The notes beneath the pieces are model-generated. The model searched no databases and was not told where the DNA came from. It worked only from the letters and a program-made list of their open reading frames with translations. A program made the translations under genes and the position numbers. This document shows positions 1-64,000 of a stretch of DNA of 64,000 bases, one piece after another. This DNA comes from Myxococcaceae bacterium (GTDB lineage Bacteria > Myxococcota > Myxococcia > Myxococcales > Myxococcaceae): NCBI GenBank assembly GCA_003818285.1, contig RPRB01000003.1:1-64000 (forward strand), given 5' to 3'. Position 1 is the stretch's first letter. Every line of letters starts with the position of its first letter.

Positions 1-588
1 GAGCCGCCGCCCGGCGAGGTACTCCAGCCGTTCCAGCGACAGCGCCAGGTGCGCACCCCGCTTCGTGGGCACGAGCGCGTGGATCTCATCCACGATGACC
101 GTCTCCACGCTTCGGAGCGCCTCGCGCGCGTTGGAGGTCAGGAGGAGGTAGAGCGACTCGGGGGTGGTGATGAGAATGTCCGCCGGCTCCCGCTGGAAGC
201 GAGCCCGCTCGCGCGCCGCGGTGTCACCGGTGCGCACCGAGACCGTGGGCAGAACGTGCCCATCGCCCCGCCCGGCGGCGACGTTCGCCACCCCGAGGAT
301 CGGCGCTCGCAAGTTTCGCTCCACGTCCACCGCCAGCGCCTTGAGCGGCGACACGTACACCAGCCGGCACCGACGCTCGCGCGGCGGAGGTGGGGCGAAC
401 ATCAGCCGGTCGATGCACGCCAGGAACGCCGCGAGCGTCTTCCCGCTGCCGGTAGGCGCCAGCAGCAGCGCCGAATCGCCGCGCGCGATGACCGGCCAGC
501 CGAGCGCCTGGGCCGGCGTCGGCCCCGCAAAGGAGGCCCGGAACCAGTCACGGACCGCGGGCTGGAAATGGGCGAGCGGGTCGGCCAT
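1..588 (-). CDS. lhr: Lhr-like DEAD/DEAH-box ATP-dependent helicase, N-terminal part (truncated by window edge)
   Basis: Minus-strand reading from ATG at 588: MADPLAHFQPAVRDWFRASFAGPTPAQALGWPVIARGDSALLLAPTGSGKTLAAFLACIDRLMFAPP...; Walker A APTGSGKT and DEIH box; open to window start. Confidence 0.88.
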   Translation of the reverse strand, partial: MADPLAHFQPAVRDWFRASFAGPTPAQALGWPVIARGDSALLLAPTGSGKTLAAFLACIDRLMFAPPPPRERRCRLVYVSPLKALAVDVERNLRAPILGVANVAAGRGDGHVLPTVSVRTGDTAARERARFQREPADILITTPESLYLLLTSNAREALRSVETVIVDEIHALVPTKRGAHLALSLERLEYLAGRRL

Positions 589-1079
589 GGGGCCCGAGAG
601 TGTTAACGAGCAGCGGCTGCCGGGACCGCGTCGGATCGGACCGCCGTCGCCGACGCACGACGGACCGCCCCCGTCGACGCCGGGCCGGTCGAGACCTGCC
701 GCACGACCCGGACCACGTGCAACCCCCGCGAGCACGTCCGCCCAGCGGTCGGGCGGAGCGGGCTCGCCCGACTGCCATCGTGGGGACAGCCCGAGCGGCA
801 GCACCACCGGCATCCGGTCGTCCACGGCAGCCCCTGCTGTCGGTCGCCCGGGAAGCACGCTGGGACCGCGACGAGACGTCGAGCCTGTCCGTGCAGCGGA
901 CGCACCTGCTCGCGGAGCAACCCAGCGCGAATGTTCGCGCTGACGACCCGAAGCGTGGCCAGAGGACGATTCGGTGACGACGCAAGTTGCCGCTGCAGCG
1001 GACGATGGTTTCCCTTGCGAGTCGGGGGGCCCTGCGCGAAGCCGAGGCCCCGGCCGGAACCATCTTGAAGGGGTCATCG

Positions 1080-1697
1080 ATGAATTCGAAGTCAGTCGCA
1101 GCGGTCCTCGCGGCGTTGGCGGTCGGCACGGCCTTGCTCGCGCCCTCCGTCGCCTCCGCGCAGACCGTCACCACCGAGGAGCACAACACGTACTTCGCCA
1201 TCAAGTTCGGACCGTATTTCCCGAGCGAGACCAACGGACTGAGCGCGATCGGCAACACGTTCGAGAAGTGGCCGACGAAGTACGAGGTCGACGGGGCGAT
1301 CGGCGCCTACTGGGGCATCTTCGGGCTCCAGCTCAGCGCCGGCTACCTGACCACCGGCAGCAACGACGTGGACTTCAAGACCTGGCCGGTCCTGGCGATC
1401 GCCCGCGTCCGGCTGCCGATCGGCGGGTTCATGGCTCCGTACGGCGAAGGCGGGGCCGGCGTGGGGATCAGCTCGGTCAGCGGCCTCGGGTCGAGCGAGA
1501 CGAAGGTCGGGTTCGCGGCCATCGCCGGCGCGGGAGTGGACTTCTACGTGGGGCAGCTGCTGCTCGGCGCGGAGCTCAAGTACCTCTGGCTCGACCCCGG
1601 GTTCAGCTCTACCACGGCGAACGACCCTCAGGGGGTGGTCAACGCTTTCAAGTTCAACGGCATCACCGTCCAGGGCTACGTTGGCGTCCGCTTCTGA
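1080..1697 (+). CDS. Secreted outer-membrane beta-barrel-like protein
   Basis: Signal peptide MNSKSVAAVLAALAVGTALLAPSVASAQ; alternating hydrophobic/Gly strands; C-terminal aromatic ...GYVGVRF. Start trimmed from ORF 987..1697. Confidence 0.7.
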   Translation: MNSKSVAAVLAALAVGTALLAPSVASAQTVTTEEHNTYFAIKFGPYFPSETNGLSAIGNTFEKWPTKYEVDGAIGAYWGIFGLQLSAGYLTTGSNDVDFKTWPVLAIARVRLPIGGFMAPYGEGGAGVGISSVSGLGSSETKVGFAAIAGAGVDFYVGQLLLGAELKYLWLDPGFSSTTANDPQGVVNAFKFNGITVQGYVGVRF

Positions 1698-1762
1698 GCG
1701 AGGCCGCTTGACCTGTCCGTCGCCGGGGTGATGTCACCGCGTCCTACCGGAGGTGACGGCTC

Positions 1763-2185
1763 ATGGCGACGGGGCAGGGAGCGACCTGGGTGCTGGTCGC
1801 GGATGGGCACCATGCCCGGGTGCTCGAGGTCGAGGACGCGGGGCTCGTGCCCCGGCTGCGCTCCACGGTGAAGCCCCCGGCCCCCGAGGGGCAGCACCGC
1901 TCGCCGGAGCACGTCTGGCGCCACGGGGAGGACCCGCGCGCCGAGCACGAGGAGAAGCGCTTCGTGCACGTTCTCGTCCAGACCCTGGAGCGAGGGCTGG
2001 CGGACAACCACTTCCGTCACCTCGTCCTGGTCGCGCCCCCGCGCATGCTCGGGGTATTGCGCGAGTCGCTCTCCCGCGGGCTCGCCGACCGGCTCCGGGC
2101 GAGCCTGGCAAAGGACTGGGGGCGCGTTCCCGACCCCGAGCTGCCGCAGCAGGTCCGACCCCTGGTGGAGATCTGGCCGCGCTGA
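1763..2185 (+). CDS. Host-attachment-like protein (Host_attach/baeRF-type fold)
   Basis: MATGQGATWVLVADGHHARVLEVED... LVLVAPPRMLGVLRESL...; pattern typical of the Host_attach family. Confidence 0.65.
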   Translation: MATGQGATWVLVADGHHARVLEVEDAGLVPRLRSTVKPPAPEGQHRSPEHVWRHGEDPRAEHEEKRFVHVLVQTLERGLADNHFRHLVLVAPPRMLGVLRESLSRGLADRLRASLAKDWGRVPDPELPQQVRPLVEIWPR

Positions 2186-2198
2186 GGCGGGCGGAGCC

Positions 2199-2954
2199 CT
2201 AGACCTCGTCGGGCTTCGCCGTCACCGGCTTCGGCTCGGCCAGGTGCTCGACCTGGCGGAGGTGATCCACCGCCTCGGAGACGGCGCTCACCCGCTGCAG
2301 CGCCTCGGCGCGGGCCTCGGGCTCGAGCAGCTCGCAGCGCGCGCTCAGCGCGGCCACCAGGCCGTGGATGGCCCGGAACGCGTCCCGGAGGACCTCGACC
2401 CCGCTGGACGGGGTGAGCGCCGGATTGGAGCCGGCCTTGACGATGGCGGTCTCGCCGGACACCAGCCGCGCGGTGCGCGACAGCACGCGGTCCATCTCGG
2501 TCCAGCGCTGCACCAGGACGTGGGCCAGCTCGCGGACCTCGACGCCGTCGAAGGGACGCTTGAGGACCACCACCTGGTCGCGATGGCCGAGCGCCTCGGC
2601 GGCGACGTCCCAGACCTCGTCGGCATTGGGAGAGACCAGGACCACCTGGAGCCGCGGATCGTCCACCAGCAGGCGGCCGGCGATCTCCAGCGCGTCCTCC
2701 GGGTCTTCCGCGAGATCGATCATCGCGATGGCCGGGTAGGCGCCGATCCGGCGCAGGCGGCGGATCTCGTCCAGCCCGTCGGTCCCGCGGTAGGCGAACC
2801 AGACCTCGAAGGGTGCGGCCTCGGGGGGCGGAGCGGTCTCACCCCGCTCCTCGGCCTCGAGCGCCGGGTCGCGGGCGCCACCCGGCACCAGCATCTCCAG
2901 GAGCTGGAGGAAGAAGTCCTGTTCGGTCCCGAGGAGGACGATCCGGCTGTTCAC
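2199..2954 (-). CDS. Receiver-domain-like protein with helical C-terminus of unknown function
   Basis: GTG start VNSRIVLLGTEQDF; IAMIDLAEDPEDALEIAG (phospho-Asp region), VVLVSPNADE, VVVLKRPFD (Lys-Arg-Pro-Phe) typical of REC domains. Confidence 0.55.
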   Translation of the reverse strand: MNSRIVLLGTEQDFFLQLLEMLVPGGARDPALEAEERGETAPPPEAAPFEVWFAYRGTDGLDEIRRLRRIGAYPAIAMIDLAEDPEDALEIAGRLLVDDPRLQVVLVSPNADEVWDVAAEALGHRDQVVVLKRPFDGVEVRELAHVLVQRWTEMDRVLSRTARLVSGETAIVKAGSNPALTPSSGVEVLRDAFRAIHGLVAALSARCELLEPEARAEALQRVSAVSEAVDHLRQVEHLAEPKPVTAKPDEV

Positions 2955-3137
2955 GATGCCCGGATGTTTGCAACCGCCGATCCCGCGAGAAGTCCCGACA
3001 CCCTCGGGGGTTGCGAGTCCACAGGGGGGGTCAACGGGGCCCGTCAGGGTAAGCCGGGACAGGTCGCTGGCCACCCAGACCCGGGTGCTGCTCGGCTCGG
3101 CCCTGAATCCAGGGACGGCGGAGGAAGCGGCGCCGGC

Positions 3138-3992
3138 TCACCGCCCCTCGTCGACCACGGTGTTCCGCAGCACGCCGATCCCCGAGATCTCCACCTCGAA
3201 CACGTCCCCGGCCTTGAGCCACACCGGCGGCTGGCGCTTGCTCCCCACGCCACCCGGGGTCCCGGTGGAGATCACGTCGCCAGGGATGAGCTCGGTGAAC
3301 GTGGTGATGTAGGCGATCAGCACGGGGATGTCGAAGATGAGGAGGTCCGTCGTCGTCCGCTGCATCTCCGTCTTGTTCAGCCGTCCCACCAGCGTCAGTC
3401 GGGAGGGATCCGGAATCTCCTCAGCGGTCACCATCCACGGCCCGAACCCGCCGGTGCCGATGAAGTTCTTCCCCGGCGTGAACTGGGTCGTGTGCCGCTG
3501 CCAATCCCGCAGGGTCGCGTCCTGGTAACAGGAGTAGCCGGCCACGTATGACAGCGCGTCCTCCCGGCGCACGTGGCGTGCGGGCTTTCCGATGATCACC
3601 GCCAGCTCCGCCTCGTAGTCGAGCTCGGTCGAGACCCGCGGCCGCACCAGCGGCTGATCGTGCCCCACCTGGGTATTCGCGAACCGGGTGAAGAGGGTCG
3701 GAAACTCGCTCTCGCTCCGGCCGGTCTCGTCGCGGTGGGCCACGTAGTTCACCCCCACGCAGAGGATCTTCTCGGGATGGGGAACGGGCGGAAGCCAGGT
3801 GATCTCGTCGAGCCCGTGGTCGGCCGAGGCGCCATCCGTTGCCCGGCGCACCTCGCCCAGCGCCCCCGCCGCCAGAGCCGAGCGCAAGGTCGGGTAACGC
3901 CCATCCAGACGGGGCACCGCGTCCACCACCCCACCCTCCACCACCTGCCCGAACCCTTCCCGTCCCCGGTGTATCCAGCTCGCGAGCCGCAT
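3138..3992 (-). CDS. Fumarylacetoacetate hydrolase family protein
   Basis: CVGVNYVAHRDETG...DYEAELAVIIGKPARHV...[42 protein letters not shown], canonical FAH motifs. Confidence 0.88.
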   Translation of the reverse strand: MRLASWIHRGREGFGQVVEGGVVDAVPRLDGRYPTLRSALAAGALGEVRRATDGASADHGLDEITWLPPVPHPEKILCVGVNYVAHRDETGRSESEFPTLFTRFANTQVGHDQPLVRPRVSTELDYEAELAVIIGKPARHVRREDALSYVAGYSCYQDATLRDWQRHTTQFTPGKNFIGTGGFGPWMVTAEEIPDPSRLTLVGRLNKTEMQRTTTDLLIFDIPVLIAYITTFTELIPGDVISTGTPGGVGSKRQPPVWLKAGDVFEVEISGIGVLRNTVVDEGR

Positions 3993-4060
3993 GGTGGGTG
4001 GAAGAGCGCTTCGCGGACCGCTCGTCAAGCACCACGTGGACGATTTAGAAGCTCTCGTCT

Positions 4061-4567
4061 GTGGACACGGAAGCCTTTCTCTCCCTGGCACGCACCTGGG
4101 CGGCCACGGTCACGGTGGTGACCGCGCGCCGGCGGTCCTCCGCCATCACTCCCGAGGCGCCGGAGGTGGATGGCTTCACCGCCACGGCATTCATGATGCT
4201 CTCGCTCGACCCGCCCCTGCTGGCGCTGGGCGTGGGACGGGACTCCGGCGCGGACGACCTGCTCGAGGACGCGGACTTCCTGGCGGTGAACCTCCTCTCC
4301 GAAGGCCAGGCGGAGGTCAGCCACGCCTTCGCCCGGCATCACCGCGACCGGGGCGACGCCTGGGAGCGCTTCCCCTGGACCCTGGACGCTCACGGCACAC
4401 CACTGCTGGCTGGCACCACCGGTGCGTTCAGCGCCCGCATCGTCGAGCGGCAGCATCGAGGAGATCACCTGCTGGTCCTGGCGGAGGTCACAGCCGTCCA
4501 CCGGGGTGACACCGAGCGCACTCTGGTGTACCAGAACCGGGCCTATGGCCGCCTGAGCCCGCTGTAG
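4061..4567 (+). CDS. Flavin reductase domain protein
   Basis: TEAFLSLARTWAATVTVVTARRRSSA...GFTATAFMMLSLDPPLLALGVGRDS...; flavin reductase-like FMN-binding fold; GTG start. Confidence 0.8.
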   Translation: MDTEAFLSLARTWAATVTVVTARRRSSAITPEAPEVDGFTATAFMMLSLDPPLLALGVGRDSGADDLLEDADFLAVNLLSEGQAEVSHAFARHHRDRGDAWERFPWTLDAHGTPLLAGTTGAFSARIVERQHRGDHLLVLAEVTAVHRGDTERTLVYQNRAYGRLSPL

Positions 4568-4676
4568 CCATTCCCGAGGATGCACCCGGCAGCACGCACT
4601 TGCCCGCGCGTGCCGAGCCGGTGAGTTCTCCTCCCGCTCGCGGTCCCAGCAAGGCAACGCATCACCCGGAGTCACG

Positions 4677-6101
4677 ATGGACGCCGCACCCAGCAGCACC
4701 GCCACGCCAGCCACCACCGGCTCGCTCTGGTCCGAGCTCCGGGAAGCCCTGCGCGGCAGCCACCGCGACCTGACCGAGGCCCCGCTCGGGCGGGCTCTCT
4801 TCGTCCTCGCCGTCCCCATGGTGCTGGAGATGGTCATGGAGTCGGTGTTCGCGGTCACCGACATCTTCTTCGTCGGCCGGCTCGGCGCCGACGCGCAGGC
4901 GACCGTCGGGCTGACCGAGACGATGGAGACGATGGTCTACGCCCTCTCCTTCGGGCTCTCCATCGGTGCCATGTCACTCGTCGCCCGGCGAATGGGGGAG
5001 AAGGACGAGGAGGCCGCGGCACGAACCGCCGTCCAGGCCATCTTCCTGGGCTTGCTCTTCGGCATCCCCCTGTCCGTCGCCGGCGCCGTGTTCGCGCCCA
5101 CCCTTCTCCGTCTCATGGGCGGCTCGCCCTGGGTCCTCGAGCACGGCGTTCACTTCACCCGCGTCCTCCTCGGGGCGAACGTCTCGGTGTGCCTGCTCTT
5201 CCTGATCAACGCGATCTTCCGGGGTGCAGGCGACGCGGCCACCGCCATGCGGGCCCTGTGGCTGGCCAACGGAATCAACATCGTGCTCGGGCCGTGCCTG
5301 GTGTTCGGGCTCGGCCCGTTCCCGAAGATGGGCGTGGCCGGGGCAGCCATCGCCACCTCCATCGGTCGCAGCACCGGCGTGGTCTACCAGCTGTACCGGC
5401 TGACCCGGGGCGACGGACGGCTGACGGTCCGCTGGCGGCACGTCCGGCTCGAGGCACGGACCATGCTCTCGGTCCTGAGTCTCTCGGGGGCCGGCACGCT
5501 CCAGACCGTCGTGGGGATGACCAGCTGGATCGTCCTGGTGTGGATCATCTCCCGCTTCGGGAGCGAGGCAGTCGCCGGGTACACGATCGCCATCCGGCTG
5601 GTCCTCTTCGCCATCCTGCCCTCCTTCGGTCTGGCGAACGCCGCGGCCACGCTGGTCGGACAGAACCTCGGGGCGAAGAAGCCGGACCGGGCCGAGCGCG
5701 CGGCCTGGAAGGCCGGGGGGGTCAGCGCAGTCTTCCTCGGAGCGATCGGCCTCGTCTTCGTCGCGTTCGCGCCGCAGATCGTGGGCATCTTCACCACCGA
5801 TCCCGTGGTGCTCGCGCATGGCGCCCACGGGCTGCGGATCATCTCCGCGGGGTTCGCCTTCTACGCCTACGGCATGACCTTCACCCAGTCGTTGAACGGC
5901 GCCGGGGCCACCTGGGCTCCCACCTGGCTCAACTTGCTGTGCTTCTGGGCCTTCGAGCTTCCGCTGGCGTGGGTGCTCTCGGTGCACGCCGGCATGGGGC
6001 CCACCGGCGCATTCATCGCCTGCTTCGCCGCGTTCAGCCTGCTCGCGGTTGCCAGCGGAGCGGTCTTCCGGCGGGGACACTGGAAGACGGTCGCGGTCTG
6101 A
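4677..6101 (+). CDS. MATE family multidrug efflux transporter
   Basis: 12-TM protein; LAVPMVLEMVMESVFAVTDIFFVGRLG..., ATLVGQNLGAKKPDRAERAAW typical of MATE/NorM. Confidence 0.92.
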   Translation: MDAAPSSTATPATTGSLWSELREALRGSHRDLTEAPLGRALFVLAVPMVLEMVMESVFAVTDIFFVGRLGADAQATVGLTETMETMVYALSFGLSIGAMSLVARRMGEKDEEAAARTAVQAIFLGLLFGIPLSVAGAVFAPTLLRLMGGSPWVLEHGVHFTRVLLGANVSVCLLFLINAIFRGAGDAATAMRALWLANGINIVLGPCLVFGLGPFPKMGVAGAAIATSIGRSTGVVYQLYRLTRGDGRLTVRWRHVRLEARTMLSVLSLSGAGTLQTVVGMTSWIVLVWIISRFGSEAVAGYTIAIRLVLFAILPSFGLANAAATLVGQNLGAKKPDRAERAAWKAGGVSAVFLGAIGLVFVAFAPQIVGIFTTDPVVLAHGAHGLRIISAGFAFYAYGMTFTQSLNGAGATWAPTWLNLLCFWAFELPLAWVLSVHAGMGPTGAFIACFAAFSLLAVASGAVFRRGHWKTVAV

Positions 6102-6116
6102 GCGCCATCGGCACGC

Positions 6117-6175
6117 AAAAAGAACCCGCCTCCCCGGTGGCCAGACACTGCGCCTCCAGCCACCAGGGGGCGGGT
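6117..6175 (-). terminator. Rho-independent terminator on the minus strand
   Basis: Arms acccgcctccccggtggc (6124-6141) and gccaccagggggcgggt (6159-6175); minus-strand transcript would end GGCGGGTTCTTTTTG (plus-strand caaaaagaac at 6116-6125). Confidence 0.6.
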
Positions 6176-6217
6176 GTGAAACCTTGCGCCGCTCTCGTGC
6201 GCGCGGCCCTGCTTGCT

Positions 6218-6262
6218 CTACGCCGCGCCCAGAGAGGCGACGCCTTGATTATGCTGGGTCAA
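6218..6262 (-). CDS. Candidate 14-aa small ORF (MTQHNQGVASLGAA) with very strong Shine-Dalgarno
   Basis: Minus strand AAAAGGAGGTGAT (6266-6278), 7-nt spacing from GGAGG to TTG at 6262, stop TAG at 6218-6220, terminator downstream at 6117-6175. No comparative evidence. Confidence 0.35.
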   Translation of the reverse strand: MTQHNQGVASLGAA

Positions 6263-6526
6263 GGCATCACCTCCTTTTGCCCCGCAGGGCGAGTTCGATC
6301 CTGTCGTGGGGGAAGCGGCCGCGCAACGTTTCTTGCGATCGAGTGTGGGCGCGTGGTGTCCCTGCAACGGTGTGCCTGGAAGCGCGGCGTCCCTGCGACG
6401 CTCCGTGGGTCTTCCCTTGGAACGGAGGCTTCCCTGCTGGGGGGGATTGCACCCGGGCCACGAGAGCGGCAGAAGCCCTCCGGCGCCGGGTCGCCCGGGT
6501 GACGGGCGTGCGGCAGCGCCGAGGAG

Positions 6527-6940
6527 GTGCGGATGGCCGGATGGACCACCGAGGTGACCCTGGACGTGGCCTGGGGCGAAATGGATGCCCTGGGGCACGT
6601 CAACAACGTCCGATACATCGCCTGGGCGGAAACCGCGCGCATCCGCTTCTTCGAGCAGTTCGGGATGTCCACCCACCCCGGGGACCCCGTCGGGCCCATC
6701 CTGGCCCGCATCGAGAATGATTACCTCCAGCAGGTGGAGTACCCGGCACGGATCACCGTGGGCATCCGCCCCGAGAAGGTAGGGAACACCAGCCTGACCC
6801 TCGAGCACGCGATCTGGACGGCGGGCGCACCCGAGCGGGTTGTGGCGCGCGGGCGAGCGGTGGTGGTGATGATCAACTACGCCACGCAGGAGAAGGTCCG
6901 GGTCCCGGAAGCCATCCGGGCCCTGCTCAGCCAAGGCTGA
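6527..6940 (+). CDS. Acyl-CoA thioesterase (4HBT/hotdog fold)
   Basis: DVAWGEMDALGHVNNVRYIAWAETARIRFFEQFG, classical 4HBT signature. Start may be ATG at 6533. Confidence 0.88.
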   Translation: MRMAGWTTEVTLDVAWGEMDALGHVNNVRYIAWAETARIRFFEQFGMSTHPGDPVGPILARIENDYLQQVEYPARITVGIRPEKVGNTSLTLEHAIWTAGAPERVVARGRAVVVMINYATQEKVRVPEAIRALLSQG

Positions 6941-6978
6941 GCGGACGGACACTCGAGGAGAGCAGCCAGGAGGACGAC

Positions 6979-7347
6979 ATGAGCAATCCAGTGGGTTGGT
7001 TCGAGATCTACGTGCAGGACATGACGCGGGCGAAGGCGTTCTACGAGGGAGTCTTCGGGTTCAAGCTCGAACGGATGCCCGACCCCAAGCTCGAGTACTG
7101 GATGTTCCCGATGGAGCGAGAAGGGAAAGGCTCCGGAGGCGCGCTGTGCAAGTACGAGGGCTTCCCCTCGGGCAAGAATAGCGTCCTGGTCTACTTCACC
7201 TGCGAGGACTGCGCGGTCCAGGAAGGTCGGGTGAAGAAGCTCGGCGGCCGAGTGGAGAAGCCGAAGATGTCCATCGGCGAGTACGGCTTCATCTCCCTGG
7301 TCTACGACACCGAGGGGAACATGATCGGGCTCCACTCGACGAAGTGA
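6979..7347 (+). CDS. VOC family (glyoxalase-like) protein
   Basis: NPVGWFEIYVQDMTRAKAFYEGVFGFKLERM...YGFISLVYDTEGNMIGLHS. Confidence 0.88.
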   Translation: MSNPVGWFEIYVQDMTRAKAFYEGVFGFKLERMPDPKLEYWMFPMEREGKGSGGALCKYEGFPSGKNSVLVYFTCEDCAVQEGRVKKLGGRVEKPKMSIGEYGFISLVYDTEGNMIGLHSTK

Positions 7348-7362
7348 GCCCGCTCTCTTCTC

Positions 7363-8418
7363 TCAGGGTTGCTCGCGTGCCAGCGCCCGCATCGCCTCGG
7401 TGACGTCGGGCAGCTGAGGCACGCTCGCCATCTCCAGCGGGTCGGCCAGGCCGATGCCGGGGAGGAACTTCCCGGCAAGGAGCCGCGGCGGAGCGAGCAG
7501 CTCGTAGAACAGCTCTTCCACCGTCCGGCGGACGAGGTGCTCGCCGAAGTTGGTCACCTCGGTGTCCTCGTTCACGTAGAGCGCCCGGCCGGTCTTCTTC
7601 ACCGACTCGCGGATCATCTCCCAGTCGTATGGCCAGAGCGATCGGAGGTCGATGACCTCCGCCGAGATGCCCTCGGACTCGAGGGCCTGCGCTGCCTTGA
7701 CCGATAGCGGAAGCGTGCGGCCGTAGCTCACGACGGTGAGGTCGGTCCCGGGACGCACCAGCTTCCCCTGGCCGATGGGCACCGTGTACGCCTGCACGTC
7801 GGGCCACTGCGGCTTCCACTGCATGCGGTCGCCGAGAGGCGCGTCGATCATCTTCGACAGCACGCGGTCGTCGCCCGGCTCGCCGGGGATGAGCTCCTCG
7901 CCCTTCATCCGGAGCAGCGCCTTCGGCTCGAGCACCATCACCGGGTTCCGGTCCTGGCAGGCCGAGAGCAGCAGGCCGTACGCGTCGAGCGGGGTGGAGG
8001 GCATCACGATCTTCCACCCCGGAATGTGGGTCATCGTCGCGTCGAAGCTGTGCGAGTGGTAGATGCTCCCGCGGATCCCCGAGCCCACCGGGGTCCGCAC
8101 CACCATCGGCACGTTCCAGTCGCCGTTGCTCGCCCAGCACGTATTTCCCGCCAGCTTGAGCAGGTCGATGGTGTTGTAGATGTAGTCGCAGAACTGGATC
8201 TCCGCGACCGGCCGCTGCCCGGCGAGCGCCAGCCCGATCGCGCAGCCGATGATGCCCCGCTCGTCGAGCGGGCTGTTCCACGCGGTCTTCAGCCCCTGGG
8301 TCGCGGTGAAGACGCCGCCGAGGGGCAGCCCGACGTCCTCGCCTAACACGTCGGTCACCCCGAGGTGATCCTCCGCGTAGTGCAGGGCCAGCCGGATCGC
8401 CTGGGCCATGCTCGCCAT
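7363..8418 (-). CDS. 2-oxoisovalerate (branched-chain 2-oxoacid) dehydrogenase E1 beta subunit
   Basis: MASMAQAIRLALHYAEDHLGVTDVLGEDVG..GGVF..T.GL...GIIGCAIGLALAGQRPVAEIQFCDYIY, transketolase central region plus C-terminal domain. Confidence 0.9.
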   Translation of the reverse strand: MASMAQAIRLALHYAEDHLGVTDVLGEDVGLPLGGVFTATQGLKTAWNSPLDERGIIGCAIGLALAGQRPVAEIQFCDYIYNTIDLLKLAGNTCWASNGDWNVPMVVRTPVGSGIRGSIYHSHSFDATMTHIPGWKIVMPSTPLDAYGLLLSACQDRNPVMVLEPKALLRMKGEELIPGEPGDDRVLSKMIDAPLGDRMQWKPQWPDVQAYTVPIGQGKLVRPGTDLTVVSYGRTLPLSVKAAQALESEGISAEVIDLRSLWPYDWEMIRESVKKTGRALYVNEDTEVTNFGEHLVRRTVEELFYELLAPPRLLAGKFLPGIGLADPLEMASVPQLPDVTEAMRALAREQP

Positions 8419-9437
8419 CAGCGATCCTCCGCGTAGATGTGCTTCCAGATGGTGGACGCCTCGGGCAGGGGCTCGTCGCGAACCTGGCGCGCCTTGGCGG
8501 CGATCTCCTCGCTCCAGCGGGCGCGCACCTGATCCATCTCCGCCCGGGTCAGGACGCCATGGGCCTCGAGCTTCTTCTCGAACTCCACGATGCAGTCCTG
8601 CTCCGCGGTGACGAAGTTCGCGCCCGAGGCGCTGGAGTGGCCATAGAGCCGCGACACGTTCGCCTCGAGCAGGAACGGCTTGCGCTCCTTCCGCACGTAG
8701 CCCATCGCCTTCTGCAGCTCGAGGTAGCTGGCGATGGGGTCGTTGCCGTCGATGGTGCGGGTCTGGATGCCGAAGGCCTTCCCGCGGTCGGCGATGATCT
8801 TGCAGCCCTGCTGGGTGCAGGCGGCGGTGGAGATGCCCCACTGGTTGTGGGTGACGACGATGAGGATGGGCAGCTCGCTTCCGGGGCGGCTGCTCCATAC
8901 CAGGCAGGTGGCGAAGTCACCCTCGGCCGTGCCCGCGTCCCCTCCGGTGACGATGGTGATTCCCTCCCCGCCGTGGCGCCGCTGGGCCAGCGCGGTCCCC
9001 GGGGCCATCGCGTACTGCACCTCGATGGGGCTGGAGATGGGGACGATGTTCCACTCCCGCTTGCTGAAGTGGCTGGCGAAGTTCCTCCCGCCCGAGTACG
9101 GGTCGGTGGCGGTGCTCTTCATCTGCCGGAGCGCCCCGATGGGGTCCTCGCCCAGGGCGAGCACCGTCCCGCTCTGGCGGTAATGGCCGTGCAGGTAGTC
9201 GAAGTCGAGCCCCTGGCCCTTCTTCATCAGGAGCCCGAGGGGGACGTTGAACGCCTCCTCCCCAGGTCCGCCGATCCAGAAATACCCGTGGCCCTGCCGG
9301 TACATCTGGATGAGGCGTTCCTCGAGGACGCGGGCCTCGACCATCAGCTCGTGCATGCGGACGAGGAGCTTGCTGTCCAGCGGCAGGGGTTCCTTGACGA
9401 GCGTGGGGCGCCCGCGCATGGAGGCCTGTTCGGTCAT
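8418..9437 (-). CDS. 2-oxoisovalerate (branched-chain 2-oxoacid) dehydrogenase E1 alpha subunit
   Basis: MTEQASMRGRPTLVKEPLPLDSKLLVRMHELMVEARVLEERLIQMYRQG...VTGGDAGTAEGDFATCLVWSS...GISTAACTQQGCKIIADRGKAFGIQTRTIDGNDPIASY (TPP motif); ends where the beta ORF starts. Confidence 0.9.
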   Translation of the reverse strand: MTEQASMRGRPTLVKEPLPLDSKLLVRMHELMVEARVLEERLIQMYRQGHGYFWIGGPGEEAFNVPLGLLMKKGQGLDFDYLHGHYRQSGTVLALGEDPIGALRQMKSTATDPYSGGRNFASHFSKREWNIVPISSPIEVQYAMAPGTALAQRRHGGEGITIVTGGDAGTAEGDFATCLVWSSRPGSELPILIVVTHNQWGISTAACTQQGCKIIADRGKAFGIQTRTIDGNDPIASYLELQKAMGYVRKERKPFLLEANVSRLYGHSSASGANFVTAEQDCIVEFEKKLEAHGVLTRAEMDQVRARWSEEIAAKARQVRDEPLPEASTIWKHIYAEDR

Positions 9438-9489
9438 GAAGCCCGGCCCTATAGCACCCCTGGGCCCGGCATATGCTGCCCGGCAGCCC

Positions 9490-10029
9490 ATGACCCCTCC
9501 CCTGCTCGAGGCCGTCCGCGCCCGCGTCCGCGACGTCCCGGATTTCCCCAGGCCGGGCATCGTGTTCAAGGACCTGACGCCGGTGCTCGCCGACCCGCTG
9601 CTCTTCCACGGGGTCGTCTCAGCGCTCGCCGCCCGGGTGGCGACCCTGGACGTCACCGAGGTGGTGGGCATCGAGGCCCGGGGTTTCATCCTCGGGGGCG
9701 CTCTGGCTGCCACGCTGCGTCGTGGCTTCGTGCCGGTGCGGAAGCCGGGAAAGCTCCCCCGCAAGTCCCTCCGGGAGGCGTACGGGCTGGAGTACGGCGA
9801 CGATGCCCTGGAGCTCCACGTCGATGCCCTGGTGCGGAACGCCAAGGTGCTGGTGGTCGACGACCTCCTGGCCACCGGAGGCACTGCGCTGGCCACCGAG
9901 AAGCTGATCCGCCGGGCGGGCGGCACCGTGGCCGGGTTCGTATTCCTGGTCGAGCTCGCCTACCTCGGGGGCGCCGAGCGGCTCGGCTCGGACCGGGTCG
10001 TGTCCTTGCTCACGTATGACCGGCCCTGA
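9490..10029 (+). CDS. apt: Adenine phosphoribosyltransferase
   Basis: VRDVPDFPRPGIVFKDLTPVLADPLLF...GIEARGFILGGALA...VLVVDDLLATGGTALATEKLIRRAGG, canonical APRT and PRPP loop. Confidence 0.95.
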   Translation: MTPPLLEAVRARVRDVPDFPRPGIVFKDLTPVLADPLLFHGVVSALAARVATLDVTEVVGIEARGFILGGALAATLRRGFVPVRKPGKLPRKSLREAYGLEYGDDALELHVDALVRNAKVLVVDDLLATGGTALATEKLIRRAGGTVAGFVFLVELAYLGGAERLGSDRVVSLLTYDRP

Positions 10030-10157
10030 GGGTGCCGGCCGTCGAAGGTGCCCGTCGAAGGTGATTGACACCGGCGCAGGGACGCCTCGTCAGGTCACCT
10101 CGGCTCGGCGAGCTCGCTCCAAGCGGGGACCCGGACAGCCTTCCGGGCCGGTTCGAG

Positions 10158-10310
10158 GCGTTCGAGGTGTCTGACACCTCGTCCCCGACACCTCGTCCCC
10201 GGACACCTCGTCCCCGGCCCGTTCGAGGCGTCTGACAGCGGCGTTCGAGGTGTCTGACACCTCGCCTCCGACACCTCGCCTCCGGACACCTCACCTCCGG
10301 ACAGCTCCCG
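10158..10310. repeat. REP-like palindrome/tandem array A (CGAGGTGTCTGACACCTCG units with tccccg and cctccg spacers)
   Basis: Perfect 9-bp-arm palindrome cgaggtgtc-t-gacacctcg at 10163-10181 and 10246-10264, each followed by two gacacctcg-type repeats. Confidence 0.85.
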
Positions 10311-10411
10311 TCCCGGCGGGTCGCGCGGGTTTCGGCTTGTTCAGCGGTCGGGGCAAGCAGGCATTCGTAAAGTGTTGGACACCCCCGGTCAGGCCCTGAT
10401 TTGCTTGGCCT

Positions 10412-11365
10412 GTGGAGTCGTCGTTGACGGTCCCGGCCCGGCCGGGCGCCCTACTGCGCTTTTCGGCCGATCGTCGGGCCCTCGGCATCCTGCTCGCGTA
10501 CGCGGCGCTCGTCGCGAGCGCCTGGGTGCTCCTGCCCGAGGGCCCCCTGCAGCTGCTCGCCATCCCGTTGCTCGGGTATTCGAGCTGGCTCTGCGCGGTG
10601 GTGGCCCACAACACGGTCCACGCTCCGGTCTTTCACCGCCGCTGGATGAACGCCGCTTTCCAGGTCTGGGTGAGCCTCTCGTACGGCTTTCCGATCAGCG
10701 AGTACATCCCCGGCCACAACCTCTCGCACCACCGCTTTCTCCAGGCGCGCGAGGACGTGATGCGTACCTCCAAGGTGCGCTTCCGGTGGAACCTGCTCAA
10801 CCTCCTCGCGTTCCCGTTCGCCGTCACCCCGGGCATCCTCCGCGGCAACGCGCGTTACGGGAAGCTCAAGGGAGGCGAGGCGTGGCGGCGACAGCTGCGG
10901 CTCGAGGTCGTGGTCGTCTGGGCGGTGAAGTTCGGCCTCCTCGCCCTGGACTGGCGAAAGGCGCTTTGCCTCGTCGTCGTGCCCCAGCTCCTGGCCAACC
11001 TGGGGATCGTCGGCATCAACTTCTTCTGGCACGACGGCTGCGACCCGGACCATCCGGTCAACCACTCGCGCAACTTCACCAGCCGGTTCCTGAACTTCGT
11101 CGCGCTGAACAACGGCTACCACGGCATGCATCACGAGGAGCCCGGACTTCACTGGAGCCTGCTGCCCGAGGCCCATGCACGGCGCATCCGTCCCGGGCTG
11201 CATCCGGCGCTCGAGCAACCCACGCTGCTCGCCTACGGCTGGCGGACATTCGTGTATCCGGGCCGGCGCGAGACGTTCGACGGCAAGCCGGTCACCTTCC
11301 CGGAGCTCGACTCCGACCTGGACTGGGTCGTTGCCGAGCGGAGCGGCGCGCCCAAAGCCGCGTGA
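10412..11365 (+). CDS. Fatty acid desaturase family protein
   Basis: His boxes HNTVH, HNLSHHRF, HGMHHEEP; multiple TM segments. Confidence 0.88.
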   Translation: MESSLTVPARPGALLRFSADRRALGILLAYAALVASAWVLLPEGPLQLLAIPLLGYSSWLCAVVAHNTVHAPVFHRRWMNAAFQVWVSLSYGFPISEYIPGHNLSHHRFLQAREDVMRTSKVRFRWNLLNLLAFPFAVTPGILRGNARYGKLKGGEAWRRQLRLEVVVVWAVKFGLLALDWRKALCLVVVPQLLANLGIVGINFFWHDGCDPDHPVNHSRNFTSRFLNFVALNNGYHGMHHEEPGLHWSLLPEAHARRIRPGLHPALEQPTLLAYGWRTFVYPGRRETFDGKPVTFPELDSDLDWVVAERSGAPKAA

Positions 11366-11387
11366 GCGGACCGCCGATCGCGTGAGC

Positions 11388-11459
11388 GGAAGCGTGGGCG
11401 GTGCCTACTCGCCGACCAAGAGAGGTCAGCAACCGTCTGCAGGAAACCGCCCACGCTCC
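11388..11459. other. Long imperfect stem-loop in the intergenic region (unassigned structured element)
   Basis: Arms ggaagcgtgggcggt (11388-11402) / accgcccacgctcc (11446-11459), with an inner gacc-aagaga-ggtc hairpin. Confidence 0.55.
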
Positions 11460-11634
11460 GCCACGCCCCACGACCCCCACGCCGCCCTGAGCCACCTTCC
11501 CTTGCGAACGGCGGGCCAGCCCCTCCAGGGCCGTCCCCACGAGGGGAGGCCACCCCGCCGAGGAGCCTGAGGGAGCAACATTTTCCGGAGGCCGACTGGA
11601 GTTTCGTCCCGCCCGGCGCCATCGTGCCCGCGCC

Positions 11635-12627
11635 ATGGCAGACACTTTCACGGCCCTGGTCGCCGAGCAGCCAGACGGGCGCACGGTGGTCAAGTCCACC
11701 TCGCTCGAGGAGACCGCGCTGCCGCCGGGCGAGGTCATCATCGACGTCGCCTACAGCTCCCTCAACTACAAGGACGGGCTGGCGCTCACCGGGCGGGGGA
11801 AGGTCATCCGCAAGTGGCCGATGATTCCCGGCATCGACCTCGCGGGTCGGGTGCGCTCGAGCTCGAGCCCCAGATTTCGCCCCGGCGACGCGGTGCTGGT
11901 GACCGGCTACGGCCTGGGCGTCAGCTGGTGGGGCGGCTTCTCGCAGCGCGCGCGGGTGAAGGAGTCGATGGTCCTGGCCATCCCCGAGGGGCTCGACGCC
12001 CGGAGCGCGATGGCCATCGGGACCGCGGGCTTCACCGCGGCGCTGTGCGTGCTCGCGCTCCAGGACCACGGCACGCTCCGGACCGACCGCGAGCTGGTGG
12101 TGACCGGGGCGGCCGGCGGCGTGGGATCGATCGCAGTCGCCCTCCTCGCTGCGCTGGGCAAGAAGGTGGTCGCCTCGACCGGCCGGACCTCCGAGGCGGC
12201 TTATCTCAAGACGCTCGGCGCCGCGGACATCATCGGCCGCGACGTGCTTTCCCAGAAGGGACCACCGCTTGCTTCCGAGCGCTGGGGCGGGGGCGTCGAC
12301 ACGGTCGGCGGACAGACGCTGGTCACCCTCTGCAGCCAGACCGCCTACCGGGGCGCGGTCGCCGCGTGCGGGCTCGCCGGTAGCTCCGACTTTCCGGGCA
12401 CCGTGTTCCCCTTCATCCTCCGCAACGTGGCGTTGCTCGGATGCGACTCGGACATGACGCCCATGGAAGAGCGCACGCGCGCCTGGAAGCTCCTGGTGCA
12501 GCACCTGGGGAAGCTCCATCTCGACGCCGTGACGGAAGAGGTCCCGATGTCCCGGCTGGTCGAGTTCGCCCCGCGCATCGTCGACGGACAGGTGCGCGGG
12601 CGGGTGGTCGTGAACGTGAATGCCTGA
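11635..12627 (+). CDS. acuI: YhdH/AcuI-type quinone oxidoreductase / acrylyl-CoA reductase (MDR superfamily)
   Basis: SSLNYKDGLALTGRGKVIRKWPMIPGIDLAG...VLVTGYGLGVSWWGGFSQRARV...VTGAAGGVGSIAVALLAALG; typical of the YhdH/YhfP family. Confidence 0.88.
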   Translation: MADTFTALVAEQPDGRTVVKSTSLEETALPPGEVIIDVAYSSLNYKDGLALTGRGKVIRKWPMIPGIDLAGRVRSSSSPRFRPGDAVLVTGYGLGVSWWGGFSQRARVKESMVLAIPEGLDARSAMAIGTAGFTAALCVLALQDHGTLRTDRELVVTGAAGGVGSIAVALLAALGKKVVASTGRTSEAAYLKTLGAADIIGRDVLSQKGPPLASERWGGGVDTVGGQTLVTLCSQTAYRGAVAACGLAGSSDFPGTVFPFILRNVALLGCDSDMTPMEERTRAWKLLVQHLGKLHLDAVTEEVPMSRLVEFAPRIVDGQVRGRVVVNVNA

Positions 12628-13582
12628 GCACGCGGTCCTCTTCACCCGCCGGTTGCCGGACGCGGTCGAGCGCCGCGCCTCACGCGACTACCGGCTGATC
12701 GCCAATCCCGAGGACCGCCCGCTGTCCGCCGACGAGCTGATCTCCCGCAGCGACGAGGTGGACGCCGTGGTCTGCACCGTGGCGGACAAGCTGAATGCCG
12801 GAGTCTTCCTCCGGCTCCCGGCGCGGGTGCGGATCGTGGCCAGCTTCGGAGTGGGCACGGACCATCTCGACCTCGCGGCAGCGAAGTCCCGGGGAGTGGT
12901 GGTGACCAACACCCCCGAGGTGCTGACCGACGCCACGGCGGAGATCGCGCTGCTCCTGCTCCTCGGGGCGGCGCGGCGCGCGTACGAGGGACAGGAGATG
13001 CTCCGCGCGGGTCGATGGACCGGCTGGGGGCCGACCCAGCTCATGGGCCGCCAGATGAGCGGCAAACGTCTCGGCATCGTGGGCATGGGACGGATCGGGC
13101 AGGCCATGGCCCGGCGCGCGCGCGGGTTCGGGGTGGAGATCCACTACACCGACCAGCGGCGGCTCCCGCCCGAGAAGGAGGAGGGAGCCATCTTTCACGC
13201 CACCGTCGAGGAGCTGCTGCCGCTCTCCGAGCTGCTCTCGCTCCACGCGCCGTCGACGCCCGAGACGCGGCATCTCCTGAACGCGCAGCGTCTGGCGCTG
13301 CTCCCTCAGGGAGCGATCGTCGTGAACAGCGCCCGCGGCGATCTGGTGGACGACGAGGCGCTCATCGCCGCCTTGCGCTCGGGGCAGGTGGGGGCCGCTG
13401 GACTCGACGTGTTCCAGGGCGAGCCGGCGATCCACCCCGGCTACCGCACTCTGGAGAACGCCTTCCTCTTGCCACACATGGGCAGCGCCACCATCGAGAC
13501 GCGGGAGGCGATGGGCTTTCGCGCCCTGGACAATGTGGACGCGGTGCTCTCGGGCCGTCCCGCACCGGATCGCGTGGCCTGA
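12620..13582 (+). CDS. D-2-hydroxyacid dehydrogenase (NAD-binding)
   Basis: GKRLGIVGMGRIGQAMARRARGFG; LHAPSTPETRHLLNAQRLALLPQGAIVVNSARGDLVDDEALIAAL; LPHMGSAT. Confidence 0.9.
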   Translation: MPEHAVLFTRRLPDAVERRASRDYRLIANPEDRPLSADELISRSDEVDAVVCTVADKLNAGVFLRLPARVRIVASFGVGTDHLDLAAAKSRGVVVTNTPEVLTDATAEIALLLLLGAARRAYEGQEMLRAGRWTGWGPTQLMGRQMSGKRLGIVGMGRIGQAMARRARGFGVEIHYTDQRRLPPEKEEGAIFHATVEELLPLSELLSLHAPSTPETRHLLNAQRLALLPQGAIVVNSARGDLVDDEALIAALRSGQVGAAGLDVFQGEPAIHPGYRTLENAFLLPHMGSATIETREAMGFRALDNVDAVLSGRPAPDRVA

Positions 13583-13609
13583 CCGCCGGGCGGGCATTAC
13601 CCGCCTGCC

Positions 13610-14677
13610 GTGGCCCACCTGTTCGAACCGCTCGCGCTGCGCTCCGTCACCATCTCCAACCGCGTCGCGGTCTCGCCCATGTGCGAGTACAGCTCCGACG
13701 ACGGCTTCGCCAACGACTGGCACCTGGTGCATCTCGGCTCCCGCGCCGTCGGTGGTGCCGGGCTGGTCCTCACCGAGGCAACCGCGGTCGAGGCGCGCGG
13801 GCGCATCTCCGCGCGCGACCTCGGGCTGTGGAAGGACGCGCACGTGGAGTTCCTGTCCCGCATCGTGCGCTTCCTCGAGGCCCGGGGCGCGGTTTCGGGT
13901 GTTCAGCTGGCCCACGCCGGGCGGAAGGCGAGCACCGCGGTTCCATGGGAGGGCGGCGCGGGCGTGCCTCCGGCAGCCGGTGGCTGGGAGCCCATCGCCC
14001 CGAGCGCGATTCCCTTCTCCGAGCGCACGCTGACCCCGCGCGCGATGGCGCTCGACGAGGTGGCCGAGGTCGTCCGCGCGTTCGCCGCGGCAACGCGACG
14101 CTCGGTGGCCGCGGGGTTCCGGGTGATCGAGCTGCACTTCGCCCACGGCTACCTGGTGCACGAGTTCCTGTCCCCGCTGTCCAACCGGCGTCAGGATGCG
14201 TACGGCGGCGGATTCGAGCAGCGGATCCGGCTCGCGCTGGAGATCACCCGGGCGGTGCGCGCCGAGTGGCCGGACCGGCTCCCGCTCCTTGCCCGGCTGT
14301 CCTGCACCGACTGGGTCGAGGGCGGCTGGACCCTGGAGGAGAGCGTGGAGCTGGCGCGACGGCTCGCCGCCGAGGGCGTTGACCTCGTGGACTGCAGCTC
14401 GGGCGCACTCGTCCCCTACGCGCGCATCGACGCGGTTCCGGGGTACCAGGTGCCGTTCGCGCGTCGGATCCGCGCCGAGGCGGGCGTTTCCACCGCCGCG
14501 GTGGGTCTGATCAGCACGCCCGCCCAGGCCGAGGCCATCCTGCGCGACGGGGACGCGGACCTGGTGATGCTGGCCCGGGCGATGCTCCGGGACCCGTACT
14601 GGGCGCTCCATGCGGCCGAGGAGCTCGGCCACCCCGAGGCACGGCGCATCCCGGTGCAGTACCTCCGGGCCTTCTGA
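13610..14677 (+). CDS. NADH:flavin oxidoreductase, old yellow enzyme (YqjM-like)
   Basis: LFEPLALRSVTISNRVAVSPMCEYSSDDGFANDWHLVHLGSRAVGGAGLVLTEATAV...LSPLSNRRQDAYGG. Confidence 0.92.
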   Translation: MAHLFEPLALRSVTISNRVAVSPMCEYSSDDGFANDWHLVHLGSRAVGGAGLVLTEATAVEARGRISARDLGLWKDAHVEFLSRIVRFLEARGAVSGVQLAHAGRKASTAVPWEGGAGVPPAAGGWEPIAPSAIPFSERTLTPRAMALDEVAEVVRAFAAATRRSVAAGFRVIELHFAHGYLVHEFLSPLSNRRQDAYGGGFEQRIRLALEITRAVRAEWPDRLPLLARLSCTDWVEGGWTLEESVELARRLAAEGVDLVDCSSGALVPYARIDAVPGYQVPFARRIRAEAGVSTAAVGLISTPAQAEAILRDGDADLVMLARAMLRDPYWALHAAEELGHPEARRIPVQYLRAF

Positions 14678-14897
14678 CCAGTGTGCACCACCTCGGTAGC
14701 CCGCTGTGCGTCCCCGGGCCCGGGAAGACGCCGGAGGGAGAGCGCGGCTCGCTGACCGACCGGAGGCTCGCCGGACGTGGAGTCCGCCGGGCGCGCCCGG
14801 TACTCTGGGAGCGTCGGGGAGGCGAGAGGCGAGCCGGCGGGTTGACGCGCTCGCTCCAGGAGACGGGCCGGTGAGGTGCAGGACCCGAGGAGCTCGG

Positions 14898-15716
14898 ATG
14901 AGGACGGCATCCCTGGTGCTTTGCCTCCTGGTCGGCCCCGTGGCGGCGCAGGAGGCCGGGTCAGCGTCGCCGGTGCCTGGAACCTCCGGTGCACCCGCCG
15001 CCGGATCCGAGCCCGTCGAGGTCCCGGCACCGCCGCCCGCTCGCGACACCCCTCCGGTGGTCGAGCCTCCGGCCTCTGCACCGCCGGCACCCATCGCGCC
15101 CCCGGTCGCCGAGCCCTCGTCCTCAGAGGCGCCCGCCGCCGTCGGGCCTCCGGCAACGGGTCAACCGGGTCGGGCCGTCACGACAGCGGGAGTCACGCCC
15201 GAGCAGCACCAGCACCTTGGACTGTTCTTCCACATCGACGTGGGAGCAGCGTACTTGCGGACCACCGGCTCGAAAGGTGGCTCCAGCTTCGCGACCCAGG
15301 GCGCCGCGCTGGGGGTGGGCCTGGCGGTCGGATGGGCTCCGAACGACGACTGGGCCCTGGCGCTCGAGTACTGGAACTGGAGGTCACTCTCGGCGAGCGG
15401 CCTCGGGCCGGACACCTCGCTGGAGCTCCAGGCGCTGGGGCTGAACGTCACCCGGTACGTCGTCCCGGCCGGCGTCTTCGCTTCCGTCGTGGTGTCGGGG
15501 ACGCGCCTGGCCATCACGGACGCGGGCGACTACGTCGAGTACGGCAGCTCGGACATCGGGTTCGGCCTCAAGGTCCTCCTGGGGAAGGAGTGGCCCGTCA
15601 GCTCCTGGGTGCGCCTCGGGCTCGCCGGAGAGCTGTTCCTGTCCGTCAATCGAGACGGGGGACAGACGCTGCGCACGCTCGGGGCGGGCCTGGTCTTCTC
15701 CTGCTCGGGCCTCTAG
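14898..15716 (+). CDS. Secreted outer-membrane beta-barrel-like protein with Pro/Ala-rich N-terminal linker
   Basis: Signal peptide MRTASLVLCLLVGPVAAQ, then about 80 aa of PAP-rich linker, then HQHLGLFFHIDVGAAYLRTTGSKGGSS... barrel-like domain. Confidence 0.65.
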   Translation: MRTASLVLCLLVGPVAAQEAGSASPVPGTSGAPAAGSEPVEVPAPPPARDTPPVVEPPASAPPAPIAPPVAEPSSSEAPAAVGPPATGQPGRAVTTAGVTPEQHQHLGLFFHIDVGAAYLRTTGSKGGSSFATQGAALGVGLAVGWAPNDDWALALEYWNWRSLSASGLGPDTSLELQALGLNVTRYVVPAGVFASVVVSGTRLAITDAGDYVEYGSSDIGFGLKVLLGKEWPVSSWVRLGLAGELFLSVNRDGGQTLRTLGAGLVFSCSGL

Positions 15717-15871
15717 GCGAGCCCGAGGCCGAGGGGCCGCGGTCGCTCACGGCCCGGTGCATCCGCGGGGCAGTCTCTGCGGGGCGACTGAAGCCCTGCT
15801 GATGGCCAGAGCCCGGTTCCCCGCCGGCGCAGGGCACCCGGTGGTAGTCGGCGCCACGGGGAGGGCCTCGA

Positions 15872-16467
15872 ATGAAGAGAGCACTGCTCCTGTGGTGGCT
15901 CACGGCTCCCGTCGTCGCATTCGGCCAGGAGAACGGAGTGACCGCCGCCCCGGACCCACGGCGCAGCGGCATCTCGGATTCTATCTGCACCTCGACATCG
16001 GCGTGGGCTACCTCGGCACGTCCGCGTCGCAGGGCGGGCCCAGCCTCTCGGGGGCTGCGCTGCCGCTCTCGATCGTCATCGGCGGCGCGGTGGCCGAGGA
16101 CTGGATCATCGCCGGCGATCTCTGGGCCGCAGCCGGGCCGTCGCCGGCCGGCTCGACCTGGGGAGCAACCGCGGTCGCTGGAGTGGGGCTGAACGTGACC
16201 CACTACTTCATGCCGGCCAACGTCTTCGTTTCGCTGAGCCCGTCGTTCACCGCGCTCACGCTCGACAACGGCATGGGTTTCGTCGAGCGAACCAAGACGG
16301 GGTTCGGCGGCAAGCTCGCGGTCGGCAAGGAATGGTGGGTCAGTGCGCACTGGGGGCTGGGGGTCGCCGTCGAGGGCTTCTTCGCCGCCAACCACGACCA
16401 CGGCAGCGGAACCTCCAGCTGGACCACATTCGGCGGCGGCTTCCTATTCAGCGCGACGTACAACTGA
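15872..16467 (+). pseudogene. Frameshifted paralogue of the preceding outer-membrane protein
   Basis: Signal peptide MKRALLLWWLTAPVVAFGQ in frame 2 (15872), mature domain QRHLGFYLHLDIGVGYLGTSASQGG in frame 1 (ORF 15757..16467). Adding one base near gacccacgg (about 15953-15960) restores VTAAPDPTAQRHLGFYLHLDIG. Confidence 0.65.
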
Positions 16468-16489
16468 ATTGCATAAACGAGGGGTCCGC

Positions 16490-16578
16490 CTGGCACCTCG
16501 TTTGGAGCACCTCGTTTGGAGGTGTCCGTTTGGAGGTGTCAGGCACCTCGTCAGTCATGGGCACCTCGTCAGTCATGG
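16490..16578. repeat. REP-like tandem array B (cacctcg/ggtgtc words with locus-specific duplicated spacers)
   Basis: (g)gcacctcgtttgga x2, ggtgtccgtttgga/ggtgtcaggcacctcg, gcacctcgtcagtcatgg x2. Confidence 0.8.
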
Positions 16579-16805
16579 CGCGGCCGAGCGCGTCAATGCG
16601 CGGAAGTGGCTGACGGGACGGGGATCGCTCCGACAATGGGGGAGGCCGCCTGACCCGGCCGTCCGTTGGCGCTGAAGTTTTGCAGAGCGAGTACAGACCC
16701 GAAAAAGTGGCAGATGTTTTACACCGGAGAGGGCGGGAACACGCCGCACAACACTCCGCACCTCGGAGTCAGCCGCTCCACGCATCATCCGGCGCGAGCC
16801 GTGAC

Positions 16806-17609
16806 ATGGCGCCGCAACCGCTGAGGCCGTCGGTCCCCGAGAGCAGCCCGGTGCTCGAGCACCTGAGCGCGCTGCCCGTGGCCATCCTCGAAACTGACCA
16901 GGACGGGACAGTCCGGATGTGGGCCGGCGCCGCCGAGCGGATGTTCGGCTGGAGCCCCGGGGAGGTTCTCGGCAGCAACATCGACGCGCTCGAGCTGGTG
17001 CACGAGGCGGACATCGCCTTCGTCGACGCGGTGGTGGACCGCCTGAGGTCCGGTCACGACCGTCACCTCGTCCATCGGAACCGCGTGCGGACGCGCTCGG
17101 GAGAGGTGCGCCACTGCGAGTGGACCCGCGTCGCCCTCGGGGGCCGTCCCGGACGCCGGCCGGCCGTCCTCTCCTACGTCGTCGACGTGACCGGCCTGGT
17201 CGAGATCGAGACCACCGCGCTCGCCGCCCGCGCCGACCTGGAGCGGTGGCTCCGCGCGAACCCCGAGGGCTGCTGCGGGCTGGACCGACGGTGGAGCATC
17301 ACCCACTGGAACCCGGCCGCCGAGCGGATGCTGGAGCGCAGCCGCGCCGAGGTCGTCGGCCGCGAGCTCTGGGAGGTGTTCCCCAAGCTGCGCGGCACCG
17401 TGTTCCATCGGGCGTTCGAGGAGGCCCTGGACGACGGGCACCTCCGGGTGGTCGAGGACCGCGAGCCTCGCGGCCGGACCTGGTACTCGGTGACCGCGGT
17501 CCCCTCCGCGCGCGGGCTGAGCGTGTTCTTCAGTGACGTCACCGGCCGGCGCCAGCTCGAGCACGACCTGCTCGCGGCAGAGGCCGCTCACAGGATCTCC
17601 GACTCCTAG
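16806..17609 (+). CDS. Double PAS domain protein without recognisable output domain
   Basis: LSALPVAILETDQDGTVRMWAGAAERMFGWSPGEVLG... and LRANPEGCCGLDRRWSITHWNPAAERMLERSRAEVVGRELWEVFP...SVFFSDVTGRRQLEHDLLAAEAAHRISDS stop. Confidence 0.8.
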   Translation: MAPQPLRPSVPESSPVLEHLSALPVAILETDQDGTVRMWAGAAERMFGWSPGEVLGSNIDALELVHEADIAFVDAVVDRLRSGHDRHLVHRNRVRTRSGEVRHCEWTRVALGGRPGRRPAVLSYVVDVTGLVEIETTALAARADLERWLRANPEGCCGLDRRWSITHWNPAAERMLERSRAEVVGRELWEVFPKLRGTVFHRAFEEALDDGHLRVVEDREPRGRTWYSVTAVPSARGLSVFFSDVTGRRQLEHDLLAAEAAHRISDS

Positions 17610-17992
17610 CGGCTCGGTGGCCGCTGCGGAAACCAGTGCCCCGCCAGGGTGGCCATCACCAGGGTGAGGGCGTCCAGCACTCCGAAGGCGAGGAGGTGCC
17701 GGAGCACCGTGGGCAGCGGCGGCAAGTGCGCTCCGAGCAGCAGGACCAGCACCGTGTGCAGGGCGAGCGTCTGTCCGAGGGCGACCAGCGCCGCGAGGAC
17801 CAGCGCCTCCGGGAGGCGCTCGGCCCGGAAGCGAGCGAGGAACGCCGCCACCGCGACCAGGGCCACCGCGCCCCAGGCGAGCAGGGCCCAGGTGGACGCC
17901 TCGGCGCGCACCATGAGCACGAACGCGCCGGCCAGCAGCGCGGTTCCCATGGTGGCCGAGGCCACCGCCAGCGCGCGGCGTCGGCGAGTCAT
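17606..17992 (-). CDS. Hypothetical 4-TM membrane protein
   Basis: MTRRRRALAVASATMGTALLAGAFVLMVRAEASTWALLAWGAVALVAVAAFL...; start overlaps the upstream hydratase stop by 4 nt (ATGA). Confidence 0.65.
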   Translation of the reverse strand: MTRRRRALAVASATMGTALLAGAFVLMVRAEASTWALLAWGAVALVAVAAFLARFRAERLPEALVLAALVALGQTLALHTVLVLLLGAHLPPLPTVLRHLLAFGVLDALTLVMATLAGHWFPQRPPSR

Positions 17993-18759
17993 GGCTCGAT
18001 CCGGACGGACGTGCTTCCCAGCCAGCCCGCGTCCAGCCTGACCTCCATCCCGGCGACGAGCTGCTCGGCGACGGTGGCCGCCCCGGCCAGCACCACGCTC
18101 CCCGCCGGCAGAGAGCGCCCCCGCGTGGCGAGAAGCGCGCACAGCTGGACCACGGACAGCACCGGGTCCCCGGAGATGGCCGCCCCGGTGGCGCGCTGCC
18201 GCGGCGTCCCGTCGATGGACATCACCAGCTCCACCGAGGAGAGGTCCCCTCCCTCCACCTCCACCCACCGCTCGGGGAGCACCACGTGAGAGGAGGAAGC
18301 GTTGTCCGCCACCACGTCCGGGAGGCTGAAGTACTTGAAGTCACGGTACCGCGAGTCGAGGATCTCCAGCGCCGGACCCACGCCGGTGCAGGCGGCGAGC
18401 ACCCCCGCCCGGTCCGGCGCGCCCCGAAGCCTACGGGCGAAGCGGAAGGCGATCTCCGGCTCGATCTTCGGATGGAGCGTGCCCCGGAGACGGAACGTTC
18501 CCCGGACCTCCATGGCGTCGGTGAGAACCCCGTAGATGGGCGCATCGAGCGACATCTGGCGGCGCTTCGCTTCCGAGGTGAGGCCCATCTTCAAGCCGAT
18601 GACCCGCTCGCCCCGGGCCACCCGCAGAGCGATGCCGGCGTCCATCACCCGGTAGGCCTGGGGGAGGTCGAGGTCCGGCGCCTCGAGCGTCAGCCGCTCC
18701 ACTTCCCGGCCGTGCCGCCGCGCGTCGTCCAGGTGACCCGCCAGGCGCTCGATGTCCAT
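17989..18759 (-). CDS. 2-oxopent-4-enoate hydratase / 4-oxalocrotonate decarboxylase family protein
   Basis: IALRVARGERVIGLKMGLTSEAKRRQMSLDAPIYGVLTDAMEV...EPEIAFRFARRLRGAPDRAGVLAACTGVGPALEILDSRYRDFKYFSLPDVVADNASSS; family hallmark. Confidence 0.88.
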   Translation of the reverse strand: MDIERLAGHLDDARRHGREVERLTLEAPDLDLPQAYRVMDAGIALRVARGERVIGLKMGLTSEAKRRQMSLDAPIYGVLTDAMEVRGTFRLRGTLHPKIEPEIAFRFARRLRGAPDRAGVLAACTGVGPALEILDSRYRDFKYFSLPDVVADNASSSHVVLPERWVEVEGGDLSSVELVMSIDGTPRQRATGAAISGDPVLSVVQLCALLATRGRSLPAGSVVLAGAATVAEQLVAGMEVRLDAGWLGSTSVRIEP

Positions 18760-18834
18760 CGCACGTTCCTCCACCCGCCGCCCGCACCCCGGCGCGGCCC
18801 CGCGTGGCGCATACTAGGAGACTCAGGAGGCTTG

Positions 18835-20286
18835 ATGGACGGCGTCCTCAACGTCATCGACGGTCGCGAGGTTCCGGCACGCTCCGGAGCGACACTCCCC
18901 AACTGGGAGCCCGCCACCGGCGATCCGCTGGGCACGCTGCCGGATTCCGACGCCGCCGACGTCGCGGACGCGGTGGAGGCCGCCCGCCGCGCCTTTTCCG
19001 CCTGGAGCACGACCCCTGCCCCCGTCCGGAGCCGCCTGCTTCGCAAGGTGGCGGACGGGCTGCGCCAGGCCCTTCCGGAGCTGGCCCGGGCCGAGTCGGT
19101 GGACAGCGGGAAACCACTCTCGGTGGCGACCGAGGTGGACATCCCCCGGGCCATCCTGAACTTCGAGTTCTTCGCCGATGCCGCCACCCAGTTCTCCAGC
19201 GAGTGCCATCCCATGGACGGGCACGCGCTGAACTACACACTGCGCCATCCGCTCGGGGTGGTGGGCACGATCTCGCCCTGGAACCTCCCGCTCTATCTCC
19301 TCACCTGGAAGGTGGCGCCCGCGCTGGCGGTGGGCAACACGGTGGTGGCCAAGCCCTCGGAGGTGACGCCGGTCACCGCGCACTGGCTGGGCCGGATCGC
19401 GCTCGAGGCGGGTCTGCCGCCGGGGGTGCTCAACATCGTCCACGGGCTCGGGCCGAAGGTGGGCGATGCGCTCTCCCGGCATCCCGAGGTGAAGGCCATC
19501 TCCTTCACCGGGAGCACCCGCACCGGCGCGGAGATCGCCCGCACCGCCGGGCCGCTGTTCAAGAAGCTCTCGCTGGAGATGGGTGGGAAGAACCCGGTGG
19601 TCATCTTCGCCGACGCGGACGTCGACGCCGCGGTGGCCACCACCGTGCGCTCGAGCTTCGCCAACCAGGGGCAGATCTGCCTCTGCGGCCCGCGCATCTT
19701 CGTGGAGCGGAGCGTCTATCCCCGGGTGCGCGATGCGCTGGTGGAGCGGACGCGGGCGCTGAAGCTCGGAGACCCGCTCCTCCCCGAGACCGATCAGGGC
19801 GCGCTGGTGAGCCGGGCCCACCTGGACAAGGTCCTGAGCTACCTCGCGCTGGCCCGCGAGGAGGGTGGGCGGTTCCTCACCGGCGGCCGGCAGGCCCGCG
19901 TGAGCGGACGCTGCCAGAACGGGTGGTTCGTCGAGCCGACGCTGGTGGAGGGCCTCGGGCCGGAGTGCCGCACCAACCAGGAGGAGATCTTCGGCCCGGT
20001 GGCCTCGCTCATCCCCTTCGACTCCGAGGAGGAGGTCCTGCGGGGGGCCAACGAGGTCCGCTACGGTCTGGCCGCCTCGGTGTGGACCCGGGACCTGGTC
20101 CGCGCCCACCGCTTCGCCGCCACGCTGCAGAGCGGCATCGTCTGGGTGAACACCTGGATGCTCCGCGATCTGCGTACCCCTTTCGGGGGAATGAAGGACT
20201 CGGGCGTGGGGCGCGAGGGAGGCCAGGAAGCGCTCCGCTTCTTCACCGAGCCCCAGAACGTCTGCATCCATCTGCAAGGAGGTTGA
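18835..20286 (+). CDS. Aldehyde dehydrogenase, likely 2-aminomuconate/2-hydroxymuconate semialdehyde dehydrogenase
   Basis: ALDH catalytic LEMGGKNPVVIFADADVDAAV...NQGQICLCGPRIFVE; operon context with 3-HAA meta-cleavage genes. Confidence 0.88.
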   Translation: MDGVLNVIDGREVPARSGATLPNWEPATGDPLGTLPDSDAADVADAVEAARRAFSAWSTTPAPVRSRLLRKVADGLRQALPELARAESVDSGKPLSVATEVDIPRAILNFEFFADAATQFSSECHPMDGHALNYTLRHPLGVVGTISPWNLPLYLLTWKVAPALAVGNTVVAKPSEVTPVTAHWLGRIALEAGLPPGVLNIVHGLGPKVGDALSRHPEVKAISFTGSTRTGAEIARTAGPLFKKLSLEMGGKNPVVIFADADVDAAVATTVRSSFANQGQICLCGPRIFVERSVYPRVRDALVERTRALKLGDPLLPETDQGALVSRAHLDKVLSYLALAREEGGRFLTGGRQARVSGRCQNGWFVEPTLVEGLGPECRTNQEEIFGPVASLIPFDSEEEVLRGANEVRYGLAASVWTRDLVRAHRFAATLQSGIVWVNTWMLRDLRTPFGGMKDSGVGREGGQEALRFFTEPQNVCIHLQGG

Positions 20287-20292
20287 AGGCCC

Positions 20293-20712
20293 ATGGCGGA
20301 CCGAGTGACCTCGCAGCGCGCCGCGCCCCCGGTGGGCGCCTTCCCTCACGCCCGGCGGGTGGGGAATCTCCTCTTTCTCTCCGGAATCGGCCCGCGGGTG
20401 CGCGGCAGCCACGACATCCCCGGGGTGACCCTGGACGCGCAGGGGAACGTCACCGACCACGACATCGCCATCCAGTGCAAGAGCGTCTTCGACAACGTCC
20501 GCGCCATCCTCGAGGACGCCGGCACGACGTGGAACCGGCTGGTGGACGTGACGGTGTTCCTCACCGACATGGAGAACGACTTCGCCGTCTACAACCGGCT
20601 CTGGGCGGAGTACTTCAAGGACGCCCAGCCGTGCCGGACCACGGTGGAGGTGACGCGGCTCCCCACGCCGATCGCCATCGAGCTGAAGTGCATCGCCACG
20701 ATGCCGGAGTGA
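20293..20712 (+). CDS. RidA/YjgF family protein, probable 2-aminomuconate deaminase
   Basis: GAFPHARRVGNLLFLSGIGPRVRGSHDIPGVTLDAQGNVTDHDIAIQCKSVFDNVRAILEDAGTTWNRLVDVTVFLTDMENDF; context. Confidence 0.85.
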   Translation: MADRVTSQRAAPPVGAFPHARRVGNLLFLSGIGPRVRGSHDIPGVTLDAQGNVTDHDIAIQCKSVFDNVRAILEDAGTTWNRLVDVTVFLTDMENDFAVYNRLWAEYFKDAQPCRTTVEVTRLPTPIAIELKCIATMPE

Positions 20713-20714
20713 CC

Positions 20715-21227
20715 ATGCCCCCGCTACAAGCGCTCAACTTCAAGAAGTGGATCGACGAGCACCGCCATCTGCTCAAGCCGCCGGTGGGCAACCAGCAGAT
20801 CTGGGCCGACCGCGAGTTCATCGTGACGGTCGTCGGAGGCCCGAATGCCCGGCGCGACTTCCACGTCAACGAGGGCGAGGAGTTCTTCTACCAGCTGGAG
20901 GGCGACATCACGCTCCACGTCCTGGTGGACGGCAAGCGAGAGGTGGTTCCCATCCGCGAGGGGGAGATCTTCCTCCTTCCGCCGAACGTGCCGCATTCGC
21001 CGCAGCGGCCGCCGAACACCATCGGCCTGGTGCTCGAGCGGCGGCGCCTGCCGCAGGAAAAGGACTCGTTCCTCTGGGTCTGCGAGAAGTGCGGGAACGA
21101 GCTGTACCGCGAGTCCATCCACCTGACCGACATCGTCAAGCAGCTGCCCCCGGTGTTCGAGCACTTCTACGGGGACGAGAAGAACACCACATGCAAGAAG
21201 TGCGGGACGCGCGCGACCCGCGCCTGA
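20715..21227 (+). CDS. nbaC: 3-hydroxyanthranilate 3,4-dioxygenase
   Basis: NFKKWIDEHRHLLKPPVGNQQIWADREFIVTVVGGPNARRDFHVNEGEEFFYQLEGDITLHV...NVPHSPQRP; C-terminal CxxC pairs CEKCGNE / CKKCGT. Confidence 0.95.
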   Translation: MPPLQALNFKKWIDEHRHLLKPPVGNQQIWADREFIVTVVGGPNARRDFHVNEGEEFFYQLEGDITLHVLVDGKREVVPIREGEIFLLPPNVPHSPQRPPNTIGLVLERRRLPQEKDSFLWVCEKCGNELYRESIHLTDIVKQLPPVFEHFYGDEKNTTCKKCGTRATRA

Positions 21228-21242
21228 GGGCGGAAATCACGA

Positions 21243-22244
21243 GTGCCCGTCGTCGACGTTCACACGCATCTCTTACCCCCCGAGCTGCCGCGCTGGAAGG
21301 AGCGGTTCGGCTACGGCGGCTTCGTCCACCTCGAGCACCTCGGCCCGTGCCGCGCCCGGATGCTGAGGGACGACGGACAGCCGTTCCGCGAGGTGGAGGA
21401 GAACCTCTGGTCGCCGGCGGCGCGGATCGCCGAGTGTGACCGCGCCGGCGTGGACGTGCAGGTCCTGTCCACGGTGCCGGTGATGTTCTCCTACTGGGCG
21501 AAGCCGGAGGACGGAGCGGAGGTCGCGCGGTTCCTCAATGACCACCTGGCCTCGGTGGTGGCCGGTGCGCCGCAGCGCTTCCTCGGCCTCGGCACCCTGC
21601 CGATGCAGGCCCCGGCGCTGGCGGTGCGTGAGCTGGAGCGCTGCGTGAAGACGCTCGGGCTCTCCGGCGTGCAGATCGGCAGCCACGTCAACGACTGGAA
21701 CCTCAGCGACCCCGCGCTCTTCGAGGTGTTCGCCGCCGCCTCCGAGCTGGGCGCCGCGGTCTTCGTGCACCCCTGGGACATGATGGGCGAGGCTCGGATG
21801 CAGCGGTACTGGCTTCCGTGGCTGGTGGGGATGCCGGCCGAGGTCTCGCTCGCCATCTGCTCGGTCATCTTCGGCGGGGTGCTGGAGCGGTTGCCCGCGC
21901 TGCGGATCGGGTTCGCCCACGGTGGCGGCGCCTTCCCCGGCACGCTGGGGCGCATCCAGCACGGGTTCGAGTCCCGGCCCGACCTCGTGGCGGTCGACAG
22001 CCCCGTCCCGCCCCGCGCGTACCTGGGGCGCTTCTGGGTGGACAGCCTGGTACACGATCCGGACATGCTCCGGCTCATCGTGAAGCTGTTCGGGGAGGAT
22101 CGGGTGATGCTCGGCAGCGATTACCCCTTCCCGCTCGGGGAGAGCGAGCCCGGCGCGCTGATCCGCTCGGTTCCGGAGCTGGCGGCGACCCACGAGCGCC
22201 TGCTGGGCGAGAACGCGCTCCGCTGGCTGGGGCGGCCATGCTGA
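21243..22244 (+). CDS. nbaD: 2-amino-3-carboxymuconate-6-semialdehyde decarboxylase (ACMSD, amidohydrolase family)
   Basis: VDVHTHLLPPELPRWKERFGYGGFVHLEHLGPCRARMLRDDGQPFREVEENLW...VQVLSTVPVMFSYWAKPEDG; HPWDMMG; GFAHGGGAFPGTLGRIQHGF. Confidence 0.94.
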   Translation: MPVVDVHTHLLPPELPRWKERFGYGGFVHLEHLGPCRARMLRDDGQPFREVEENLWSPAARIAECDRAGVDVQVLSTVPVMFSYWAKPEDGAEVARFLNDHLASVVAGAPQRFLGLGTLPMQAPALAVRELERCVKTLGLSGVQIGSHVNDWNLSDPALFEVFAAASELGAAVFVHPWDMMGEARMQRYWLPWLVGMPAEVSLAICSVIFGGVLERLPALRIGFAHGGGAFPGTLGRIQHGFESRPDLVAVDSPVPPRAYLGRFWVDSLVHDPDMLRLIVKLFGEDRVMLGSDYPFPLGESEPGALIRSVPELAATHERLLGENALRWLGRPC

Positions 22245-23506
22245 GCGTCGAGGAGGGGCGGGCGCTCGCCGAGGACCTCGACGCCCGCGATGCGCTCGGG
22301 CCCCTGCGCGACTCGTTCCTCTTTCCCCGCGGCCCGGATGGCGCGCCCGTGGTGTACCTGACCGGGAACTCGCTCGGGCTCCAGCCCCGGACGGCGCGCG
22401 AGCGCGTGGAGGAGGTGCTGGAGGAGTGGGCCGGACGCGGGGTCGAGGGCCACGTGGAGGGGGACTCGCCCTGGCTCCCCTACCACCGCTTCCTCACCGC
22501 TCCCACCGCGCGGCTCGTCGGCGCCCAGCCGGACGAGGTCGTGGTGATGAACACCCTGACCGTCAACCTGCATCTCTTGATGGTCTCGTTCTACCGGCCA
22601 ACCGCCGGCCGCCACCGGATCCTGTACGAGGGCAGCGCCTTCCCCTCGGACCGCTTCGCCTTCGCGAGCCAGGTTCGCTTCCACGGCTTCGACCCGGCGG
22701 AGTCGCTGGTGCCGCTGTCGCCCCGGCCCGGCGAGGACCTCCTCCGCCCCGAGGACCTGCTCGACGCCATCGCCCGGGAGGGTGAGCGGCTGGCGCTGGT
22801 GCTGATCGGCGACGTGAACTACCTCACCGGTCAGGCCTTCGACGTGGCGGCCATCACCCGCGCCGGGCACGCGGTGGGGGCCACCGTGGGCTTCGACCTC
22901 GCCCACGGCGCCGGGAACCTCGTCTTCCAGCTGCACGACGATGGGCCGGACTTCGCGGTGTGGTGCTCGTACAAGTACCTCAACGGCGGGCCCGGCGCGC
23001 TCGGCGGCGCGTTCGTGCACGCCCGGCACCGCGAGGCACGGGGGCTTCCCCGGTTCGAGGGCTGGTGGGGGCACGACGAGGCGAGCCGCTTCGAGATGGG
23101 GCCGCGCTTCCAGGGCATGGCCGGCGCCGAGGGCTGGCAGCTCTCCAATCCGCCCATCCTCTCCATGGCTGCCCTGCGGGCCTCGATGGAGCTCTTCGAC
23201 GCGGTGGGAATGACCGCGCTCCGCCGGAAGTCCGAGCGGCTCACCGGCCTCATGGACCCTCTGGTCCGCGGGATGCCCGGGGTGGCGGTCATCACCCCGG
23301 CCGATCCCGCCCAGCGCGGGGCGCAGCTGTCGCTCCGCATCCATCGCGATCCCCCGGGACTGGTGCAGCGGCTCGCGGCGGCGGGCGTGGTCTGCGACTT
23401 CCGGGCGCCGGACATCGTGCGCGCCGCGCCCGCGCCCTTCTACACCCGCTTCGGCGACGTGGTGCGCTTCGCGGAGGTACTCCGGAGCCATGTCCAGGGG
23501 CGGTGA
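22238..23506 (+). CDS. kynU: Kynureninase
   Basis: FDLAHGAGNLVFQLHDDGPDFAVWCSYKYLNGGPGALGGAFVHARH, PLP-Lys region of kynureninase; YLTGNSLGLQPRTARERV. Confidence 0.95.
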   Translation: MLSVEEGRALAEDLDARDALGPLRDSFLFPRGPDGAPVVYLTGNSLGLQPRTARERVEEVLEEWAGRGVEGHVEGDSPWLPYHRFLTAPTARLVGAQPDEVVVMNTLTVNLHLLMVSFYRPTAGRHRILYEGSAFPSDRFAFASQVRFHGFDPAESLVPLSPRPGEDLLRPEDLLDAIAREGERLALVLIGDVNYLTGQAFDVAAITRAGHAVGATVGFDLAHGAGNLVFQLHDDGPDFAVWCSYKYLNGGPGALGGAFVHARHREARGLPRFEGWWGHDEASRFEMGPRFQGMAGAEGWQLSNPPILSMAALRASMELFDAVGMTALRRKSERLTGLMDPLVRGMPGVAVITPADPAQRGAQLSLRIHRDPPGLVQRLAAAGVVCDFRAPDIVRAAPAPFYTRFGDVVRFAEVLRSHVQGR

Positions 23507-24857
23507 GCGGACGGTGCTCGCCGGGGCAGGCCTGGTCGGCTCGCTCCTGGCGCTGTTCCTCGCGCGGCGGGGCAGGGCGGTGGAGGTCTTCGAGCGCCGG
23601 CCGGACCTGCGGCGGGAACAGATCTCCGCCGGCCGGAGCATCAACCTGGCGATCAGCGTGCGCGGCCTGCACGCGCTGGCCCAGGTGGGACTGGAGCAGG
23701 ACGCCCTCGCCCACGCCATTCCGATGCCGGGGCGGATGATCCACGCCCGGGACGGCGGGCTCACCTTCCAGACGTACGGGAAGGACGACAGCCAGTGCAT
23801 CCACAGCATCTCCCGGGGGCTCCTCAACCGGATGCTGCTCGACGCGGCCGAGCGGACCGGGCGGGTGCGCCTGTCCTTCCGCCGCCGCGTGCTGGCGCTG
23901 GACCCCGAGCGGCGTGAGCTCACCGTCGAGGTGGACGGCGCTCATACCGAGCGCGTCGAGGGCGCGGTGGTCTACGGCACCGATGGCGCGGGCTCGGCGG
24001 TCCGGCGAGCGGTGGTCGAGGCGCGAGGCGGCGTGTCCCACGAGGCGCTGCTCGCCCACGGCTACAAGGAGCTCACCCTTCCCGCCCCTCCAGAGGGGGG
24101 CTGGCGGCTCGAGCGAAACGCGCTTCACATCTGGCCCCGCGGCGACTTCATGCTGATCGCGCTGCCCAACGAGGATGGCAGCTTCACCTGCACCCTGTTC
24201 CTCGCCTTCGAGGGCTCGCCGAGCTTCGCCACGCTCGAGGCGCCGGGAGCGGTGCGGGCCTTCTTCCGCGAGCACTTCGCGGACGTCGAGCCGATGCTCC
24301 CCGACCTCGAGGCGCAGTTCGCTGGCAACCCCACGGGATCGATGGTCACCGTGAAGTGTTCGGCGTGGCACGCTGGGGACACGGCCCTGCTGCTCGGGGA
24401 CGCGGCCCACGCGATCGTCCCGTTCTTCGGCCAGGGCATGAACTGCGGCTTCGAGGACTGCGTGGTGCTGGACGGCCTGGAGGCAGAGGCCGCGCCGCGA
24501 GGAGAGGTCTTCGCCCGCTTCGAGGCGCTGCGGAAGCCGAACGCCGACGCCATCGCCGACATGGCGGTGGAGAACTTCGTGGAGATGCGCGCCAGCACCG
24601 CCGACCCGCGCTTTCTCCTGGAGAAGGCCATCGAGAAGCGCCTCCTGGCCGAGCTCCCCGGCGAGTTCGTCTCGCGCTACGCGCTGGTCACCTTCAGCCG
24701 GGCTCCGTACCGCGTCGCGTACGACGCCGGGCGCATCGCCTCGGGCATCGTCTCCGAGCTGGCCGAGGGCGTGCGCTCCGCCGCCGAGGTCGACCTCGGT
24801 CGCGCGCGAGCGCTGGTGGCTGAACGGCTCACCCCCTTCCTGCGCGAGAGGCTCTGA
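23490..24857 (+). CDS. kmo: Kynurenine 3-monooxygenase (FAD-dependent)
   Basis: VLAGAGLVGSLLALFLARRGRAVEVFERRPDLRREQISAGRSINLAISVRGLHAL; LLLGDAAHAIVPFFGQGMNCGFEDCVVL. Confidence 0.95.
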   Translation: MSRGGERTVLAGAGLVGSLLALFLARRGRAVEVFERRPDLRREQISAGRSINLAISVRGLHALAQVGLEQDALAHAIPMPGRMIHARDGGLTFQTYGKDDSQCIHSISRGLLNRMLLDAAERTGRVRLSFRRRVLALDPERRELTVEVDGAHTERVEGAVVYGTDGAGSAVRRAVVEARGGVSHEALLAHGYKELTLPAPPEGGWRLERNALHIWPRGDFMLIALPNEDGSFTCTLFLAFEGSPSFATLEAPGAVRAFFREHFADVEPMLPDLEAQFAGNPTGSMVTVKCSAWHAGDTALLLGDAAHAIVPFFGQGMNCGFEDCVVLDGLEAEAAPRGEVFARFEALRKPNADAIADMAVENFVEMRASTADPRFLLEKAIEKRLLAELPGEFVSRYALVTFSRAPYRVAYDAGRIASGIVSELAEGVRSAAEVDLGRARALVAERLTPFLRERL

Positions 24858-25594
24858 TGGACCTCGGACTGAGAGATCGCCGGGCGCTGATCCTGGGAGC
24901 GTCGGCCGGCCTGGGGCGCGCGGTCGCTGCGGCGCTCGTGGCCGAGGGAGCGCGGGTGGCGATCTGCGCCCGCAACAAGGCCCGGGTGGAGGCCGCGGCG
25001 CGCGAGCTCGGTGCGCGGGCGGGGCTGGCCTGCGACCTCTCCGTGCCGGGCGCGGCGACCGCGCTGGTGGACACGGCGAGGCAGCGGCTCGGCGGGGTGG
25101 ACATCCTCGTGACCAACACCGGTGGGCCCCCGAAGGGACGGTTCACCGACGTGACCGTCGAGATGTGGCAGGAGGGCTTCCAGTCCCTGTGGCTCGCCAC
25201 GGTGGAGGCGATCCGCGCCGCGCTCCCCGGGATGCGCCAGCAGCGCTGGGGGCGCATTCTCCTCGTGACCTCCACCGCGGCGAAGGAGCCCATTCCCGGG
25301 CTCTCGGTCTCCAACGGCCTGCGGGCCGGGCTCCTGGGGCTGGTGAAGTCGCTCGCGCCCGAGGTGGCCGAGGAGGGAGTGACGGTGAACGCACTCCTCC
25401 CCGGCTATACGGCGACCGCGCTGATCGCCGAGCTGGGCATCCCGGAGGAGGAGCTCGCCGAGCACATCCCCGCCCGGAGGCTCGGACGCCCCGAGGAGCT
25501 CGGCGCGATGGCGGCCTTCCTCGCCTCGGAGCAGGCCGGCTACGTGACGGGCCAGGCCATCGCCGTCGACGGTGGCTTCATCCGGGGGCTGTGA
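24857..25594 (+). CDS. SDR family protein with atypical active site
   Basis: DRRALILGASAGLGRAVAAALVAEGARVAICARN; NTGGPPKGRF; YxxxK position reads SNGLR. Confidence 0.88.
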   Translation: MDLGLRDRRALILGASAGLGRAVAAALVAEGARVAICARNKARVEAAARELGARAGLACDLSVPGAATALVDTARQRLGGVDILVTNTGGPPKGRFTDVTVEMWQEGFQSLWLATVEAIRAALPGMRQQRWGRILLVTSTAAKEPIPGLSVSNGLRAGLLGLVKSLAPEVAEEGVTVNALLPGYTATALIAELGIPEEELAEHIPARRLGRPEELGAMAAFLASEQAGYVTGQAIAVDGGFIRGL

Positions 25595-25595
25595 G

Positions 25596-26570
25596 CTAGG
25601 ACGGCTGCGCCAGGCGATATCGCCGCGAGGCGCCCGCGAGCAACGATGCCGCCTGGTCCGCCATGCGCGCGACCAGCTCACCGGCCGGAGGGAGATCGGC
25701 TATCAGATCTACCGCTTCGCCGGCGATGACCGCCGCGGTGTCGAAGTCGTCGGCCGCCCGGGCCTCGGCGTACCTCGCTGCCTCGGCCTCGTTCTGCAGA
25801 AGCTCCGCCTCCCGACCACGCCAGCGCTCGGAGAACGCGTTCTGCAGCACCCTTCCACAGTACGGAGCCGGCCACACCCGTCGGCGCGCGATGTCGAACA
25901 GGATGCTGCGGATGGTCCGATCCCCGGTGGCTGCCAGGATCCGGCGCTTCGCCTGCGGAGGCGCGGCGGCTTCCTCTGTGGCGTAGAAGCGGGTCCCGAC
26001 CAGGACTCCGTCCGCTCCGAGCATCAGCGCGGCGGCGATCCCGCGGCCATCGGCGATGCCACCGGCCGCAACCACCACCACTCCGGGCGCAGCGTCGACC
26101 ACCGCCGGAACGAGCGGCATGGTGCCGCGGGCGATCCCGTGACCACCGGCTTCGGCGCCCTGCGCGACCAGGATGTCCGCCCCGCTCGCGCATGCCTCCC
26201 TGGCCTGGGCCAGCGTCTGGATCTGACAGATCAGCAGGGCCCCGCCCCGCTTGATCTTCTCGGCATGCGGAGCCACCTCTCCGAACGAGAGCATGACCGC
26301 CGGCGGCCTTCGTTCCATCACCAGATCGAGCAGCCGGGGCTGCCGAGCCATGCTCCAGGTGATGAAGCCAACGCCGACCCGGGCATCGCCGGCAGCGTCC
26401 ATCTCTCGCTCCAGCCAGGCCTGGTCACCGTACCCACCGCCGATCATCCCGAATCCACCGGCGCGGCTCACCGCCGCCGCCAGTCGCCCGTCCGACACCA
26501 GATCCATCGGAGCGAGGAGGATCGGATGCTTGATGCCGAGCAATTCCGTCAGGCGAGTGGCGATCGGCAT
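25596..26570 (-). CDS. Nitronate monooxygenase / 2-nitropropane dioxygenase family protein
   Basis: MPIATRLTELLGIKHPILLAPMDLVSDGRLAAAVSRAGGFGMIGGGYG...ILVAQGAEAGGHGI...VVVAAGGIADGRGIAAALMLGADGVLVGTRF. Confidence 0.9.
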   Translation of the reverse strand: MPIATRLTELLGIKHPILLAPMDLVSDGRLAAAVSRAGGFGMIGGGYGDQAWLEREMDAAGDARVGVGFITWSMARQPRLLDLVMERRPPAVMLSFGEVAPHAEKIKRGGALLICQIQTLAQAREACASGADILVAQGAEAGGHGIARGTMPLVPAVVDAAPGVVVVAAGGIADGRGIAAALMLGADGVLVGTRFYATEEAAAPPQAKRRILAATGDRTIRSILFDIARRRVWPAPYCGRVLQNAFSERWRGREAELLQNEAEAARYAEARAADDFDTAAVIAGEAVDLIADLPPAGELVARMADQAASLLAGASRRYRLAQPS

Positions 26571-26674
26571 GGTCGCTCCGGAGCAATGGCGTTCGTGACG
26601 TCCGCCCCTTGTAGCGCACCTCGGGGCAGCCGCGCTCCGCGTCCACCCCCGGCCGCGGTCCGGGCGCTCGAGGA

Positions 26675-27004
26675 TCAATCCACGATGAACAGCGTCGCTC
26701 CCCTGGGCGCCGACGAGCGATGTCGCTCCGCTCCATCCGCGACCTGGTAGCTCATCCCAGCTCTGAGCACGAACCGCCGCCCGTCCTCCAGCTCGGTGTT
26801 CAGCTCCCCTTCGAGACAGAGGAGGACATGACCCTTGTCGCACCAGTGGTTCGCCACGTACCCGGGCGAGTACTGGACCCAGCGCACCCGGACGTCCCCG
26901 AAGGTCCGGGTTCTCCAGAGCGCCAGCCCCGACTCGCCGGGGTGCTCGGTGGGCCGCACGTCCGCCCAGTCCACCACCTCGAACGGGATGTCGCGCAGCT
27001 TCAT
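26675..27004 (-). CDS. DHCW-motif-type cupin fold protein
   Basis: MKLRDIPFEVVDWADVRPTEHPGESGLALWRTRTFGDVRVRWVQYSPGYVANHWCDKGHVLLCLEGELNTELEDGR. Confidence 0.75.
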   Translation of the reverse strand: MKLRDIPFEVVDWADVRPTEHPGESGLALWRTRTFGDVRVRWVQYSPGYVANHWCDKGHVLLCLEGELNTELEDGRRFVLRAGMSYQVADGAERHRSSAPRGATLFIVD

Positions 27005-27007
27005 CGC

Positions 27008-27799
27008 TCAGGGCCCACCCAGCGCGTCCACCACCTGGGCCCAGACCTTCGACTTCGGGTCGATGACGTCGAAGTGGTCCGCATCCTCCGGCATCACCAG
27101 CCGGATGTCGTCCCCGGCCTTCCGGGCCCGCTCCGCGAAGCTCCGGTTCATCGCCAGGGGCACGATGTTGTCCTTCGTCCCGTGGATGACCACCATCGGC
27201 ACGCCGAGCGGCAGGCGATCGGCCGGAGATGCGTCGGCGTAGCGCGCCGGCTGCTGCCGCGCAGACCCGCCGAGGAGCTCGAGCGTGACGTGCCGGCTCA
27301 GCTCCAGCCGGTCCGCCTCCACGAGGTCCGACACCGGCGCGAGCCCCACGACTCTCCGCGGCCGCCACGAGGGACGCTTCAGCGCGCCGGGCGCGGACGA
27401 CCGCGTCACCCCCCACAGCGCCAGGTGCCCTCCCGCTGAATGCCCCATCCACGCCGAGCGGGCGAGGTCCAGACCGTGCTTCGTGGCGAGAGGGGGCAGG
27501 GCGTCCAGAGCCGCGGTCACGTCGGTCAGCGTCCCCGGCCACGCCCCACCCTCCTCGCGGATGCGCCGGTACTCGAGCGCCACCGTGGCCCAGCCGCGCC
27601 GCGCGAGGTCGGCGCAGAGATGGCCCACGTGCGCGGCGTCGTACGCCGCCCGCCAGAAGCCGCCGTGGATCATCACCAGGGTGCGCAGCCGCTCGCTCCC
27701 GGGCGGCCGGCGGATCCACACGTGCTGAGACGGCGCAGGTCCGTACGCCTCACGGGTTCCCGGAGGCGCCGGTGTCGTCAGGACCCAGTTCTCGGACAT
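27008..27799 (-). CDS. Alpha/beta hydrolase, candidate arylformamidase-like (HGGxW)
   Basis: VMIHGGFWRAAYD, nucleophile elbow GHSAGGHLALWG, VIHGTKDNIVPLAMNRSF, catalytic His region DADHFDVIDP. Confidence 0.85.
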   Translation of the reverse strand: MSENWVLTTPAPPGTREAYGPAPSQHVWIRRPPGSERLRTLVMIHGGFWRAAYDAAHVGHLCADLARRGWATVALEYRRIREEGGAWPGTLTDVTAALDALPPLATKHGLDLARSAWMGHSAGGHLALWGVTRSSAPGALKRPSWRPRRVVGLAPVSDLVEADRLELSRHVTLELLGGSARQQPARYADASPADRLPLGVPMVVIHGTKDNIVPLAMNRSFAERARKAGDDIRLVMPEDADHFDVIDPKSKVWAQVVDALGGP

Positions 27800-28180
27800 T
27801 CAGGTCAGGTCCTCGTGGAGGCAGAGGATGTTGCCCTCGGGGTCGCTGAACCAGGCCGCCTTCTCCGAGCCCAGCACGCAGACGTGATCGACCGTCTTCA
27901 GCCCCGGCAGGTCGTAGTCGTGGAATTTCACCCCGCGGGACTCGAGCTCGCGGATCGCCCGGGAGATGTCCCGCACCGCGAAGCTCACCGCGGTGTGATC
28001 CGCCTTCGTGGGCCCGCCGCGCTGGAAGAGGGCCAGCGCGCCGTTCCCCACCGGGTACTCGTACTTCCCGTCGGGCTTGGCCCGACCGCCGCGCAGCCCG
28101 AGCCTCTGCTCGTAGAACGTCCGGGCGCGGGCCAGGTCCAGCACCGGGAGAATCGTGGTCAGCGGAGCGTCGGCGAGCAT
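27800..28180 (-). CDS. VOC family protein
   Basis: MLADAPLTTILPVLDLARARTFYEQRLGLRGGRAKPDG...DPEGNILCLHEDLT. Confidence 0.85.
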   Translation of the reverse strand: MLADAPLTTILPVLDLARARTFYEQRLGLRGGRAKPDGKYEYPVGNGALALFQRGGPTKADHTAVSFAVRDISRAIRELESRGVKFHDYDLPGLKTVDHVCVLGSEKAAWFSDPEGNILCLHEDLT

Positions 28181-28254
28181 GGCACCCCTCCGTTCTCGGA
28201 GGGACACACTCGACGCCACCCGTCCCTGGGCGGTCAAGGCACAGTTCGGTCGGA

Positions 28255-29274
28255 TCAGCCCGGCCGGCGCCCCTGCGCGTCCGGCCGCGCCCCCACCGTT
28301 CCCGACGCGTAGCGCGCACCCGACACCGCGCCCCTGGGGAAGACCGCCTCGATGCCAGCCAGGTCCTCGCGTGTCAGCCGGACCTCGAGCGCACCGAGGT
28401 TCTCCTCGAGGTACTTCCGCCGCTTGGTGCCGGGAATGGGCACCACGTCGTCACCCTGGCCCATCACCCACGCGAGCGCGAGCTGCCCCGGCGTGCAGCC
28501 CTTCTGCCGGGCCAGCGCGCCCACCCTCTCCACCAGCGCCAGGTTCCTCTGGAAGTTCTCTCCCTGGAAGCGCGGGTTGTTCCGGCGGAAGTCGTCCTCG
28601 GCGAAGTCGGCCGGGGTGCGGATCTGCCCGGTGAGGAAGCCCCGCCCCAGCGGGCTGTAGGGCACCAGGGTGATGTCCAGCTCGCGGCAGGCCTGGAGCG
28701 GCCCGTCCTCCGGGTCGCGGGTCCACAGCGAGAACTCGCTCTGCAGCGCCGCGATGGGGTGCACCTTCGCCGCGCGCCGGATGTGCTCCGCCGTGGCCTC
28801 GGACAGCCCCAGCGCCCGGACCTTCCCCTCCTTCACCAGCTGCGCCATCGCCCCCACCGTCTCCTCGACGGGCGTCGCCGGGTCCACCCGGTGCAGGTAG
28901 TAGAGGTCGATGACCTCGACGCCGAGCCGCCGGAGGGAGGCCTCACAGGCCTTGCGCACGTACTCGGGCTTGCCGTTCAGCGTGCGGCGAGTGGCGTCAT
29001 TCGGGGCCGCCGGGTCCCGGGCGAAACCGAACTTGGTGGCGAGGACGATCTCCCTCCGCCGACGCCGAAGGATGTCCGCCAGCAGCTCCTCGTTCTTGCC
29101 CGCGCCGTAGAAGTCGGCGGTGTCGAGGAAGCTGATTCCCCGGTCCACCGCCATCTCCAGCGTGGCGCGTGACTCGGCCTCGTCGGCCGGACCGTAGAAC
29201 TCGGACATCCCCATGCAGCCGAGGCCCATGCGGGAGACCTTCACCCCCGACTTTCCGAGCGGTCGCTGTTCCAT
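28255..29274 (-). CDS. Aldo/keto reductase
   Basis: [83 protein letters not shown]. Confidence 0.93.
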
Positions 29275-29321
29275 GAGTGGCCACAATGTCGTCCGGGGGT
29301 CCGGCATGCATCGAAAACGGC

Positions 29322-29359
29322 GCGACCGGCCGCCCGAGATCTCCAGGGCGGCCGGTCGC
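29322..29359. other. Perfect 14-bp-arm inverted repeat in the 5' region of the aldo/keto reductase gene
   Basis: gcgaccggccgccc (29322-29335) / gggcggccggtcgc (29346-29359), 10-nt loop gagatctcca. Confidence 0.75.
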
Positions 29360-29527
29360 CCCCCGGGCACTGCGCAGAGTCGCGGGGCTGCGCGTGCCCT
29401 CCGGGAGAGCCCACCGATTGGAGCCGGTGACATCCCGGGCCACCCAATCAGACGACGGTCGCCCGGTGGACACCACACCGCGACCGAGGGGGTGGTCACG
29501 CGGGACGGCCCGTCGCCTCGCCCGGCG

Positions 29528-30052
29528 GTGACCCACGTGGCCCAGCGCTCATTGCCGAACGCCCGGCGCGACACCCCCAGCCCCGGCTGGGAGAGCGGGG
29601 TCTGGGTCCGCATCCAGCGCCGGCGCCGGTACCGCCGCCTGGCCGTCCTGGTCATCGCGGTGGCCGCGACGGGCGCAGGCGTCCTCGCGGCACGGCGTGG
29701 GGCGCGGGACGTGTCTCCGCCGGTCCGCCTCCACGTGGTGCTGGAGGGCCCAGGCCGGCCGGACGGGAGCGCGCCCCCGGACGCGCGCTGGCGCCTGACC
29801 TACGAGGGCGCGGAGCTCCGGGTGTACCGGAACGCGCTCCGGGTGGTGCTCGGCTGTCCAGGCCATCCGGCGTGCACCACGGCCGCGAGCGGTGGCTCGG
29901 TCACGCTGGCTCCGGACGGACCGGGCGAGTACCGCGCGCTCGTCTTCTCTCACCCCCAGGGCGGCGGGGGGCGAACGCTGCAGGAGGACCTCCTGACCGC
30001 GCGTGCTCGCGGCGACCTAGTCGAGCTCTCCCGGTCCCTGGTCGTCTACTGA
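29528..30052 (+). CDS. Hypothetical single-pass membrane protein
   Basis: GTG start, [33 protein letters not shown] anchor, then soluble domain; start uncertain. Confidence 0.45.
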
Positions 30053-30180
30053 CCCCGGTAACGGCCGACCCGGTCGGCGGTCTGCCTCTCCAGCGTCGAA
30101 GATGCGCGGACCGTCGGTCATGGCGCCCGGAGGGTCCATTGGCGCCGCCGCCGTTCCTGGCTTATGCCTGACGTGTCCCC

Positions 30181-31230
30181 GTGACCGTTGCCGACCCAAC
30201 ATCCTCGAAGGACTCCCTCCGTGACGCGCTCGGCCGTCCCCTGAGGAGCCTCCGGCTCAGCGTCACCGACCGGTGCAACCTGCGGTGCAGCTACTGCATG
30301 CCGGAGCCGGACTACGTCTGGCTTCCGAAGAAGGAGCTCCTCACCTTCGAGGAGCTGGACCGCATCACCGGCATCTTCTGTACCCTGGGCGTGGACAAGG
30401 TCCGGTTGACCGGCGGGGAGCCGCTGCTGCGCTCGGAGATCACCACCCTGGTCCGGGAACTCGCCCGGCGCCCCGCGGTGCGCGACCTGGCGATGACCAC
30501 CAACGGCGTGCTCCTCGCCGAGCGCGCGCGCGCGCTCCGGGAGGCCGGCCTCCGGAGGCTCACCGTCAGTCTCGACACCCTGCGCCCCGAGCGGTTCCTC
30601 GCGCTCACCCGGGCCGACCACCACGCCCGGGTCCTGGCCGGCATCGAGGCCGGGCGCGCCGAGGGCTTCCCCCTCAAGCTCGACACGGTGGTGGTGCGAG
30701 GGACCAACGAGGACGAGATGCTGGATCTCCTCGCCTTCGCCCGCGAGATCGGCGCGGAGATCCGGTTCATCGAGTACATGGACGTGGGCGGCGCCACCCG
30801 CTGGACCCGCGAGCAGGTGGTGTCCCGCGCCGAGATGCTCCAGGCGATCTCCGCCACCCACGGCGCCGTCGAGCCGGTGGGGGCCCAGGGGTCCGACCCG
30901 GCGGAGCGCTTCCGGCTCCCGGACGGGACCACCTTCGGCATCATCGCCTCCACCACGACGCCCTTCTGCCGCGCCTGCGACCGGAGCCGGCTCACCGCCG
31001 ACGGGACCTGGTACACCTGCCTCTACGCTCGCTCGGGGGCGAACCTCCGTGCCGCGCTCCGCAGCGGGGCGAGCGATGCGGAGATCGCCTCGCTCCTCCG
31101 GGTCGGCTGGCGCGCGCGCACCGACCGCGGAGCCGAGCAGCGGCTGCAGCTCGAGCAGCGCGGGGCGCTCGCCGGCCGTCCCGAGCTCCGGCAGGACCCG
31201 CGGCTCGAGATGCACACCCGCGGGGGGTAG
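30181..31230 (+). CDS. moaA: GTP 3',8-cyclase (molybdenum cofactor biosynthesis)
   Basis: LRLSVTDRCNLRCSYCMPE radical SAM motif, VRLTGGEPLLR, C-terminal FCRACDRSRLTADG and terminal Gly-Gly. Confidence 0.95.
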   Translation: MTVADPTSSKDSLRDALGRPLRSLRLSVTDRCNLRCSYCMPEPDYVWLPKKELLTFEELDRITGIFCTLGVDKVRLTGGEPLLRSEITTLVRELARRPAVRDLAMTTNGVLLAERARALREAGLRRLTVSLDTLRPERFLALTRADHHARVLAGIEAGRAEGFPLKLDTVVVRGTNEDEMLDLLAFAREIGAEIRFIEYMDVGGATRWTREQVVSRAEMLQAISATHGAVEPVGAQGSDPAERFRLPDGTTFGIIASTTTPFCRACDRSRLTADGTWYTCLYARSGANLRAALRSGASDAEIASLLRVGWRARTDRGAEQRLQLEQRGALAGRPELRQDPRLEMHTRGG

Positions 31231-31236
31231 GCGCCC

Positions 31237-32463
31237 GTGCGTGCTCCCTCGTCCACGGCCGAGGACCCCGATTCGGCGCTCGCGCTGCTCCTCTCCGCTG
31301 CGCGTGGAGCCCAGGCCTGCGGCTACGGAGCCGAGGACACCGAGCGCCTGGTCTGGGAGCTCGCCGCCCAGCTCGGGATGGCGGACGCCCAGGTCTCGAG
31401 CCTGCCCACCCAGCTGCAGCTCGCCATCGGCATCCCCGGACAGCAGCGGGTGGTGCTGCTCCGGACCGAGCCGCGGCCGGTCCACCTCGACCGCATCGTC
31501 CGCCTCGACGCGGTGGCGCGAGAGGTCAAGGCCGGGCGGATCGGCCCTCGGGAGGCCAGCGTTCGCATCGACGCCATCGCCCGCTCCCCGCCCCCGTACT
31601 CCGCGCCGGTGGTGCTCTTCGCCTACTGCCTGGCCGCGGCCGGGGCGGTCCTCCTCTTCGGCGAGGACCTGCCCGAGGCGGTCACCGCGGCCGTCGCGGG
31701 AATGGCCGTTGGAGCCATCGCGCTGGTCCGCACCCGCCTGCGTGAGCTCGACCTCGCCGCCGAGCTGGTCTCGGCACTGCTCGCGGGCTTCATCAGCCAG
31801 GCGGTGTCGGCGCGGATCTGGCCGCTCGACCCCCGGGTCGCCACCCTCGGAGCGGTGGTGATCCTCCTCCCGGGCTTCACGCTCACCCAGGGGGTCCGCG
31901 AGCTGCAGACCCGCAACCTCCTCTCCGGCCTCGCCGGGCTGGGCGCTGCCTCGGTGACCTTCCTCGCCCTGGTCATCGGCGCCGTGCTGGGTGGGGCCCT
32001 CGGCGCGCGAGCCTTCGGCCCGGCCCGTGTTCCCACGGTGGACCTCCCCCCCTGGACGTTTCTCGTCGGCGCCGCGGCGATGGGGCTCGCGGCGGTGGTG
32101 GTGCAGCGTGCGCCTCGCCAGGAGGCCCCGACCGTGGTCGCCTCGGCGCTCCTCGCCGCCGCGGTCAGCAAGGCGGTCTCGCGGAGCGTGGGCCCGGCGC
32201 TCGGCGCGTTCGTGGGCGCGGTCGCGATCGGGCTCGTCGCGCATCTGAACGCCCGGCTCAGGGCCCGACCGGTGTGGCTGGTCACCGTCCCCGGCGTCCT
32301 GGTGCTCGTCCCGGGGAGCATTGGCTACCGGAGCCTCCTCGACCTCGTGGACCGCGACGTCGCCACCAGCATCGAGACCGGCTTCCAGATGATCCTCACC
32401 GCCGCGGGCATCGTCTTCGGCCTGCTCCTGGCGGACGGGCTCGGCGCGCGCTCGCGAAGATAG
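31237..32463 (+). CDS. Threonine/serine exporter (ThrE) family protein
   Basis: LLSAARGAQACGYGAEDTERLVWELAAQLGM...; about 10 TM segments; LVPGSIGYRSLLDLVDRDVATSIETGFQMILTAAGIVFGLLLADGL. Confidence 0.85.
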   Translation: MRAPSSTAEDPDSALALLLSAARGAQACGYGAEDTERLVWELAAQLGMADAQVSSLPTQLQLAIGIPGQQRVVLLRTEPRPVHLDRIVRLDAVAREVKAGRIGPREASVRIDAIARSPPPYSAPVVLFAYCLAAAGAVLLFGEDLPEAVTAAVAGMAVGAIALVRTRLRELDLAAELVSALLAGFISQAVSARIWPLDPRVATLGAVVILLPGFTLTQGVRELQTRNLLSGLAGLGAASVTFLALVIGAVLGGALGARAFGPARVPTVDLPPWTFLVGAAAMGLAAVVVQRAPRQEAPTVVASALLAAAVSKAVSRSVGPALGAFVGAVAIGLVAHLNARLRARPVWLVTVPGVLVLVPGSIGYRSLLDLVDRDVATSIETGFQMILTAAGIVFGLLLADGLGARSRR

Positions 32464-32479
32464 GAGCGCCGGAGGGCGT

Positions 32480-33397
32480 TCAGCCGCCGTTCCGGGACGG
32501 GGCACGGCCGAACAGCTCGGTGCGCGCCGTCTCGGTGATCGCCACCACCGCCGGGTGCTTGAGCTTTCGCTCCACGGTGAGCGCCCAGTAGCGCTCGCGC
32601 ACTCCGTCCAGCGTTCCCACCCGGTCGACCCCGAACGCCGCCCGGACTTCCGACTCGACCGCCTCGGGGGCGGGAAAGGCACCGACTCCCGCCTCGCCGA
32701 AGGACTCCATCAGCGCGCTGTCCTGGAATTCACCCACCACCCGAGGGCGGATGCCGCGGCTCTCGAACCAGTGGGCGAGCGAGCGCTGCAGCACCGCGCC
32801 GTCGGCGGCGGTCAGGAGCGGGGCGCCCTCCATCGACCTGGGGAACCCCGGGGCGAGCTTCCGGGCCAGGGCGGGACGGGCGAACAGCCCCACCCCGCAT
32901 TCTCCGAGCAGGTGGCTGTAGGCCCGGACCGGCGAGGGAGCCGGCGTGTCGGAGAGGACCAGGTCGAGACTGTGCGCGGCCAGCTCGGCCACGAGCCGCT
33001 CGGGGCGTGCCTCGAGGACCACCAGCTGGACCGGCGCGGTCGCCTCCAGGGCCGGGACGAGGAGCCGGTGCGCCACCCGCTTCTCCACCGAGTCCGAGAC
33101 CCCCACCACCAGCCGGCGCGGGCGGGCGACGGGACGGCCTTTGAGGGTGTCCTGGAGCTCCTGGCCGAGGCTGAAGATCTCCTCCGCGTAGCGGAAGACC
33201 ACCTGGCCCACGTCGGTCAGCACCAGGGAGCGGCCCTGGCGCTCGAACAGCTTTTCCCCGAAGGCGTTCTCCAGGGCCTTGATCTGCCCGCTGACCGTGG
33301 GCTGGGCCAGCCGGAGCACCTTGCTCGCCTTGGAGACCCCGCCCTCGCGGGCCACGGTCCAGAAGTAGAAGAGATGGTGGTAGTTGAGCCAGTCCAT
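32480..33397 (-). CDS. LysR-type regulator, NhaR-like
   Basis: MDWLNYHHLFYFWTVAREGGVSKASKVLRLAQPTVSGQIKALENAFGEKLFERQGRSLVLTDVGQVVFRYAEEIFSLGQEL. Confidence 0.92.
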   Translation of the reverse strand: MDWLNYHHLFYFWTVAREGGVSKASKVLRLAQPTVSGQIKALENAFGEKLFERQGRSLVLTDVGQVVFRYAEEIFSLGQELQDTLKGRPVARPRRLVVGVSDSVEKRVAHRLLVPALEATAPVQLVVLEARPERLVAELAAHSLDLVLSDTPAPSPVRAYSHLLGECGVGLFARPALARKLAPGFPRSMEGAPLLTAADGAVLQRSLAHWFESRGIRPRVVGEFQDSALMESFGEAGVGAFPAPEAVESEVRAAFGVDRVGTLDGVRERYWALTVERKLKHPAVVAITETARTELFGRAPSRNGG

Positions 33398-33504
33398 CGC
33401 CGCTCCACTCCCATCGGGAAGAAGAATGGATTGCTGCGAGTTTATCGATTTGCCGATGTGTCCTCCCCGTCTTAACGGAAAGGGACACGGAGGTCACTCT
33501 TTCG

Positions 33505-34389
33505 ATGAACCAGCTCAAGACCGTTTTGCTCCTGGGCATCCTGTCGGCGATCCTGGTGGGCGTCGGCGGAGCGCTCGGGTCCAATGCGCTCGGCATCAGC
33601 ATCGTTCTCGCGGTGGTGATGAACCTCGGCGCCTACTTCTTCAGCGACCGGATCGTCCTGGCCATGCACCGGGCCCAGGAGATCTCCCCGGCCGAGTCCC
33701 CCGAGCTCCACCGGATGGTGGAAGAGCTCGCCGCGCGCGCCGGGATTCCCAAGCCGCGCGTGTACCTCATCCCCGAGGCACAGCCGAACGCCTTCGCCAC
33801 CGGCCGGAACCCCGAGCACGCCGTGGTCGCGGTCACCTCGGGCATTCTCCAGGTGCTGGACCGCCGCGAGCTCCGCGGGGTGCTGGCCCACGAGCTCGCC
33901 CACGTGAAGAACCGCGACATCCTGGTCTCCAGCATCGCCGCCACCGTGGCCGCGGCCATCACCTACGTGGCGCACGCGGTGGGCTTCTTCGGGATGGCCG
34001 GCTCGGACGAGGACGGTCCCTCGCCCGCGCAGTCGCTGCTGCTGGCCATCGTGGCCCCCATCGCGGCCACGCTGATCCAGCTGGGCATCTCCCGCTCGCG
34101 CGAGTACGGCGCCGATGCGACCGGCGCGGAGATCTCCGGCGATCCCGAGGCCCTCGCCCGGGCGCTGGAGAAGCTGGAGCAGGCGGCGCACGCCATCCCG
34201 GCCCGGATGCAGCCGGCCACCGCCAGCCTGTTCATCGTCAACCCCTTCTCGGCGACCGAGGGCGTCCTCAAACTGTTCTCGACCCACCCCTCGATGCGGG
34301 AGCGCATCCGGCGCCTCCGCGCGATGCAGGTCTCGTCCGGCGGGTGGCCGGTGGGAGCCCGTGACGCGACCTTCGACGCGCGCTGGTGA
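33505..34389 (+). CDS. htpX: Zinc metalloprotease HtpX
   Basis: MNQLKTVLLLGILSAILVGVGGALG; HELAHVKNRDILVSSIAATVAAAITY; EYGADATGAEISGDPEALARALEKL. Confidence 0.95.
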   Translation: MNQLKTVLLLGILSAILVGVGGALGSNALGISIVLAVVMNLGAYFFSDRIVLAMHRAQEISPAESPELHRMVEELAARAGIPKPRVYLIPEAQPNAFATGRNPEHAVVAVTSGILQVLDRRELRGVLAHELAHVKNRDILVSSIAATVAAAITYVAHAVGFFGMAGSDEDGPSPAQSLLLAIVAPIAATLIQLGISRSREYGADATGAEISGDPEALARALEKLEQAAHAIPARMQPATASLFIVNPFSATEGVLKLFSTHPSMRERIRRLRAMQVSSGGWPVGARDATFDARW

Positions 34390-34687
34390 CGAACGACGCC
34401 CGGGGCTGCGGCGCCTGGCCAACCTCGTGGGCGGCTGGGCGCTGGTGGTGGTCGGGATCATCCTGATCCCCCTGCCGGGCCCCGGGTGGCTGGTGGTGGG
34501 GTTCGGGCTGGTCGTGCTCAGCCGGGAGGTCCGCTGGGCGCGAGGAGCCCTGGTGCGCCTGGAGCGGTTCATGCGCCGCCACGGGATGCGGACCTCGCTC
34601 CGGCGACTCATCGCCCGGAGGCAACGCGAGCGGGCCCGCCGTGCGCCCATGCATCACCCATCGGTTCAACCGATGGATCCACACTGA
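34361..34687 (+). CDS. PGPGW-motif transmembrane protein
   Basis: LANLVGGWALVVVGIILIPLPGPGWLVVGFGLVVLSREVRWARGAL; start (GTG, overlapping htpX) uncertain. Confidence 0.65.
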   Translation: MTRPSTRAGDERRPGLRRLANLVGGWALVVVGIILIPLPGPGWLVVGFGLVVLSREVRWARGALVRLERFMRRHGMRTSLRRLIARRQRERARRAPMHHPSVQPMDPH

Positions 34688-34784
34688 AATATCTGGTTGT
34701 CCGAAGGCTTCCTCCGGCGCACATCCAGTGGGCTCGGCGGCCCGGAGCACCTCGGTTCCAGGGCGCCCGGCAGGAGCCTGTCCG

Positions 34785-35744
34785 ATGCTGTCCGTTGCCA
34801 CGCTGGGAAGCTGGCCCCTGTGGGTGGGCTTCCTCGCCTTCGTCGCCGTGATGCTCGCCCTCGACCTGGGGGTGTTTCACCGCAGGGCGCACGCCATCTC
34901 CCTGCGCGAGGCGGCGGTCTGGAGCGCGGTGTGGATCGGGCTGGCCGCGGTCTTCGCCTTCGGCGTCTTCCACCTCTTCGGACCCCAGCGGGGCCTCGAG
35001 TTCACCACCGGGTACCTGATCGAGAAGGCGCTGAGCGTCGACAACATCTTCGTGATGGTCGTGCTCTTCGGCGCCTTCGGGGTCCCGGCGCACCAGCAGC
35101 ACCGGGTGCTGTTCTGGGGAATCCTCGGCGCGCTGGTGATGCGGGCGATCTTCATCCTCGCCGGCACCGCCCTCATCGCCCGCTTCCACTGGACCATCTA
35201 TCTCTTCGGCGTGTTCCTCGTGTTCACCGGGGTGAGGATGCTCCTCTCCCGCGGAGAGCACGGGCACCCGGAGAACAACGTGATGGTGCGCCTGGCCCGG
35301 CGGGTCCTGCCGGTCGCCCCCGGTCAGGACACGGACCACTTCCTCGCCCGGGTGGACGGAAGGTGGATGGTGACCACGCTGTTCCTGGCTCTGGTGGCGG
35401 TGGAATTCACCGATCTCATCTTCGCGGTGGATTCCATTCCCGCGGTTCTTGCCGTGAGCCAGGACCCGTTCATCGTCTTCACCTCGAACATCTTCGCCAT
35501 CCTGGGGCTCCGCTCCCTGTACTTCGTCCTGGCTGGCGTGGTTCACAAGTTCCGTTATTTGAAGCTGGGACTGGCCCTTGTGCTGGTCTTCGTCGGGGTG
35601 AAGATGGCCATCGTGGACATCTTCAAGATCCCGGTGGGCGTGTCGCTGGCGGTGGTCGGCTTGCTGATCACCGGCTCCATCCTCTCGTCGCTGGTCGCGG
35701 ACGGAAGGCGGCGGATGCTCGAGGAAAGGACGGCGACGTCGTGA
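34785..35744 (+). CDS. TerC/Alx family membrane protein
   Basis: LWVGFLAFVAVMLALDLGVFHRRAHAISLREAAVWSAVWIGLA...EKALSVDNIFVMVVLFGAFGVPAHQQHRVLFWGILGALVMRAIFI...EFTDLIFAVDSIPAVLAVSQDPFIVFTSNIFAILGLRSLYF. Confidence 0.95.
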   Translation: MLSVATLGSWPLWVGFLAFVAVMLALDLGVFHRRAHAISLREAAVWSAVWIGLAAVFAFGVFHLFGPQRGLEFTTGYLIEKALSVDNIFVMVVLFGAFGVPAHQQHRVLFWGILGALVMRAIFILAGTALIARFHWTIYLFGVFLVFTGVRMLLSRGEHGHPENNVMVRLARRVLPVAPGQDTDHFLARVDGRWMVTTLFLALVAVEFTDLIFAVDSIPAVLAVSQDPFIVFTSNIFAILGLRSLYFVLAGVVHKFRYLKLGLALVLVFVGVKMAIVDIFKIPVGVSLAVVGLLITGSILSSLVADGRRRMLEERTATS

Positions 35745-37591
35745 ACAAGACGCGGTTCAACATCGCTTACGCGCTGATCGCCGTGCTCGGGGTGCTCCTC
35801 ATCCAGGACTACGTACGGACGTCCCAGTCGGTCGCGGTCATCCCCTATAGCCAGTTCCGGAAGCTGCTCGACGAGAAGAAGGTGACCGAGGTCACCGTCG
35901 GCGAGGACCAGATCAAGGGCACGCTCACGGAGCCCATCGAGGGCGGGAAGACGCACTTCGTCACCGTCAAGGTGGACAAGGACATCGCCGAGGCCCTGGA
36001 AAGGGCAGGCGTGAAGTTCGGCGGGCAGGTGCAGAACACCTGGTTCACGGCCCTGATGGGTCTGGTGGCCCCCACCCTGTTCTTCTTCCTGGTCTGGGCC
36101 ATCGTCATGCGGCGCATGGCGGGTCGGATGGGCGCGGGCGGCGGAGGCCTCCTCGCCATCGGGAAGAGCAAGGCCAAGGTCTTCGTCGAGACCGGCGTGA
36201 AGACCCGTTTCTCGGACGTGGCCGGGGTCGACGAGGCCAAGGCCGAGCTGGCGGAGGTGGTGGAGTTCCTGAGGAACCCGGAGCAGTACTCGCGCCTGGG
36301 CGGCCGGATGCCCAAGGGCGTGCTGCTGGTGGGACCGCCCGGGACCGGAAAGACGCTGCTCGCACGCGCGGTGGCGGGTGAGGCCGGCGTGCCGTTCTTC
36401 TCCATCAGCGGAAGCGAGTTCGTGGAGATGTTCGTCGGCGTGGGCGCGGCCCGCGTCCGGGACCTGTTCGAGCAGGCGCGGGGCAAGGCGCCGTGCATCA
36501 TCTTCATCGACGAGCTGGACGCGCTCGGCCGCGCCCGCGGGGCCTCGGGCCTGGTGGGCGGTCACGACGAGAAGGAGCAGACCCTCAACCAGCTGCTGGT
36601 CGAGCTGGACGGCTTCGACCAGAGCGCCGGCATCGTCCTCCTCGGCGCCACCAACCGGCCGGAGATCCTCGATCCGGCGCTGCTCCGTGCCGGCCGCTTC
36701 GACCGTCAGGTCCTGGTGGACCGCCCAGACCGGCAGGGTCGGGTGGCCATCCTCCAGGTGCACATGAGGCGGGTGAAGATCGCCCCGTCGGTGGACCCCG
36801 ATCAGATCGCCGCCCTGACCCCGGGCTTCACCGGCGCGGACCTGGCCAACCTGGTCAACGAGGCGGCGCTGAGCGCCACCCGCCGGAAGGCCGAGGCGGT
36901 GGAGCGGCAGGACTTCGACGCCGCCTTCGAGCGCATCGTGGCTGGCCTGGAGAAGAGGAACCGGCTCTTGAACCCGAGGGAGCGGGAGATCGTCGCCTTC
37001 CACGAGATGGGTCACGCGCTGGCCGCGGCGGCGACCACCAACGTGGACCCGGTGCACAAGGTGAGCATCATTCCCCGCGGCATCGGCGCCCTGGGCTACA
37101 CGCTCCAGCGGCCCACCGAGGACCGGTACCTCATGACCCGCGAGGAGCTGGAAGGGAAGCTGGTGGTGCTGCTTGGCGGCCGCTCCGCCGAGGCGCTGGT
37201 GTTCGAGCACACCTCGACCGGCGCCGCGGACGACCTGGTCAAGGCCACCGACATCGCGCGGAGCATGGCCACGCGCTACGCGATGGTTCCGGGGCTCGGG
37301 CCGGTGAGCTACGACAACGAGAGCCAGGCCTACCTCGGCCCGCAGGCGATGACCCGCCGGACCTTCAGCGAGGAGACCGCGCGGGAGATCGACCTCGCAG
37401 TCCGGGAGATCGTCCAGAACGCCTCCGAGCGGTGCCGCACCCTGCTCGCCCAGCGCCGTCAGACGCTGGAGAAGGCAGCGCGGCTCCTCCTCGAGAAGGA
37501 GACCCTCACCGACGTCGAGCTGAAGCCGCTGTTCGACGAGGCGCGGACGGAGGCGACGCAGGCGGTGCCGCGGGTCGTCTCGAGGTCCTGA
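35741..37591 (+). CDS. ftsH: ATP-dependent zinc metalloprotease FtsH
   Basis: [53 protein letters not shown]...[24 protein letters not shown] start overlapping terC by 4 nt. Confidence 0.96.
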
Positions 37592-37729
37592 CACGGTGAC
37601 AGGTCTCGCCGCTCACCGGCGAGCGATGCCGGGCAAGCGGCGTCGCGCGAGCCCGGCGACGGCACCGTTCTGGTGCCCTGCTGAACAGCGGTAGCAGTGC
37701 TGCTAGCGTCCTCTCCCGGAGGTGAGGCC

Positions 37730-38176
37730 ATGGGTGATCCAGCGAGCCAGGAGCCGCGGAGCGTGGTGGTGTCCGGTCCCGCAACCGGATTCCGGACCGA
37801 GGTCGAGGTGGGCGGGCATCGCCTCGTGGTCGACGAGCCACTCGCGGTGGGCGGCGCGGACCAGGGGCCAACGCCCTACGAGATGCTGCTCGCCGGGCTG
37901 GGCGCCTGCACCGCGATGACGCTCCGCCTGTACGCCGACAGGAAGAAGTGGCCCCTGGAGCGGGCCCGCATCAGCCTCCGGCACCGGAAGGTGCACGCCC
38001 AGGACTGCGTCGACTGCGAGACCAAGCCGGCCAAGATGGACGTGGTGGACCGGATCATCACCCTCGACGGTTCGCTGACCGAGGAGCAGCGGGCGAAGCT
38101 CCTGGAAATCGCCGAGCGCTGCCCGGTCCAACAGACCCTGGGGAGCAAGATCCAGGTGAACACGAAGCTCGCGTAG
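37730..38176 (+). CDS. OsmC family protein
   Basis: VVDEPLAVGGADQGPTPYEMLLAGLGACTAMTLRLYADRKKWPLERARISLRH...LLEIAERCPVQQTLGSKIQV. Confidence 0.92.
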   Translation: MGDPASQEPRSVVVSGPATGFRTEVEVGGHRLVVDEPLAVGGADQGPTPYEMLLAGLGACTAMTLRLYADRKKWPLERARISLRHRKVHAQDCVDCETKPAKMDVVDRIITLDGSLTEEQRAKLLEIAERCPVQQTLGSKIQVNTKLA

Positions 38177-38232
38177 TGCCTGGCGCGGGCCGGCCACGGT
38201 GGCCAGGCGGTCGGCGCGCCGGAGCGGTGAGG

Positions 38233-38433
38233 TCAGAAGTGCGGCGGGCGCTCGACGGCGCTCGAGTCGACCAGGCCCGGCTCCATCGCCGCGAGCTTCT
38301 GGTTCATGATGGCCAGCTCGTGCTCCAGCCGCTCGAGGCTCTGGCCCTGGGCGTACACCACGTCGCTCAGTTCCTGGAGCAGCCGCTGCTGCTCGGTGAA
38401 CTTCAGCTCGAGCTCGACGATACGCTCCCTCAT
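38233..38433 (-). CDS. SlyX family protein
   Basis: MRERIVELELKFTEQQRLLQELSDVVYAQGQSLERLEHELAIMNQKLAAMEPGLVD...ERPPHF, SlyX-like coiled coil and PPHF-type terminus. Confidence 0.85.
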   Translation of the reverse strand: MRERIVELELKFTEQQRLLQELSDVVYAQGQSLERLEHELAIMNQKLAAMEPGLVDSSAVERPPHF

Positions 38434-38506
38434 GACCGTCCTCCCCTTCCCTGGCGGGTTCAGCGGCCCGTCCTGCGCTCCGACCATCGTTCCACTGCCG
38501 GGAGGC

Positions 38507-39541
38507 TCACGCCAGGGTGAAGCTCAGCTCGCCACACTTCTCGACGCTGCACTCGACCCGGTCGCCAGGCTTGAGCCAGATCTGCTGCGCCTCGGGCTTG
38601 CCCAGGATGACCCCTTCGGGCGTGCCGGTGGAGATGACGTCGCCCGGGTGGAGGGTGAACAGGGACGAGGCGTAGGCGATGATCTGGGCGCAGGTGAAGA
38701 TCATGTCATCGGTGTTCGAGGACTGGCGCGTCTCGCCGTTGACCCGGGTCTCCAGCTTGAGGTTCTGCGGGTCACCCACGAGGTCCGCGCCCACCAGCCA
38801 CGGGCCGATGGGGAGGAAGCCGTCGCAGGTCTTGCCGATCATGAACTGGGACGCGCCCTTGCCGTCCCGGTACTGGAGATCCCGCGCCGAGAAGTCGTTC
38901 CCGGCGGCGTAGCCGAACACGTATCCCAGCGCGTCGGCCTCCGAGACGTCGCGAGCGGTCCTCCCCATGATGACCTGCAGCTCGACCTCGTAGTCGAACT
39001 TCTTCGCGACCCGGGTCGGGAGGTGGATGACTCCCTCGTGACCGGCGAGGGTGTTGTTGTACTTGTTGAAGAGCACCGGCGCCTTGGGGAAGGGGGTGTT
39101 GGTCTCCTTCGCGTGGCGGCGGTAGTTGAAGCCGAGCATGATGATCTTCTGTGGCCGGGTGATGCAGGGCCCGAAGCGCGCCTCCTGCACCGGCACCAGC
39201 GCCGGCTTCACCGTCGACGCGGAGGCGGCGAGGACCTTCTGCAGCCCGGCGATCCCCTTCCCCTCCAGGAGCTCGTCGGTGCTCGCCGGCACCGAGACCT
39301 TCAGGGCCTTGCCCGCCTTCCCCACGTCCAGGATCCGGTTCTCGCGCCGGACGCCGAGGGTGTCGCCTTGCGGCGTGCGGAGCATGCACCACGCCTGCGA
39401 GCGAAGCCCGGTGGCCTGCGTCCCCGGAGGGGTGCCTGCGGAGGCCGGGGCGCCCGCCCCCTGAGCCGTCGACTGGAAGAGCATCGAGCCGGCGGCGGCG
39501 ACCCCGGCGTTCATCAAGAGGGTCCTGCGAGTGGTGTCCAT
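38507..39541 (-). CDS. Fumarylacetoacetate hydrolase family protein with Tat-like signal peptide
   Basis: [32 protein letters not shown] then FAH domain ([35 protein letters not shown]). Confidence 0.85.
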
Positions 39542-39684
39542 GGCACTCCTTCCCTGGGGTGGAGGTTGCATGCGGGGCGAGCGGATCGCCAGCGGCGAGC
39601 GTCCGCCGATGGCGGATGCCGCGCACCAGTTGCCACTGAACGGCGGTGGCCGCGCCGGGCCCAACCGTGTAGAGAGCGGGGTCC

Positions 39685-40875
39685 GTGGACGCGAACTTCC
39701 TCACCGACCTGGCGGCCCGCACGCACGAGCTGCGCGAGCAGGGCCTCTACAAGAACGAGCGCATCCTCGTCTCTCCCCAGAACGCGGCGATCCGCGTCGA
39801 GGGCGGGCGCGAGGTCCTCAACTTCTGCGCCAACAACTATCTCGGTCTGGCCGACCACCCGCGGGTGATCGAGGCCGCCCGCGCCGCGCTGGACACCCAC
39901 GGCTTCGGCATGGCCTCGGTCCGCTTCATCTGCGGAACCCAGGATCTGCACAAGACGCTCGAGGCCCGGCTGAGCCGCTTCCTGGGCACCGAGGACACCA
40001 TCCTCTACTCCAGCTGCTTCGACGCCAACGGCGGCCTGTTCGAGACGCTGCTCGGCGAGGAGGACGCGGTCATCACCGACGCGCTGAACCACGCGTCGAT
40101 CATCGACGGCATCCGGCTCTGCAAGGCGAAGCGGCTTCGCTATGCCAACAACGACATGCGCGAGCTGGAGGCCCACCTTCGAGATTCCTCCGGCGCCCGG
40201 TACCGGCTCATCGCCACCGACGGCGTGTTCTCCATGGACGGGATCATCGCCAACCTGCGCGCCATCTGCGACCTCGCGGACCGCTACAGGGCGCTGGTGA
40301 TGGTGGACGACTCGCACGCGGTGGGCTTCGTCGGGGCCAAGGGCAAGGGGACCCCGGAGTTCTGCGACGTGATGGACCGGGTGGACATCCTCACCGGCAC
40401 GCTGGGGAAGGCGCTCGGGGGCGCGTCCGGCGGCTACACCTCGGGCCGGAGGGAGATCGTCGCCTGGCTGCGGCAGCGGAGCCGCCCGTACCTGTTCTCC
40501 AACTCGCTGATGCCGGCCATCTGCGCCGCCACGCTGACCGTCCTCGACCTGCTCGAGGGAGGCGACGAGCTCCGCAAGCAGCTCCGCGCCAACGCCGAGC
40601 GCTTCCGGAGCGAGATGACCAAGCTGGGCTTCAAGCTCGCCGGAGCCGACCATCCCATCATCCCGGTGATGCTCGGAGACGCGAAGCTGGCCTCGACCTT
40701 CGCCGACCAGATGCTGGCCGAGGGGGTGTACGTCATCGGCTTCAGCTACCCGGTGGTGCCGCAGGGCCAGGCGCGCATCCGGGCCCAGATGTCCGCCGCG
40801 CACACCCGCGAGCAGCTCGACCGGGCCATCGCCGCCTTCGGCAAGGTGGGCCGTGCCCTGGGGGTGATCCGGTGA
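39685..40875 (+). CDS. kbl: Glycine C-acetyltransferase (2-amino-3-ketobutyrate CoA ligase)
   Basis: [83 protein letters not shown] Lys in [10 protein letters not shown]. Confidence 0.95.
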
Positions 40876-41900
40876 GAGCGCTGGTCAAGGCCAAGGCCGA
40901 GCCGGGCATCTGGATGCAGGACGTGCCGGTGCCGGAGATCGGCCCCAACGACGTCCTGATCAGGGTCCGCAAGGCCAGCATCTGCGGGACCGACATCCAC
41001 ATCTGGAACTGGGACGCCTGGTCGCAGAAGACCATCAAGGTGCCGATGGTCATCGGGCACGAGTTCATGGGGGAGATCGCCAGGCTCGGGGCCGAGGTCA
41101 CCGGCTTCGAGGTGGGCGAACGGGTCAGTGGCGAGGGGCACATCACCTGCGGCCACTGCCGGAACTGCCGCGCGGGGAAGCGCCACCTCTGCCGGAACAC
41201 CGTGGGGCTGGGAGTGAACCGGCCGGGCTGCTTCGCCGAGTACGTGTTCCTCCCCGCCTTCAACGTCTTCCGGGTCCCCAAGGAGATCCCCGACGACATC
41301 GCCTCCTTCTTCGATCCCCTGGGCAACGCGGTGCACACCGCCCTCTCCTTCGACCTGGTGGGCGAGGACGTGCTCATCACCGGGGCCGGCCCCATCGGGG
41401 TCATGGCCGCGGCCATCTCGAGGCACGTCGGTGCCCGGCACGTGGTGGTGACCGACGTGAACCCCTACCGGCTCGAGCTCGCCCGGAAGATGGGCGCGAC
41501 CCGGGCGGTGGACGTGCGCACCCAGACGCTGGGCGACGTGATGCGGAGCCTGGGGATGACCGAGGGCTTCGACGTGGGAATGGAGATGTCCGGCAACGGC
41601 CAGGCGTTCCGGGACCTGCTCGGGGTGATGAACCACGGCGGGCGGGTGGCCATCCTCGGCATCCCGCCCAACGAGGTCTCGATCGACTGGAACCAGGTCA
41701 TCTTCAAGGGCCTGGTGCTCAAGGGCGTGTACGGCCGGGAGATGTTCGAGACCTGGTACAAGATGGTGGCCATGCTCCAGAGCGGGCTCGACGTGGCGCC
41801 GGTGGTGACCCATCGCTTCCCGGCCGCTCAGTACGCCGAGGCGTTCGAGGCCATGCGCTCGGGGCAGAGCGGCAAGGTCATCCTCGACTGGGCGGGCTGA
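40872..41900 (+). CDS. tdh: L-threonine 3-dehydrogenase
   Basis: [36 protein letters not shown]...[41 protein letters not shown] start overlapping kbl stop. Confidence 0.96.
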
Positions 41901-41910
41901 GGCTCCGCCG

Positions 41911-42831
41911 GTGGGAGAGCACTCCAGGCTCATCTTCTCCACGGCGGCGGACGCGGTCCTGGCGGAGAAGCTGTGCGCGCTCGGGGTCGGCGTCCCGGGC
42001 GACATCGAGCGCGAGACCTTCCCCGACGGCGAGCGGGGCCTGCGGCTGGCGAGCCCGGTGGCGGACTCGGATGCGTTCCTCGTGGGCGGCACGGGCAGCG
42101 ACGCCGACACGCTCGAGCTCTATGACCTCGCCTGTGCGCTGGTCGAATACGGCGTGCACGCGCTGACGCTGGTGGTGCCCTACTTCGGGTACTCGACGCA
42201 GGAGCGCCCCAGCAAGCAGGGAGAGAGCGTCACCGCGAAGACCCGGGCCCGGCTGCTCTCCTCCATCCCCCTGCCCGACGGTGGCCTCCGGGTCCTGCTG
42301 GTGGACCTCCACACCGCCGGCCTGCCCTTCTACTTCGAGGGCGGAGTACGGCCCGTCCACGTCACCGCGCGGCCCCTCATGGCCGAGGCCATCCGGGCGC
42401 TCGCCCCGGGCGGGTGCGTGGTGGCGAGCACCGACGCCGGCCGTGCCAAGTACGTGGAGGCGCTGGCCAACGACCTGCACGTGGACGCGAGCTTCGTCTT
42501 CAAGCGCCGCGACGCGGGCGGGACCCGGCTGCTGGCGGTGAGCGCCCGGGTGGCCGGGCAACACGTGATGCTCTACGACGACATGGTGCGTACCGGCAGC
42601 TCGCTGCTCTCCGCGGCGGAGGCGTACCGCGAGGTCGGCGCGAGCCGGATCACCGCGCTGGCCACCCACGGCGTGCTCCCCGGAGATGCGGTGGGACGGC
42701 TGGAGCGCAGCGGCCTGTTCGACCGGCTCATCGTCACCGACACCCATCCGCGGGCGCGCCAGCTCGCCGGCGGATTCGTCGAGGTCCGCTCGGTGGTCCC
42801 GCTCCTGGCCGCAGCGCTCCGGGCGAGGTAG
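41911..42831 (+). CDS. Divergent ribose-phosphate pyrophosphokinase family protein
   Basis: PRPP synthase-like layout: ETFPDGERGLRL, VVPYFGYSTQERPSKQGESVTAKTRARLL, VDLHTAGLPFYFEG, STDAGRAKYVEAL, LYDDMVRTGSSLLSAAEAYREVGASRITALATHGVL. Confidence 0.8.
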   Translation: MGEHSRLIFSTAADAVLAEKLCALGVGVPGDIERETFPDGERGLRLASPVADSDAFLVGGTGSDADTLELYDLACALVEYGVHALTLVVPYFGYSTQERPSKQGESVTAKTRARLLSSIPLPDGGLRVLLVDLHTAGLPFYFEGGVRPVHVTARPLMAEAIRALAPGGCVVASTDAGRAKYVEALANDLHVDASFVFKRRDAGGTRLLAVSARVAGQHVMLYDDMVRTGSSLLSAAEAYREVGASRITALATHGVLPGDAVGRLERSGLFDRLIVTDTHPRARQLAGGFVEVRSVVPLLAAALRAR

Positions 42832-42949
42832 CCCCGGGTCTTCCTCGGGCCCCGTCCCGGGCGCCGGCCGAGCGCCGCCCATCACACACTCCCTGTCCCT
42901 GGTCAGCACCGACCGCTGGGCACCCTGCAAGAAGGTCAACAGTGCGCCG

Positions 42950-45061
42950 ATGGATCGTGCCGGCGACCTCGGGACGGATGGTCCGCCCCCCGGACGCCGC
43001 TGGTACAACCATGAGATCTTGGCCTCGGAAGACCCGGCGTCTCGGACGAGCGTGCTGCTCGTCGACGACAACGCCGACAACCTCCTCGCCCTCTCCGCCG
43101 TACTCGACCGGCTCAAGCTTCGTCTGGTCCAGGTGACCTCCGGCGCCCGGGCTCTGGCGCTCGCCGAGGAGGAGGAGTTCGCGGCCATCATCCTGGACGT
43201 GCAGATGCCGGTGCTGGACGGGTTCGAGACCGCCCGGCTGCTCCGGATGCAGCGGCGCACCGATCGGACGCCGATCATCTTCCTCACCGCGAACTCGCAC
43301 GACCCGTCCCTCAGCCTGCGCGGCTACGCCGAGGGGGCGGTGGACTACCTGGTGAAGCCGTTCGACCCGGCGATCCTCCGTTCCAAGGTCTCGGTGTTCG
43401 TGTCGCTGTACGAGGCCCGCCGGACGGTGCAGCACCAGGAAGCGCTCCTCCGCGAGCACGCGCTCGAGGCGCAGCGGCGGGAGAGCGAGTCCCGCTACCA
43501 CTCGCTCGCCGAGGCCGTTCCGCAGATCGTCTGGACCGCCGACGCGGCCGGCAGGATCTCGTATGCCAACCGGGCGTGGACGGAGTTCATCGGCATCCCG
43601 GCCCAGCAGCTGGTCAGCTGGAAGCACATCATCCACCCCGAAGACCATCCGGCGGTGAAGGCGGCGCGGGACCGAGCCCGGGGGAAAGAGACCGTCTTCG
43701 AGGTCGCTTTCCGGCTGCGCTCCGCCACGGGGGAGTACCGCTGGCACATGGCCCGGTCGATGCCCACCCAGGACGCGCAGGGTCATCTCGACGGCTGGGT
43801 GGGCACGGCGACCGACGTGGACGACCAGCATCGGAGCGAGGCAAGTGCTCGCTTCCTGGCCGAGGCCAGCAGCGCGCTGGGTGCGTCACTCGAGCTCCGG
43901 GAGGTCCTCGCCCGCGTCTGCGCCCGGGCAGTCCCGGCGGCGGCCGACCTGTGCGCGGTCCACTTCCGGAGTGACGACGGCCTGGTTCGCGAGGTCGCCG
44001 CGATTCCCCGCCTCGCCGAGTGGCTGAATCCACCCGGCGCCGATCCGGTGGAGGTTCTCGGCGTCGCCGAGGTGTTCTCCTCCGGAGCGCTGGCCTGCGG
44101 CGAGACCGCTCCCCTGGGGCTCGGTCGATGGATCTCGGTTCCGCTGGTCAGCCGGGGCGAGGTCCTCGGCGTGCTGACCCTGGGCAAGCTTCCGGGCCCC
44201 GACCCCGGAATCCTCTCGGGGGACCTCGTGGAGGAGCTCGCACGCCGTGTGGCTCTGGCCGCGGACAACGTGCGCCTCTACCAGGATGCGCGGGAGGCGA
44301 TCCGGCTCCGCGACGAGTTCCTGTCGGTGGCCAGCCACGAGCTGCGCACCCCGCTGACGCCCCTGAACCTCAAGCTCGGCATGCTGCGGCGGGTCGCGGA
44401 GCAGGCCGCGAGCGGGACGCTGCCGGCGGCCGAGGTGGCGGCGGACGTGGGCGTGGCCGTCCGGCACGTGCAGCGGCTCACCAACCTGGTCGACCACCTG
44501 CTCGACGTGGCGCGCATCCGCGCCGGGAAGCTGCCGCTCCACCTGGAGGTGGTGGACCTCGCGGAGGTCGTCCAGGACGCCGGCGCCCGGCTGGCCGCGA
44601 TGGCGAACGAGGTGGGCTCGGCGGTGGAGGTCGAGGCGCCGGAGCGCTGCACCGGAGTGTGGGACCGGATGCGGCTCGAGCAGATCGTCACCAACCTCCT
44701 GGGCAACGCTCTCAAGTACGGCGCGGGGAAGCCGGTGCGGGTCCGGCTCGAGGAGCAGGGGCCCGGCCAGGTGGCGCTCACGGTTCGCGACGGGGGCATC
44801 GGCATGGAGCAGTCGGTGCTCGGGCGCATCTTCGGCCGGTTCGAGCGCGGCCACTCCGGGCGCAACTACCCCGGCCTGGGGCTGGGGCTGTACATCACGC
44901 GACAGATCGTCACCGCGCTCGAGGGGACCATCTCGGTGGAGAGCACGCCGGGACAGGGCTCGGTGTTCACGGTGCTCCTCCCGCGGTCGCGCTCGGAGCT
45001 CGAGCCGGACACCCCGGTGCCGGGGCAGGTGGCCGCCCGTCAGGGCGTGCCGGGCGCGTAG
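42950..45061 (+). CDS. Hybrid sensor histidine kinase: REC-PAS-GAF-HisKA-HATPase
   Basis: VLLVDDNADNLLALSAVL...IILDVQMPVLDGFETARLL; PAS RYHSLAEAVPQIVWTADAAGRISYANRAW; SVASHELRTPLTPLNLKLGML; NLLGNALKYGAGKPV; PGLGLGLYITRQIV. Confidence 0.92.
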   Translation: MDRAGDLGTDGPPPGRRWYNHEILASEDPASRTSVLLVDDNADNLLALSAVLDRLKLRLVQVTSGARALALAEEEEFAAIILDVQMPVLDGFETARLLRMQRRTDRTPIIFLTANSHDPSLSLRGYAEGAVDYLVKPFDPAILRSKVSVFVSLYEARRTVQHQEALLREHALEAQRRESESRYHSLAEAVPQIVWTADAAGRISYANRAWTEFIGIPAQQLVSWKHIIHPEDHPAVKAARDRARGKETVFEVAFRLRSATGEYRWHMARSMPTQDAQGHLDGWVGTATDVDDQHRSEASARFLAEASSALGASLELREVLARVCARAVPAAADLCAVHFRSDDGLVREVAAIPRLAEWLNPPGADPVEVLGVAEVFSSGALACGETAPLGLGRWISVPLVSRGEVLGVLTLGKLPGPDPGILSGDLVEELARRVALAADNVRLYQDAREAIRLRDEFLSVASHELRTPLTPLNLKLGMLRRVAEQAASGTLPAAEVAADVGVAVRHVQRLTNLVDHLLDVARIRAGKLPLHLEVVDLAEVVQDAGARLAAMANEVGSAVEVEAPERCTGVWDRMRLEQIVTNLLGNALKYGAGKPVRVRLEEQGPGQVALTVRDGGIGMEQSVLGRIFGRFERGHSGRNYPGLGLGLYITRQIVTALEGTISVESTPGQGSVFTVLLPRSRSELEPDTPVPGQVAARQGVPGA

Positions 45062-45975
45062 AGGAAGCGCTCGGGCCGGGTGCCGCCATCGCCCAGGCCG
45101 ATGACCACCCAGGACTCGAGACCCTCCGTCGTCCGCCGGTAGGTGAGGCCGTCGAAATACAGCGCCGAGCGCGCGGCGCGGACCAGGGGGAACTCCACGG
45201 CACGCTCGGGTGACTCCCAGCCGCGGAGGTCGGGCGCGAAGTGCTTCAGCCGGAGGCTGAGGGAACCGCCGGCCTCCACCACGGTCATCAGCTCGTAGAA
45301 GGTGACCTGGTTGCCGCGGCTGCCGCGGTAGGTGCCGGCGAGCGAGGCCGCGGCGGGGGGGAGCCAGGCTTCCTCGGAGACTCCCCCCAGGCCCTGGCCG
45401 ACCCATGCGCCGGCGAGCCACGACGCGGCGGAGGCGCGGGCGGCGGGGAGGTCGGCACCGGGTGCGGCCTGGAGCACCGGCGGGCTCTGGGGAGTGGAGG
45501 GCGGCACCGCGGGGCGGTTGCGGACGATGCGCGAGAGGCGGAGCTGCTCGGGGCGATCGCCGGGGCGATCGAGTTCCAGCAGCACGCTGTCTCCCGAGCG
45601 ACGCACGCGGATCCCCTCGAAGGTCACCTCGGTGTCGGAGATGGAGACCAGCCGCCTCGGGGTGGGCGACTCCTGTGAGTCGCGCCCGGCCAGCCGGGCG
45701 TCGAACCGCTTGAAGCGGAGGAGGAGCGAGCCGCCGCTCTCGACGACGCTGGCCAGCGCGTAGCCGAGGACCTGTCCTTCGCGGATGCGACGGAGGACAC
45801 CGACCAGGGTCCCGGCCCCGGGGGGAAGCCAGAAGGCGTCGACGCGGCCGCTCGGGCCGTCACCTTGCCACTCACCGGCAATCCATCCGAGCGCCGCGAC
45901 CTCACCGCGCGGGGGGCCGGCGAGCGCTGGCGTGGCGAGCAGCGTCAGGGCGAGAAACGGGGTGCGGAACCTCAT
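45040..45975 (-). CDS. Secreted protein with two DUF6265-like repeats
   Basis: Signal MRFRTPFLALTLLATPALA; repeat 1 LGWIAGEWQGDGPSGRVDAFWLPPGAGTLVGVLRR..., repeat 2 SWLAGAWVGQGLGGVSEEAWLPPAAASLAGTYRG.... Confidence 0.75.
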   Translation of the reverse strand: MRFRTPFLALTLLATPALAGPPRGEVAALGWIAGEWQGDGPSGRVDAFWLPPGAGTLVGVLRRIREGQVLGYALASVVESGGSLLLRFKRFDARLAGRDSQESPTPRRLVSISDTEVTFEGIRVRRSGDSVLLELDRPGDRPEQLRLSRIVRNRPAVPPSTPQSPPVLQAAPGADLPAARASAASWLAGAWVGQGLGGVSEEAWLPPAAASLAGTYRGSRGNQVTFYELMTVVEAGGSLSLRLKHFAPDLRGWESPERAVEFPLVRAARSALYFDGLTYRRTTEGLESWVVIGLGDGGTRPERFLYAPGTP

Positions 45976-46270
45976 GGCGCGAGGGCCCCCGAGGGCGGAG
46001 AGTCGAGGTCTCGCATCGATCGCCCCGGCGCGCCACACCGGAGTGCCGACGCGCGTGGACCTCGCCGATCCCGTTTTCCGGGATCTCCGGTTTGGCCTTG
46101 TCCGGGGATCCGCTGCTCGCGCGCGTACCGAGCGATGACGGACAGTCGCTCGTTCGAGTTGTTCACACTCGCTGGGAGCGAGATCCACGGGCGCCCCGCG
46201 GCAGGAGCATCCTGCGCGCAAAGTTGGACCGGGCCGCGGGTGCGTCGTTCGATGCCCGGCACGAGGAGCG

Positions 46271-46858
46271 TTGACCACCGACGAAGGACACAAGCTGCGT
46301 CTCGCGCTTCGTCTCGCGGGCGTGACACAGGCCCGTGCGGCGAAGGTGCTGGACGCGCGGCAGACCCAGCTCTCGGCGTGGATGGCGCTGGGCAAGGGTC
46401 CGAACGACGTGGTGCAACGGCTCGAGGCGGCGTTCGGCTTCGAGACCGACGCCCTGGTCGACACCTGTCCACGGCGGGGCGGGAGCCTGCTGTGCCACCG
46501 CTACAAGCCGCGCGACTCGACGCTGTGCGTGGCCTGCGCGAGGGGGCTGCCGCCGGTGGCCGTGGTGCCGCTGGACGGCGACGGGAGCGTCGACGACCGC
46601 GGGCCGACCTGCGTGAGCTGCGGGAGGTCCGAGGCCGACCAGGTGCGGCTGCGGCTGGCCCGGATGCTGTCGGGCGGCCTCCGGGTGCCCATCGGCTCCG
46701 CCGGGGCGAACGCCGTGTTCATCTGCACCCAGTGCCGGAATGCCCACCGCCACCAGCTCCTGCGCTGCCCGGAGTGTGACGGCTGGATGCGTGGCGGGCG
46801 CGACCGCTGCCACCGCTGCGTGCTGCGGGCCGGGAGCGGGGACGCCAGGCCCCCCTGA
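46271..46858 (+). CDS. N-terminal HTH plus multi-CxxC zinc-ribbon-like protein
   Basis: TTG start MTTDEGHKLRLALRLAGVTQARAAKVLDARQTQLSAWMALGKG..., then CPRRGGSLLC, CVAC, CVSC, CTQC, CPEC, CHRC. Confidence 0.65.
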   Translation: MTTDEGHKLRLALRLAGVTQARAAKVLDARQTQLSAWMALGKGPNDVVQRLEAAFGFETDALVDTCPRRGGSLLCHRYKPRDSTLCVACARGLPPVAVVPLDGDGSVDDRGPTCVSCGRSEADQVRLRLARMLSGGLRVPIGSAGANAVFICTQCRNAHRHQLLRCPECDGWMRGGRDRCHRCVLRAGSGDARPP

Positions 46859-46873
46859 GTCGGGCACGCCGGC

Positions 46874-47245
46874 TCAGCCGTTCCGCGGCGAGTGGAGGGC
46901 CACCGAGTTCCCCTCGGTGTCCCGGAAGACGGCGATGAAGCCGGGATCGCCGATGTCGGTCTTCGGCATGAGCAGGGTGCCGCCGGCGCCGCGGATGCGC
47001 TCGACGCAGCCGTCGAGCTTCCCGGCCGCGTCGAGGTAGATGAGCGTGCCCTCGGAGGAGGGCTTCCGGCGCCCGTCCATGATGAGGGCGCCGCCGGCGT
47101 CGCTCTGCCCCGCCGGGAACATGGCGTGGGGGACGCCGCCGAAGACCTCCCGCTTCAGGCGGACGCCGAGGACGGTCTCGTAGAAGCGGACGGCGCGGTC
47201 CAGGTCCTGGGTGGGGATCTCGAACCAGGTGAGTGCGTTGGCCAT
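46874..47245 (-). CDS. VOC family protein
   Basis: MANALTWFEIPTQDLDRAVRFYETVLGVRLKREVFGGVPHAMFP...DIGDPGFIAVFRDTEGNSVALHS. Confidence 0.9.
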   Translation of the reverse strand: MANALTWFEIPTQDLDRAVRFYETVLGVRLKREVFGGVPHAMFPAGQSDAGGALIMDGRRKPSSEGTLIYLDAAGKLDGCVERIRGAGGTLLMPKTDIGDPGFIAVFRDTEGNSVALHSPRNG

Positions 47246-47343
47246 GGGATTGCTCCGTGTCGGGTGTGCGGTCTCGCGACAATCACGAGTGCGGCCGGGA
47301 AGATGGCTTGCCCCGATGTCAGGTGTCTGTCAGGTTTGTTGGG

Positions 47344-47976
47344 ATGCGCCGGCAGGCAAGGCTGTTCGCACTGGCAGAGCACCTCCGGGCCCGGCGGACG
47401 GGGGTGACGGCGGCCGAGCTGGCGGACCGCTTCGGGGTGACGCTGCGGACGATCTACCGCGACCTCGACGCGCTGCGTGAGGCCGAGCTGCCCATCTCGG
47501 CCGAGCGCGGGCGCGGGGGCGGCTACGCGCTGGACCGGACGTACTCGCTGCCGCCGGTGAACTTCACGGCGCGGGAGGCGGCGCTTCTGTCGGCGCTGGG
47601 TGACTGGGCGATCCGGATGCGGCTGGTGCCGTTCACGCGGACGCTGCAGGGAAGCATCGACAAGGTGCGGGGGGCGCTGGCAGCGTCGGCGCAGCGGGAA
47701 CTGCTGGAGCTGATGCGGGAGCTGACCTTCGTGGGCATCCCAGCGCATCCGGCGGCGCCGGGCGTGCGCGAGGCAGTGGAGGACGCGTGGTTCGAGCGGC
47801 GGGTGACGCGCATTCGCTACCGCGCGTCGGACGGGACGGTGACCGACCGGCGAGTGCGGGTACGGGGGCTCACGATGGAGCGCTCGCTGACGATGGTGCA
47901 CTGCGACGACCTGGAGCGCGGAGAGCGACGGACGCTGCGGCTGGACCGGATCGAGAAGGCGAAGCTCGACGCGTGA
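47344..47976 (+). CDS. HTH/WYL-domain transcriptional regulator (YafY-like)
   Basis: MRRQARLFALAEHLRARRTGVTAAELADRFGVTLRTIYRDLDALREAELPISAERGRGGGYALD; C-terminal ERRVTRIRYRASDGTVTDRRVRVRGL. Confidence 0.9.
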   Translation: MRRQARLFALAEHLRARRTGVTAAELADRFGVTLRTIYRDLDALREAELPISAERGRGGGYALDRTYSLPPVNFTAREAALLSALGDWAIRMRLVPFTRTLQGSIDKVRGALAASAQRELLELMRELTFVGIPAHPAAPGVREAVEDAWFERRVTRIRYRASDGTVTDRRVRVRGLTMERSLTMVHCDDLERGERRTLRLDRIEKAKLDA

Positions 47977-48009
47977 TGGGCGGCGGCCCTTTGCTCGCAA
48001 AGAGCGTGC

Positions 48010-48909
48010 TCAGCGCGCAGGAGGATTGAAGGGCGAGGTCTCGCCGCGCGCCCAGCGGAGGGGAATCGCGCCGGTTCGCTCCACGACCTGCTCGATGGAG
48101 AAGCGCAGGACCCGCTCGGCGCCGGGAATGGTGGCCGCCGCCTCGGGGGACCAGTCGATCTCCAAATTGCCGGTGAGCTGAAGCGTGGAGCCGGTCTCGG
48201 GCTCGAGGAAGAGCAGCCCGGCGGGCGGATGCACGGCGGTGTTGCCGAGGGACTGGAAGAGCCTGTTCCCCGTGTAGTCGCCCCAGACGAGCGTCCGGGG
48301 GCCGGTGACCCGGACGAATCCGGCCGCTCCTCCTCGATGAGAGGCGTCCGCGCCGGCGTCGGGGTGCATCGTCCCGAGGAACAGGGTTTCGGCGCTCTCG
48401 ATCCACCGACGCTGGCGGTCATCGAGGCGATCCGACGTCTGGGGGTCCGCGTGGGAAACGGGCCCGTCCGGAAGCTTCGTGTAGGCGTGGATGTACTTGG
48501 GGCAGTTGCCGAACGCCTCACGAACGTCGATCGAGATCCCCGGTCCGATGGAGCGAACCGTGCCGTTCACGCGATACCGGCGGCGGGCCGCGAAGGAGAT
48601 CACGAGCAGGCCGACGGAGCTCCCGGGGGAGATCGCCGCGGCGATCGGATCGCGGATGTCCGGACCGACCGTCACGTCGAGCTGGATCCCATCTTCGGAA
48701 CTGACCAGGAAACCAGGCTGACCGGTGAGGATGCTGACCCACACCTGTCCGCCCACACCCTCGGCAGCGACCATGGCGAACCGCCGCTTGGCGAGGAAGG
48801 TCTGTGCATCCGGCCGAATCGCCGTCCGGAGCATCTGTCCGACCCGTCGTGCCTCACCGCGCACGCCGGCGCGGTCCTGAACGAGAAGCTCGCCCTCGTG
48901 GAACGTCAC
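48010..48909 (-). CDS. Pyridoxamine 5'-phosphate oxidase-family (FMN-binding split barrel) protein
   Basis: MTFHEGELLVQDRAGVRGEARRVGQMLRTAIRPDAQTFLAKRRFAMVAAEGVGGQVWVSILTGQPGFL...GDYTGNRLFQSLGNTAVHPPAGLLFLEPETGSTLQLTGNLEIDW. Confidence 0.88.
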   Translation of the reverse strand: MTFHEGELLVQDRAGVRGEARRVGQMLRTAIRPDAQTFLAKRRFAMVAAEGVGGQVWVSILTGQPGFLVSSEDGIQLDVTVGPDIRDPIAAAISPGSSVGLLVISFAARRRYRVNGTVRSIGPGISIDVREAFGNCPKYIHAYTKLPDGPVSHADPQTSDRLDDRQRRWIESAETLFLGTMHPDAGADASHRGGAAGFVRVTGPRTLVWGDYTGNRLFQSLGNTAVHPPAGLLFLEPETGSTLQLTGNLEIDWSPEAAATIPGAERVLRFSIEQVVERTGAIPLRWARGETSPFNPPAR

Positions 48910-48965
48910 GCGGGGCTGTAGTGCCCGGGCGCTGGCGGTTCAACCGAATTGCTGTGATCGGCGCT

Positions 48966-50720
48966 TCAGGGGCAGGACTGGATCGGTGTCGCCGGGTTCC
49001 CGGTGTTCCGAAGGTCGTGCTGGTACTTGGGCCAGGGCGAGGAGGGATCAAGTCCCGCGCTGTCGACGATAACGGCGAATAGATTTCCGCTCGTTGAGCC
49101 AACAAACAGGACTCCGGATGCGCTTCCTTGGGGTCCACACCCGATTGTCGGTGACCCCGCGAAGGACTCCCCGCCCCCCAGGAACCCCGACCAGTTGTGC
49201 GTTGATGCGGAAGAGCGCGACTCCAGAGAGCCACCCGCGGTGGCGAAGTACGCCAAGCCGCCCAACCCCGCCACTGGGGTACCGACCAGTGCCTCGCTAA
49301 TCGGTATGCGCGCTGCGGTGCCTAAGCTCAGTGGCGAAGAGTACAGCGCTGGGGACGGTGCGATGCCTCCTCCGAAAAGGTACTCACCCCCAAAGACGAT
49401 CACTCCACCAGGATCCGCTTCAACGCCGCCATCTGGCGAACTTCCCTGAAGCACCCCGGTGTCCTGTTCCAAAGAAAAGACACCGCGCAAGCTCGTCGTT
49501 CCGACCACGGCTGAAGCGAGAAAGGATAACTGAACTGGGGCGTTCCCGACGGGCGAGTAGCCCAGCCCACCGCCCCAAGTCGTGTTGGCGACCCAGTTTC
49601 CGGACAACACCTTGTACGCGCGAACCGCGCCTTCGGCAGTACCTACGAAGGCATCAGAAACTTGAGCGACCACGCTGGATGGGTACGCCTGGGTAATGGT
49701 GACGTCGCTAACGAGGCAGATACCGTCTGCCGCACTCGCCGTCGGACGGATGTTCACCATCTTCGCCCCATTTGCGACTCCGAGGGCGCCTTCGAAAGAC
49801 TGGGGACCGGACTTCACGAGGGCTGGAGTACCGACGATAGGACCACCATAGCCACCGGATGTCGGGCAGACGGAACTGAGCGAGCCGTCTCGGACGTCAA
49901 TCGCGACGAGCCTCCCATTGGCTCCAGCGGTACCGACATACGTGAGCTGCTGACCGCCGTCCGCGGTCCCGAGTGTCGGACTCGCTTTGATAGGCTCGAG
50001 CGCAACCGGGGCCCACTTTTCGGAACCATCGGCAAGCAAGGCGTAGAGGGCCCCGCTCCCGCCATCGCTCGTCCCGAACACGATCGTCCCATCGTCCGCG
50101 ATCGCCGGCGTCGTGTAGATCGGGGCGCCGGCCGCGTACCGCCACTTCCAGCGCGTCACGTTCAGCCCGGCATCCGCTCTTCCGACGTTGTCGCTGAGGT
50201 CAGACCCCGACACCTCCAGCGGCATCACGGCCCTGAACGCCTCGAATGGCAGCGGCGCAAGCTCGACTGTGCCTTCCCGACAGAATGGGTTCGACGCCGC
50301 CGGGTTCGTTGCCCCGCACGAGCCAAGCTGCACCTCCACCGCGGTCCCTGGATTCGCCGCCACGCCATGCACCAGCAGCTTCACCGAGCTCGCATCCACG
50401 TCCGGGTCACTCGAAGTGACGGTCACCACCACGCTCTCATCGCGACGGAATGCGCCCCGGCCCGCATCCGGCGAGCCCGGGTCGAACTCGGTGAGCTTCG
50501 TCGTGTCCTGCCGGGACGGCGGCGGCGTCACCACGATCGAGAACACCGGCGCCGTCTTGTCGTTCGGATTGCCCGCGGCGACGCACGTCTTCGTCCCGGG
50601 GTCGCACGTCCCGCCGTTCTCACAATCCGTGTTCGTGCTGCATGGGCGCGTTGGATCGAAACAGGCTCCGACCAGAAGGAGCGCGGTCAGTATCCCCAGC
50701 GTCGAGATCCCGGTCCGCAT
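48966..50720 (-). CDS. Lipoprotein with N-terminal Cys motif and PQQ-like beta-propeller repeats
   Basis: Lipobox LLLVGACFDP; DCENGGTCDPGTKTCV; repeated IYTTPAIADDGTIVFGT..GALYAL.ADGSEKW, PQQ-like blades. Confidence 0.72.
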   Translation of the reverse strand: MRTGISTLGILTALLLVGACFDPTRPCSTNTDCENGGTCDPGTKTCVAAGNPNDKTAPVFSIVVTPPPSRQDTTKLTEFDPGSPDAGRGAFRRDESVVVTVTSSDPDVDASSVKLLVHGVAANPGTAVEVQLGSCGATNPAASNPFCREGTVELAPLPFEAFRAVMPLEVSGSDLSDNVGRADAGLNVTRWKWRYAAGAPIYTTPAIADDGTIVFGTSDGGSGALYALLADGSEKWAPVALEPIKASPTLGTADGGQQLTYVGTAGANGRLVAIDVRDGSLSSVCPTSGGYGGPIVGTPALVKSGPQSFEGALGVANGAKMVNIRPTASAADGICLVSDVTITQAYPSSVVAQVSDAFVGTAEGAVRAYKVLSGNWVANTTWGGGLGYSPVGNAPVQLSFLASAVVGTTSLRGVFSLEQDTGVLQGSSPDGGVEADPGGVIVFGGEYLFGGGIAPSPALYSSPLSLGTAARIPISEALVGTPVAGLGGLAYFATAGGSLESRSSASTHNWSGFLGGGESFAGSPTIGCGPQGSASGVLFVGSTSGNLFAVIVDSAGLDPSSPWPKYQHDLRNTGNPATPIQSCP

Positions 50721-50729
50721 CGCGCCTCC

Positions 50730-51686
50730 TCAGAATCGTCCCGCCATGACCAGCGCTCCGCCACCCGCCCCGGGCCGGAGCTCGAGCCGCGCGCTTTCCG
50801 GCTTGCTGCCGTCCAGGACCCACAGCGTCACCCCGGTCGCCACCAGCGCCGCGCCCGCGACCAGCGCGACGGTCACCGGGACCGATTTGCTCCGGAGCGA
50901 GTCCTGCGCCGCGGCCGCCTCCGGTGTCGGGGGTCGCTGCCCGGAAGGGTCCAGCGTCTGCTGGTACGCGTCCTCGTCGCTCTTCGCCCCGAAGAAGAGC
51001 GCCGTCCCGACCGCGAGCGCCACCGCGCCCACCCCCACGCAGGCATACGCCGCGATGCGCTGACCGGATGCGCCCCGAGAGACCATTGGCGCCACGGCAG
51101 CCGGCGGAGCCTCGGCGCGCGGCTCGGGAACGGGGGCCGCAACCGGCGACACCACGGCGCCCGCGACCGGAGCGACCACCAGCGGTTGCAGGTCCAGGGT
51201 CTCCACGTGGAGACCTTCGGTCAGGACCTTCTCGATTCCTGGACGGACCATCTCCGGGCGGAGACGGCCTTTCGGTCGAGTGACCTCGAAGTTGGACACG
51301 CTTCGTTCGAGCAGCCCGTCCGAGCGCACCAGCTTGCCCTGAAAGACCATCTGCGGCCGGAAGGGGTAGACGGTGATGTAGAGGGCACGCTGACCGCCAC
51401 AGGAACGCGCGAGATCCGCGAGGCACCGCTCGTCTCCACCGCAGCTCCCGCCCGGCCGCGCGGCCACGAATTTCCGCGCGCATTGCTGACCCACCACGCG
51501 TACGTCTCGACGCGCGAGCTCCGCGTCGAGCTGAGGACCGAAGCGCGCCGCGTCATCGTCGCTGCCACCCACCACCACGAGAGGGTGCGGCACCAGCGCC
51601 GGCGTTGGGCTCTCCGGGGGAGCCGCCAGCGAGGTCAGGGCCGCCAGCAGCGACCCGGATAGCGCTGTCCGCCGCAAGCCGTTCAA
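50730..51686 (-). CDS. Secreted/envelope protein with C-terminal two-TM module
   Basis: N-terminal signal; CGGDERCLADLARSCGGQRALYITVYPF; C-terminal IAAYACVGVGAVALAVGTALFFGAKSDEDAYQQ...VTVALVAGAALVATGVTLWVLDGSK...MAGRF. Confidence 0.65.
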   Translation of the reverse strand: MNGLRRTALSGSLLAALTSLAAPPESPTPALVPHPLVVVGGSDDDAARFGPQLDAELARRDVRVVGQQCARKFVAARPGGSCGGDERCLADLARSCGGQRALYITVYPFRPQMVFQGKLVRSDGLLERSVSNFEVTRPKGRLRPEMVRPGIEKVLTEGLHVETLDLQPLVVAPVAGAVVSPVAAPVPEPRAEAPPAAVAPMVSRGASGQRIAAYACVGVGAVALAVGTALFFGAKSDEDAYQQTLDPSGQRPPTPEAAAAQDSLRSKSVPVTVALVAGAALVATGVTLWVLDGSKPESARLELRPGAGGGALVMAGRF

Positions 51687-51814
51687 GCCCCCCTCCTTCG
51701 GATCGGCCGAGAAAGGTCATAGCATCGCCCAGCGTGGCCCGGCATTTTCGTTGCTTGGGCCTCTGCGAGCTGCATGCCAGGAGCGTGCGGGCGTCGAGGG
51801 CAGAGGGGGGTACG

Positions 51815-53269
51815 GTGGTCTCGATTCGCAGCTGGGTGCTCGGTGTGGTGCTCGCTTCCTCGGGTGCGGTTGCCGCTCCCCGGATGGCGCTGGTCGCTCT
51901 CGGTGAGTGCCGCGACCCCGACTTGCTCCGGTACGCGCGACAGTTCGAGGAGCGGCTGTCGGAGCGGGTCGGGCCGCAGCTCCTTCCCGAGGAGCAGTTC
52001 CAGGCCCGCGTCGGCCGGCCGCCCACCCACACCCTGGACGAGGTTCGGCGGCAGGTCTCCACCGCCGAGAACCTTTTCTACAACGACCGCGTCGCCGACT
52101 CGCTCGCCCTGCTCGACCAGACGCTTGCCGAGCTCGAGCGTCTGCCCCCGGGCCCTGACCGCGCGAAGACCTTCGGAGATGCCCAGCTGATCCGTGGCAT
52201 GGCCCTGAGCGCGCAGCGACGCCGCGACGCTTCGGACGACGCCTTCCGCTCGGTGCTCCGGGTCGACCCGCGGCACGTCATGAGCCCCGACGCGTTCTCA
52301 CCGACCTTTCGCCAGCGGTTCGACAAGCTGCGGGCCGAGCTCGCCCGGGCGCGAAAGGTACGCCTCTCGGTGCAGTCGCAGCCGGCTGGAACGACCGTCT
52401 ATGTCGATGGGTTCGCCCTCGGCCACACTCCGGCCACCCTCGAGCTGGTCCCGGGGACGTATCAGGTCCTCGTCGGGCGACCGGAGGCGTTCTCGTTCCC
52501 TCACGTCGTGCAGCTCCGCGAGGACACCAGCCTCCGGATCGACCTCGCGTTCGAGCAGACCATCCCGCCCTCGCGGGCCGCCTGCCTCCAGCAACCGCGG
52601 GACGGTCGCGAGACTCCACTCGGAAACGCGCTGAAGCTCGCCTTGCTGCTCGAGGTCGACCAGCTGGTGGTCCTGCGGCTGGACCGGCCCGCTGCAGGTC
52701 CCAGCTGGCTCTCCGCGGCGGTGCTCAATGCACAGACCGCCCAGCGGACCCGGGAAGGTGGCATCCAGCTCGGAAACACGCGGAGCGGAGGCGACGATCT
52801 CGGTGAGCTGGCGCGGTTCGTCGTCACCGGTGAGACCGGGGATCGCGTGGTGGCCGTCAATCCATCCACGGGGCAGGCGTCTGTGCTGGCCCTCCCCCCT
52901 CCAGCGGCGGTCGCGCAGAGCCAGAGCGCTTCACCCCGGACCTGGCGCACCCCCACCGGAATCGCCCTGACCGCGACCGGAGCCGTCGCGCTCGGGCTGG
53001 GAGTGGTCTTCCAGCTGAAGGCGAACGACTCCGCCTCCAAGTTCAACCAGGCCTATGCGGGTGGGAGCGCGCCTCTGCCCTCTCAGGTGGGATCGGTGGA
53101 CGGCTACCGCAGCGACGCGCAGACGCAGCAGACCCTGGCCTACGTCGGATATGCCGTCGGAGCGGCCGCGCTCGGAACGGGGCTCTGGCTCTGGCTGACG
53201 GACGCGAAGGCACCGAGTACCACCGTGGTCGCCGGTCCCAGCTCGATCGCGGTGGCGGGGCGCTTCTGA
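51815..53269 (+). CDS. TPR-like/PEGA domain protein with C-terminal two-TM module
   Basis: GTG start; signal VVSIRSWVLGVVLASSGAVAA; PEGA VRLSVQSQPAGTTVYVDGFALGHTPATLELVPGTYQVLVGRP; C-terminal two TM segments and AVAGRF end. Confidence 0.75.
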   Translation: MVSIRSWVLGVVLASSGAVAAPRMALVALGECRDPDLLRYARQFEERLSERVGPQLLPEEQFQARVGRPPTHTLDEVRRQVSTAENLFYNDRVADSLALLDQTLAELERLPPGPDRAKTFGDAQLIRGMALSAQRRRDASDDAFRSVLRVDPRHVMSPDAFSPTFRQRFDKLRAELARARKVRLSVQSQPAGTTVYVDGFALGHTPATLELVPGTYQVLVGRPEAFSFPHVVQLREDTSLRIDLAFEQTIPPSRAACLQQPRDGRETPLGNALKLALLLEVDQLVVLRLDRPAAGPSWLSAAVLNAQTAQRTREGGIQLGNTRSGGDDLGELARFVVTGETGDRVVAVNPSTGQASVLALPPPAAVAQSQSASPRTWRTPTGIALTATGAVALGLGVVFQLKANDSASKFNQAYAGGSAPLPSQVGSVDGYRSDAQTQQTLAYVGYAVGAAALGTGLWLWLTDAKAPSTTVVAGPSSIAVAGRF

Positions 53270-53273
53270 GAGG

Positions 53274-54965
53274 TCAGGGCACGTAGACCCGGACGTCGTT
53301 CGTGGTGCTGTACACCAGCCCCGGCTTCCGTCCGAACATCGCCGGCTGCCAGGCGATGGCCGGGCTGCTGTCCGGGGCGATGGCAAGCACGGTCCACGGC
53401 GAGTCGCAGTCGCTGGCGAGGTCCCGCTCGAGGAGCTCGAGGAGATTGCTCGCGTTCCGGCGCGCCCCGATGACCCGGGCGCCATCGTGCCTGGACGCCA
53501 CGGTGAGCCCTCCGGCGGCGGCCCGCTCGACCGCGGGCGGGCACACGCCTGCATCCGCCCCCGCCTCGCAGCTCCGGCAGGACTCGAGGCGGGTTCCGGT
53601 CCGGGTGTCGAACACGAGCAGGCTGCGGTCCGCCCGGGAAAGCGCGAGCGAGAACCGCGGGTCATCGGCGAGATCGGTCCGGACCGGCGGTTCGACGCGA
53701 ATCTCCTGAGCAGCAGCGCTTCCGCATGCCGCGCGGAACCAGGCCCTGAGCAGGCGGTGCTGACCGTCGGTGGCCACCACCTCCCAGAACTGGTCGGAAC
53801 GGATTGCCAGTCGATCGGGAACGAAACCGACGGTCAGCGAGTACGGACCGCGGGAGTAAGTCCCGGTCGAGCTCACGAGGCCCACGGTGCCGAACGATGC
53901 TGCGGGCTCGGCGCATGACGGACCTGCGGGGATGGCGTACGCGGCGGAAGGAGTGGAGAAGGCGGTTCCGGTGCGCACGTCGAGGCGTTCGGTGGCATCG
54001 CGCTGGAGGACCGCCGCGACCCGGAGCGGAGCGCCACCATCGGCCTGAAACGCCGTCGTCGTCCTCAGCGCCATGAGTGGCGGCGCGGCGACGTCGAGCA
54101 GGGTCAGCTGTGAGAACGTTCCATTCGCGGGATCGAACCAGCCCCACACCACCTTGCTTCCGGTCTCGATGGCGAGGGTGACCACCCCGTCCTCGTCGGA
54201 GGCAGCGTCGAACGAGAGGACGGAGTCCAGCCCGCCGATGGTCCCGGTCTGCGCCGGACGAGCTGCCGTCCAGAAGCGAGCCGTCCCGGGCTCGTTCGAG
54301 TTCCCGAAGGCGTCGACCACCACGCCTCCATCGACGCTGACCTGGTAACCCGTGTCGTGACTCAGCCCGATGAAGACGTAGCGGCGGTGGGCCGAGTCGT
54401 AGGCCCCGGTGGCTCCATCAGGAAGCAGCATTGCGGGGGTCCCCGTGCCGGTGACGGCCTCGCCGAAGTCGATCGTCAGCTGGACGTCCGCCCCGCGCTC
54501 GCCATCGCCGGGCGCGAACCGAGGACGTGGCGCCATGTCGTCCACCCGGAACGGAACCGCGACCCGGCGCTCGCGGTCCTGGCTGTCGCGCGCGACGAGC
54601 ACGAGCTGCACGTCCTCTCCGTCCAGCGCCGGGAGGGGGATGGTGAGGGCAAAGAGGCCTCCATCCACCGGGATCCCTCCCGCGGTGCCCGCGTCGACCA
54701 GCTGGTAGCTCATCCCGACCAGGGTCGAATCGGACCACGTGGCGACTGTTCCCCGCACCTCGAGGGCGGGGTCCTTCACCGCGGCATCGGGCTTCGGGGA
54801 GAGCACGGTGATCTGCGGGCTCAGATCCAGGACACAGAGCTGGGTCGTCGCGTCACAGGTCTGACCGTCAGGGCACGCCGAGCTCGAGCAGTCCGCGCTG
54901 GGGGTGAGCGAGGTGCACGCGGCGCTCGCGACCAGCAGCAACCCTGCGGTCCTCCGTCTGAGCAT
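53274..54965 (-). CDS. Lipoprotein with N-terminal Cys motif and Ig-like region
   Basis: MLRRRTAGLLLVASAACTSLTPSADCSSSACPDGQTCDATTQLCV; LSPQITVLSPKPDAAVKDPALEVRGTVATWSDS Ig-like. Confidence 0.7.
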   Translation of the reverse strand: MLRRRTAGLLLVASAACTSLTPSADCSSSACPDGQTCDATTQLCVLDLSPQITVLSPKPDAAVKDPALEVRGTVATWSDSTLVGMSYQLVDAGTAGGIPVDGGLFALTIPLPALDGEDVQLVLVARDSQDRERRVAVPFRVDDMAPRPRFAPGDGERGADVQLTIDFGEAVTGTGTPAMLLPDGATGAYDSAHRRYVFIGLSHDTGYQVSVDGGVVVDAFGNSNEPGTARFWTAARPAQTGTIGGLDSVLSFDAASDEDGVVTLAIETGSKVVWGWFDPANGTFSQLTLLDVAAPPLMALRTTTAFQADGGAPLRVAAVLQRDATERLDVRTGTAFSTPSAAYAIPAGPSCAEPAASFGTVGLVSSTGTYSRGPYSLTVGFVPDRLAIRSDQFWEVVATDGQHRLLRAWFRAACGSAAAQEIRVEPPVRTDLADDPRFSLALSRADRSLLVFDTRTGTRLESCRSCEAGADAGVCPPAVERAAAGGLTVASRHDGARVIGARRNASNLLELLERDLASDCDSPWTVLAIAPDSSPAIAWQPAMFGRKPGLVYSTTNDVRVYVP

Positions 54966-55118
54966 TCGTCCCCCCGTCCGTCGATGCGGACGGACCGCGT
55001 CATTCTCCCGACGCCATCGCCTCGGCCAGCAGGGGATTGTGCACGCGACGTTCCAGCTTTCGGAGCATTTTCGAGCAGGGCTACGCTTGGCCGGGGGAAT
55101 GCAGAAGGGGGGGCGGGC

Positions 55119-56471
55119 ATGAAGCTGGGGACACGGTGGCTGCCGGTCGCGCTGCTCGCCGCGTGCGGGACCGTCGAGCCCGGACAGGGCCAGGACCTGA
55201 GCATCCAGACGGCCGCGCTGCCCGACGCCGTGGTGGGACGGGACTATCGCGAGCGCAGCGTGGTGCTCCAGGCGCAGGGTGGGGGCGGTTCCCTGTCGTG
55301 GAGCCTTCCGCAGCTGCCGCCCTCCCTGTCCGGCTGGCTCAGCATCGGAGAGAGCACCGGTCTGCTCGAGGGAACTCCGCTGGACGTGGTCTCACCTGCG
55401 GCGGATTTCGTGGTCCAGGTCACCAGCGGGACCGCCCAGGCGCAAGAGGCGTTCAAGCTCGGCGTGGGATGCTCGGAGGGAGCCGCCAGCCCATGCGGCG
55501 TGCATGACCCGACGATGTGCCTCGCCGGCACGCGCGTGTGTCTGAATGGAAGGCTCGGCACCTGCGCCGCCGCTCCCGGGCGTCCGCCGTACGAGGCCGA
55601 CCTCACGCACTGCGGTCCGGACTGCGATCAGACCTGCTCCCGAACTTCGACCAACCGCTGCGTGGGGACCTGTGCCTGCGGAAGCGAGGCAGGGCCGTGC
55701 TCGGGAGGCGCTCCCGCCTGCTGCCCCGGGCCGGACGGACGCCCCGAAAGCTTCCATTGCGTGTCGCTACAGACTCCGGAGCACTGCGGCGCCTGTCAGA
55801 GCGCGTGCCAGTCGAGGAACAACACCACGCCAGGGTGCGCCAGCAGCCAGTGCATCTACGCATGCAGCTGGCCATACCGGAACTGCAACGGCGGCACGCT
55901 GACCACCGAGGGGCCTGACGCGGATGGATGCGAGACCCCCGTGGACAATGACCCCCGGAACTGCGGCGCCTGCGGAAAGGTGTGTCCGAGCTCGCTGCCC
56001 GGGAAGAACACCAGCGACGCGCCACCCACCTGCGTAGGAGGCGAGTGTCGCTACGACTGCAGGCTCCCGCAGTTTCACGACTGCCAGAACAGCAGTGGCA
56101 CGTGCCGCGACTACACGACGGATCAGGACGCGGACGGTTGCGAGACCGACTTCTCATCGGTCGAGAACTGCGGCGGCCGAGGCGCGTGCCCCGCGGCCGT
56201 GCCGAATGCGCATCGCATCTGTACCCTCAACTCGGGAACCGGTCAGTATGAGTGCGGCCAGAAGTGCAACGACGGATTCGACCCCGATCCCTGCGGCTCG
56301 CCGCCGGTCTGCAAGCCGCTGGGCGATCCCCAGAACTGCGGGTTCTGCGGCCGCGCGTGCCCCACGATCGACACGGAGGACCTGCACCAGGCATGCAGGA
56401 TCGGGACGTGCTGCGTTCAGGTCTGCGATCCGGAGCTGAAGCCTCCCTGCGAGCCCGAGCACTGCGAGTGA
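55119..56471 (+). CDS. Cys-rich surface lipoprotein with putative Ig and DADGCET/NCGxCG repeats
   Basis: MKLGTRWLPVALLAACGTVEPGQG lipobox; DADGCETPVDNDPRNCGACGKVC, DADGCETDFSSVENCGGRGAC, GDPQNCGFCGRAC. Confidence 0.78.
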   Translation: MKLGTRWLPVALLAACGTVEPGQGQDLSIQTAALPDAVVGRDYRERSVVLQAQGGGGSLSWSLPQLPPSLSGWLSIGESTGLLEGTPLDVVSPAADFVVQVTSGTAQAQEAFKLGVGCSEGAASPCGVHDPTMCLAGTRVCLNGRLGTCAAAPGRPPYEADLTHCGPDCDQTCSRTSTNRCVGTCACGSEAGPCSGGAPACCPGPDGRPESFHCVSLQTPEHCGACQSACQSRNNTTPGCASSQCIYACSWPYRNCNGGTLTTEGPDADGCETPVDNDPRNCGACGKVCPSSLPGKNTSDAPPTCVGGECRYDCRLPQFHDCQNSSGTCRDYTTDQDADGCETDFSSVENCGGRGACPAAVPNAHRICTLNSGTGQYECGQKCNDGFDPDPCGSPPVCKPLGDPQNCGFCGRACPTIDTEDLHQACRIGTCCVQVCDPELKPPCEPEHCE

Positions 56472-56539
56472 GCGCGCACTCGGGCGGCTCGTCACGCAGG
56501 GCTGGAGATGTTCGCCGAGGGAGCCTAGGGTCGCCGTGA

Positions 56540-57697
56540 ATGGAACGGAGAACCATCGAGCCCTTCCGTGCGAGCGTGCCCGAGCGGGTGCTGGCCGACC
56601 TGCGCGAGCGACTCGCGGGCACCCGGTGGCCGGAGCCGGTGGCCGGGGTCGGCTGGAGCGAGGGAGTCGACCAGGCGTGGCTCCGCCGGGTGGTGACGCA
56701 CTGGGAGCGACGGTTCGACTGGCGAGCACACGAGGCCCGGCTCAACGCGCTCCCGCAGTTCCTCGTCGGGGTCGGTGACACCCGGATCCACTGCATTCAC
56801 CTGAGGGGGCGTGGGCCGAAGCCGATGCCGCTGATCCTCACCCACGGATGGCCGGGGTCGGTCTTCGAGATGCTCGCGATCATCCCGATGCTCGCGGACC
56901 CCGTCGCGCACGGCGGCTCGGCGCAGGACAGCTTCGACGTGGTGGTGCCGTCGATTCCGGGATACGGCTTCTCGGATCGGCCGACCTCGCCCGGGATGTC
57001 GAATTCCGTGATGGCCGATCTCTGGGTGGGCCTCATGGAGCAGCTCGGGTACTCCGGCTTCGCCGCCCAGGGGGGTGACTGGGGCGCCGGCATCTCGACG
57101 TGGATCGCGCGGAAGGCTCCCGAGCGACTGGTCGGGCTGCACCTCAACTACATTCCGGGCTCGTTCCGGCCGTGGGTGGAGAGCGAGGCCGCGCTGGGCG
57201 CCGAGGAGCGCGCCTTCCTCGCCGACAATGCACGGTGGTTCGAGGAAGAGGGAGCGTACGGGCACCTCCAGGCGACGCGGCCGGGGACGCTCGGCATCGC
57301 GCTCACCGATTCGCCGGCCGGCCTCGCGGCGTGGATCCTGGAAAAAGTGCGCGCCTGGGCCGACTGCGACGGAGATATCGAGTCACGGTTCTCGCTCGAC
57401 GAGCTCCTGGCGAACGTCACGCTGTACTGGGTGACGAACACCGCCGCGTCGTCGGTGCGCCTCTACCGTGAATCGAAGCTCACCCCGCTGCAGCTCGGGC
57501 CGGGAGAGCGCATCCGCGTCCCGATGGGCTACGCCCACTTTCCGCTCGAGGCGCCGTCGCCACCTCGCCGCTGGGTCGAGCGCGGCTACGAGGTCCGGCG
57601 GTGGACCGACATGCCCCGCGGCGGGCACTTTGCCGCGTGGGAGGAGCCGGAGCTACTGGCGCAGGACATCCGCGAGTTCTTTAGGCCGCTCCGCTGA
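56540..57697 (+). CDS. Epoxide hydrolase (EHN N-terminal domain plus alpha/beta hydrolase)
   Basis: IEPFRASVPERVLADLRERLAGTRWPEP...GWSEGVDQAWLRRVVTHWERRFDWRAHEARLNALPQFLV; LTHGWPGSVFEMLAIIPML; AQGGDWGAGI. Confidence 0.93.
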   Translation: MERRTIEPFRASVPERVLADLRERLAGTRWPEPVAGVGWSEGVDQAWLRRVVTHWERRFDWRAHEARLNALPQFLVGVGDTRIHCIHLRGRGPKPMPLILTHGWPGSVFEMLAIIPMLADPVAHGGSAQDSFDVVVPSIPGYGFSDRPTSPGMSNSVMADLWVGLMEQLGYSGFAAQGGDWGAGISTWIARKAPERLVGLHLNYIPGSFRPWVESEAALGAEERAFLADNARWFEEEGAYGHLQATRPGTLGIALTDSPAGLAAWILEKVRAWADCDGDIESRFSLDELLANVTLYWVTNTAASSVRLYRESKLTPLQLGPGERIRVPMGYAHFPLEAPSPPRRWVERGYEVRRWTDMPRGGHFAAWEEPELLAQDIREFFRPLR

Positions 57698-57774
57698 GCA
57701 CCGCGGTTCGCGGAATGAGCCCCACGAACGAGGAGTCTGGCACCGCTGGCGACGGCCCGCTCATCGACCGCGGG

Positions 57775-59997
<2,223 letters not shown>

Positions 59998-59998
59998 G

Positions 59999-60652
59999 TC
60001 AGTGGAGGAACGAGGCCAGCACCCGGCGGCCGTCGGCATTGCCGAGCAGCGGCTCGGCGTTCCGCTCGGGGTGGGGCATCATCCCCAGCACGTTCCCCGA
60101 GGAGTTCACGATGCCGGCGATGTCCGCCCGGCTCCCGTTGGGATTCTGGAGGTAGCGGAAGACCACCTGGCCCTCGCCCTCGAGCCGCTTCAGCCCCTCG
60201 TCGTCGATGAAGTAGTTCCCGTCGCCGTGGGCGATGGGGATCCTGAACGTCTCGCCCGGCGTCAGCTCCGAGGCGAAGCGCGTCCGCGCCTTCTCGGTGC
60301 GGAGCACCACGTCCTGGCAGATGTACTGCCGATTCGCGTTCTGGAGCAGCGCGCCGGGCAGCAGCCCCGCCTCGGTGAGGATCTGAAAGCCGTTGCAGAT
60401 GCCGATGACCGGCCCGCCCTTCTTCGCGAAGGCGGCCACCTCCTCCATCACCGGCGCGAAGCGCGCGATGGCCCCGCAGCGCAGGTAGTCCCCGTAGCTG
60501 AACCCGCCGGGGAGGATGATGAGCTCGCTGCCGCGAAGGTCATGGTCCTTGTGCCACAGCATCTGCGGCTGGTGGCCGAGGACCTGCCCCGCCGCGTGAA
60601 AGGCGTCCTCGTCGCAGTTGCTGCCGGGGAAGACGACGATCCCGACCTTCAT
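59999..60652 (-). CDS. purQ: Phosphoribosylformylglycinamidine synthase subunit PurQ
   Basis: [82 protein letters not shown]. Confidence 0.97.
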
Positions 60653-60888
60653 CCGATCTCCACCCGGAAGTTCTCCACCACCGTGTTGGCGAGGAGCTTC
60701 CGGCACATCTCCTCCACCTGGGCCCGGGCCTCGGGGCCACTCCCGTCGGGGAGCTGCAGCTCGATGTACTTGCCCAGCCGGACACCGGAGACCTGGCCGA
60801 AGCCCAGCGCGTGGAGGCTGCCCTCCACGGCCTTGCCGGCCGGGTCGAGCACCCCTGGCTTCAGCGTCACGTACACCCGTGCGAGCAT
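60649..60888 (-). CDS. purS: Phosphoribosylformylglycinamidine synthase subunit PurS
   Basis: MLARVYVTLKPGVLDPAGKAVEGSLHALGFGQVSGVRLGKYIELQLPDG; ATGA overlap with purQ. Confidence 0.95.
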   Translation of the reverse strand: MLARVYVTLKPGVLDPAGKAVEGSLHALGFGQVSGVRLGKYIELQLPDGSGPEARAQVEEMCRKLLANTVVENFRVEIG

Positions 60889-61031
60889 GTCTCCTCCGGT
60901 GCGACGCGCAGCGGGGGGCCGCGGGTCGGCGCCGCCTCTATCAGCCGTGCGAGGAGGCGTCCACCCGTGTCTTAACGCGGGGTTAGAGTGTCGGCCAGCA
61001 CAGTTGGGACCGGCGTGCTAACGCTAGTTCG

Positions 61032-62366
61032 ATGCCGTCCTGGGCGATGTGGCCCGGGTGCGTCGCCCTCCTCCTGGTCCGCGCCCTCATGGCCGCAGCG
61101 GAGTCGGCGCTCTCGGGCGTCTCCGAACTGAAAGCCAAGGAACTCGCCACCCAGCACGGGAGGGCAGGCCGCCGTGTGCTCCGCCTGCGTACCCAGCGGG
61201 AGATGACGGCCTCGGCCCTCCGCATCGGGATGGTCCTCAGCGGATTCCTGGCCGCCGGCGTCGGGGCCCTCGCCCCCCCGGCGATGGTGCAGTTCGACGT
61301 GTCCCGGCTGGGCGGCATCGGAGGCGCGCTGGCTGCCCCCCTGGCGGGCGTGCTGTTCGTGGGCCTCCTGGCCACGGTGGCCGACGTGACTGCCCGGGCC
61401 ATCGCCAGCACCGACCCGGAGGCCGCGGCGCTGAAGCTCTCCTGGCTCCCTGCCCTGCTCTCCTGGCTGCTCGGCCCGTTCGCCCGCGTGCTGCTCGGCG
61501 GGGTCAACCTCCTGCTCCGGCCCTTCGGGATCCGCGCGCGCTTCGAGCCGCCCCCGCCTCCGCTCGCGGAGCTGGAGCGGATGCTCGCCGCCCAGGCCGC
61601 GAACCGGACGGTGGACGCGAGCGCGCCCGAGCTCATCCGGAGCGTGTTCGAGCTCTCGGACAAGCGCTGCCGGGACGTGATGGTCCCCCGGACCGAGGTG
61701 GTGGCGGTGGAGATCTCCACCCCGCCCATGGAGATCCTCCGGATCCTCGCCGAGGAGAGCCACAGCCGGATCCCGGTCTACCGGGACGACATCGACCACA
61801 TCGTCGGCGTGCTGCACGCGCGCGACCTCATCCCGCTGTTGCAGCACCCGGAGCTCATCGTCATCCAGGACCTGGTGCGGCCCGCGGTGTTCGTGCCCTG
61901 GATCAAGCCGGTGGGAGACCTGCTCCGCGAGATGCAGAAGCGGCGGATCCACATGGCGATGGTCACCGACGAGTACGGCGGGTTCATGGGCGTGGTGACG
62001 CTCGAGGACATCCTCCGGGAGATCGTCGGGGACATCGCGGACGAGTTCGAGCAGACCGAGCAGCCCATCGAGAAGCAGCCCGACGGCTCCTTCCTGGTGG
62101 ACGCGATGCTGGACGTCGACGAGTTCGCCGAGGCCTTCGGGCTTCCCCTGCCCGACGGAGAGTACGCGACGCTCGGCGGATACCTGAGCTCGCTCTCCGG
62201 GAGCATCCCCGAGGTCGGCGACCGGTTCACCTACGACGGCTGGCAATTCACCATCGCCTCGAAGCAGGGACCCCGGCTCGGCCGGGTGCGGATGACCCGC
62301 CTCAAGGCGCCCGCCGCCCCCTCCTCCCGCGAGGGCGGGACGCAGCCGAGCACCGCCACCGGCTGA
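61032..62366 (+). CDS. CNNM/HlyC-CorC family transporter (CBS domains)
   Basis: LMAAAESALSGVSELKAKELATQHGRAGRRVLRL; RDVMVPRTEVVAVEISTPPMEILRILAEESHSRIPVYRDDIDHIVGVLHARDLI; VTDEYGGFMGVVTLEDILREIVGDIADEFE. Confidence 0.92.
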   Translation: MPSWAMWPGCVALLLVRALMAAAESALSGVSELKAKELATQHGRAGRRVLRLRTQREMTASALRIGMVLSGFLAAGVGALAPPAMVQFDVSRLGGIGGALAAPLAGVLFVGLLATVADVTARAIASTDPEAAALKLSWLPALLSWLLGPFARVLLGGVNLLLRPFGIRARFEPPPPPLAELERMLAAQAANRTVDASAPELIRSVFELSDKRCRDVMVPRTEVVAVEISTPPMEILRILAEESHSRIPVYRDDIDHIVGVLHARDLIPLLQHPELIVIQDLVRPAVFVPWIKPVGDLLREMQKRRIHMAMVTDEYGGFMGVVTLEDILREIVGDIADEFEQTEQPIEKQPDGSFLVDAMLDVDEFAEAFGLPLPDGEYATLGGYLSSLSGSIPEVGDRFTYDGWQFTIASKQGPRLGRVRMTRLKAPAAPSSREGGTQPSTATG

Positions 62367-62415
62367 CATCTCTTCCTGTTTCGCCAACCGTGTTCCCGAA
62401 ACGCCGACGGACGAT

Positions 62416-63333
62416 CTAGCGCCCAAGGAGCGGATTGAGCGCCTCGACCGTGAGCGGCCACCCGTTGCGCCGGGCGACCAGCTGGAGCGCGCGGGCGAAC
62501 TCCGGTGCGCTCTGGAAGCGCCTCTCCCGGTCGGCGAACGTGGCCTGCCGCACCACGCGCGCGAGGTACTCGGGAACGCCAGGACGGAGCGGCTCCAGCA
62601 GCGGGATCTGCGCGTCACGGACCCGGGCGAGGAGATCCAGCTCGCTCGCCTGCGGGAACAGCCGCCGGTTCGCCACCAGCTCCCAGAGGATGATGCCCAC
62701 CGAGTACAGGTCGCTCCGCGGGTCGACCGCCTCGCCCACCACCTGCTCCGGGCTCATGTAGGCCACGGTCCCCCGGAGCGCCCCCTGCTCGGCCCGCGGG
62801 AAGCCGTCGAACTCGGCGATGCCGAAGTCGGTCAGCTTCACGTCGCCCGTCACCGAGAGGAGCACGTTGGAGGGATTGACGTCGCGGTGGACCAGGGGGA
62901 CCGGCGGGCTCGCCCCGATCCCTCCATGCAGGTACCCGAGCGCGTCCAGCAAGCACCAGCCGATGTAGTTCACCGCGGGCAGCGGCATCGGCGTCCCCGA
63001 CTGGATGAGCAGCTCGAGGAAGTAGCCCAGGGTCCGCCCCGGAACGAGCTCCTGGACCATCAGGTAGTCCGCTCCCGACTTGAAGCAGCGGAAGGTCCGG
63101 ACCAGGTGCTTGTGCTGGAGGCGGACGGCGATCTTCGCCTCGTCGATGAAGTGCTTCACGTGCGCGCCGTCGTTCCGGTACGCCGGGAGCAGCCGCTTGA
63201 GGACCACCTCGGGGCCCTCCCCCGCCCCGGGGGTGGTCGAGGGGAGGGGCCGGGCCTGGTAGACCTCGGCCATCCCGCCCACCGCGAGCCGGCCCACGAT
63301 CTCGTACCCTCCGAGCTCCCGCTCCAGCGGCAC
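62416..63333 (-). CDS. Serine/threonine protein kinase
   Basis: VPLERELGGYEIVGRLAVGGMAEVYQARP; VLKRLLPAY; LVHRDVNPSNVLLSVTGDVKLTDFGIAEFDG; GTVAYMSPEQVVGEAVDPRSDLYSVGIILWELV. Confidence 0.92.
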   Translation of the reverse strand: MPLERELGGYEIVGRLAVGGMAEVYQARPLPSTTPGAGEGPEVVLKRLLPAYRNDGAHVKHFIDEAKIAVRLQHKHLVRTFRCFKSGADYLMVQELVPGRTLGYFLELLIQSGTPMPLPAVNYIGWCLLDALGYLHGGIGASPPVPLVHRDVNPSNVLLSVTGDVKLTDFGIAEFDGFPRAEQGALRGTVAYMSPEQVVGEAVDPRSDLYSVGIILWELVANRRLFPQASELDLLARVRDAQIPLLEPLRPGVPEYLARVVRQATFADRERRFQSAPEFARALQLVARRNGWPLTVEALNPLLGR

Positions 63334-63428
63334 GGGACCGAGTGTAGCGCGCCTGACCTGCCGCCCGACGGTTCCTGTGGAAATCGGTCCCCGACCGACG
63401 CATTGTGCGCGCACCTCAGAGGAGTTCG

Positions 63429-63758
63429 ATGATCTTCACGCCGGAACTGGTGTCTGGAGTCGGGGCGCTGCTGTTCACCGCCATCGGGATCATCGTCGGG
63501 CTGCTCGGCCCGGAGCTGCTCCTGCCCCCCTGGCGGATCTTCGGCGCGCGCTCGGTGCCCCTCTCGCGCTTCGCCTCGGTCGGCCTGGGCCTGTTCGGTG
63601 GCTTCACCGCGGGCCTCCTGACCCCGTTCTTCGCCCCCGCGGGGCAGATGTTCTACCCGGTGTGGTGGGGCTTCCTCCTCGCCGCGGCCAATGCCGGCGG
63701 AGTGGTGTTCACCGGGGCGATGATCGCCTCGGTGCCGGACCGGAACGCCGGGTACTAG
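63429..63758 (+). CDS. Hypothetical 3-TM membrane protein
   Basis: MIFTPELVSGVGALLFTAIGIIVGLLGPELLLPPWRIFGARSVPLSRFASVGLGLFGGFTAG.... Confidence 0.6.
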   Translation: MIFTPELVSGVGALLFTAIGIIVGLLGPELLLPPWRIFGARSVPLSRFASVGLGLFGGFTAGLLTPFFAPAGQMFYPVWWGFLLAAANAGGVVFTGAMIASVPDRNAGY

Positions 63759-63776
63759 CCTCGGTCCCCGGGCGGC

Positions 63777-64000
63777 TCAGGGGTCCCGGGGAGTGCCCAT
63801 CGGGTCCTCCCAGCCGCCCAGGTCCGCCGCGAGGCGCTCGGCCTCGCGCGGGCCCCAGCTCCCCGGCTCGTAGAACTGGAGCGGGGTGACGTTGTCCAGC
63901 ACGGGCTCGACCACCGCCCAGGCGGCCTCGACCGCGTCCTGGCGGACGAAGAGCGTCGCATCGCCGTTCATCGCGTCGGTGAGCAGGCGCTCGTAGGCGT
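63777..64000 (-). CDS. zwf: Glucose-6-phosphate 1-dehydrogenase, C-terminal part (truncated by window edge)
   Basis: Minus-strand [67 protein letters not shown]6PD C-terminus. Confidence 0.92.

Follow-up and report, generated by a model that had tools for sequence, protein, structure and literature searches.

A conserved single-copy small-RNA gene of the Myxococcaceae predicted to switch its own Shine-Dalgarno sequence

What does a stretch of intergenic DNA encode when it carries a long Shine-Dalgarno (SD) sequence, an open reading frame (ORF) of only 14 codons and a strong terminator? We examined such a locus in a 64,000-nt stretch of a Myxococcaceae contig (hereafter, the window; positions refer to it). 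The original prediction had described an orphan mini-locus on the minus strand, either a translated micro-ORF or a small RNA of 150–200 nt, or else a mimic of the 16S rRNA 3′ end on the plus strand acting as an anti-SD decoy. We found the SD, TTG start, 14-codon ORF and terminator each where they had been placed. They belong to a compact, stand-alone small-RNA gene running on the minus strand from about 6326 down to 6117, in the order of promoter-like boxes, a 5′ hairpin, AAAGGAGGTGATGCCTTG, the ORF and an intrinsic terminator:

6298–6326, minus: predicted promoter, with −35 TTGCGC (6326–6321), a 17-nt spacer and −10 CAGGAT (6303–6298)
near 6291, minus: transcription start expected from the predicted promoter
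6279–6290, minus: P1, a small 5′ hairpin GCCCTGCGGGGC close to the predicted 5′ end (from the fold)
6260–6277, minus: segment 1, SD plus TTG start (from the pattern search and comparison with the 16S tail)
6278–6266, minus: SD AAAAGGAGGTGAT (read from the sequence)
6262–6260, minus: TTG start codon (read from the sequence)
6218–6262, minus: micro-ORF MTQHNQGVASLGAA, TTG to TAG, 14 codons (from homologue comparison)
6220–6218, minus: TAG stop (read from the sequence)
6233–6274, minus: P2 hairpin, SD-closed, 6274–6259 pairing with 6248–6233 around a 10-nt loop (minimum free energy (MFE) structure)
6185–6244, minus: P3, SD-open, segment 2 (6244–6224) pairing with segment 3 (6206–6185)
6117–6174, minus: intrinsic terminator, stem CCCGCCCCCTGGTGGC...GGCGGG followed by TTCTTTTT

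The 18-mer AAAGGAGGTGATGCCTTG occurred once in the window even when up to three mismatches were allowed (0.04 expected). The RNA from 6300 to 6110 folded with an MFE of −111.7 kcal/mol (z = −5.4), which none of 200 shuffles equaled. A hairpin of 7 bp around the start codon had been proposed; the hairpin is present, but its stem is in fact 16 bp long and buries the SD itself. The plus-strand reading did not hold, as it is the minus strand that carries the conserved signals, namely promoter motif, SD, start, stop and terminator. The plus-strand ATCACCTCC is just the SD read from the opposite strand, no counterpart of helix 45 is present, and real 16S ends share only the tail.

We investigated the distribution of the locus among relatives. 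In the only same-genus genome compared, the mini-locus aligned at 91% identity, and in a same-family genome (G021) at 80%. The SD/ORF and the terminator were the best conserved stretches, and in G021 conservation fell off sharply beyond the mini-locus. The SD, hairpin and terminator, whose absence from relatives would have counted against the original prediction, are thus present there. A covariance model built from three sequences found the locus in 66 of 96 Myxococcaceae genomes, at a single site each, and the plain 18-nt pattern AAAGGAGGTGRTGCCTTG (one mismatch or fewer) matched 83 of the 96, one copy each, with no match to the reversed control. After inspection, exactly one copy was accepted in 82 of the 96 genomes, comprising 81 distinct sequences; a second covariance model recovered diverged copies in G006 and G022, giving 83 distinct copies in total. 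The word orphan was therefore misleading for what is a single-copy, family-wide gene. Both pattern and covariance-model searches of other families of the class yielded no acceptable copy. Among the sampled genera, g26 corresponds to Corallococcus (G072 was 100% identical to C. interemptor over 1,395 bp). Genus g23 probably corresponds to Myxococcus, its match to M. qinghaiensis being 86% across 1,361 bp, and the window belongs to a genus of this family that has received less study.

Several matches were set aside. The pattern match at L160 in G012 was attributed to chance (ATG start, no anti-SD segment, other parts absent), as was that at L148 in G058, outside the family, where the ORF stays open for 100 codons and the other parts are likewise absent. 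The R2 matches in G117, G010 and G025 were not accepted (E 0.4–0.9). Five exact 18-mer matches in viral contigs, which might have pointed to a phage origin, were treated as chance because none of the five is followed by an anti-SD and a 13–16-codon ORF. No copy was accepted in 12 of the 96 family genomes, several of which are incomplete, yet G010 and G024 are 97–98% complete. Three small-genome members of one genus (G020, G033 and G115; 2–2.7 Mb) all lack a copy, which suggests loss in that lineage or a later origin of the RNA gene.

The gene lies in three kinds of neighborhood. In class A (n = 63), it is located between an ABC transporter gene (recognized in 57) and pyrG, encoding CTP synthase (63 of 63), which follows downstream on the same strand. 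In class B (n = 15), a SpoIID-domain gene precedes it at no fewer than 12 loci. In class C (n = 3, the window included), it follows the gene for the pyruvate dehydrogenase (PDH) E1β subunit and faces a convergent MATE gene; the PDH gene directly adjoins the RNA in G021, and thioesterase and glyoxalase genes lie between them in the window genus. In some class B loci, such as L109 and L111, an α/β hydrolase gene starts just past the terminator on the same strand, and coupling to it or read-through from the RNA could occur in that part of the class. Upstream of the RNA gene in the window, the intergenic stretch 6370–6428 (GCGGCGTCCCTGCGACGCTCCG...) recurs as an 80% match on a second contig (G000:C301:633-691) and contains GTCCCTGC(A/G)AC twice, close together; it is possibly a small dispersed repeat.

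These neighborhoods bear on whether the element is a leader or attenuator of the next gene. Its competing helices, leader-like ORF and terminator do look the part, and pyrG is suitably placed in class A. However, a conserved co-directional downstream gene was found in class A only, not in class B as a whole nor in class C: the next gene is different or convergent in these, and at the window locus the MATE gene is antisense, as had originally been noted. Moreover, P3 does not overlap the terminator stem, and hence no antiterminator is evident. We regard the attenuator explanation as very improbable. The element has moved place and yet is still found once per genome, and at each location it has a promoter motif and a terminator of its own. 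This speaks for the predicted RNA gene being an independent unit rather than a cis-acting leader.

The layout of the predicted promoter is repeated in the class C relatives. Class-specific promoter motifs were found in the upstream regions of 57 of 63 (A), 11 of 15 (B) and 2 of 3 (C) loci, against 0.03, 0.01 and 0.00 expected in shuffles, respectively, these motifs having been defined post hoc from the same sequences in which they were counted. A strong hairpin followed by a T-tail was recognized under a strict rule in 76 of 81 homologues. A consensus sigma-70 scan of both strands found no site, likewise missing the proposed promoter, and a generic promoter/terminator scanner found nothing at the locus, since the paired loop of the terminator and the non-consensus promoter fall outside the scanner's rules. 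A transcript of roughly 140–180 nt is predicted, from its own promoter to its own terminator. The micro-ORF and the small RNA, originally offered as alternatives, are supported jointly, as an independent predicted transcript of some 175 nt whose conserved ORF would be under control of the SD. A hairpin equivalent to P1 (GCCC-TTC-GGGGC) is found in class B and not in class A. The terminator apex GGTGGCTGGAGGCGCAGTGTCTGGCCA (6161–6135, minus) is identical in all three class C genomes, with parts of the stem varying; this would be unusual for a mere terminator, and the apex may be a protein- or RNA-binding site. In class A loci (L091, L100, L112 and others), the stretch from P3 to the terminator contains a semi-conserved GC(G/A)GT, which may be a site for target pairing or protein binding.

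The SD is exceptional in its match to the ribosome. The 16S rRNA of the family, read in complete relatives, ends in ...GGCTGGATCACCTCCTTT (also given as ...GGGGAACCTGCGGCTGGATCACCTCCTTT), and segment 1 contains a perfect 12-nt complement of the tail AUCACCUCCUUU. All 12 nt match in class A and in the window; class B has one G-U pair, and G021 has a single mismatch (position 2). In the 5.77-Mb assembly, which itself shows no 16S 3′ end, AAAGGAGGTGAT, the 12-mer complementary to this tail, was found at this site alone. In the relatives examined, its sites were the 16S genes plus the RNA gene (3 + 1 in Corallococcus G079, 2 + 1 in G023, 1 + 1 in G099 and 4 + 1 in G029), and one unrelated site was present in each of G060, G086 and G018. 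Segment 1 is thus essentially the most extended SD in the genome, placed on a 15-codon ORF. By prediction, the SD would pair with the 16S tail at −22 to −25 kcal/mol, an energy similar to that of P2 (−21 to −27 kcal/mol).

P2 and P3 are mutually exclusive, and both are available in all 81 sequences. In P2, the partner of the SD/start region is an anti-SD that lies within the ORF and reads GGCGTCCACCTCC in most class A sequences, GGAACCATCTCC in most class B sequences and GGCGTCGCCTCT in the window. P3 encloses the stop codon: here this anti-SD, together with a few bases that follow it, pairs with a stretch beyond the stop, which frees the SD. The P2 duplex was predicted at the energies given above in 81 of 81 sequences (median z = −5.1), and 100% of P2 alignment cells were paired in class A and 98.9% in class B. 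P2 is nearly invariant, because the SD hardly changes, and has almost no covariation of its own. Besides one change from A-U to G-C that distinguishes classes, what supports it is conserved complementarity, which the constraints on P3 and the SD could partly produce. P3 duplexes ranged from −22 to −33 kcal/mol in 81 of 81 sequences, the single-sequence energies being only moderately better than in shuffles, 1.7% of which did as well (median z = −2.7). In class A, we counted 26 double-change cells against 6.2 in shuffles (0 of 500 as many), and 86% of P3 cells were paired compared with 28–54% for slid versions. In class B, three pairs showed double changes (3 of 500 shuffles). The covariation of the predicted P3, assessed in classes A and B (class C, that of the window, comprises three sequences), is genuine. 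RNAs ending at the stop codon, as a nascent transcript would, folded into P2 in 81 of 81 cases, whereas full-length ensembles were split, with P2 above 0.5 in 56 and P3 above 0.5 in 22.

We then asked what is conserved in the ORF. The first in-frame stop came after 14–16 codons in all 81 distinct homologues (TGA in 52, TAG in 19 and TAA in 10), and stop positions in the other two frames were scattered. The two diverged copies have ORFs of 13 and 16 codons and start with GTG in place of TTG. Start, frame and stop are kept in 83 of 83 distinct copies. Distances from the TTG to segment 2 (27, 30 or 33 nt) and from segment 2 to the stop (12 or 15 nt) are all multiples of three, whereas that from the stop to segment 3 takes every residue modulo three. 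The frame-kept distances, together with interchange of stop and start codons, are strong evidence for translation. The amino acids behave otherwise. A dN/dS-like ratio from nearest-neighbor comparisons was 1.55 overall, 2.09 in loop codons and 1.04 at the C terminus, and thus gave no sign of purifying selection on amino acids (1.0–2.1), although the estimate is crude, as the ORF is short, RNA-structure constraint is ignored and the pairs share ancestry. A core reading A-S-T-S or G-T-I-S recurs, being the anti-SD read in frame, and no clear N- or C-terminal motif is common to the classes. In summary, the predicted ORF is conserved, and its putative peptide is not.

Since the dN/dS-like estimate is crude, a fast-evolving peptide stays a rival: the RNA would be a small mRNA for a functional micropeptide of 13–16 residues, with P2 and P3 merely regulating its translation. 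This would account for the constancy of start, frame and stop despite alternative starts and the use of all three stops, and for the recurring Ser/Thr-rich core. That core, however, is exactly the anti-SD segment required to pair with the SD, the dN/dS-like ratio outside it is 1–2, and the absence of a clear shared terminal motif and a mostly hydrophilic product (median GRAVY −0.35), not long enough for a membrane segment, also speak against it. We consider the micropeptide rather unlikely, if the most serious of the rivals. Alternatively, the RNA may be non-coding, either titrating 30S subunits through its uniquely strong SD or pairing with mRNAs through segment 2 or 3, with an incidental ORF. 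An unconserved peptide is what such an RNA would show, and outside this gene the 12-nt complement of the 16S tail hardly occurs in these genomes, other matches in the relatives checked being nearly all 16S genes. A decoy, though, would need neither stop codon nor reading frame, yet both are conserved with interchange of stop and start codons, and segment 2, a candidate for mRNA pairing, is paired in both states. A non-coding role therefore strikes us as unlikely. A toxin mRNA of a type I toxin-antitoxin system, for which metastable SD-sequestering hairpins with an in-ORF anti-SD are typical (PMC6733600), is hardly probable at all: products of 13–16 mostly hydrophilic residues with unconserved amino acids do not resemble a small hydrophobic toxin, and the gene is single-copy and near-universal instead of patchy.

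The explanation we favor, with somewhat better than even confidence, is a translation-gated small RNA, in which the SD toggles between hidden and open and the act of translation would matter more than the peptide. It starts from what the sequences themselves contain, namely a conserved gene, the complementarity of P2, P3 with its covariation and a conserved ORF; we infer transcription, translation, switching in the cell and any downstream target. The RNA would be bistable, with three segments: segment 1, the SD and start; segment 2, the anti-SD inside the ORF, resembling the 16S tail; and segment 3, an SD-like competitor after the stop. In the nascent RNA, segments 1 and 2 would pair first (P2), hiding the SD. 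Once segment 3 is made, its pairing with segment 2 (P3) would replace P2, exposing the SD and allowing translation of the 13–16-codon ORF; opening could be brought about by P3 or by the ribosome. A ribosome terminating 12–15 nt past segment 2 would cover that segment and hold the SD open. The functional output would be the act of translation, through ribosome occupancy or an effect on RNA shape or lifetime, because start, frame and stop are conserved but amino acids are not.

A bolder extension, which we hold as speculative and quite unlikely, is that the switch gauges free ribosomes. A 12-nt SD held by a look-alike of the 16S tail at near-equal pairing energy could read the availability of 30S subunits; translation of a content-free ORF would lock the SD open, and the RNA, through its shape or lifetime, would pass the signal on to the control of growth or development in myxobacteria. 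If true, this would be a new kind of physiological sensor. More generally, a single-copy RNA gene conserved across the family of the developmental model Myxococcus has been missing from Rfam. In it, a ribosome-binding site that is essentially the longest of these genomes is combined with a three-way RNA switch and with an ORF that persists as its peptide changes. The idea that translation serves as signal rather than product is directly testable in a tractable organism.

Finally, we compared the gene with known RNAs. Rfam release 15 gave no match in the window at the gathering threshold, and at a permissive threshold the element drew only sub-threshold chance matches (E 0.8–1.6); among ten homologous loci none matched on the element, the single match being a tRNA elsewhere. 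It is not 6S RNA: G000 and four relatives each have a single 6S locus, and it lies elsewhere. A literature search, with subscription journals and supplements outside its scope, found no report of the RNA gene, and Pxr was the sole Myxococcus sRNA found. Pxr is a small structured RNA with three stem-loops, conserved across Cystobacterineae and encoded between nla19/pxrR and an NADH dehydrogenase gene behind a sigma-54 promoter (PMC5684412, PMC5568312). Our RNA is likewise small and structured, but it differs from Pxr in promoter layout, in its conserved ORF and in its neighbors (ABC transporter/pyrG, SpoIID or PDH/MATE), and this synteny, set against the published location of Pxr, excludes identity.

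Attenuator leaders of the erm and trp type also have a short leader ORF and alternative pairings of segments, 1:2 or 2:3, whereas the present RNA has no consistent regulated gene, carries its own terminator and would switch the SD of the ORF itself. SgrS/SgrT and RNAIII are stand-alone small RNAs with a short ORF, and their peptides are longer and functional as such; here, the ORF alone is conserved and the peptide sequence is not. In aapA3/IsoA3 and hok mRNAs, the SD is buried by an anti-SD downstream or in the ORF, with covariation reported; this pairing forms on the nascent RNA and is replaced by another in the full-length RNA, which is translationally inert, under antisense RNA control and specifies a toxin (PMC6733600). 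Burial of the SD by an anti-SD on the nascent RNA and later re-pairing are common to these mRNAs and our RNA, but here the second structure would free the SD, the RNA is not known to have an antisense partner, and the peptide is unconserved. We therefore file the gene as a new RNA family that differs from known SD switches in having neither a consistent gene to regulate nor a conserved product, and that would work as those switches do, with type I toxin mRNAs as its nearest relatives in mechanism.
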